Assembly (NCBI GenBank): GCA_024277115.1
Contig: JAJRVW010000076.1
Location: 1 to 33,843 of the forward strand
Reading direction: 5' to 3'
Length of the DNA: 33,843 nucleotides
Source: Calditrichota bacterium
GTDB taxonomy: Bacteria > Calditrichota > Calditrichia > Calditrichales > J004
In this document: positions 1-33,843 of the stretch, piece by piece
Position numbering within the stretch: position 1 is the first letter of the stretch
How the letters are laid out: each line of letters begins with the position of its first letter
Program-made: the position numbers and the translations under genes
The notes under the pieces: model-generated
Database searches by the model: none
The model's input: only the letters and a program-made list of their open reading frames with translations
What the model was told of the DNA's origin: nothing

Positions 1-14
1 AACCGCCCCCGCGC

Positions 15-71
15 CCCTGTTTTTGCTTCGCAAAACAGGGAAAACTGTTCGGTCCTTTCAGAACCAAACAG
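15..71. repeat. Two tandem imperfect hairpins upstream of the first gene
   Basis: The first hairpin pairs CCCTGTTTTTGC (15-26) with GCAAAACAGGG (30-40) around a TTC loop, with one bulged T. The second pairs CTGTTCGGT (45-53) with ACCAAACAG (63-71) with one mismatch. The two share the AACAG/CTGTT arm, so they could also pair with each other. No T-run follows, so this is not a convincing intrinsic terminator. It may be the end of an upstream transcript or a dispersed intergenic repeat. Confidence 0.4.
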
Positions 72-134
72 AAAGGATAATTGGAGAGAAAAAGAACAAT
101 TAGTAAATAAAATACTGTAAACCTATTTCAGGAC

Positions 135-163
135 TTGACATATTTTATATCAGGAATTATATA
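135..163 (+). promoter_or_regulatory. Sigma-70-type promoter for the lytic transglycosylase gene
   Basis: TTGACA (135-140) is followed after exactly 17 bp by TATATA (158-163). This is close to the consensus -35/-10 pair, and it places a start of transcription near 170, about 37 bases before the ATG at 207. It is a sequence match only, with no transcript data. Confidence 0.6.
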
Positions 164-206
164 CCGAGAACATTACAAAGTTTATTAACCCAAAACGTAG
201 AACATT

Positions 207-2411
207 ATGAAAAAGAAGTACCTGTTTTTAATAACATTTTTTCTTTTTGCCATAAGCTGGTCACCCGTCGAGGAGATGGATGATTCTTCGTTTATTCTAC
301 CGCGAATGCTGCGTGTTGTGGCCGATGCGGATAGCGCCTATCAGGTTAAAAACTTTTCCCTTGCTGTAAAGTATTATGAAAAATTAAGTGACAAATCGCG
401 TAAAAACCTCTCACCATCATCACGCTTTAAATTTGCATACGCTTTGCATAGAAATGGACAGTACAGGTTAAGTAATGCACATTTTGATTCTTTATCTTTC
501 CAATATCCAAAATATTTACCTTTATACCGCGGCTTCTTTGAGATAAAAAATTTATGGAAGATAAATAGTTTTGAAGCATCTGCCCGTTCTGAAAAATTTA
601 TAGCGAAGTATAAAAATTATGAACTGGCCGATTCGTTAATCCTGCCATTGGCCGATTATTATTACGATGCTTTAGAATATAACAAAGCACGAAAATATTA
701 TCGGTTGTATAAAAAGAAAAAGGTTAGTAAGCACAAGAGGGCTTATGTTTCTATCCGTTCTGCTTTAAGTTTGTATTATAATAATAAACCTGCGTTGGCC
801 CAGGATGAATTTATCCAAATATTGCGAAAATATCCTTCAGCACCCGAAACGGCGGAGTTTGTAGAGTGGCTTTATCAGGAGGAGAATAAGCTTTTTAACG
901 ATCAGGTCTTTAAGGTTGTGGATGTTTATTATAGGAATAAAAAGTATAAAATTTTAAAAAATCTGTTGGAAGACTATATAAAAGGTGAAGATAAAAAATC
1001 CCTTAAAGAGAAAGCGCGTTTTAATCTTATAAAACTTTATTTTGCAAAAAAACAGTACAGCACAGCTTTGTATGGTTTTAAAAACATGCTGGCACATTTG
1101 GAAAATAAAAACCTTGAGCCTAAAATTCGCCTACAAATTGCCCGGATTTATCTTAACAAAGGCCAAAAACAAAATGCCATCGATTCCTACCTGGATTATG
1201 CCGCGCGTTTTCCAAGGCGGCGCATCGCACCGGAGGCTGTTTGGAAAGCGGCCTGGATAAGTGAGGAAAACCGTAATTTACAACAAGCGATGACTTTGTA
1301 TCAAAAAGTACGGAAAACCTGGCCCGGCAAAAAATTGGCCAGGGAGGCCTATTTTAGGGAAGGGTTTACCTCGTTTCGCCTTGGGGACGTGGAATCCGCC
1401 GAGTCTGTGTTTAACTCGATCCGTTTTAAGAGGTGGCCGGATATTGATAAAAACAGGGCAACATTCTGGGTGGCCTTATGCCGTGATTTACAGGATGATC
1501 CTGTAACAGCCCGGCGCTTGAGGTTGGGGCTTGCAAAAAATCTTTGGGATGATTATTACACAATGAAGAGCTATCTGATGCACAAAGCAGATTTTGACAG
1601 CACAATAGGCATCCTCTCAAAATTTGAAGATAGCGCCAAGGAACTTACATATTATTCAGCAGGAAAATTAATTCATAATTTCGAAGACGCCTTCGAAGTG
1701 AAAGATGTTCTTGGAGAGAAATACACATTTATTGCCCTTGAAGATATTAAACATGTTGCCCAATCTTTAGATGAGTGGGTTGCCCTTGCCGAGATTTATA
1801 AAAAATTAAAGGCCTATGGAAAGTCGTTCAAGACCTATGATTATATCAACAGAAAGTTTTTTGCCGATAAGGCTTTTGTTGACAAAGCATTTATTCTAAA
1901 AGAGCGTTTTCCCTTTTATTACGATTCGTATGTTCTTAAAAATGCCAGAAGCGCAAAAATTGAGCCGGAGCTTATCCTGGCGCTGATGAAACAAGAAAGC
2001 ACTTTTGATTACAAGGCGCACTCATGGGCAAATGCTTATGGCCTGATGCAGCTTATCCCCGCAACAGCCAAAGAGATGGCTTCATTAAAAAAGATAACCC
2101 TTACAGAGAATACCCAGCTTTTTGACCCGGAATTAAATATCAGGTTGGGCACGCAGTATTTAAAACAACTTTCCAAAAGGTTTAAAGGGAAAAAGGAATG
2201 GGTTCTAGCAGCGTATAACGCAGGGCCGCACCGGGTTAAGCGGTGGAAAAAATTACCGGGATCTGAGCAAGTTGATGTATTTATCGAAAATGTAGAATAC
2301 AGTCAAACCCGTGACTATGTACGAAAAGTCATGAAAAATTACTGGGCGTACAAACTTCTGCAAAACAATTTTCAGATTGAGACAGAAACTATTCTGTTTG
2401 GGCTAAGATAG
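207..2411 (+). CDS. Soluble lytic murein transglycosylase with helical-repeat N-terminus
   Basis: A 734-residue exported protein. Residues 1-20 are a hydrophobic signal sequence (MKKKYLFLITFFLF...). Residues about 40-560 are tetratricopeptide-like helical repeats, as in the superhelical domain of Slt70. The C-terminal ~150 residues are an SLT catalytic domain with the motif ALMKQEST (catalytic Glu597), then GLMQLIPATA and AAYNAGPHRV. This is the order known for family 1 transglycosylases, which cleave the MurNAc-GlcNAc bond of peptidoglycan and form 1,6-anhydro ends in the periplasm. The protein is somewhat longer than E. coli Slt70, mainly in the repeat part. It has its own strong promoter just upstream and appears to be monocistronic. 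The enzyme class is clear; the choice between an Slt-like and a YjbJ-like subfamily is not. Confidence 0.93.
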   Translation: MKKKYLFLITFFLFAISWSPVEEMDDSSFILPRMLRVVADADSAYQVKNFSLAVKYYEKLSDKSRKNLSPSSRFKFAYALHRNGQYRLSNAHFDSLSFQYPKYLPLYRGFFEIKNLWKINSFEASARSEKFIAKYKNYELADSLILPLADYYYDALEYNKARKYYRLYKKKKVSKHKRAYVSIRSALSLYYNNKPALAQDEFIQILRKYPSAPETAEFVEWLYQEENKLFNDQVFKVVDVYYRNKKYKILKNLLEDYIKGEDKKSLKEKARFNLIKLYFAKKQYSTALYGFKNMLAHLENKNLEPKIRLQIARIYLNKGQKQNAIDSYLDYAARFPRRRIAPEAVWKAAWISEENRNLQQAMTLYQKVRKTWPGKKLAREAYFREGFTSFRLGDVESAESVFNSIRFKRWPDIDKNRATFWVALCRDLQDDPVTARRLRLGLAKNLWDDYYTMKSYLMHKADFDSTIGILSKFEDSAKELTYYSAGKLIHNFEDAFEVKDVLGEKYTFIALEDIKHVAQSLDEWVALAEIYKKLKAYGKSFKTYDYINRKFFADKAFVDKAFILKERFPFYYDSYVLKNARSAKIEPELILALMKQESTFDYKAHSWANAYGLMQLIPATAKEMASLKKITLTENTQLFDPELNIRLGTQYLKQLSKRFKGKKEWVLAAYNAGPHRVKRWKKLPGSEQVDVFIENVEYSQTRDYVRKVMKNYWAYKLLQNNFQIETETILFGLR

Positions 2412-2530
2412 CGCAATAATACCAAAACTATTTTTTATACTTATTTTTAAAATGTAACCGCGTTCACATCTTTTTAATTTATTTCTTCGTATTCTTCAAG
2501 CTGTCACCAAAAATCAAAAAAATAATTTTA

Positions 2531-3313
2531 ATGAAATTTCTGATTGGTACATCCGGTTTTAGTTATGAGGACTGGAAAGGGAGCTTTTATCCTGAAAGTA
2601 TAAAAAAGAATGAGATGCTTTCTTTTTATAATGGCGTGTTTCAATCGGTTGAGATTAATGTGACCTATTACACGATTCCACCGGCTGCGGCATTTGAAAA
2701 GATGGCGATGAAAACAGGTGGCGCATTTGAATTTATTGTAAAAGTTAATCAGGAAACGACACACAGGCGTAAAGAAAATAAATCGGCTATTGAAGCGCTG
2801 CACCAGGCGATAAGTCCCTTAAGAGAGCAGCAAAAATTAGGCGGGTTGTTGGCACAATTTCCTTACTCGTTTAAAAATACAGAACCGAATAGAAAGTATC
2901 TTTTAGAGACAAAAGAATATGCAAAAGATACGCCCTTGTTTGTGGAGTTTAGAAATAACCGTTGGGCACATCCTGCGGTAAAACAGTTTTTAAAAGAAAA
3001 TGAGATTGGTTATGTAAATGTAGATGAACCTGAATTAACCGGATTAATGCCCAAACAAAATTGGTTGACAGCGGAAAATGGCTATATTCGTTTTCATGGA
3101 AAAAATAAAGAAAAATGGTGGGATGGCCAGGGTTCTGAGCGTTATGACTACAAATATAGTATGGGTGAGCTTGAACAATGGCTGGTTGGCATCAGTGAGG
3201 TATTGAAAAAATCATATAAGTCTTATATATTTTTTAATAATCACCCTAAAGGGAACGCACCGGCAAATGCACAAACTTTAAAAAAACTACTTGTTGAATA
3301 TATTAAAAAATAG
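2531..3313 (+). CDS. DUF72 (YecE-like) family protein
   Basis: A 260-residue cytoplasmic protein matching the DUF72/YecE family over its whole length. It shows the family's N-terminal GTSGFSYEDWKGSFYP segment, the EINVTYYTIP stretch, the FVEFRNNRW segment in mid-protein, YIRFHGKN, and the C-terminal FFNNHPKGNAPANA motif. DUF72 proteins adopt a TIM-barrel fold; their reaction is not established, so no function is assigned. There is no Shine-Dalgarno-like sequence before the ATG (the upstream bases are A/T only), and no operon partner: 119 bp separate it from the transglycosylase gene and 127 bp from the next gene. Confidence 0.9.
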   Translation: MKFLIGTSGFSYEDWKGSFYPESIKKNEMLSFYNGVFQSVEINVTYYTIPPAAAFEKMAMKTGGAFEFIVKVNQETTHRRKENKSAIEALHQAISPLREQQKLGGLLAQFPYSFKNTEPNRKYLLETKEYAKDTPLFVEFRNNRWAHPAVKQFLKENEIGYVNVDEPELTGLMPKQNWLTAENGYIRFHGKNKEKWWDGQGSERYDYKYSMGELEQWLVGISEVLKKSYKSYIFFNNHPKGNAPANAQTLKKLLVEYIKK

Positions 3314-3440
3314 TTATCTTAAATTTGCCTTAACCCCTTATGTCAATTAAATTTACACGATTCTACACGCTTAACTCAAAAATCAAAAAGTATTTTATAT
3401 TACTAAATTATAAATCCAGGGTTTTATTTTTGGAGGCTAA

Positions 3441-4799
3441 ATGAAGACCAGAATAATGGTTGTTGAAGATGATCATGATACTCTTGAATTGATGATAGAA
3501 GTATTTGAAGGGAAAGGGTATAATGTTGATAAAGCCGCAAATGGTATCGAGGCCCTGCAAAAGATAAAAATTCATGAGCCGGATATAATTCTCTCGGATA
3601 TCCAGATGCCAGGCATGGATGGTATGGAATTATTAAAAAATATTTCCAAGGACTGCCCGCATATCCCGGTTATTATGGTAACAGCCTATGGCACAATTGA
3701 CATCGCGGTCGATGCCATGAAGATGGGCGCAAAAGATTTTATTACCAAACCTCTACGTTTTGACGAACTACACACAAAAGTAGAACGAATTTCTCAACTC
3801 AGCTCGCTTATAAAAGAAAACGAGTTTTTGTTAAATAAACTCCAGCAAAAATATGATTTTACAAATATTATTGGTAAAACGGATAAGATTAAACAACTTT
3901 TCCAGCTTGTACAGGATGTCGCATCTACAAATACAACGGTCTTAATTCGTGGCGAAAGTGGAACCGGCAAAGAATTAATCGCCAATGCCATCCATTATAA
4001 CAGTGGGCGGATGAAGAGGCCATTTGTAAAAATTAATTGTGGCGTACTTGCCGAAAGCTTGTTGGAAAGTGAATTGTTTGGCCATGTCCGCGGTGCTTTT
4101 ACAGGTGCCATAAAAGACAAAGTGGGGCGTTTTGAGCTTGCACACGGTGGTACATTATTTCTTGATGAGATTGGCGATATTTCCCTTAATATGCAGTTAA
4201 AACTTTTACGTGTTCTGCAAGAAGGCGAGTTTGAACGTGTTGGAGGAACTGAAACAATTAAGGTGGATGTTCGGATTTTGGCGGCAACAAATAAAAACCT
4301 GGAAGAAGCGATGGAACAGGGCACATTTAGAAATGATCTGTATTATCGCCTAAATGTTATTCCCATTACAGTGCCACCCCTACGCGATAGAAGTGATGAT
4401 ATTCAATATCTTGTGCATCACTTTATTGAGAAGTTTAATAAAATTTATGGCAAGAATATTCGGGATATTGATGCCAAAGCCATGTCAATCCTAAAAAATT
4501 ATGAATATCCTGGCAATATCCGTGAATTGGAAAACCTCGTGGAACGGCTTGTAGTCCTTAATAAAAATACAACGGGTGTAATCACAGCTGCCGATTTACC
4601 GCCCATTTTACCAAGTGTTGATTATGACGGTGCCGATGATATGAACTCCGGTCTGGTTAAAGCCGTTGAGGATTATGAGAAAAAACTGATTGTGAAAGCA
4701 TTGGCAGAGAATAATAATAACAAAGTGCAAACAGCCAAAATGCTTCAGGTTAACCGGAGTACTTTTATGTCCCGCTTAAAAAAGTATAATATAAATTAA
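3441..4799 (+). CDS. NtrC-family sigma-54-dependent response regulator
   Basis: A 452-residue three-domain regulator. Residues 1-120 form a receiver domain with acidic pocket E9/D10/D11, phosphoacceptor Asp53 (LSDIQMPG) and the conserved switch Thr and Lys (VTAYG, ITKPL). Residues about 145-375 are an AAA+ sigma-54 activation domain with Walker A GESGTGKE at 171-178 and the sigma-54 contact loop GAFTGA at 218-223, followed by Walker B LFLDEIGD. Residues about 400-452 form a Fis-type helix-turn-helix (NKVQTAKMLQVNRSTFMSRLKKY). The intact GAFTGA loop means it should activate RNA polymerase carrying sigma-54. The ATG has a good ribosome site (GGAGG). No sensor kinase gene is adjacent, so the signal and targets cannot be read from this window. 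Confidence 0.95.
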   Translation: MKTRIMVVEDDHDTLELMIEVFEGKGYNVDKAANGIEALQKIKIHEPDIILSDIQMPGMDGMELLKNISKDCPHIPVIMVTAYGTIDIAVDAMKMGAKDFITKPLRFDELHTKVERISQLSSLIKENEFLLNKLQQKYDFTNIIGKTDKIKQLFQLVQDVASTNTTVLIRGESGTGKELIANAIHYNSGRMKRPFVKINCGVLAESLLESELFGHVRGAFTGAIKDKVGRFELAHGGTLFLDEIGDISLNMQLKLLRVLQEGEFERVGGTETIKVDVRILAATNKNLEEAMEQGTFRNDLYYRLNVIPITVPPLRDRSDDIQYLVHHFIEKFNKIYGKNIRDIDAKAMSILKNYEYPGNIRELENLVERLVVLNKNTTGVITAADLPPILPSVDYDGADDMNSGLVKAVEDYEKKLIVKALAENNNNKVQTAKMLQVNRSTFMSRLKKYNIN

Positions 4800-4831
4800 C
4801 TGCTTCGTATTTTACCAATGAGAAGTTTCCA

Positions 4832-4866
4832 TTTTGAAGCGTCGTCAAATAAACGATGCTTTAAAA
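4832..4866 (+). terminator. Stem-loop after the response regulator gene
   Basis: TTTTGAAGCGTCGT (4832-4845) pairs with ACGATGCTTTAAAA (4853-4866) over 14 bp, including two G-T wobbles, around the loop CAAATAA. It lies 33 bp past the stop codon. The flanks are A-rich on one side and T-rich on the other, but there is no uninterrupted T-run. It is a plausible transcript end rather than a strong intrinsic terminator. Confidence 0.5.
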
Positions 4867-4901
4867 TTAAATTTCCCTGCCTGTATTTGTTTGTTCATTA
4901 A

Positions 4902-4930
4902 TTGAACTATTCACAAACATCGCTTATATT
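4902..4930 (+). promoter_or_regulatory. Sigma-70-type promoter for the exported-protein cluster
   Basis: TTGAAC (4902-4907) and TATATT (4925-4930) are separated by 17 bp. Transcription would start near 4937, about 35 bases before the ATG at 4972, and could cover the next three genes, which are closely spaced. Confidence 0.55.
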
Positions 4931-4971
4931 TTATCATCTTCAAAACCAGATAAATATAAGGCCCGCCACGC

Positions 4972-7302
4972 ATGAAATTGAGAACTATTTTAATCACCTT
5001 CCTCTTTTTGTCATCACAATTATTAGCCCAGCTTGATAATATTAAAAGCCAATGGCCGGTAACGCCGCTTAACTCTTCGCATAGTATAAACGGTAATTTT
5101 AGTGAGTTCCGAAATACGGGCTCATCCGACCATTTTCATAATGCTGTTGATATTGGTGAGCCCGATGGGGAACCGTGCTATTCGGTAATGGATGGCGAAG
5201 TGTATGTCATCGGCAATAGCGGATCAAATTCTTATGTACGGGTTGTAACAAAAATAAATGGAAAATGGAAGCATTTCACCTATTTGCATATCGATCCAAA
5301 TCCAAATCTTTCCGTCGGGGATGCGGTTGAAAAAGGTGTAACAATACTTGGAACAATTTATCCCGGTCTTGGCCATGTGCACCTTATCGAACGCGAACTG
5401 GTTTCAGATAAAAGTACAAATGGAACGGCAATAAATAATACCCGCAATAATGGTGGGCTCACCCCTTATGATGATCCTTACCCACCGCTGATCTATCGTA
5501 ATTCCCTTAAATTTTTTCTTGATGGCAGTTCGACAAAAGTTCCGGCTCATGGTTTGACAGGCAAGATTGATATACAGGTGAAAATTGAAGAACGAAACGG
5601 AACAAGTGGCGTGCATCAAAACAATGGCACCTATCTGGCCGGGTTCCGGATTTGGAGCCAGGATACATCTCAAATTGTTTATGAACCAAAAGATGCAGGC
5701 GTTAAGTATCGTTTTGACAGAAAGCCTTTCGATAGTTCTGTCCATAAGGTTTTTGTAAAGGGCGTGGCCACACTCAGCAATCCTGTTTATTGGCTTACAA
5801 ATGGGAAGGGAGCCGATGAAATTAATGATGGTTTAGAAGTCTCAAACAACTATTTTGATACGTCACTATTAGATACAGGCTCTTATGTACTCGAAATTTT
5901 TACAGAAGACACGCGTGGCAATAAAGATGATGAATTTTTTGTTATTGGCATTACCGACAAAGACTTGTCACCTCCAGAAAGACCGGAATTGTACAGCTTG
6001 GTAAATGGTAATTTTAAGAAGTCCCTTCGTTTTAACTGGAAGAAAAACCCTGAGAAAGACCTGCTTGGCTACCGCTTATATTACGCAGCAAATAATAATT
6101 TATCGGAGTGGCAGCTTGCCGCAGACGAATCTCAACTAACCCTGGAGGAAGTTGCTTTTTCCATTGAATCTCCTACCGATTTTATTGTTCCTCCTACACA
6201 GGATGTATATTATTTTCGCCTGACAGCAATCGATTCAAGTGGAAACGAAAGCAGTGCCGGGGATGTGTATGCCCGATCTTCTTACAGTAATGGGCAGGGA
6301 TTTCCTACCGCTTTAATTGTAAACGGATTTAACCGTTTTGGCGGTTCCGGGAGTTGGCAAAAAGCCACCCACTCTTTTGTTAAATCCTATTTTGAAACAC
6401 TGTCCGCCGCAGACAGCATCGTAATTTCCTCTTGTTCGAACCAGGCAGTTACCTCCAATAAAATCATTCTAAGCGATTATGATTTTGTGATTTGGTTTTT
6501 AGGTGATGAGTCTACCGTTGATGAAACTTTTAGCACAACGGAGCAGGGAAAAATCAAAACCTTTCTTAAAAGCGGTGGCAAACTTTTTATTTCAGGTTCC
6601 GAAGTTGGTTGGGACTTGGACCATAAGGGCACATCGGGCGATAAAAGTTTTTACCACGATTATCTTAAGGCCGAATATGTGTACGATGGCAATGGAAATA
6701 TGTCGCCGGCAAAAGGCGTGAGTAATTCCGCTTTTGCAGGAACGCAACTTAGTTTTGGACAGGTTTATCCGGAAGATTGGCCCGACGACATAAACCCTGT
6801 AAATGGTTCCAGCCGTGTAATGAACTATAGTGAGGTGCGTAGCGGCTCTCAAAAAAGGATTGGCGGAATTGCTTACAGTGGTGAATTTGGAGGGAGTACT
6901 ACCTCAGGGAAATTAGTCTATATTGCATTCCCTTTTGAAACAGTTAGTTTGCTTACCCAACGCACCGGATTTATGACGTCGATTTTAAATTATTTTGATG
7001 TGGTGACGGGGATAAACAGCTCAACCGAACTAATCCCACGGCAAATACTTTTGTCACAAAATTATCCTAACCCGTTTAATCCACAAACGTATTTTGATGT
7101 TTCCCTTCCATTTGCAGAAAACATTAAAATTGATATTTATGATATGCTTGGACGCCAGGTAGAGACAATCACCAATAAAAAATTTAACGCCGGTAATTAT
7201 ACTTTTGGTTGGAATGCCACGACTTATGCCAGTGGTTTTTATATGATTAATTTAATTGCGGGCGATACACATTTAACCCGAAAAATATTGTTGTTAAAAT
7301 AG
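4972..7302 (+). CDS. Secreted M23-like peptidase domain protein with T9SS sorting domain
   Basis: A 776-residue modular exported protein. Residues 1-19 form a signal peptide ending LLAQ. Residues about 30-150 resemble the LytM/M23 metallopeptidase fold: HNAVD (His56, Asp60) fits the zinc motif HxxxD, FTYLH fits the middle His, and HVH (His135, His137) fits the final HxH. Residues about 335-430 look like a fibronectin type III domain (PPERPELYSL ... YYFRLTAIDSSGNES). Residues about 440-680 form a flavodoxin or glutamine-amidotransferase-like module (ALIVNGFNRF, FVIWFLGDES, GGKLFISGSEV). Residues 694-776 are a Por/type IX sorting domain with SQNYPNPFNP and a final KILLLK. Catalytic activity is likely but not certain, because the sequence around the M23 motifs is divergent. 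It heads a probable operon with the next two genes. Confidence 0.85.
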   Translation: MKLRTILITFLFLSSQLLAQLDNIKSQWPVTPLNSSHSINGNFSEFRNTGSSDHFHNAVDIGEPDGEPCYSVMDGEVYVIGNSGSNSYVRVVTKINGKWKHFTYLHIDPNPNLSVGDAVEKGVTILGTIYPGLGHVHLIERELVSDKSTNGTAINNTRNNGGLTPYDDPYPPLIYRNSLKFFLDGSSTKVPAHGLTGKIDIQVKIEERNGTSGVHQNNGTYLAGFRIWSQDTSQIVYEPKDAGVKYRFDRKPFDSSVHKVFVKGVATLSNPVYWLTNGKGADEINDGLEVSNNYFDTSLLDTGSYVLEIFTEDTRGNKDDEFFVIGITDKDLSPPERPELYSLVNGNFKKSLRFNWKKNPEKDLLGYRLYYAANNNLSEWQLAADESQLTLEEVAFSIESPTDFIVPPTQDVYYFRLTAIDSSGNESSAGDVYARSSYSNGQGFPTALIVNGFNRFGGSGSWQKATHSFVKSYFETLSAADSIVISSCSNQAVTSNKIILSDYDFVIWFLGDESTVDETFSTTEQGKIKTFLKSGGKLFISGSEVGWDLDHKGTSGDKSFYHDYLKAEYVYDGNGNMSPAKGVSNSAFAGTQLSFGQVYPEDWPDDINPVNGSSRVMNYSEVRSGSQKRIGGIAYSGEFGGSTTSGKLVYIAFPFETVSLLTQRTGFMTSILNYFDVVTGINSSTELIPRQILLSQNYPNPFNPQTYFDVSLPFAENIKIDIYDMLGRQVETITNKKFNAGNYTFGWNATTYASGFYMINLIAGDTHLTRKILLLK

Positions 7303-7360
7303 TGTTTTTTGAACCTGTTTGAGTGCTCAAATTAAATATGAAATTTATGAGGTTTAAATA

Positions 7361-8356
7361 ATGAAGGTTTTACAAAAAAAGAACTGTCTCTCTTGTGTGC
7401 ATATTCTCAATATCCTTTTATTCGTTGTCGGTTTTAGTTTTTCTCAACAAGAAAACCCCTTTCGCATTGAGCGGACAATTGCCGACCATACAAAAACAAA
7501 TGGTGAAAAAATAAATGTAAATTACACCGCTTATAAGGATGGCGATGCAATTTATGCCCTTAATAAAAGCGTAGACTATGACCTTCCTGTCCCGGAGCTG
7601 GCAGTTTTTAGTACCGGGCAAAGTGTGATGGCTAATTCATTTGATGGCACACTTACTTTTTTTAATGCACAAGGGCAGGCAGAGAAAGAAACCAAGATAG
7701 TAAAAGGACTTGTTGTAAAATATGAGCGCAGCATTAAACTTGCTATCGATGGTGCGCATCTGGTAATTACTCTTGCCGACCCCGGATTGAAAGAAATCCT
7801 GCTGCAAGTTTATAACAGTGATGGCCAAATATTAAAGCAATGGAAAATCGAAGAGGAATTTGTGAATGGTTTAAGCTACTCAGAAAAAGCCGGGGCTATG
7901 GCTGTTTCTGTTTTCGCGTGGAAGGACGATAAGCTTGTAAAATTAGTTCTGTTTTATAATGAACGCGGTGAATTGCTTTCATCCAATCCGGCTAATTTTA
8001 CAAAAGGTGTTTTTATAAATGATGCACAAATCTTTGCGGGACAAACAAATAAAGAATGTTTTTTGTATAATCTGGCGGCCTCTAAAACGATTTTTAATTA
8101 TAATGTGGCTGATGGAGAAATGATAATCGGTACAAATTATTCTGACCCGATTTTCAACCTCGTTACAACAAAAACGCCCCGGCTTGAAGAAGGCAAATGG
8201 CACTATGATAACCCGACCATAAAACAATTTAATAACCGTGGGGAATTGATTAAATCTTGGACAGAGAATGTACCTTCCTTTTCTACATTCGGTTTTGAGC
8301 AAGATAGCAGCCAGCTTCTTTTTGTAATGGATGCAAAAGCAATCACGATAAAATAG
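7361..8356 (+). CDS. Secreted protein of unknown function
   Basis: A 331-residue protein that I do not recognise. It has a long N-terminal hydrophobic segment (residues about 13-28) ending FSFSQQ, consistent with a signal peptide. The rest is rich in alternating hydrophobic and polar residues with repeated patterns such as FSTGQSVMANSFDGTLTFFNAQG and LQVYNSDGQILKQWK, which suggests a beta-propeller-like WD/NHL blade structure. The ATG at 7361 has a GAGG ribosome site 8 bases upstream. It lies 58 bp after the M23-like gene and 24 bp before the DUF1028 gene, so the three are probably co-transcribed. There is no cysteine lipobox and no sorting domain, so the product is probably periplasmic. Confidence 0.75.
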   Translation: MKVLQKKNCLSCVHILNILLFVVGFSFSQQENPFRIERTIADHTKTNGEKINVNYTAYKDGDAIYALNKSVDYDLPVPELAVFSTGQSVMANSFDGTLTFFNAQGQAEKETKIVKGLVVKYERSIKLAIDGAHLVITLADPGLKEILLQVYNSDGQILKQWKIEEEFVNGLSYSEKAGAMAVSVFAWKDDKLVKLVLFYNERGELLSSNPANFTKGVFINDAQIFAGQTNKECFLYNLAASKTIFNYNVADGEMIIGTNYSDPIFNLVTTKTPRLEEGKWHYDNPTIKQFNNRGELIKSWTENVPSFSTFGFEQDSSQLLFVMDAKAITIK

Positions 8357-8380
8357 TATTTTACATAATCAGGAGAACCG

Positions 8381-9352
8381 ATGAAAAATTTCCTTATCAT
8401 TTTAATCCTTACAGGCAATATTCTTTTTGCGAATAATTTGATCCGCCCCGTAAATACGTATTCAATTGTCGCCTACGATTCCGCATCAGGAGAGATGGGT
8501 GTGGCCGTGCAATCGCATTGGTTTCAGGTGGGCACGAGCGTAAGTTGGGCCGAGGCGGGTGTGGGCGTCGTGGCAACCCAGTCTTTTATTGAGATGTCTT
8601 ATGGCCCATTGGGGTTGGATTTAATGCGGGCAGGCAAAACCGCGCCCCAGGCATTGGAGGCCCTTTTGCAGATTGACCCACAACGGGATGTAAGGCAGGT
8701 GGCCATGATCGATGCACAGGGCAATGTAGCCGTGCATACCGGGAAAAAGTGTATTAGTGAAGCCGGTGATTTTAAAGGAAAAGGTTTTTCGGTTCAGGCC
8801 AATATTATGGAGAAAAATACTGTTTGGCCGGCAATGGCCAAGGCTTATCAGGAAACAGAAGGTGACCTTTTATCACGATTGATGGCGTCTTTACAAGCTG
8901 CGCAGGCAGAGGGTGGCGATATACGTGGTAAGCAATCCGTTGCAATCCTTATTGTGCCAATAAAATCCAAAGGCCAGCCCTGGCGCGAAAAAATTGTCGA
9001 CCTGCGTATTGATGACCATCCTCAACCACTTAAAGAAATGGCCCGGTTAATCCAAATTCATCGTGCATACACGCACATGAATAAAGGGGACGAATATATG
9101 GCCCACGATGAGATTCCTGCCGCTTTAAAAGAGTACTCAGCCGCACATAAATTACAGCCGGACAATGTGGAGATATTATTTTGGACCGCTGCAACCCTGG
9201 CCGGTGTTGGCAATATCGATGACGCATTGCCTTTGTTTAAAGAAGTGTTTAATAAAGAGCCAATCTGGAAAACAGTTGTTCGCCGCTTACCTGCCTCGGG
9301 ATTGTTACCGGATGATGAGAAATTATTACATCAAATTTTAAACATTAAATAA
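8381..9352 (+). CDS. DUF1028 Ntn-hydrolase-fold protein with C-terminal TPR
   Basis: A 323-residue exported protein with a signal peptide (MKNFLIILILTGNILFANN). Residues about 25-220 match DUF1028: TYSIVAYDSASGEMGVAVQSH, the glycine-rich GVGVVATQSF, YGPLGLDLMRAG, ALLQIDPQRDVRQVAMID and GGDIRGKQSVAILIV. DUF1028 proteins share the Ntn-hydrolase fold; their substrate is not established. Residues about 225-310 add tetratricopeptide-like helices (AALKEYSAAHKLQPDNVE), a combination that suggests docking to a partner. The ATG has AGGAG upstream. It is the last gene of the three-gene exported cluster. Confidence 0.88.
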   Translation: MKNFLIILILTGNILFANNLIRPVNTYSIVAYDSASGEMGVAVQSHWFQVGTSVSWAEAGVGVVATQSFIEMSYGPLGLDLMRAGKTAPQALEALLQIDPQRDVRQVAMIDAQGNVAVHTGKKCISEAGDFKGKGFSVQANIMEKNTVWPAMAKAYQETEGDLLSRLMASLQAAQAEGGDIRGKQSVAILIVPIKSKGQPWREKIVDLRIDDHPQPLKEMARLIQIHRAYTHMNKGDEYMAHDEIPAALKEYSAAHKLQPDNVEILFWTAATLAGVGNIDDALPLFKEVFNKEPIWKTVVRRLPASGLLPDDEKLLHQILNIK

Positions 9353-9364
9353 TATTTAATTTGT

Positions 9365-9393
9365 TTGCATTTATGTATACTTTTGTTTAAATA
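9365..9393 (+). promoter_or_regulatory. Promoter of the tetR gene
   Basis: TTGCAT (9365-9370) and TAAATA (9388-9393) are separated by 17 bp. The start of transcription would fall near 9400, directly inside the dyad at 9394-9410. This is the arrangement expected for autorepression by a TetR protein. Confidence 0.5.
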
Positions 9394-9410
9394 CAGACCG
9401 ACCGGTCGGA
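9394..9410. promoter_or_regulatory. TetR operator upstream of tetR
   Basis: CAGACCGACCGGTCGGA contains the perfect 12-bp palindrome CCGACCGGTCGG (9398-9409). It resembles known TetR/AcrR-type operators of the form GACCGACCGGTC. It overlaps the predicted start of transcription of the TetR gene. Confidence 0.7.
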
Positions 9411-9427
9411 AAAATGAAGATTAGGAA

Positions 9428-10021
9428 ATGAATAAAGGACAAACCACAAGAGAGTTTATTATCGAGAAAGCCGCTTCCATTTTTAATAAGAACGGTTTTG
9501 CCGGCGCATCTTTATCCGAGTTGATGGCGGCAACCGGATTAAAAAAGGGGGGCATTTATAATCATTTTAAAAATAAAGATGAAATAATGATAGAGGCCTT
9601 TGATTTTGCGATAAAAAAATTTAACAGGCAGATTTATCTTGCATATAAAGACAAAAAAACATCTCTGAAAAAAATGCAGGCCATTATTGATTTTTATAAA
9701 ACATACCCGTTAAACCCGGTAATTGAAGGTGGTTGTCCAATTATCAACACCGCTGTCGATTCCGACAATACGCATCCCGCGTTAAAATCCAGAGTAAAAG
9801 AGGTACTTGGAAAATGGATTGAAAATATGTGTTTTATTATCGAAAAAGGAATCGAAGCAGGAGAGATAAAAAATAATATTGATGCACATAAATCGGCTGT
9901 TTTCCTTGTAACCACCATGCAGGGCGGTGTGTTAATTGCGCGAAGTTTTGAGAAGATCAGCTATATGGAAATCATCGTTGATCAATTAAACGCTTATATA
10001 AATGGTCAGCTAAAAAAATAA
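9428..10021 (+). CDS. TetR/AcrR family transcriptional repressor
   Basis: A 197-residue regulator. Residues about 5-60 form the TetR helix-turn-helix: FIIEKAASIFNKNGFAGASLSELMAATGLKKGGIYNHFKNKDEI, with the usual YxHFKNKDE end of the recognition helix. The C-terminal two thirds are a helical ligand-binding domain with GGCPIINTAVDSDNTHPAL, a pattern common in regulators that respond to small organic or electrophilic compounds. The ligand cannot be deduced. Matching dyads stand before this gene and before the alpha/beta hydrolase gene 45 bp downstream, so it probably represses both itself and that enzyme. An AGGA ribosome site precedes the ATG. Confidence 0.92.
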   Translation: MNKGQTTREFIIEKAASIFNKNGFAGASLSELMAATGLKKGGIYNHFKNKDEIMIEAFDFAIKKFNRQIYLAYKDKKTSLKKMQAIIDFYKTYPLNPVIEGGCPIINTAVDSDNTHPALKSRVKEVLGKWIENMCFIIEKGIEAGEIKNNIDAHKSAVFLVTTMQGGVLIARSFEKISYMEIIVDQLNAYINGQLKK

Positions 10022-10038
10022 AAAAATTTACTTTAAAA

Positions 10039-10053
10039 CAGACCGAATGGTCT
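10039..10053. promoter_or_regulatory. Second TetR operator, upstream of the alpha/beta hydrolase
   Basis: CAGACCGAATGGTCT has arms AGACC and GGTCT around GAAT. It begins with the same eight bases (CAGACCGA) as the operator before tetR and has GGTC at the same distance. It lies 13 bp before the hydrolase ATG and just before its GGAG ribosome site. Confidence 0.6.
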
Positions 10054-10066
10054 TAATGGAGAAAGA

Positions 10067-10990
10067 ATGCAAAATATACTCGTAAAATTATTTCAATCCT
10101 GGTTTAAGTTTTTGGAGATTGTGTTACCGCCAATTGCCCGTAAATGGTCGGTAAAATTATTTTTCACACCGATGCGATTTAAACGCCCATATCGGGAAGA
10201 GGCCTTTCAGCAAAAAGCGAAAGCCACTAAAATAGCTTTTCAGATTGACCACACGGAATTGTATAATTTAGAATACGCTAAAGGCAGGGTATTGGGCAGG
10301 CATTTTAATGAAAGCCAAGATAAAACATTTTATATCCAATACGAACTGGGCGACGGGCCACTCATTCTTTTGGTTCATGGTTGGTCCGGGCGTGGTTCCC
10401 AAATGGGGACCATTGCCGAAGCGCTGGTAAAACAAGGTTTCAAGATTGTTACCTTTGATGCATACGCCCATGGGAATTCTCCGGGCAAGCAAACTACCGT
10501 GATGGAGCTTGCACGGATCATAAAAGATATTCAGCAACACTTTGGAACTTTTGAAGCGATTATCGGCCATTCTATGGGCGGGATTGCCGCGGGCATTGCC
10601 ATTGCCGATGGTGTAAAAAGTAAGCAGCTCGTAACAATGGGTTCGCCGACAACTTTCAAATATATCCTGGAGTCATTTTGTACAATTATAAATGCTTCTC
10701 AAAAAACGCAGGATTATATAAAGGCCTTTTCCGAGAAATATGGGCGTATTACTACAGATAGTATTTCCCTGGCAAACCGCGCCTCTAGCTTAAAATTACC
10801 CGGTTTAATTATTCACGACAAGGATGACAAAGAAGCGGATTATAAGCAGGCGTTACTTTTTGACAAAATGTGGCCGGAAGGTGAATTATTTACGACGACA
10901 GGCCTTGGGCATTCACGGATTTTAAGGGATGAGAAAGTCATAAAAAAAATCATTACATTTGTTTTGTCAGAGAAATTAATTGAAGCGTGA
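10067..10990 (+). CDS. Alpha/beta hydrolase, TetR-linked
   Basis: A 307-residue serine hydrolase of the alpha/beta fold. It shows the oxyanion-hole motif VHGWSGRG (His104), the core strand IVTFDAYAHGNSPG, the nucleophile elbow GHSMGG with Ser169, an acidic strand end IIHDKDDKEADY and the catalytic-His segment GLGHSRILRD. There is no signal peptide, but the first 45 residues are basic and amphipathic (LFQSWFKFLEIVLPPIARKWSVKLFF), which may attach it to the membrane. The substrate is unknown; esterase or lipase-like activity is likely. The gene is the probable target of the TetR protein encoded directly upstream. Confidence 0.9.
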   Translation: MQNILVKLFQSWFKFLEIVLPPIARKWSVKLFFTPMRFKRPYREEAFQQKAKATKIAFQIDHTELYNLEYAKGRVLGRHFNESQDKTFYIQYELGDGPLILLVHGWSGRGSQMGTIAEALVKQGFKIVTFDAYAHGNSPGKQTTVMELARIIKDIQQHFGTFEAIIGHSMGGIAAGIAIADGVKSKQLVTMGSPTTFKYILESFCTIINASQKTQDYIKAFSEKYGRITTDSISLANRASSLKLPGLIIHDKDDKEADYKQALLFDKMWPEGELFTTTGLGHSRILRDEKVIKKIITFVLSEKLIEA

Positions 10991-11069
10991 TTCTCACCTA
11001 TCTATTTTGCTGTTAAGTATTGAATTTGTTCTCAGAAAAGTGACTGCACATATTTACAGGACCTAATTA

Positions 11070-12086
11070 ATGATGATCCGTTTTGTTTTTGTAATATTTT
11101 TAATGATAAGTTGTAGCGCTTACAGAATCAGTACATCGGGCACCATAGATTCGCAGGCTTCGGGTTCTGTCGAAGTAACATATTTAGGTTCTGCCGGCTA
11201 CTTAATCAGCTATAAAAACAAATCCATTCTCACGGCGCCTTTCTTTTCCAATCCACCTCTCGAAAAAGTTTTGTTTGGAAATATTTCAGTAGATACAAGC
11301 GCCATCGACCGATACTTTCCACAAAATTCCAACCCCGATGCTTTGCTTATCGGCCATGCCCATTATGACCATCTTTTGGATATTCCATACATCAGTCGAA
11401 AATATATTCCCAATGCAAAAATTTATGGTTCTGTTACAACTCAAAATATCCTTACACCCGTTTTGGGCCAATCAAAAATCATTGCAATAAATAAATATGC
11501 GGCATCTCAGGAAAATAAGGGCGCTTGGTTAATCATAAATTCGGATCAGCAAAAAGGGGCAATCCGTTTTATGGCGATCGAGTCGGGCCATGCCCCGCAT
11601 GTCGGTTTACCGGGATTTAATTTTAGCCTTTTTAAAGGAAAAATTACAGAACCCCTGATGGCGCTTCCTGAAAAAGCCGAAGGTTGGAAAGAAGGACAAA
11701 CATTTTCTTTTTTGATCGATTTTATCGCGGATGACGGCGAAATAGATTTTAGAATTTTTTATCAGGATGCAGCAAGCCCGCCGCCACTGGGTTTGCCCTC
11801 ATCAGCACTTTTAAAAGATGGGCGGCAAATTGACGTGGCCATTTTATGCGTACCGGGTTATCAACAAGTGGAAGATTACCCCGAGGCTTTTATCAAAGCT
11901 TTGAACCCTAAAAACATTATCCTTGGCCATTGGGAAAACTTTTTTGCGCCGTACACTCAAAATCCTGATTCGCTCCAACCCGTGCCGTTTTTAAATCCTT
12001 CTGATTTTATAGACCGTTTGGAAAAAGTCCTTCCTCAGGATGCAAACTGGTATCTTCCCGCCCCGGGCACAAAATTTCTTTTTTGA
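11070..12086 (+). CDS. Metallo-beta-lactamase-fold lipoprotein
   Basis: A 338-residue predicted lipoprotein: MMIRFVFVIFLMISC gives a short hydrophobic signal and a lipobox with Cys15. The mature part has a metallo-beta-lactamase fold of the UlaG/RomA-like type: VTYLGSAGYLIS, then GHAHYDHL with His96, His98, Asp100 and His101 (HxHxDH), the later metal-ligand candidate ESGHAPH, and a C-terminal LGHWENFF. These enzymes bind one or two metal ions and hydrolyse ester or phosphodiester bonds. The substrate is not known. It stands alone, 79 bp after the hydrolase gene and followed by a probable terminator. Confidence 0.88.
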   Translation: MMIRFVFVIFLMISCSAYRISTSGTIDSQASGSVEVTYLGSAGYLISYKNKSILTAPFFSNPPLEKVLFGNISVDTSAIDRYFPQNSNPDALLIGHAHYDHLLDIPYISRKYIPNAKIYGSVTTQNILTPVLGQSKIIAINKYAASQENKGAWLIINSDQQKGAIRFMAIESGHAPHVGLPGFNFSLFKGKITEPLMALPEKAEGWKEGQTFSFLIDFIADDGEIDFRIFYQDAASPPPLGLPSSALLKDGRQIDVAILCVPGYQQVEDYPEAFIKALNPKNIILGHWENFFAPYTQNPDSLQPVPFLNPSDFIDRLEKVLPQDANWYLPAPGTKFLF

Positions 12087-12185
12087 TTATTTTCATCAGT
12101 GTTTGTCCATAAACTTACTAAGATGTGTCATTTTGAACCGCACCTTGGTTGAGCGTTCCTGGCGAAATCCTCGGCTTGTCGGGAT

Positions 12186-12213
12186 GAAGAATCCCGTTTC
12201 TACGGGCTTTTTC
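12186..12213 (+). terminator. Probable terminator after the MBL-fold lipoprotein gene
   Basis: GAAGAATCCCG (12186-12196) pairs with CGGGCTTTTTC (12203-12213) with one mismatch and one wobble around TTTCTA, ending in a T-rich stretch. The preceding bases (12125-12190) look like a degraded intergenic repeat of the kind TGTCATTTTGAA...GAAATCC, similar in type to the element at 13444. Confidence 0.55.
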
Positions 12214-12291
12214 TTTGCATGTAGGATCGGATTGAGATGAGCTGTTTTTGATACTTATTGCGACAGGCACTAGCCAGGCTTAAATAAATAT

Positions 12292-12320
12292 TTGACTTTT
12301 TTTAAGATTAGCCTTAATGT
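12292..12320 (+). promoter_or_regulatory. Promoter of the ilv operon
   Basis: TTGACT (12292-12297) is followed after 17 bp by TAATGT (12315-12320). Transcription would start near 12327, about 38 bases before the leader peptide ATG. The -10 is weaker than that of the other promoters in the window. TAATGTTG would also be one mismatch from the Bacteroidota-type TAnnTTTG, so the -10 class is not fully settled. Confidence 0.5.
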
Positions 12321-12364
12321 TGCCGACAACAAAACAAACAAAAAAATAGATTAAAGATTTTCAA

Positions 12365-12421
12365 ATGAAAAAAATTAGCCTCCTCCTCATTAACATTATT
12401 TTAGTGATTATTATTACCTAA
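12365..12421 (+). CDS. ilvL: ilv leader peptide (attenuator control peptide)
   Basis: This short open frame encodes MKKISLLLINIILVIIIT, 18 residues. Seven are Ile, four are Leu, one is Val and one is Thr, so 12 of 18 are branched-chain amino acids, including the blocks LLL and III. The stop codon TAA (12419-12421) lies three bases before the antiterminator arm at 12425. A weak ribosome site (AAAGA) stands at 12353-12357. Leader peptides of this composition control ilv operons in enterobacteria by stalling the ribosome when charged Ile, Leu or Val tRNA is scarce. Here the peptide sits between an ilv promoter and a strong terminator in front of ilvE. The gene symbol is given by analogy of position and function, not by homology, since leader peptides are too short to compare. 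Confidence 0.85.
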   Translation: MKKISLLLINIILVIIIT

Positions 12422-12424
12422 AGG

Positions 12425-12486
12425 GGAATGGCGTACATACATACAATTTTATAAAGGCCATTCCAAACGGGATGGCCTTTTTTTTT
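12425..12486 (+). terminator. ilv attenuator: antiterminator arm and intrinsic terminator
   Basis: The terminator pairs AAAGGCCATTCC (12453-12464) with GGGATGGCCTTT (12469-12480) over 12 bp with one wobble, around AAAC, and runs into nine T residues (12478-12486). The upstream octamer GGAATGGC (12425-12432) is exactly complementary to GCCATTCC (12457-12464) inside the terminator's left arm, so the two structures exclude each other. A ribosome that reaches the leader stop at 12419-12421 would cover 12425-12432 and leave the terminator free to form. A ribosome stalled at the Ile/Leu codons would leave this arm open to pair and block termination. Confidence 0.88.
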
Positions 12487-12522
12487 GTCCAAAAAGGAAA
12501 TACACCACAAGGAGCTTTTATC

Positions 12523-13413
12523 ATGTACCACAACGAACACACAACAGTTTATCTAAATGGCGAATGGAAAAATGTTGAGCAGGCAAAAGTTGCGCCCTAT
12601 GGCCAAACAATCCAAAATGGCAATGGCGTGTTTGAAGGCCTGCGCGCTTACCCAACGCCTTTGGGCACACAGGTTTTTATGGTTTATGAACACTTTGAGC
12701 GTTTACTGTATTCATGCGGGGTTATGAGCATAAAACTTAATTATTCTGTGGATGAGTTAGTTCAGCTTACGTACGAATTACTTGATCGTAACAATCTTAA
12801 AAACGCCTATATTCGCCCCTTGGTTTACCTGGGGGAAAATATGGATTTGGAGACCGCGGGAAAATCGAACTTGTTTCTTAGCGCATGGGAATGGCAGCCA
12901 TATCTTGGCAACCGGTTGTTACGCGTGATGGGCTCATCTTTTCAAAAGCCCAACCCCAAAGCCTTTTTTATTGAAGCAAAAGTGAGCGGCCATTATGTAA
13001 ATTCCATCCTGGCCAAAAATGAAGCGCGGGCCAAAGGGTTTGATGATGCCCTGTTAAACGATATGAACGGTTTTGTGGCGGAAGGGCCGGGCGAGAACTT
13101 TTTTTATGAAAAAGACGGATGCTTGTATACAGCGCCACGAGGACATATTCTTCCCGGCATCACTCGGGCAACGGTGATGCAACTGGCGCAGGATTTATCA
13201 ATTCCGGTAAAAGAAACGCTGTTTAAGATGGAAGATGTTGAAGGGGCTGACGGCGCATTTTTTACAGGTACGGCCGCTGAGGTTGCCGGGCTGGAATCAT
13301 TAAATGGCGTAAAATTTAAAAAAGCCTGGGAAGATACTTTTGGCAACACCTTGCAGCAGGCTTATAAAGGCCTTGTCCGCAGCGCAGAGGCGCATATTGT
13401 GGATTTAGTGTAA
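12523..13413 (+). CDS. ilvE: Branched-chain amino acid aminotransferase
   Basis: A 296-residue fold-type IV PLP aminotransferase that makes the last step to Ile, Val and Leu from the keto acids and glutamate. It shows the N-terminal VYLNGEWKNVEQAKV and GNGVFEGLRAY, the PLP-lysine segment AKVSGHYVNS (Lys153), FVAEGPGENFF and TPRGHILPGITR-like APRGHILPGITR. The start at 12523 is chosen because AAGGAG lies 9 to 14 bases upstream and the protein then begins in the usual family position (MYHNEHTTVYLNGEW). An in-frame ATG at 12472 would lie inside the attenuator's terminator and would encode its T-run as Phe codons, so it is rejected. First structural gene of the ilv operon, under the leader-peptide attenuator. 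Confidence 0.95.
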   Translation: MYHNEHTTVYLNGEWKNVEQAKVAPYGQTIQNGNGVFEGLRAYPTPLGTQVFMVYEHFERLLYSCGVMSIKLNYSVDELVQLTYELLDRNNLKNAYIRPLVYLGENMDLETAGKSNLFLSAWEWQPYLGNRLLRVMGSSFQKPNPKAFFIEAKVSGHYVNSILAKNEARAKGFDDALLNDMNGFVAEGPGENFFYEKDGCLYTAPRGHILPGITRATVMQLAQDLSIPVKETLFKMEDVEGADGAFFTGTAAEVAGLESLNGVKFKKAWEDTFGNTLQQAYKGLVRSAEAHIVDLV

Positions 13414-13443
13414 AAAATTATAGCACACTAAAAAAATTAATGT

Positions 13444-13514
13444 CCGTCATTCTGAACTCGTTTCAGAATCCTGTTTGTAAAAATATGGAACCTGAATCAA
13501 GTCCAGGTAGACGG
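13444..13514. repeat. Imperfect inverted repeat between ilvE and ilvD
   Basis: The arm CCGTCATTCTGAACTCGTTTCAGA (13444-13467, quoted here as CCGTCATTCTGAA + CTCGTTTCAGA) matches the reverse complement of 13491-13514 at 17 of 24 positions, several of the rest being wobble-compatible. The wording GTCATTCTGAACTCGTTTCAG is like the short intergenic hairpin repeats scattered through many FCB and other environmental genomes. It fills most of the 132-bp gap between the two genes. Confidence 0.5.
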
Positions 13515-13545
13515 CGACAAATTTATTTTATGAATCTATGGATAT

Positions 13546-15219
13546 ATGGAATTAAACAAATTTAGTAAACGGGTCACACAAGATGAAAGTCAGCCGGCAG
13601 CACAGGCCATGCTTCATGCCATTGGCCTCTCGGTGGATGATTTAAAAAAGGCGCAGATAGGGATCGCAAGCACAGGTTATGAAGGCAATCCCTGTAATAT
13701 GCACCTGAATGATTTATCCGTACATGTAAAAAAGGGGACGGACGAAGCCGGTTTGGTGGGGTTGGTTTTTCACACAATCGGTGTTAGTGATGGCATTTCC
13801 ATGGGTACGCCGGGAATGCGTTTTTCTTTGCCCTCACGGGATGTGATTGCCGATTCCATCGAAACCGTGATGGAAGCCCAGGCTTATGACGGCTTGGTTG
13901 CTGTGGTCGGTTGCGATAAAAATATGCCGGGCGCTTTGATGGCCATGTGCCGATTGGATCGTCCGGCCATTTTAATGTATGGGGGCACTATTGCCTCGGG
14001 TTGCCTGGATGATAAAAAGCTGGACGTGGTTTCCGCATTTGAAGCCTGGGGCGAGAAGGTAGCCGGGAAAATGAGCGATGATAAATTCCAGCAAGTGAAA
14101 GAAAATGCCTGCCCGGGCGCGGGCGCTTGTGGTGGCATGTATACCGCCAATACCATGGCCTCGGCAATTGAAGCTTTGGGCATGAGCTTGCCTTACACTT
14201 CTTCCACGCCGGCCATCGGGCATGGCAAAGAGCAGGAATGCCAACAAGCCGGAAAAGCCATCTTAAATTTATTAGAAAAAAATATCACGCCTAAAAAAAT
14301 CCTCACAAAAAAATCTTTTGAAAACGCCATACGCCTTGTGACTGTTTTGGGCGGCTCCACCAATGCCGTGCTCCATTTTCTGGCCATTGCCAAAGCGGCC
14401 AATGTAGATTTTACCCTTGCCGATTTCCAGCGCATCAGCGATGAAACACCCTTTTTGGCCAACTTAAAACCCAGCGGGAAATACCTGATGGAAGACATCC
14501 ATAAAATAGGTGGTGTGCCCGCGGTGATGAAATTTATGCTGGAGAATAATTTGCTAAATGGTGATTGCCTGACAGTAACCGGAAAAACGATCGCTGAAAA
14601 TTTGGAAAATGTGCAGCCCGTCAACACAGGTCAGGATGTTATTGCGCCGATTGATAATCCTATAAAAGCTACCGGGCATATCCAGATTTTATTTGGCAAC
14701 CTGGCACGGGAAGGCGCCGTTGCAAAAATCACCGGAAAAGAGGGTTTGAAGTTTAGAGGCCGGGCAAAAGTTTTTGATTCGGAATATGCGACGAATGACG
14801 CGATCGGCGCCGGCAAGGTAAAAAAGGGCGATGTAGTTGTAATCCGTTATGAGGGGCCAAGAGGCGGGCCGGGCATGGCGGAGATGCTTAAACCGACTGC
14901 TGCCATAATGGGGCAGGGTTTGGGAAGTGAAGTTGCTTTGATTACCGATGGCCGTTTCTCCGGTGGGACGCATGGTTTTGTTGTTGGCCATATTACGCCC
15001 GAAGCACAAGTAGGCGGCGCCATCGCTTTGGTGCAGGACGGTGATTGGATTACCATCGATGCGGAAAATAACAGCCTGAATGTTGAGTTGAGCGATGAAG
15101 AACTTTCTGAAAGAAAAAAGAATTGGGTACGGCCACCGCTAAAGGCCAAGCGCGGAGTTTTATATAAATATGCACGATTTGTTTCATCCGCATCAACAGG
15201 TTGTGTAACGGATGAATAA
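13546..15219 (+). CDS. ilvD: Dihydroxy-acid dehydratase
   Basis: A 557-residue IlvD/Edd-family dehydratase that converts 2,3-dihydroxy-isovalerate and -methylvalerate to the keto acids. Iron-sulfur ligands are visible as Cys50 ([10 protein letters not shown]), Cys123 ([10 protein letters not shown]) and Cys195 ([14 protein letters not shown]); Lys125 next to Asp124 is the position of the carbamylated Mg-binding lysine in characterised members. Three conserved cysteines fit the [2Fe-2S] group better than the [4Fe-4S] one, by family knowledge. Other landmarks are [23 protein letters not shown] and [22 protein letters not shown]. Full length for the family. The start has little ribosome-site match (ATGGATATATGG), so translation may depend partly on coupling or on the upstream structure. 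Confidence 0.97.
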
Positions 15220-15286
15220 CAGGGGTTTTGGTTTGCTGGGACAGGATAATGTTTTATCGTTCCCATGGGGTTTATTTTATTGAAGT

Positions 15287-15305
15287 GACAGGACAGTGTC
15301 CTGTC
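15287..15305. repeat. Perfect 19-bp palindrome between ilvD and ilvB
   Basis: GACAGGACAGTGTCCTGTC has two perfect 9-bp arms around a single central G. The one-base centre makes a duplex DNA binding site as likely as an RNA hairpin. A partial relative with the same ACAGTGTC core lies at 25341-25357 before the photolyase-like gene. It could be an operator or a short dispersed repeat. Confidence 0.6.
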
Positions 15306-15385
15306 CAACGTTTTATTCCATTTAAACTACCGGCAAGTTTCTTTGAATTTGTAATTAAACTTTAAAAATAAAAGAGGACAAAATT

Positions 15386-16069
15386 ATGGCACAAGCCGTA
15401 AAACAGAATGCGGTTTTTCCGGGGATAGAAAATATGTCTGAAGAAAAAGTGCAGAAAAAAGTACAAACTGAAAAAATGAGCGGCTCTGAAGCGGTTGTCC
15501 GTTCGCTTCTGGCGGAAGGTGTTGATACACTCTTCGGCTATCCCGGTGGGGCGATAATGCCTGTCTATGATTTGCTCTACAAATATCAGGACAAATTGCA
15601 CCATGTGCTTACCCGCCACGAGCAAGGCGCAGTACATGCGGCGCAAGGGTATGCGCGGGTATCGGGCAGAGTTGGGGTTTGTATTGCTACTTCCGGGCCG
15701 GGGGCAACCAACCTGATTACGGGGATTGCCGATGCTTATATCGATTCCACGCCGATTGTCTGTATTACCGGGCAGGTGGCAAGCGCGCTTTTAGGTACCG
15801 ACGCTTTTCAGGAAACGGATGTGGTCGGTATTTCCATGCCGGTCACAAAATGGAACTATCAGGTTACCAAGGCCGAGGATATTCCATTGGCCATTGCCAA
15901 AGCATTTCACATTGCGGCAAGCGGCAGGCCCGGGCCGGTGCTAATTGACATTACCAAAGATGCCCAGTTTGGCGAACTTGATTTTGAGTATTTGCATTGT
16001 AAAAAGATCCGTAGCTACAAACCGGTACCCGAAGTTAAAATGGAAAAATCGAAGCGGCCGTTGAACTGA
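15386..16069 (+). CDS. ilvB: Acetolactate synthase large subunit, N-terminal part (frameshifted gene)
   Basis: The first 220 or so residues of acetohydroxyacid synthase, which condenses pyruvate with pyruvate or 2-ketobutyrate using TPP. The N-terminal TPP-binding domain is intact: [29 protein letters not shown], catalytic Glu79 in TRHEQGA, and the conserved [29 protein letters not shown] and FQETDVVGI. The frame then fails at the run of five A at 16044-16048: the tail KSKRPLN is not IlvB-like, while re-reading from 16048 in the -1 frame gives [19 protein letters not shown], which continues the protein. One missing A explains it. A GAGG ribosome site precedes the ATG. The first 33 residues before MSGSEAVV are an unusual lysine/glutamine-rich extension. 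Confidence 0.9.
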
Positions 16070-17154
16070 TCAACAAGGCTAAAAAGCCGTTTGTTGTATT
16101 TGGGCAAGGTGTGATTTTGGGCGAGGCGGAAGCGGAGTTGAAGGCCTTTGTCGAGAAAAGTGGCATCCCGGCCGGTTGGACTTTGTTAGGCCTTTCGGCT
16201 TTAGAAACAGACCATCCTTTAAATGTAGGCATGTTGGGTATGCATGGAAATTACGCGCCTAATAAGCTGACTAACGAATGCGACCTGCTCATTGCCATCG
16301 GCATGCGTTTTGATGACCGGGTAACGGGTGATGTATCGCGTTATGCCAAACAGGCCAAGGTGATTCATATCGAGATTGATAAAGCTGAAATCAATAAAAA
16401 CGTGCAGGCAGATGTTGGGCTTCATGCGGATGTGAAAGAAGCTTTGCCCTTAATTACAAAAGGTATTGAGAAACGCGAGCACCCGGAATGGCTGCAAAAA
16501 TTCCATGCCTATAAGCAAACAGAGCAAGAGGTCATAATCAAAAAAGATTTATACCCCAACAAAGAAAAATTAACTATGGGCGAGGTTGTCCGGCTGATTT
16601 CCGAAAAGACAGAAGGCAAGGCCGTTATAGTCTCGGATGTGGGGCAGCACCAGATGATTGCCAGCCGTTACTCAAAATTTAAACAGAGCAAAAGCAATAT
16701 TACCTCTGGCGGATTGGGCACAATGGGCTTTGGCCTGCCTGCCGCTATGGGCGCAAAATTGGGCGCACCGGACCGAACTGTTGTTGCCATTGCCGGGGAT
16801 GGTGGTTTTCAGATGACCATCCAGGAATTGGGTACGGTAATGCAGACTGAAATTAATCTGAAAATTGTAGTGCTCAATAATAATTTTTTGGGCATGGTAC
16901 GCCAGTGGCAAGAGCTCTTTTTTGATAAACGCTATGCGTCGACTGTAATGACTAATCCTGATTTTATTACTATTGCCAAGGGGTATGGCATTGAAGGCGA
17001 ACGGGTCGAGGTAAGGAATAATCTTGAAAAAGCGGTGCAAAAAATGTTGGATTTTAAAGGCGCGTATTTACTGGAAGTAAGAGTGGGTAAAGAGGACAAC
17101 GTTTTTCCGATGATACCGACGGGTGCTGCGGTTTCGGAAATACGGTTGGATTGA
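16048..17154 (+). CDS. ilvB: Acetolactate synthase large subunit, C-terminal part (frameshifted gene)
   Basis: This is the rest of the same large subunit, read in the -1 frame relative to the upstream part; coding similarity starts at the ATC at 16048 and an isolated frame would begin at the GTG at 16111. It carries the central FAD-associated domain ([48 protein letters not shown]) and the C-terminal TPP-Mg motif [29 protein letters not shown], followed by [13 protein letters not shown]. Both halves together give the family's usual length and all expected motifs, so only one base separates this from an intact gene. Given the intact ilvN and ilvC around it, a consensus error or a recent lesion is more likely than an old pseudogene. 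Confidence 0.9.
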
Positions 17155-17165
17155 TTAGGTTGGCA

Positions 17166-17197
17166 GGTTCCACCGTTTGATGCGGTGGAATTTGTTT
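17166..17197 (+). terminator. Terminator-like hairpin between ilvB and ilvN
   Basis: TTCCACCG (17168-17175) pairs perfectly with CGGTGGAA (17183-17190) around TTTGATG, extended by two G-T wobbles, and is followed by TGTTTTATT. It lies inside the operon, 12 bases after the ilvB stop, so it may lower expression of the downstream genes or protect the upstream mRNA from 3' decay. Confidence 0.55.
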
Positions 17198-17233
17198 TAT
17201 TGTTGCATTTAAATTTTACGAGAGAGGATTCTC

Positions 17234-17779
17234 ATGAAAGAACAATTTACAATTTCGGTTTTTACAGAAAACCATATCGGGATTTTGAGCCGGATAACCA
17301 TCATTTTTACACGACGGCATATAAATATTGAAAGCCTGACCGTATCGGAAACCGAGGTAAAAGGGATTTCCCGGTACACGGTTGTTGTAACCGAGACGCG
17401 CGACATCGTCCGTAAAGTTGTAAAACAACTGGAACGGCAGATTGAGGTTTTCGAGGCTTATTATCATACCTCCGATGAGGTGATTTATCAGGAGATCGCG
17501 CTGTATAAATTGCCCATAAAAGCCATCACCGAAGGGGTGAGTATTGAAAATATTATTCGCCAGCATTACGCGCGGATATTAACCGTTGAGGAAAACTTTT
17601 TAATTATCGAAAAAAGTGGCCATAAGGAACAGACACAAGCGCTGTTGGAGGAACTGGAACCTTTTGGCGTAATGGAGTTTGTCCGTTCCGGGCGTGTGGC
17701 AATAATCAAACCGATGTGGAAATTTAATGAAGGCTTGCATGAGATGGAGAGGCGAGAGCCCGAACTTTTGGTGGAGTAA
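17234..17779 (+). CDS. ilvN: Acetolactate synthase small (regulatory) subunit
   Basis: A 181-residue regulatory subunit of acetohydroxyacid synthase. Residues 1-75 form an ACT domain that binds valine in this family (FTISVFTENHIGILSRITIIFTRRHINIESLTVSETE). Residues about 85-165 match the second ALS small-subunit domain, with the family pattern EIALYKLP near its start and a final FGVMEFVRSGRVAI. It is longer than E. coli IlvN/IlvM and close to IlvH in length. It should dimerise with the product of ilvB and confer feedback inhibition. A GAGAGGA ribosome site precedes the ATG. Confidence 0.94.
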   Translation: MKEQFTISVFTENHIGILSRITIIFTRRHINIESLTVSETEVKGISRYTVVVTETRDIVRKVVKQLERQIEVFEAYYHTSDEVIYQEIALYKLPIKAITEGVSIENIIRQHYARILTVEENFLIIEKSGHKEQTQALLEELEPFGVMEFVRSGRVAIIKPMWKFNEGLHEMERREPELLVE

Positions 17780-17919
17780 ACGGCGTGAGGCTGTAAGACT
17801 GTTGAGTGTGTTTTACGAAATCCCGGTGTTCTTTATGGGGAAAAGATTAAAGAATTGTAAGATTGAAATGGCGTGGTTTGTTAACAAAATTACATTTTTA
17901 AAATGAAGGAAAATGACAA

Positions 17920-18966
17920 ATGGCAGTAATTAATTTTGGTGGTGTTGAAGAAAATGTTATCACACGTGAGGAATTTCCTCTGGAAAAGGCGCAGAATGTT
18001 TTAAAGGATGAAACGGTTGCGGTTATCGGTTATGGCGTGCAGGGTCCGGGCCAATCGTTAAATTTAAAGGACAATGGCATCAATGTTATTGTCGGCCAAA
18101 GAAAGGAATCCAAAACATGGGACAAAGCGGTAAAAGATGGCTGGGTGCCGTGCGAGACACTTTTTGAAATTGAACAGGCGTTGAAAAAGGGGACAATAAT
18201 AATTTATCTCCTCTCTGATGCGGCGCAAATTGCCGTTTGGCCGACTGTAAAAAAACATTTAACGGCAGGCAAGACACTTTATTTTTCCCATGGTTTTGGC
18301 ATCACTTATAAAGAGCGTACGGGGATTATTCCGCCGGACGATGTGGATGTTATCCTGGTTGCCCCAAAAGGCTCGGGTACAAGTTTACGACGTTTATTTG
18401 TGGAAGGCCGGGGATTAAATTCCAGTTTTGGCGTTTTTCAGGATGCGACGGGAAAAGCTAAAGAAAAAGCCATTGCCCTGGGGATTGCCGTTGGCTCGGG
18501 CTATCTTTTTGAAACGGACTTTAAACGCGAAGTTTATAGCGATTTGACTGGCGAGCGTGGCACTTTGATGGGGTGTATCCAGGGTGTGTTTGCTGCCCAA
18601 TATGATACATTACGGAAAAACGGCCATTCACCATCGGAAGCATTTAACGAAACTGTGGAAGAACTGACCCAGAGCTTAATGCCCCTTGTTGCCGAAAATG
18701 GCATGGACTGGATGTATGCCAACTGTTCTACTACGGCCCAACGTGGCGCGCTGGATTGGTGGAAAAAATTCCGTGATTCCGTTGCCCCTGTTTTTGATGA
18801 TTTGTATAAAAGTGTTGCCGCCGGGGAAGAGGCACAGCGCTCAATCGACTCCAACAGCCAGCCCGATTATCGTGAAAAACTGGATGCCGAGCTTAAAGAA
18901 ATGCATGACTCGGAGATGTGGCAAACCGGGCAAGCTGTTCGCAAGTTGAGGCCGGAGAATAAGTAG
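17920..18966 (+). CDS. ilvC: Ketol-acid reductoisomerase, Ilv5-like type
   Basis: A 348-residue NADPH-dependent acetohydroxyacid isomeroreductase. The Rossmann motif is GYGVQGPGQSLNLKDNG, followed by the cofactor loop VGQRKESKTW; the active site has YFSHGFGI, VAPKGSGTSLRRLF and the metal-binding SDLTGERGTLMG. The C-terminal half continues AQYDTLRKNGHSPSEAFNETVEE, YANCSTTAQRGALDWW, SNSQPDYREKLDAEL and ends VRKLRPENK. These segments agree closely with the fungal mitochondrial Ilv5 type rather than with the short class I enzymes (LFGEQ, about 330 residues) or the long plant/E. coli class II. The type is known in some bacteria of the Bacteroidota side. An AAGGA ribosome site lies upstream. Confidence 0.95.
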   Translation: MAVINFGGVEENVITREEFPLEKAQNVLKDETVAVIGYGVQGPGQSLNLKDNGINVIVGQRKESKTWDKAVKDGWVPCETLFEIEQALKKGTIIIYLLSDAAQIAVWPTVKKHLTAGKTLYFSHGFGITYKERTGIIPPDDVDVILVAPKGSGTSLRRLFVEGRGLNSSFGVFQDATGKAKEKAIALGIAVGSGYLFETDFKREVYSDLTGERGTLMGCIQGVFAAQYDTLRKNGHSPSEAFNETVEELTQSLMPLVAENGMDWMYANCSTTAQRGALDWWKKFRDSVAPVFDDLYKSVAAGEEAQRSIDSNSQPDYREKLDAELKEMHDSEMWQTGQAVRKLRPENK

Positions 18967-18987
18967 TTCGATTTGTGAAAAGCATGG

Positions 18988-19015
18988 GGCAATATAACAA
19001 TCTTAAAGTATTGCC
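18988..19015. repeat. Short inverted repeat in the ilvC-ilvA gap
   Basis: GGCAATA (18988-18994) pairs with TATTGCC (19009-19015) around a 14-base loop. No T-run follows, so termination is doubtful. The rest of the 308-bp gap up to ilvA is AT-rich and holds only the weak promoter listed at 19137; I see no attenuator or leader peptide in it. Confidence 0.3.
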
Positions 19016-19136
19016 AGCTCAGCCATACTTTTTCAAGACAACATTCTAAAATTTTAAAAAACAAAAGACAAATAAATCTCAATGGAACAATACTTAAATA
19101 TCAAACGACATGTCATATTTGAGGTGATGTTAAAAC

Positions 19137-19164
19137 TTGGACTTTGGGGTTTATTTGTTATTTA
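19137..19164 (+). promoter_or_regulatory. Possible separate promoter for ilvA
   Basis: TTGGAC (19137-19142) and TATTTA (19159-19164) are separated by 16 bp and lie about 110 bp before the ilvA ATG. The 308-bp gap after ilvC makes an independent promoter reasonable. The match is moderate. Confidence 0.35.
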
Positions 19165-19274
19165 ATGCTTCTCTTTTGTGATTTCCTATATTTTACTTTA
19201 GCATTTTAGGTGTAACAGTTAATTTAAATTTCACAGGCCCAAAAATCTGAAGGATCAAAGCTAAAAAGGTAAAT

Positions 19275-20561
19275 ATGCTTGATAAACAAACACTGTTTGA
19301 AAAAATAGAACAAAACTATTCACCATCACTTGATACCATCAAAGGTGCGGCCGAAACATTAAAAGATGTTGTCAACCACACTCCTTTATCAAAAAACCTG
19401 AACCTATCGGAACGCTATAATTGTACTATTTTGTTGAAGCGGGAAGACCTGCAAATCGTACGTTCCTACAAAATCCGTGGGGCATTTAATAAAATCAGCA
19501 GCCTGGGGCCGAAGCAGACAGAGAATGGTATTGTATGTGCCAGTGCCGGAAATCATGCTCAAGGCGTAGCTTATTCGTGCAGGGCGGCCGGTATTCACGG
19601 CACTATTTTTATGCCGGTTACGACACCACAACAAAAAGTAAAACAGGTACAAATGTTTGGCCGTGAGTTTGTTACGATCGAGCTTGTTGGGGATAGTTTT
19701 GATGAGGCTTATGAAGAATCCATAAAATTTGCAGAGAAAAACGGATCGCCTTTTATCCATCCTTTCGATGATGAAAAAGTGATTGAAGGGCAGGGGACAA
19801 TTGCCCTGGAAATATTAGAACAGGCCAAAGAGAAAATTGATTATCTTCTTTTACCTGTGGGCGGAGGTGGGTTGGCTTCGGGCGTGGGCAGCGTGTTTAA
19901 AAAACTTAGCCCGGAGACAAAAATAATTGGGATTGAACCTGCCGGCGCGCCATCGATGAGCGATGCGTTTCAGAATAACCATGTCACGATTTTAGATGAA
20001 ATCGATAATTTTGTGGACGGTGCGGCTGTTAAACAGGCGGGCAGGCAAACCTTTGAGATTTGTAAAAACGTACTCGATAAAATGGTAACCGTGGATGAAG
20101 GTGCGATTTGTACCACTATCCTAAGTTTGTACAATGAAGATGCCATTGTTGTGGAACCCGCTGGCGCTATGTCCATTACAGCGCTTAATTTATTTAAGGA
20201 TGAAATTGCCGGTAAAAATGTAGTATGTCTGCTCTCCGGCAGTAATAACGATATTACCCGCACAGAAGAAATTAAGGAACGCTCCCTACTTTATGAAGGG
20301 TTAAAACACTATTTCATTATCCGTTTTCCACAACGGGCAGGCGCTTTAAAACAATTTGTAAATAATGTGCTTGGCCCTGATGATGACATTGCCTATTTTG
20401 AGTATTCTAAAAAAACCAGCAGGGAGAAAGGCCCGGCGGTTGTGGGGATTGAAATTACATCCAAAGATGAGTTTGTCCCGCTCATTACCCGTATGGAGCA
20501 CAACGGCTTTATTTATGAATACCTCAATGACAAACCGACCCTGTTTCAATATTTGATTTAA
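19275..20561 (+). CDS. ilvA: Threonine dehydratase (threonine ammonia-lyase)
   Basis: A 428-residue PLP enzyme that deaminates threonine to 2-ketobutyrate, the committed step to isoleucine. The catalytic domain has KREDLQIVRSYKIRGAFNK with the PLP lysine Lys66, the substrate loop ASAGNHAQGVAYS and the phosphate-binding GGGGLASG. Residues about 340-428 form a single C-terminal ACT-like regulatory domain (HYFIIRFPQRAGALKQFVNNVLG ... GFIYEYLND), as in the shorter IlvA class, which differs from the two-domain E. coli enzyme. The domain suggests allosteric control by isoleucine and/or valine. Its place right after ilvC supports the biosynthetic rather than the catabolic role. Confidence 0.94.
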   Translation: MLDKQTLFEKIEQNYSPSLDTIKGAAETLKDVVNHTPLSKNLNLSERYNCTILLKREDLQIVRSYKIRGAFNKISSLGPKQTENGIVCASAGNHAQGVAYSCRAAGIHGTIFMPVTTPQQKVKQVQMFGREFVTIELVGDSFDEAYEESIKFAEKNGSPFIHPFDDEKVIEGQGTIALEILEQAKEKIDYLLLPVGGGGLASGVGSVFKKLSPETKIIGIEPAGAPSMSDAFQNNHVTILDEIDNFVDGAAVKQAGRQTFEICKNVLDKMVTVDEGAICTTILSLYNEDAIVVEPAGAMSITALNLFKDEIAGKNVVCLLSGSNNDITRTEEIKERSLLYEGLKHYFIIRFPQRAGALKQFVNNVLGPDDDIAYFEYSKKTSREKGPAVVGIEITSKDEFVPLITRMEHNGFIYEYLNDKPTLFQYLI

Positions 20562-20632
20562 TAAATTTGCCTTGAGCCCGACATAAAATGTTTAAAAAAC
20601 ATAAAGTATGTGAGCTACATAAATATCAAACC

Positions 20633-20713
20633 AACTCTCCCCTACACAGTTTCTGCAAGGTTTTAAGTTTTTCAAGTCCCCTCTCTTGAAAGAGAGGGGA
20701 TTAGGGGTGAGTT
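20633..20713. repeat. Nested inverted-repeat element between ilvA and the MCE operon
   Basis: An inner perfect hairpin, TCCCCTCTCTT (20677-20687) with AAGAGAGGGGA (20690-20700), is enclosed by outer arms AACTCTCCCCTA (20633-20644) and TAGGGGTGAGTT (20702-20713) that match at 11 of 12 positions. The wording TCCCCTCTCTTGAAAGAGAGG...TTAGGGGTGAGTT recalls a hairpin repeat common in unrelated bacterial intergenic regions. It lies in the 320-bp gap and may be a small non-autonomous mobile element; it could also end the ilvA transcript. Confidence 0.6.
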
Positions 20714-20794
20714 CTTAAAAACAGTTAAGTGGATTTAAGTAATTTACACATATATAATCCGGGTTATTCATATAAATTTATCCATTCTGTGCGT

Positions 20795-20808
20795 CTAATA
20801 ATTATTAG
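20795..20808. promoter_or_regulatory. 14-bp palindrome upstream of the MCE operon
   Basis: CTAATAATTATTAG is a perfect 14-bp dyad 74 bp before the MlaD-like ATG, in the region where its promoter should lie. It may be an operator; no regulator gene is adjacent. AT-rich dyads also arise by chance. Confidence 0.35.
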
Positions 20809-20881
20809 TAGATTCTCTATTTTCATCCTTATCCTTCTTTTATTATATTGTCTTTCAATCGACCACAACAGGTAACCCACA

Positions 20882-21862
20882 ATGCCATCTCGTTCCCAAA
20901 AAATCCGTTTAGGTGTTTTTATTGTTATTAGTAGTTTTGCCCTCTTGGTTTTACTTTTTATCGTCGGCAGTAAACAGTTTTTTCAGGACAGGGACATCTA
21001 TTATATTTCGTATCGTGATGTTTCTGTAAGCGGCCTGGAAATTGGTAGCCCGGTAAAATATTTGGGGATAAATATCGGTACAATTAAAAGTATCGATTTT
21101 GACCCAAAGGATGTTTATAACGTGATTATTACCGTAGCTGTAAAACCCGGCACGCCTATCAAAAAAGATGCCCAGGCCAATATAGAAGCTATCGGGATCA
21201 CCGGTTTAAAAATGATTGAAATTCGTGGTGGCAGTAACGAGGCCGAGTTGTGCCAAACTGGGCAGTTCATAAAAGCAGGCGGTTCTTTAACCGAAGATAT
21301 TACGGGCAAGGCCGAAGTAATCGCCAATAAAATTGAGCGGGTTGTTAATAACCTGATTGAGTTTACGGCACCGGAGAAACTTGAAAAAATCATTAAATTG
21401 GCCGAAAGTTCTACCCACGCCATGGATAATATAAACGCCCTTGTGGCCGAAAACAGGCAAAATCTGTATGAAGGGCTTGGCTCAGCAAAAATAGTAATGG
21501 CCCGAATGGACACAATCAGTTATTCGCTTCAAGTTGCCACCGCAAAGATTGAACGCCTGACCCAATCGGATACTTTAGACCAGATTGTTTCCAATGTGTA
21601 TGAAGTCTCAGAGAAACTAACAAAAACAGATTTAGTCTCTACCATTGCACGCCTCGGGGAAGTTGTAGAACGGACCAATAAATTGCTTATTTCCCTGGAT
21701 CGGGACATGGAGCGTGGTAGCAGGGATTTTTTGGCCAGTTTACAGAAATTAAAATCGGCCCTCGATTATTTAAACGAAGCGTCGCGATTGGTTAACGAGG
21801 ATCCCTCAGTATTGATTCGTGGAGCAGAAGTTGATGAAATTCCTGATGATGATTTGGACTAA
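20882..21862 (+). CDS. MCE-domain lipid transport protein (MlaD-like)
   Basis: A 326-residue inner-membrane-anchored periplasmic protein. Residues about 9-31 form one transmembrane helix (LGVFIVISSFALLVLLFIVGS). Residues about 40-115 form the MCE domain (DVSVSGLEIGSPVKYLGINIGTIKSIDF ... ITGLKMIEIRGGS). Residues about 135-310 are predicted helical, with heptad-like patterns, longer than in E. coli MlaD and more like the helical tails of needle-forming MCE proteins. MCE proteins form hexameric rings that carry phospholipids between the inner and outer membranes through an MlaEF-type ABC transporter, whose genes follow directly. First gene of a four-gene operon. Confidence 0.93.
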   Translation: MPSRSQKIRLGVFIVISSFALLVLLFIVGSKQFFQDRDIYYISYRDVSVSGLEIGSPVKYLGINIGTIKSIDFDPKDVYNVIITVAVKPGTPIKKDAQANIEAIGITGLKMIEIRGGSNEAELCQTGQFIKAGGSLTEDITGKAEVIANKIERVVNNLIEFTAPEKLEKIIKLAESSTHAMDNINALVAENRQNLYEGLGSAKIVMARMDTISYSLQVATAKIERLTQSDTLDQIVSNVYEVSEKLTKTDLVSTIARLGEVVERTNKLLISLDRDMERGSRDFLASLQKLKSALDYLNEASRLVNEDPSVLIRGAEVDEIPDDDLD

Positions 21863-21916
21863 CTGTTGATTTTTGAGGTTTACATTTGATAATCTAAAAA
21901 TAAAAAGAGACACCCC

Positions 21917-22000
21917 ATGAAAAAAGTTTTTTATTTATTTATAACCGTCGTTCTTTTTTAGGCTTGTGCAAAAACAGTTACAACACCAAAATATTATATC
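21917..22000 (+). other. Amber-interrupted lipoprotein signal peptide of the PqiC-like gene
   Basis: The frame from the ATG at 21917 reads MKKVFYLFITVVLF, then TAG (21959-21961), then ACAKTVTTPKYYI and runs on without a break into the downstream protein. The pattern hydrophobic stretch - Ala - Cys is a lipobox, with the stop two residues before the Cys. A single base change (for example TTG or TCG to TAG) explains it. As written, the protein would have to start at the internal ATG at 22001 without its export signal. Confidence 0.75.
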
Positions 22001-22531
22001 ATGGATTTTCCGGTTAAGTCCTTTGATAATAAAACAGTAGAAACTATTTCGCGTGATGTTTGTGAAATCCTGCCTGTTCAGGTGACAGAGGTATATTCGC
22101 AGCATCGTATCGCCCTGCGCAAACGTAGCCATGAAATAAATTATTACCGCTATCATCAATGGGCCGAAAGCCCGGATTTGAACATTCAGCGGTTGATCCA
22201 GAAAAAACTAAGTTCCGATGCTTTATTTGCCCGTATTTCTGACCGGATTTGGAGTGTTGCGCCTCGCTACCAGTTAAGCGCATATATAAATCAATTAGAA
22301 GCCGTAGAAGGCGATGACTCGCTAATGGCGCATATCAGTTTAAAACTGGAACTGTTTGACCGCATAAAAAAACAGATTGTTGTGGAACATACTTTTGACA
22401 AAACCCGCCCATTGGATGAGTGGGACATGAATATGTTTGCCCTTAAAATGAGCGAGATTTTGAAACGGGACCTTGAACGCTTCTCAAATAAAATCCGAAT
22501 TTATCTTGTAAATGAAAATTTGCAAAAATAG
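22001..22531 (+). CDS. ABC-type transport auxiliary lipoprotein (PqiC/LetC-like)
   Basis: 176 residues as read from the ATG at 22001; about 204 with the interrupted signal region from 21917. It matches the ABC-transport auxiliary component family (PqiC type): YYIMDFPVKS near the start, then a segment of the type VTEVYSQHRIALRKRSHEINYYRYHQWAE, followed by IQRLIQKKLSSDALF and a C-terminal beta-helix pattern. Members are lipid-anchored periplasmic proteins that partner MCE rings, which fits its place between the MlaD-like and MlaE genes. The mature sequence is intact, so selection has kept the protein. The stop in its signal peptide is therefore probably recent or a sequence error. Confidence 0.85.
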   Translation: MDFPVKSFDNKTVETISRDVCEILPVQVTEVYSQHRIALRKRSHEINYYRYHQWAESPDLNIQRLIQKKLSSDALFARISDRIWSVAPRYQLSAYINQLEAVEGDDSLMAHISLKLELFDRIKKQIVVEHTFDKTRPLDEWDMNMFALKMSEILKRDLERFSNKIRIYLVNENLQK

Positions 22532-22537
22532 TAAATT

Positions 22538-23656
22538 ATGCCCTCAAAAAAAACAGGTTCAACAAAACCAAACTATCGCATAGAGGATGGAACCCTCTTT
22601 TTTATTGATCAGCTTACCCTGAGTGATGTGAGTACATTTGGGCTAAAGCTGCTAAAAAAAATCCGGCGCTATGATGAGAACGAATTAAAAATCGATCTAA
22701 ATGCAGTGAGCAAGATGGACAGCGCCGGCGTGGTTTTTTTGGACCATCTACAAGCACACCTTCCACGGAAAAATACCAATGTTCTGGTAACGGGCGCCAA
22801 TGAAAATATCCGGAAAATTTTAAAAACATTTGCCAAACCGCAGGAGATGACCAGGGAAGAGATTGAACGGACCGGCCTGTTTGAACGCATCGGGCGTAAG
22901 ACCTATGATTTTAGACAGGATGTAATTGGTGACTATTTATTTTTAATGGCCGATTTGGCTTACTGGACCTTTGTCGGATTATTCAAACGTAAAGCTCAGC
23001 GCAAAGGCGAGGTAGTGAACCAGGCTGTAAATATCGGTGTAAATGCTTTGCCGTTGGTCGCGCTTATTTCCTTTTTGATCGGGCTTGTTTTGGCCTTGCA
23101 ATCCGCGGCGCAACTAAGGCAATTTGGCGCCAATATTTTTATTGTGGATTTAGTAGTCATCGCCATGACTGCGGAAATGGGCCCGCTTTTAACAGCGATC
23201 ATGATTGCCGGGCGCAGTGGTTCGGCCATTGCCTCGGAGCTGGCCAGCATGAAGGTGGCCGAGGAGCTTGACGCTTTAAATACTTTGGGGCTGAACCCGG
23301 TGCGCTATCTGGTTGTGCCCAAAATGCAGGCCAGTATTTTAACTTTGCCTTTCCTTACATTGATGGCCGATATCTTTGGTATTTTTGGCGGGATGATGGT
23401 CGCCTATTTTTATTTGGATATTTCCTTCTTTGTCTTTTTTCACCGTATGGCCGATTCGCTTTTATTAAAAGATATTATTACGGGCATTATTAAAAGCCTG
23501 GTTTTTGCCGGGATTATTGTTCAGACGGGTACATTTTTTGGCCTGCATGTGGAAGGCGGCGCAGTTGGCGTGGGAAAATATACAACACGGGCTGTGGTTA
23601 CATCCATCTTTTTGGTGATATTGGCAGACAGCGCTATGGGACTTTTATTTTATTAA
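22538..23656 (+). CDS. STAS-MlaE fusion, ABC permease of the MCE transporter
   Basis: A 372-residue membrane protein. Residues about 15-105 form a STAS domain (LFFIDQLTLSDVSTFGLKLLKKI, LNAVSKMDSAGVVFLDHLQ), the equivalent of the separate MlaB subunit of E. coli. Residues about 140-372 are an MlaE permease domain with the family landmarks FLIGLVLALQSAAQLRQFGA, TAEMGPLLTAIMIAGRSGSAIASELASMKVAEELDAL, and NTLGLNPVRYLVVPK. It should form the dimeric transmembrane core of a phospholipid transporter with MlaF and the MCE ring. The fused STAS domain is known in many non-proteobacterial homologues. Six bases separate it from the PqiC-like stop codon. Confidence 0.94.
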   Translation: MPSKKTGSTKPNYRIEDGTLFFIDQLTLSDVSTFGLKLLKKIRRYDENELKIDLNAVSKMDSAGVVFLDHLQAHLPRKNTNVLVTGANENIRKILKTFAKPQEMTREEIERTGLFERIGRKTYDFRQDVIGDYLFLMADLAYWTFVGLFKRKAQRKGEVVNQAVNIGVNALPLVALISFLIGLVLALQSAAQLRQFGANIFIVDLVVIAMTAEMGPLLTAIMIAGRSGSAIASELASMKVAEELDALNTLGLNPVRYLVVPKMQASILTLPFLTLMADIFGIFGGMMVAYFYLDISFFVFFHRMADSLLLKDIITGIIKSLVFAGIIVQTGTFFGLHVEGGAVGVGKYTTRAVVTSIFLVILADSAMGLLFY

Positions 23657-23672
23657 AACTTAATGATGAAGA

Positions 23673-24416
23673 ATGGCAAAAGAAATTATACGGGTAGATA
23701 ATCTCGCGGCGACATTTGGAACAAGAAGGGTTCTAAAAGATATTTCTTTTTCGATTTATGAAAATGAGATCACGGTGATCCTTGGAACGAGCGGTTGTGG
23801 CAAAACCACTTTGATGAAACATTTAGTTGGATTGTATCCCGTTCAGCAAGGCGAGATTTCCATTCTTGGCAAGCGGACTGATTTAATGCAGGAAGATGAA
23901 TTTTCCAGGTTTCAGTTAAATATGGGCGTATTATTTCAAAATGGCGCTTTGTTAAACTCACTCTCGGTAGCCGATAATATTTCCATTGCCCTGGAGCAGC
24001 ATACTACCCTGAACAAACAAATGATCAAAGATTTGGTAAAGGTAAAATTGGGATTGGTGAATCTTACCCATGCTTATGATCTCTCACCGGAGCAGCTTTC
24101 CGGCGGGATGTTAAAGCGGGCAGCGTTGGCACGGGCCATTTCTATGGACCCGCCACTACTGTTTTGTGATGAACCTTCGGCCGGGCTCGATCCGGTTACC
24201 TTGGCCGGACTGGATGAACTTTTTATTAAACTAAAACAGCAAATTGGCATCACTATAATCCTTGTTACGCACGAGGTTTCCAGTATTAGGCGCCTGGCTG
24301 ACCGGATTATTTATCTTGACAGGGGCAAAGTTTTATTTGAAGGGCCTCTGGAAAATGCTTTAAATTGTGGCATCCCGCAGATTGTTGAGTTTTTTGAAAA
24401 AGCTGCCAGCAATTGA
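23673..24416 (+). CDS. ABC transporter ATPase of the MCE system (MlaF-like)
   Basis: A 247-residue ATPase. Walker A is GTSGCGKTT (38-46), the ABC signature is LSGGM (142-146), Walker B is LLFCDEP with Asp166 and the catalytic Glu167, and the switch is His200 (VTHE). The Q-loop region is GVLFQNGALLNSLSV, typical of MlaF. It should drive lipid movement through the preceding permease. It lies 16 bp after the permease gene and closes the MCE operon (MlaD, PqiC-like, STAS-MlaE, MlaF). There is no MlaC-like soluble shuttle gene in the window. Confidence 0.95.
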   Translation: MAKEIIRVDNLAATFGTRRVLKDISFSIYENEITVILGTSGCGKTTLMKHLVGLYPVQQGEISILGKRTDLMQEDEFSRFQLNMGVLFQNGALLNSLSVADNISIALEQHTTLNKQMIKDLVKVKLGLVNLTHAYDLSPEQLSGGMLKRAALARAISMDPPLLFCDEPSAGLDPVTLAGLDELFIKLKQQIGITIILVTHEVSSIRRLADRIIYLDRGKVLFEGPLENALNCGIPQIVEFFEKAASN

Positions 24417-24475
24417 TAAAGCAGAAGATGTTCTAGCTTAAACTAAATAATGAGAATAATTAAAAAGAATATCGA

Positions 24476-24736
24476 ATGAATAAAAAAATCGAAGAAGCAA
24501 AAGTTGAATACCCCTGTACCTGGCATTATAAAGTAATTGGCCACAATTATGAAAATGTCCAGTTGGCGATTGGTAGTGTTTTGATTGAAAAAGAATACGC
24601 TTCAAAAAAATCGAATATGAGCAGCAAAGGCACCTATGTAAGCGTGCATGTTTCACTGGTTGTGGAAAATGAAGACATCCGTAATAAAATTTTCAACGAC
24701 CTTAAAGGACACGAGCATATCAAAATGGTATTATAA
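24476..24736 (+). CDS. DUF493 (YbeD-like) family protein
   Basis: An 86-residue cytoplasmic protein matching DUF493/YbeD: VEYPCTWHYKVIGHNYENVQLAI at the start, KSNMSSKGTYVSVHVSLVVENED in the middle and an ending of HEHIKMVL. This is full length for the family. DUF493 has an ACT-like ferredoxin fold and no established reaction. It follows the MCE operon by 59 bp and has no other obvious partner. Confidence 0.85.
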   Translation: MNKKIEEAKVEYPCTWHYKVIGHNYENVQLAIGSVLIEKEYASKKSNMSSKGTYVSVHVSLVVENEDIRNKIFNDLKGHEHIKMVL

Positions 24737-24770
24737 GCTTATGCCATCGTTCATTTTAAATCTAAATTAA

Positions 24771-25211
24771 TTATGCCTTGTATTTAATAGCTGTTTTTTC
24801 ATGTTTAAACTTTGTACGCGCATTGCCAAAACGGATGCCTTGTTTAATAAAAAAACGGTTTATAAAAGAAACATCGTTTGCCTTTAAAAGCTTCACAAAA
24901 TATTTGTCAGTCAGTTTTACATATTTCTCCCTTGGGATTTCCGAGCCGTCTTCTGCGATAAATTGATACAGTACATCATGCACCAGGCTTGGGATAATTG
25001 TCTCCTTGCTCTCAAACCAACCGGTCATCCCGTCCCAGGCATATTCAGGAAAAACCTGTAACTCGCCTTCTTTAGATATTTTAGCATACACTTTTTCATC
25101 TGTTTGGATTATGGCATCAAAGCCTGTGAAAGGTGTGTTAATGTCAATCTCTTCTTCAAGGCGATATTGGTAACCTTTTAGAAAAAAGACACTTGTTGTC
25201 CTGCTTTGCAT
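24771..25211 (-). CDS. DUF1353-like protein
   Basis: A 146-residue protein with a pattern resembling DUF1353: FPEYAWDGMTGWFESKETIIPSLVHDVLYQFI, then a basic helical part (YVKLTDKYFVKLLKANDV) and a C-terminal helix. DUF1353 is best known from phage and environmental genomes, and its function is unknown. The start at 25211 is chosen because AGGAG sits six bases upstream of it on the minus strand; the ATG at 25217 directly abuts that site. It is divergent from the photolyase-like gene, with a 229-bp gap. Confidence 0.65.
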   Translation of the reverse strand: MQSRTTSVFFLKGYQYRLEEEIDINTPFTGFDAIIQTDEKVYAKISKEGELQVFPEYAWDGMTGWFESKETIIPSLVHDVLYQFIAEDGSEIPREKYVKLTDKYFVKLLKANDVSFINRFFIKQGIRFGNARTKFKHEKTAIKYKA

Positions 25212-25446
25212 TTTCATCTCCTAATCTATGAGAATTTTATCAAACACAATTTATGTTTTAATTTGTGAAGATGAAAGCCCACTAAATTTACTTTTTTCTT
25301 AGATTGCCTCGATGGTTAAAAACAGATGTTTTAAATGTAAGGCAAACAGTGTCTGCCAAGAGGCCAAACCGGAATAAAATTAAACATTTTTTATTTTTTT
25401 GTATTGATCGTATCTTTCGCACTTAAAAAATTACCAAAGGGAAAGA

Positions 25447-26715
25447 TTGAAAAACCGAACAGAATACCAGGAAAAACTACAAAAATTTATTCCTCAAACT
25501 TTTTATAATGATCTCGATGGTGAGCAGCAGAAATTTATAAAGTTGATTGCCAGCGTATATATTTTTACGTTTCAGGAGTTCCGGCAGGTTGTAGAGATTG
25601 CGCGCGATTTATCCATGTGGGATGAAGGTTCTCTTGCTGATTGGTGGAATAAGAATGTGCAAAAAGATGAGGAACGAAAGAACAAGAAAAAAGTCCTGCA
25701 ACAATTAAACGCGTACAGTAATCAACTAAAAAGCGCTGCAAAAAAATATCCCGAACAAGGTTTGGAACGCCCCAAAAAACGGGAAAAAGGCAAAATTGTT
25801 TTAAAGGAATCGGATAAAAATATTTTTGGTTGGTGCCCGGTTGCCTCGGAAAAAACAGTCTGCTGTAATTTAAAAACGATTGATGCCGTAGAGAATTGCA
25901 TTTTTGGTTGCAGTTATTGCACGATCCAAACCTTTTATAAAAGCGAGACGGTCTTTGACAATAACCTGGCTGAAAAACTGGCCAATCTAAAACTTGAAAA
26001 AGACCGAAAATACCACATCGGAACAGGGCAATCATCGGATTCTTTGGCCTGGGGAAACAAGCACGGCAATCTGGATGCATTGTGTAAATTCGCAGCAGAT
26101 AACCCAAATATCTTGCTCGAGTTTAAAACCAAATCAGATAATATCAGCTATTTTATAGAAAATGAAGTACCACCTAATATTGTGTGTAGCTGGTCGCTTA
26201 ATCCGCAAACCATTATAGATAATGAGGAGCATTTTACAGCCAGCTTGGAAAACCGGTTAAAGGCAGCGCGTACGATTGCGGACAAAGGCGTAAAGGTGGC
26301 ATTCCATTTTCATCCCATTGTGTATTACAGTGATTGGAAAACGGCATATCCAGCTATTGCCCAAAAAGTGCAGGCATTGTTCAAGCCTGATGAAGTGCTT
26401 TTTATTTCCTTTGGCTCGGTCACATTCATCAAACCCGTATTAAAAAAAATACGCAAACTGGGCTTCCCGACAAAAATAACACAAATGGAGCTGGTCACCG
26501 ATCCACACGGTAAAATGACCTATCCCGATTCAATTAAAATTGAAAAGTTTTCAACCATGTATAAGGCATTTTCAAATTGGCATAATAAGGTTTTCTTTTA
26601 TTTGTGTATGGAAAAAGCAGAGCTGTGGGAAAAGAGTTTTGGGTATGTTTATAACACAAATGAGGATTTTGAGAAGGCGATGTTGGCAGATGTTTTTAGC
26701 AAGATAAAACTTTAA
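25447..26715 (+). CDS. Spore photoproduct lyase family radical SAM protein
   Basis: A 422-residue radical SAM protein. The cluster motif is CIFGCSYC (Cys151, Cys155, Cys158), the CX3CX2C spacing of this family. Downstream segments agree with the SPL family: HIGTGQSSDSLAW, LLEFKTKSDNISYF, VCSWSLNPQTIIDNEEHFTASLENRLKAA and KVAFHFHPIVYYSDWKTAY. SPL repairs the spore-type thymine dimer in DNA, but the SPL branch in non-sporulating bacteria is not characterised, so the substrate here is open. Residues 1-135 are an extra charged helical region with no match I recognise. The start is TTG at 25447: there is no in-frame ATG between it and the stop at 25405, and an AAAGGGAAAG ribosome site precedes it. 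Confidence 0.85.
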   Translation: MKNRTEYQEKLQKFIPQTFYNDLDGEQQKFIKLIASVYIFTFQEFRQVVEIARDLSMWDEGSLADWWNKNVQKDEERKNKKKVLQQLNAYSNQLKSAAKKYPEQGLERPKKREKGKIVLKESDKNIFGWCPVASEKTVCCNLKTIDAVENCIFGCSYCTIQTFYKSETVFDNNLAEKLANLKLEKDRKYHIGTGQSSDSLAWGNKHGNLDALCKFAADNPNILLEFKTKSDNISYFIENEVPPNIVCSWSLNPQTIIDNEEHFTASLENRLKAARTIADKGVKVAFHFHPIVYYSDWKTAYPAIAQKVQALFKPDEVLFISFGSVTFIKPVLKKIRKLGFPTKITQMELVTDPHGKMTYPDSIKIEKFSTMYKAFSNWHNKVFFYLCMEKAELWEKSFGYVYNTNEDFEKAMLADVFSKIKL

Positions 26716-26764
26716 ATTGCAGGGCGTTAAATCTATTTTATGTAAGAGAAAATAAGGAGTTCAA

Positions 26765-26992
26765 ATGGACGACTTTATGAAATATGTTTCTGTCGACGTA
26801 AATATCCGTTTTGGAAAACCATGTATTAAAGATACAAGGATTGCAATAGCAGATATCTTAAGTTGGCTTGCTTCAGGTTTAGAAATTAAGGACATAATTG
26901 AAGATTTTCCTCAATTAAAGAAAAATGATATTCTTGCTGCGCTTGCGTATGCAGCTCACCGTGAAAACATAACAACGATTATCGCATCTTGA
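26765..26992 (+). CDS. DUF433 antitoxin
   Basis: A 75-residue protein of the DUF433 family: FGKPCIKDTRIAIADILSWLASGLEIKDIIEDFPQLKKNDILAALAYAAHREN. DUF433 proteins are helix-turn-helix-like and are usually found directly before DUF5615 PIN-like toxins, as here (one base lies between its stop and the next start). It should bind and neutralise that toxin and probably its own promoter. GGAG stands upstream of the ATG. Confidence 0.88.
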   Translation: MDDFMKYVSVDVNIRFGKPCIKDTRIAIADILSWLASGLEIKDIIEDFPQLKKNDILAALAYAAHRENITTIIAS

Positions 26993-26993
26993 T

Positions 26994-27329
26994 ATGAAGT
27001 TACTTCTCGATGCAAACCTCTCCTGGCGATTGATAAAGGAGTTGGCAGAAACCTTTCCAGATTGTAAGCATGTTGATAAAATTGGTCTATCTATTCCTGC
27101 AAAAGACATAGAAATTTGGAATTGGGCAAAAAAAGAAAAACATGCAATTATTACAAATGATGAAGATTTTCTGAAACTTGTAATTCAAAAAAATTACCCG
27201 CCAAAAATAATTTTACTAAGGACTGGAAATCAGTCTACAAAAAATATTAAAGAAATTCTTATCAAGAATAAGTTAAAAATACATAACTTGATTGAATCGC
27301 CACATGTGGGAATTTTGGAAATATATTAA
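26994..27329 (+). CDS. DUF5615 PIN-like toxin
   Basis: A 111-residue protein matching DUF5615, a PIN-like ribonuclease fold: KLLLDANLSWRL (Asp6), SIPAKDIEIWNWAKK (Asp38) and IITNDEDF (Asp56, Asp58), the expected acidic residues of the catalytic site. This is the toxin of a DUF433/DUF5615 type II toxin-antitoxin pair. The MFS transporter gene starts only 11 bp after its stop codon, so the transporter may be expressed with the pair. Confidence 0.88.
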   Translation: MKLLLDANLSWRLIKELAETFPDCKHVDKIGLSIPAKDIEIWNWAKKEKHAIITNDEDFLKLVIQKNYPPKIILLRTGNQSTKNIKEILIKNKLKIHNLIESPHVGILEIY

Positions 27330-27340
27330 TTTAAACCCAA

Positions 27341-28558
27341 ATGATTAAAGACAAGCAATATTATAAATTTTGCCTTTATGGATTTTTAAAAAACCTACGC
27401 TTCTTTGAACCCTTTTTTATCCTTTTCTTTCTAAGCAAAGATTTATCCTTTTTACAAATCGGCTCCCTTTATGCCATCCGTGAAATCGCTATAAATATTT
27501 TTGAAATTCCATCCGGTATTATCGCCGATGCCTTAGGACGACGGAAGACTTTGGCTTCATCATTTCTTGTTTATATCCTTGCCTTCATCATTTTTTACGC
27601 GGGCTCCCATTTTGCGCTGTTTATTTTGGCCATGTTGTTTTATGCGCTTGGCGATGCGGTCCGTTCAGGTATAAACAAAGCTATGATTGTTGATTATTTA
27701 AAACGTACGGGGCAGAAAAGCCAGAAAATAAATTATTATGGACATACACGTTCGTGGTCGCAATTTGGCAGCGCTTTGTCCAGTTTGGCCGGTGGGGCGC
27801 TCTATTTTTTTAATCAAAATCTTGATGTTATTTTTCTGTTTTCAATATTTCCGTATTTATTGGATTTCACAATCATCCTTTCTTATCCAAGCTATCTGGA
27901 TCAGGTTGCAACAAAAACAGGTACATTAAATGACCGATTAAAAACAATCAGCCTAAGTTTTGCCAAAGCGTTTAAACACCCAAAACTGCTCACAGCTTTG
28001 GTGAACAGCTCTATTTATTCGGGGTTCTATAAAAGTATCAAAGATTTTATCCAGCCCTTCTTAAAAACATTGGTCGTCCAATTACCCATTTTACTTTTTC
28101 TTAGTAACGAAGAGAAGACAGCCTTGTTTTTGGGGATAATTTATTTTGTAATTTTTTTGATTAATGCCTCGGTTTCCCGCAATGCATCCAAAATTGTTGA
28201 TTTGTTTAAATCGCCCGGCAGTTTTCTAAACAGAAGTTTAATTGTAGGCAGTATGTTAGGGATCGCCAGCGGGGTGATCATGGAATATTATATTTCTGCG
28301 TGGGCGATTTTAATTTTTATTATAATTTTATTTATTGAAAATATCCGCAAGCCAGCGGGGGTCTCAATAATTACAGATCAAAGTGAGGCATCTGTCCATT
28401 CCGGGATATTATCTGTTGCGTCGCAGTTGGCTTCACTTTTTTCAGCGTTGTTTGTGATGATTATTGGCTATTTTGCAGATTTATACGGTGTAGGTAGTGG
28501 CATATTTCTGGTAAGTATGTTGATGCTATTTTCCCTTCCTCTTTTCAGAATAAAATAA
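27341..28558 (+). CDS. Major facilitator superfamily transporter
   Basis: A 405-residue membrane protein with about 12 hydrophobic segments and the MFS signature between helices 2 and 3 (SGIIADALGRRKTL). An amphipathic first helix begins YYKFCLYGFLKNLRFF, and hydrophobic segments run on to the last residues (LVSMLMLFSLPLFRIK). The substrate is not recognisable; the composition fits drug or metabolite exporters. No ribosome site is visible before the ATG, and it follows the toxin gene by 11 bp, which suggests read-through from the toxin-antitoxin transcript. The stop codon lies inside the shared terminator at 28554. Confidence 0.88.
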   Translation: MIKDKQYYKFCLYGFLKNLRFFEPFFILFFLSKDLSFLQIGSLYAIREIAINIFEIPSGIIADALGRRKTLASSFLVYILAFIIFYAGSHFALFILAMLFYALGDAVRSGINKAMIVDYLKRTGQKSQKINYYGHTRSWSQFGSALSSLAGGALYFFNQNLDVIFLFSIFPYLLDFTIILSYPSYLDQVATKTGTLNDRLKTISLSFAKAFKHPKLLTALVNSSIYSGFYKSIKDFIQPFLKTLVVQLPILLFLSNEEKTALFLGIIYFVIFLINASVSRNASKIVDLFKSPGSFLNRSLIVGSMLGIASGVIMEYYISAWAILIFIIILFIENIRKPAGVSIITDQSEASVHSGILSVASQLASLFSALFVMIIGYFADLYGVGSGIFLVSMLMLFSLPLFRIK

Positions 28559-28583
28559 AGCGGGACAGAATCCCGCCTTTATT
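28554..28583. terminator. Bidirectional terminator between convergent genes
   Basis: AATAAAGCGGGA (28554-28565) pairs with TCCCGCCTTTATT (28571-28583) with a single bulged C around CAGAA. The A-run on one side and the T-run on the other let it end transcription from both directions. It includes the MFS stop codon and abuts the stop of the minus-strand gene. Confidence 0.8.
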
Positions 28584-29759
28584 TTACAGTTCCAAACCAA
28601 CCATAAAGCCCGGCCACGCCCGGATATAGTTGCCTTTTTCAAATTTGTCAATAAAAAGGTTTTGACTTAAATCTTCTTCGGGCAGCTTGGAATACCAAAG
28701 GTTAAGCGTAGGCCCGAAAACTAACTTTCCTTCTGCGCCAAGGTTACGCCGAAAAATAAGGTTAAACTTGGCGATGACCCCCAAGTCGCCATCTTCCCAT
28801 TTGTTATCCTGGAAATTATCATCAAGTAATTTATAAACAGTGGTACCAATATCCAATCCCCAGCCGGGGCCAAGATCAACTTTGCGGCCCATACCTGCGC
28901 CCAAACTGTGGAACCGCACATCGCCTTCAATTCTTCGTCCAACTGAAATAAGGTTGTACCACTCATCATTACCCGAACGGATACCGGCATTAATAAATTT
29001 ACTATCGTCGTACCAAATCTGGTAGCCGATCGGAACATCGCGAACATAGGTAAAAACCCCAACAGGGATGCCATTGTGGGTATCAGAAATGTTGACCAAA
29101 CCGATTTGCAGGCCCGAGTCGAAATAACGGGTAATATTTACCGTACCAATTTGCAGTCCACGAAATGCGCCATTTAAAATATTGAAGGTTGAGCCCACTT
29201 GCAGCCCTCTAAAATCGCCATTGGAGATATTAAAAACCTGGGAAAACTGCGCCCCTTTAAACGTCCCGTTTTGGATATTAAAAACCCCGCCAAACTGTGC
29301 GCCCTTAAAATCACCATTCTGGATATTAAACACGCCGCTAAACTGGGCCCCTTTAAACCGGCCGTTTTGTACGCTAAAAACGCCATTGGCCTGTGCGCCT
29401 AAAATATCTCCATTAACGATGGTAAAAATACCCGCGCCCTGAAAACCTCGCACATTTCCGTTTACCAAATTAAAAACACCGCTGGCCTGGAAGCCCTGTA
29501 CTCCTTCGGAATAGATACTGAAAATTCCGGCCAAATCCATCCCGCGTAACCGGGCGGCGCGCATCCCGACCAAGCTAAGCGCAAAGCCTGTATTATAGAT
29601 TTTTTTGTATCCGGCTTCCTCGGCCCACATATCCCCGGTACTAATGCCCGGCCAAAGGGAAGGGTTAACAGGTACTTTAACGTAATCATCGTCATTGTTC
29701 CAACTTTGTGCAAAAAGTGTGGAAGAGAGTAGTAGAAGGATGAGTAGAAATTTTGTCAT
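28584..29759 (-). CDS. LA_2272-like surface protein with 16-residue repeats
   Basis: A 391-residue exported protein with a signal peptide (MTKFLLILLLLSSTLFAQS). Residues about 78-205 contain eight consecutive 16-residue repeats with consensus GVFNxxNGxFxGAQ, for example SGVFNIQNGDFKGAQF and GGVFNIQNGTFKGAQF. The last two units drift to FRGLQ. The pattern resembles the LA_2272 surface-repeat group and would form a regular beta solenoid. The C-terminal ~170 residues are rich in alternating aromatic strands and end in LEL, consistent with an outer-membrane beta-barrel. GGAG lies upstream of the ATG. It is transcribed alone, towards the MFS gene. Confidence 0.8.
   Translation of the reverse strand: MTKFLLILLLLSSTLFAQSWNNDDDYVKVPVNPSLWPGISTGDMWAEEAGYKKIYNTGFALSLVGMRAARLRGMDLAGIFSIYSEGVQGFQASGVFNLVNGNVRGFQGAGIFTIVNGDILGAQANGVFSVQNGRFKGAQFSGVFNIQNGDFKGAQFGGVFNIQNGTFKGAQFSQVFNISNGDFRGLQVGSTFNILNGAFRGLQIGTVNITRYFDSGLQIGLVNISDTHNGIPVGVFTYVRDVPIGYQIWYDDSKFINAGIRSGNDEWYNLISVGRRIEGDVRFHSLGAGMGRKVDLGPGWGLDIGTTVYKLLDDNFQDNKWEDGDLGVIAKFNLIFRRNLGAEGKLVFGPTLNLWYSKLPEEDLSQNLFIDKFEKGNYIRAWPGFMVGLEL
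29170..29555 (-). repeat. 48-bp tandem repeat tract inside the surface protein gene
   Basis: The eight 16-residue protein repeats are encoded by diverged 48-bp units. The units nearest 29250-29390 (for example ...GGTGATTTTAAGGGCGCACA...) are more alike than the outer ones. Because the period is a multiple of three, open frames also appear on the opposite strand here; these are shadows. Confidence 0.65.
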
Positions 29760-29938
29760 GGAAACTCCTTAGAAAGAATAGGTTTGCTCCAACACATTAC
29801 GGGAGAAAAATTGAATATGTTTCTACAAAATTAGTTATTTTGAGTTTTTTACCCAGAAAAAACTACCCGGGTGTAAGAACTAATTTACCTAAGCCCGTTC
29901 ACATATAACTAATTCTTTATATTGATATGGAGAAGAAG

Positions 29939-30508
29939 ATGATTAAAAATATTGCTGTTTTTTGCGGTTCTAATACGGGAAAAAATCCGGCTTATAAAGA
30001 AAAAGCGGAGGCACTTGGAACCTATCTGGCAAAAAATAAGATCGGCCTTGTTTTTGGCGGAGGCAAAGTGGGATTGATGGGCATAATCGCCGATGCGGTC
30101 CTAAAAAATAATGGTCGGGCAGTAGGTGTTATGCCAGACCATCTTTTTCAAAGGGAAGTGGGGCACAAAGGATTAACCGAATTCAAAATTGTAAAATCCA
30201 TGCATGAACGGAAAGCTTTAATCGAGCAGGAATCCGATGCATTTATTGCCATGCCGGGTGGGATGGGTACCTTGGATGAAATCGCCGAGATATTTACGTG
30301 GTCGCAACTAAACCTGCATAGAAAACCGTTTGGATTTTATAATGTCGATGGATATTTTGATAAATTGCTTGGCTTTTTTAAACACATGGTGAATGAAAGA
30401 TTTTTACATCAACAGCATTTTGATCGAATGTGTATTGCCGATGAACCACAAGGCCTGATAGAAAAATTAAAAATATTCGATCACGGTTCTGTAGATAAGT
30501 GGTTGTAA
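29939..30508 (+). CDS. LOG-family Rossmann-fold protein (nucleotide phosphoribohydrolase-like)
   Basis: A 189-residue protein matching the LOG family: IAVFCGSNTGKNPAY, LVFGGGKVGLMGIIADAVL, MHERKALIEQESDAFIAMPGGMGTLDEIAE. PGGMGTLDE is the family's PGGxGT motif and, with the Arg of MHERK, forms the active site that splits cytokinin riboside monophosphates and other nucleoside 5'-monophosphates. In bacteria the family often has a role in nucleotide turnover. The start at 29939 is chosen because GGAGAAG lies directly upstream; an in-frame ATG at 29927 would use up that site. No partner gene is adjacent. Confidence 0.9.
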   Translation: MIKNIAVFCGSNTGKNPAYKEKAEALGTYLAKNKIGLVFGGGKVGLMGIIADAVLKNNGRAVGVMPDHLFQREVGHKGLTEFKIVKSMHERKALIEQESDAFIAMPGGMGTLDEIAEIFTWSQLNLHRKPFGFYNVDGYFDKLLGFFKHMVNERFLHQQHFDRMCIADEPQGLIEKLKIFDHGSVDKWL

Positions 30509-30657
30509 ATACTAAATCATACAAGTTGGCCTAACCCGCTTACAGTTCACTAAACGAATGAAGCTGTTTAGTCGCTTGAGATTTACTTATTGATACTATT
30601 ATTTATCTTTGTGTGATCCAACCGGTTTTTTGTTTTAAATATTACAAAGGAGGCAGC

Positions 30658-33099
30658 ATGAAGCGTTTTTATACATTTACTGTTCTTTTATTTTCGATTT
30701 TAATAAGTTTTTCCTTCGCGCAGAAGCAGCTTAAGTGGGAGCCTCTGATTACTGATACCTATGCGCTTGCCTTTGCCTTAAACCCACTTGATGAAAACAT
30801 TATATACACTACAAAAAATGGTTTCTTCCGTGTAAGCCACGATGGAGGAATCACCTGGGATAAGCGTGGAAGCGTTCCCAATCAGGAAATCCGAAATATT
30901 ACAATTTGTCCAGCAGATACAGCAATTATACTGATGTATGCAAACGGCAGTTTGTTAAGGAGTACCAACAGTGGGCTTGATTTTAATGAAGTTCTTTCCA
31001 GGGTTTCGATGGATGGTGAAACTATTGAGTTTCATCCGACATATCCGGACTCTGCTTTTTATGTAGATTTCCGGGATGGAAATTTATGGGTGAGCGGTGA
31101 CCGTGGCGCCACCTGGAATTTTCGTTCAAATGTATCTTTAAGTTTTGTTTGTTCGTTTTCCATTAACCCAAACAATCCCAAAATGATGATCGCTGGTGCA
31201 GGGAATACGCGCATTAATCGTTCTGTTGATGGGGGCTTTACCTGGGAAATGGTTAAAGAAGGCAATGATTATTTCTCGGAAGTACCCAAAATAAAATGGG
31301 ACCCAACGAAGGAAAACAGGGCTTTTGGATCCACCTATCTGGATGAAACCTATTCTGTATTCCGCTCGGAGGATGGGGCGGCTACCTGGTCAAAACCGGG
31401 GATATTTGGTATCCAAATGTGGGGACTGGATATTACGCCTACAGGTAAGATTTATCTCGGTTCTTTTACGCGAACAGATCAGAGCCGCATATATAAAAGC
31501 TATGATTCCGGTGATAGTTGGCAAGAAATTGGCGACATCCCGGGAACGGCTGTTTGGATGATTAAAAGCGCCAGTGATTCTACCGTTACTGCACTTAGTT
31601 TACAAGGTGTTTTTGGCATCGGGGGCATTTATAAGCTTAAAATACCTCAGTTAGGCACACTTTCAGGTGTGATTACAGATTCAGTTTCAGGCCAGAATGT
31701 TGAGTTTGCATCAATAACTGTAAATGAAACGGGTGATGTTGTGTATATAGGAAACACATATGGCTCATATAAAATGGTATTATTGCCAGGTATATATTCG
31801 ATTACAGTTAGTGCTTCTGGAATTGAGAAAACAGTTCACAATGTTGAAATAATGGCTGGGGTTGAATCTAACCTTGCCATAGAAATCCCTCTTAATATCA
31901 GGGAATTAACCCTTAGTGGAACGATTAAAGATGTAAATGGTTTTCAGGTTCCAAGTCAGATTAGTTTAGAATATCAAAAGCCTACCACAGAGCGGATAAG
32001 AAAAACAACTCTTTCGGATCAAAACGGTTTTTTTGAAATTGATTCGTTAACCTCAATAAATGAGTATTCAAAATTAACAATCGAACCACTCGTTCTCCCA
32101 TATTTCAGGATGGAGACTGATTCATTTGAAGTTTCGACCGGACAGGAATATTTTCTCGATTTTGCCGATCTGTTTTTAGCCGATGGCGGTGGGGATCCTG
32201 CCATGCGGGAGAGATATGAATTTGCCTTGGAAAAATTAGGGCTTACTTGGGTCTATTCGGATGCTTCAAGTGACAATCAAGATATTAGCGCAGAAATAAT
32301 CAATAAAACAAAAAAGGTATCTCTTATTTGGTTTGGCCGGCACGATTCCACAACGATAATGCCATCTACTTTAGACAGCTTGGATAAAATAGTAAATGCC
32401 GGCAATAACATTATCATGAGTGGGCAGGATATGTTAGAAAATAATAACCAGTCTAAATTATTTCAGAATATGCAAATTGGTTTTGAAAGTAATTATACTA
32501 TTGCAGGTTTTGCTGATCTATTGTTTGGAATAGATGGAAATCCCATTGGGCAGGATTTGTCGTTGGTTATCCGAGCTTCAAATCAGCCTTCCACGGATAT
32601 CTTGTCATTTTCAAAAGAAAATGCCTCGGCTGCCTTTTATTATGGCAATACATTGGCAGATACAAATAAGGTGGCCGGAGCGATTGTAAATAATACAGGA
32701 AATGGAGGAAAAGCTGTCGTTCTTGGATTTGACCTCGATCTGCAAAACTCTACAATTACCAGTGAGGTCATTCATCGTAGCCTGGATTGGTTTGAGGGTA
32801 TAAGCGGCGTTGATGAAGCCCTTGCAATTATTCCACGACGAAGCGAGCTTTATCAGAATTATCCAAACCCCTTTAACCCTGTTACACAAATTGGTTATCG
32901 GTTAGCTACCAATGGCAAAGTTTCTCTTAAAATATTTGATATGCTGGGACGGGAAGTTGAAACCTTAATAAATAGGAAACAAACGCCAGGGAAATATACT
33001 GTTTTCTTTGAGGCGGCCAACCTGGCAAGCGGGGTTTATTTTTATAAATTAAAAACCAACAATTATGAACAAACCCGAAAAATGTTACTTTTACGATAA
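30658..33099 (+). CDS. T9SS-exported beta-propeller protein with carboxypeptidase-regulatory-like domains
   Basis: An 813-residue exported protein. Residues 1-20 are a signal peptide ending SFAQ. Residues about 22-330 repeat SxDGGxTW-type motifs (RVSHDGGITWDKRG, NRSVDGGFTWEM), as in sortilin/BNR beta-propellers. Residues about 335-410 and 415-500 are two carboxypeptidase-regulatory/CnaB-like beta sandwiches (SGVITDSVSGQNVEFASITV; SGTIKDVNGFQVPSQISL). Residues about 510-715 are an alpha/beta module (SLIWFGRHDS, AGNNIIMSGQDM, GKAVVLGFDLDL) like that of the M23-like protein. Residues 729-813 form a Por sorting domain with YQNYPNPFNP and a final RKMLLLR. The start at 30658 has AAAGGAGG upstream; an in-frame ATG at 30613 precedes no such site. 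A paralogue follows directly. Confidence 0.85.
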   Translation: MKRFYTFTVLLFSILISFSFAQKQLKWEPLITDTYALAFALNPLDENIIYTTKNGFFRVSHDGGITWDKRGSVPNQEIRNITICPADTAIILMYANGSLLRSTNSGLDFNEVLSRVSMDGETIEFHPTYPDSAFYVDFRDGNLWVSGDRGATWNFRSNVSLSFVCSFSINPNNPKMMIAGAGNTRINRSVDGGFTWEMVKEGNDYFSEVPKIKWDPTKENRAFGSTYLDETYSVFRSEDGAATWSKPGIFGIQMWGLDITPTGKIYLGSFTRTDQSRIYKSYDSGDSWQEIGDIPGTAVWMIKSASDSTVTALSLQGVFGIGGIYKLKIPQLGTLSGVITDSVSGQNVEFASITVNETGDVVYIGNTYGSYKMVLLPGIYSITVSASGIEKTVHNVEIMAGVESNLAIEIPLNIRELTLSGTIKDVNGFQVPSQISLEYQKPTTERIRKTTLSDQNGFFEIDSLTSINEYSKLTIEPLVLPYFRMETDSFEVSTGQEYFLDFADLFLADGGGDPAMRERYEFALEKLGLTWVYSDASSDNQDISAEIINKTKKVSLIWFGRHDSTTIMPSTLDSLDKIVNAGNNIIMSGQDMLENNNQSKLFQNMQIGFESNYTIAGFADLLFGIDGNPIGQDLSLVIRASNQPSTDILSFSKENASAAFYYGNTLADTNKVAGAIVNNTGNGGKAVVLGFDLDLQNSTITSEVIHRSLDWFEGISGVDEALAIIPRRSELYQNYPNPFNPVTQIGYRLATNGKVSLKIFDMLGREVETLINRKQTPGKYTVFFEAANLASGVYFYKLKTNNYEQTRKMLLLR

Positions 33100-33162
33100 T
33101 TACATCTTAGGCAAATTAATTATAATTACCAAAGAGCTAATAAATAAATGATTGGGGCAATC

Positions 33163-33726
33163 ATGAAGAAGTTTCTACTGCTTTTTAATTTAGTATTTAC
33201 GGTTTCTTATGCACAGGTAAGCTTAGAATGGGAAAATATATTGGCTGGTAGGGTAGCAGTAGCTTTTGACCTAAGTCCGAGAAGCGACCAAATAATTTAT
33301 ACCGTTCACGATAATAATTTTGTAGTTAGTTATAATGCTGGGAAAAATTGGGAAAAACGTGGTAGCCTACCAGATTTAACCCATGCAATAGTTGTTTCAG
33401 AAAAAGATACTTCAATTATATTGGTTCATGCTGGAACCTCTATTTTTAAAAGCCAAAATGGTGGCTATTTATGGGATGAAGTTTTACAGAATGTAAGTAT
33501 GAATGGAGTTACTTTGGTTGAACATCCAACAAATTTGGACTCTGTTTTTTTTGTTGACTTTGTTAGTGGTGACCTCTACGTGAGTCCAGACTTTGGTAGC
33601 TCCTGGGTAATACGTACTCAAATTGCATTAACAAGTATTTGTACTTTTTCTATTAATCCCAAAAAACCAAAAATCATGCTTGCAGCTGCAGCTTTAACAG
33701 AGATTGGTCTTGCCCACAAAAAGTAG
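33163..33726 (+). pseudogene. Paralogue of the upstream beta-propeller protein, truncated by an IS element
   Basis: 187 residues remain. The signal peptide (MKKFLLLFNLVFTVSYAQ) is followed by a sequence that follows the first 180 residues of the upstream protein step by step: NNFVVSYNAGKNWEKRGSLPD against NGFFRVSHDGGITWDKRGSVPN, and ICTFSINPKKPKIMLAAAAL against VCSFSINPNNPKMMIAGAGN. The last residues (GLAHKK) are encoded by the end of an IS3-type element, and the rest of the propeller, the beta sandwiches and the sorting domain are missing. A GGGG ribosome site supports the ATG at 33163 over the one at 33148. Tandem duplication followed by insertion is the simplest reading. Confidence 0.8.
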
Positions 33727-33843
33727 ACACATTAATTGTTAATTATGCACAAGCCTTCTCAAATTCCATGGGACTGATATAACCAATCGCCGAATGCCTG
33801 CGCTTTCTGTTATAAAACACTTCAATATACTCAAATATGGCTG
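33705..33843 (-). mobile_element. IS3-family insertion sequence, one end only
   Basis: The left boundary is placed near 33705, where similarity between the two paralogues stops and a terminal-inverted-repeat-like TGGTCTTGCCCACAAAAAG begins, running on to TAGACACA. The transposase gene on the minus strand starts beyond the window edge. The other end and any target duplication are outside the window. Confidence 0.75.
33743..33843 (-). CDS. IS3-family transposase OrfB, C-terminal end (partial)
   Basis: Translation of the minus strand up to the stop at 33743-33745 gives [20 protein letters not shown] followed by [11 protein letters not shown]. The string [16 protein letters not shown] is the hallmark C-terminus of IS3-family integrase-type transposases (OrfB). 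Only the last 33 residues lie in the window. The rest, including the DDE catalytic residues, is beyond the edge, so the activity of the element cannot be judged. Confidence 0.92.

Follow-up and report, generated by a model that had tools for sequence, protein, structure and literature searches.

What does the region between positions 12292 and 12486 do for the branched-chain amino acid operon that follows it? The region lies upstream of ilvE in the 33,843-nucleotide stretch of DNA analyzed here (the window), which is part of a draft Calditrichota genome of 4.97 Mb. A first-pass annotation had read it as a ribosome-mediated Ile/Leu/Val attenuator of an FCB-group bacterium and had further proposed a switch of only two structures, in which no separate protector segment is needed. 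We find strong support for the first proposal in the conservation, covariation, and geometry of the element, which is real, in all likelihood functional, and, judging from its sequence and that of its relatives, very probably a ribosome-mediated attenuator of the classical kind that controls transcription of the ilvEDBNCA operon. The second proposal fares less well: For this lineage, a three-segment attenuator appears more likely than a two-structure one.

Elements of the leader region

The features of the locus are collected in Table 1. The leader peptide has seven Ile, four Leu, and one Val among its 18 residues (12/18), and the terminator, a hairpin of 12 pairs with an AAAC loop (−19.6 kcal/mol, z = −3.75), runs into nine T (12478-12486); both agree with the initial description. 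So does the octamer within the antiterminator arm, which starts three bases past the leader stop and is perfectly complementary to GCCATTCC (12457-12464), a part of the terminator left arm. CTC is rare in the window (6% of its Leu codons) but accounts for three of the four Leu codons in the leader, where it may have been chosen as a rare regulatory codon. We thus see a short ORF rich in control codons upstream of a biosynthetic operon (101 nt from ilvE), an intrinsic terminator between the leader and the first gene, as in branched-chain attenuators, and an antiterminator arm that the ribosome can reach and that is complementary to the terminator left arm.

Most of the probable promoter falls inside the 12292-12486 interval, and transcription would be expected to start near 12328. 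A promoter scan with the E. coli consensus returned nothing relevant; the boxes here resemble the Bacteroidota promoter.

Table 1. Features of the ilv leader and operon in the window
Feature	Position	Strand	Details
Probable Bacteroidota-type promoter	12291..12322	+	TTTG 12291-12294, 20 nt, TAATGTTG 12315-12322
Leader peptide ORF	12365..12421	+	ATG 12365, stop 12419-12421; translation MKKISLLLINIILVIIIT
Candidate protector (segment 1) AGCCUCCUCCUCA	12378..12390	+	Can pair with 12423-12432; duplex −11.8 kcal/mol
Antiterminator 5′ arm (segment 2) GGGAATGGC	12424..12432	+	Octamer GGAATGGC 12425-12432
Terminator left arm (segment 3) AAAGGCCATTCC	12453..12464	+	12-pair stem
Terminator right arm (segment 4) GGGATGGCCTTT	12469..12480	+	12-pair stem
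ilvE (branched-chain aminotransferase), first operon gene	12523..13413	+	Nearest named relatives 52% identical, Chitinophagia
ilvD, ilvB (frameshifted), ilvN, ilvC, ilvA	13546..20561	+	Rest of operon

Chance occurrence and specificity

Among 3000 dinucleotide shuffles of 12250-12522, we observe neither the whole module (0/3000) nor a peptide with 9/10 Ile/Leu/Val (0/3000), and a terminator as good as the native one arises once. As a genomic background, we scanned both strands of 698,235 bases of fetched loci for the complete module under strict criteria. There are seven matches, and all seven lie directly upstream of ilv genes: this window, the only genome of the same genus (G001), two in a genome from a different Calditrichota family (G030), one in G182, and two Chitinophagia loci.

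This association with ilv genes bears on the possibility that the terminator merely closes off an independent small RNA or a transcript from upstream and that the peptide is a small membrane protein, not a sensor. The peptide is hydrophobic, and even by itself the terminator would halt all transcription coming from upstream. Such an origin, however, would not lead the module to track ilv genes throughout 698 kb, gives no reason for the antiterminator complementarity or for its fixed spacing to the control codons described below, and leaves aside the replacement of Ile/Leu/Val codons by His codons before hisG; we regard it as highly improbable.

In Rfam, no family matches the window at the gathering score, and none matches at threshold at the attenuators of 12 related loci. 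The best sub-threshold scores of a permissive search of the window are those of sau-41, a staphylococcal RNA family (29.5 bits; threshold 80), and Thr_leader (25.6 bits). This family is probably the S. aureus ilvD leader. A second match of the region in its own genome (C55) was rejected as a chance similarity of 32 bases, unrelated to ilv.

Proposed mechanism and folding

A classical attenuator at this locus would act as follows. RNA polymerase would start near 12328, and a ribosome would translate the 18-codon peptide. With enough charged Ile, Leu, and Val tRNA, the ribosome would arrive at the stop codon and cover GGGAATGGC (12424-12432), the terminator (12453-12480) would form, and transcription would stop near 12486. 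With Ile, Leu, or Val in short supply, the ribosome would stall at an early control codon (Ile4, Leu6-8, or Ile9) and mask the candidate protector (12378-12390); GGGAATGGC would then be free for the terminator left arm, and this pairing would let the polymerase read through into ilvE. In an untranslated leader, pairing between protector and antiterminator would favor termination. The sequence elements, together with how they are conserved, covary, and are spaced, are observed directly; promoter activity, translation, how strongly and in which direction the operon would respond, and what the protector does in this particular leader are inferred. That a ribosome at the stop codon masks the antiterminator was initially put forward as a new simplification; it is already part of the established trp-type model.

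We folded RNAs of increasing length in which the positions under the ribosome were masked, with assumed footprint sizes. At RNA ends between 12466 and 12474, the antiterminator pair probability is 0.87 with the ribosome at Leu6 or Ile9, 0.3-0.5 with the ribosome at Ile17, and 0.00 with the ribosome at the stop, and as far as RNA end 12474, the folding agrees with the predictions of the model. If no ribosome is present, protector pairing comes first, but emergence of the left arm allows the antiterminator to replace it at equilibrium (0.85-0.87). When the right arm is complete, equilibrium folding makes the terminator stable in every ribosome state. Because the terminator then prevails at equilibrium irrespective of the ribosome, the decision has to be a kinetic one, as it is in other attenuators.

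We also considered that the leader might act mainly on ilvE translation or on Rho, and not through intrinsic termination. The ilvE ATG (12523) is 42 nt past the hairpin, a distance that lends this idea some appeal; yet the stem is perfect and carries nine T, and the antiterminator arm targets the terminator left arm, not the ilvE start region. We give such a mode of action very little credence.

Candidate protector pairing within the leader ORF

If the antiterminator competed with the terminator only, with the ribosome at the stop as sole protector, an untranslated leader would give read-through and no protector would be needed. Each of the four Calditrichota leaders (the window, G001, and both of G030) can nevertheless form a helix between codons 5-9 and the antiterminator arm. 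The helices form in the same place, nucleotides 11-27 of the ORF, with duplex energies of −11.8 (window), −15.8 (G001), and −16.6 and −20.5 kcal/mol (G030), and that of G001 consists of twelve perfect pairs, GUCAUUCUCAUU with AAUGGGAAUGGC, counting G-U. Compared with usage-weighted synonymous codons, protector pairing has P = 0.0195 in the window, 0.0037 in G001, and 0.0010 and 0.0015 in G030, a test that is confounded by the CTC preference in the leader. Compared with codon-order shuffles, the values are P = 0.13 in the window (not significant), 0.01 in G001, and 0.05 and 0.05 in G030. The protector helix of the classical three-segment form is strong in G001 and G030 and weak in the window itself.

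In a set of 21 leaders drawn from several lineages, upstream pairing by the arm is on average higher than in shuffles (0.72 vs. 0.57, mean rank 0.25), which again argues against a switch with two structures only. In favor of such a switch, the observed geometry does place GGGAATGGC under a ribosome at the stop, and in many Bacteroidota leaders protector pairing does not exceed that of synonymous codons (47 leaders, mean P = 0.45); L107, L114, and L117 are examples without pairing above these controls. Weighing both, we consider the two-structure switch unlikely here. In the three-segment attenuator that we prefer for this lineage, the window's own segment 1 would be a putative protector.

Conservation in relatives

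The leader of G001 encodes a homologous peptide, MKKINVILINIILVIIIT, and keeps both promoter boxes and their spacing; the sequence further upstream is not kept. GGGAATGGC is identical, and its distance from the stop has not changed; the terminator is retained, with one compensatory pair change in the stem (G-C to A-T) and the loop ATTC in place of the window's AAAC. In G030, a pair of consecutive modules precedes ilvD; their leader peptides are MKNFAAIILRLIVLPVIIIH and MIRISQLILSIILISILVLISSERE, and GGGAATGGC is identical in one of the two.

We find such a leader at 41 out of 47 ilvE loci under the stricter cut-off; the loci were picked by IlvE similarity and are nearly all from Bacteroidota, so that this is not a prevalence estimate. 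Most of the Chitinophagaceae and other Bacteroidota that we examined have the leader ahead of ilvE, and one Bacteroidota locus (L115) has GGGAATGG and GCCATTCC...GGGATGGC in common with the window. Tandem Ile/Leu/Val modules before a single ilv operon occur in Calditrichota (L057 4549-4305, minus strand) and in Bacteroidota (L110 1062-1244; L111 2778-2576, minus strand; L115 2624-2444, minus strand). Our literature search found no description of tandem leader-peptide attenuators, and these arrangements raise the testable question of why two sensors are stacked.

A C-terminal Pro-x-x-Gly-Gly-Gly is common among the leader peptides of the Chitinophagaceae loci L118-L145. Its Gly codons, GGAGGTGG, also serve as the antiterminator arm, and these residues therefore look conserved for RNA pairing.

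The genome collection contains 40 Calditrichota genomes. We found no leuA leaders in four of these genomes and no leaders before the other ilv operon type in the remaining Calditrichota. The leuA gene of the window's own genome (G000:C18:44635-46137) has one in-frame TGA, and that of G001 is intact. Before hisG in the window's own genome (L157 1314-1394), we observe a His-containing leader peptide, MKTAIKLITIHHTIIIRHTHVCLAGL, with a terminator and an antiterminator arm near the stop; a second Calditrichota genome (L156 2256-2182, minus strand) has the same arrangement with the peptide MPVRKKLNHTHCGHIHHSFIKGAQ, and a similar leader precedes hisG in G001. The leaders at L157 and L156 are probable his attenuators in Calditrichota. 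Near hisG in the window's genome, there is also a SAM riboswitch on the opposite strand (L157 857-962, minus strand; RF00162, 93 bits).

The operon and its relationships

Gene order and spacing suggest that ilvEDBNCA is co-transcribed. The ilvB gene (window 15386-17154) is split between two frames near 16039; compared with G001, whose ilvB is intact, it lacks one base, which could be either an assembly error or a real frameshift.

In a tree of IlvD, the window's genome, G001, G030, and G262 make up one fully supported clade, which adjoins Bacteroidota and is far from the IlvD of eight other Calditrichota. Since IlvD groups with Bacteroidota, the operon with its leader looks either horizontally acquired or of a separate ancient type; the tree gives no direction.

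Covariation and a spacing rule

For the covariation and correlation analyses, we picked 18 leaders as lineage representatives. The first-pass annotation had proposed comparing ilvE upstream regions among relatives. Across these 18 leaders, antiterminator and terminator left arm covary, their own pairs having a mean energy of −16.6 kcal/mol compared with −8.9 kcal/mol for swapped pairs, and none of 20,000 permutations is as good.

Between the last control codon and the start of the antiterminator arm, the mean distance is 9.0 nt (SD = 2.5, n = 47) and, among lineage representatives, 7.9 nt (SD = 2.8), with the caveat that A+T-rich Ile/Leu/Val codons themselves push a G+C-rich arm downstream of the run. 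Their A+T richness does not explain the clustering of the gap at 8-11 nt. The distance from arm to stop varies from −23 to +4 nt and correlates with the length of the peptide tail (r = −0.94, 18 representatives; 0 of 20,000 permutations as tight). The reference point is thus the last control codon, not the stop codon that was originally emphasized; in the window, the last Ile is followed by nothing but Thr and the stop, so the arm also comes to lie just beyond the stop. Most simply, a ribosome that stalls at the last control codon would just leave the arm exposed, and one that has gone past this codon would cover the arm.

We lean toward the view that these leaders, which most of the Chitinophagaceae examined possess, form an uncatalogued FCB-wide lineage of ilv attenuators that would have moved with the operon into Calditrichota. 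Its rule would be a fixed gap of ∼9 nt between the last control codon and the arm, near the leading edge of the ribosome, wherever the stop lies, and some of its members are tandem. Leader peptides of this kind are generally too short for gene annotation, and the fixed spacing offers a simple rule for finding more attenuators.

Comparison with known systems

We found no earlier report of leader-peptide attenuation in Calditrichota. The genome paper of Caldithrix abyssi (PMC5317091) discusses riboswitches, and the terms attenuation, leader, and ilv are absent from it. For the FCB group as a whole, the initial suggestion that such attenuators are undescribed was too strong: A general statement based on transcript mapping in Flavobacterium psychrophilum reports leader-peptide attenuation of amino acid operons (PMC9723704). 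This is the same class of mechanism in a phylum related to that of our host, Calditrichota; the passages in question describe no ilv element, antiterminator, or spacing. The Bacteroid-trp motif is among the candidate structured RNAs of Bacteroidetes (Weinberg et al., PMC2864571).

Attenuation by leader peptide has thus been reported before in Bacteroidota. A comparative study of 2004 by Vitreschak and colleagues reportedly also names Bacteroidetes/Chlorobi. The Chitinophagaceae and other Bacteroidota ilv leaders found here share the anatomy of the window's leader.

The S. aureus ilvD attenuator (PMC5794164) likewise has an Ile/Leu-rich leader peptide and a terminator before an ilv operon, but its peptide has 26 residues, CodY exerts control as well, and its proposed antiterminator pairs with the poly-U tail, not with the left arm as here. 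The ilvBNC attenuator of C. glutamicum (PMC11857589), an actinobacterial system, also combines leader-peptide-dependent ilv control with competing hairpins; it differs in having three hairpins.

The closest parallels in design are E. coli ilvL (ilvGMEDA) and trpL, which have in common with the window a short peptide rich in control codons, an intrinsic terminator, a candidate protector, and an antiterminator arm masked by the ribosome at the stop. In the same test, ilvL has a comparable protector helix (−16.8 kcal/mol). Rfam detected no homology of the window to the enterobacterial ilv leader, and the window differs from ilvGMEDA in its peptide (18 vs. 32 codons, with another sequence), in having ilvE first, and in its Bacteroidota-type promoter. 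The Calditrichota case adds to this known mechanism; it places leader-peptide attenuation in a further phylum and shows it to be common upstream of ilvE in the Bacteroidota loci examined.
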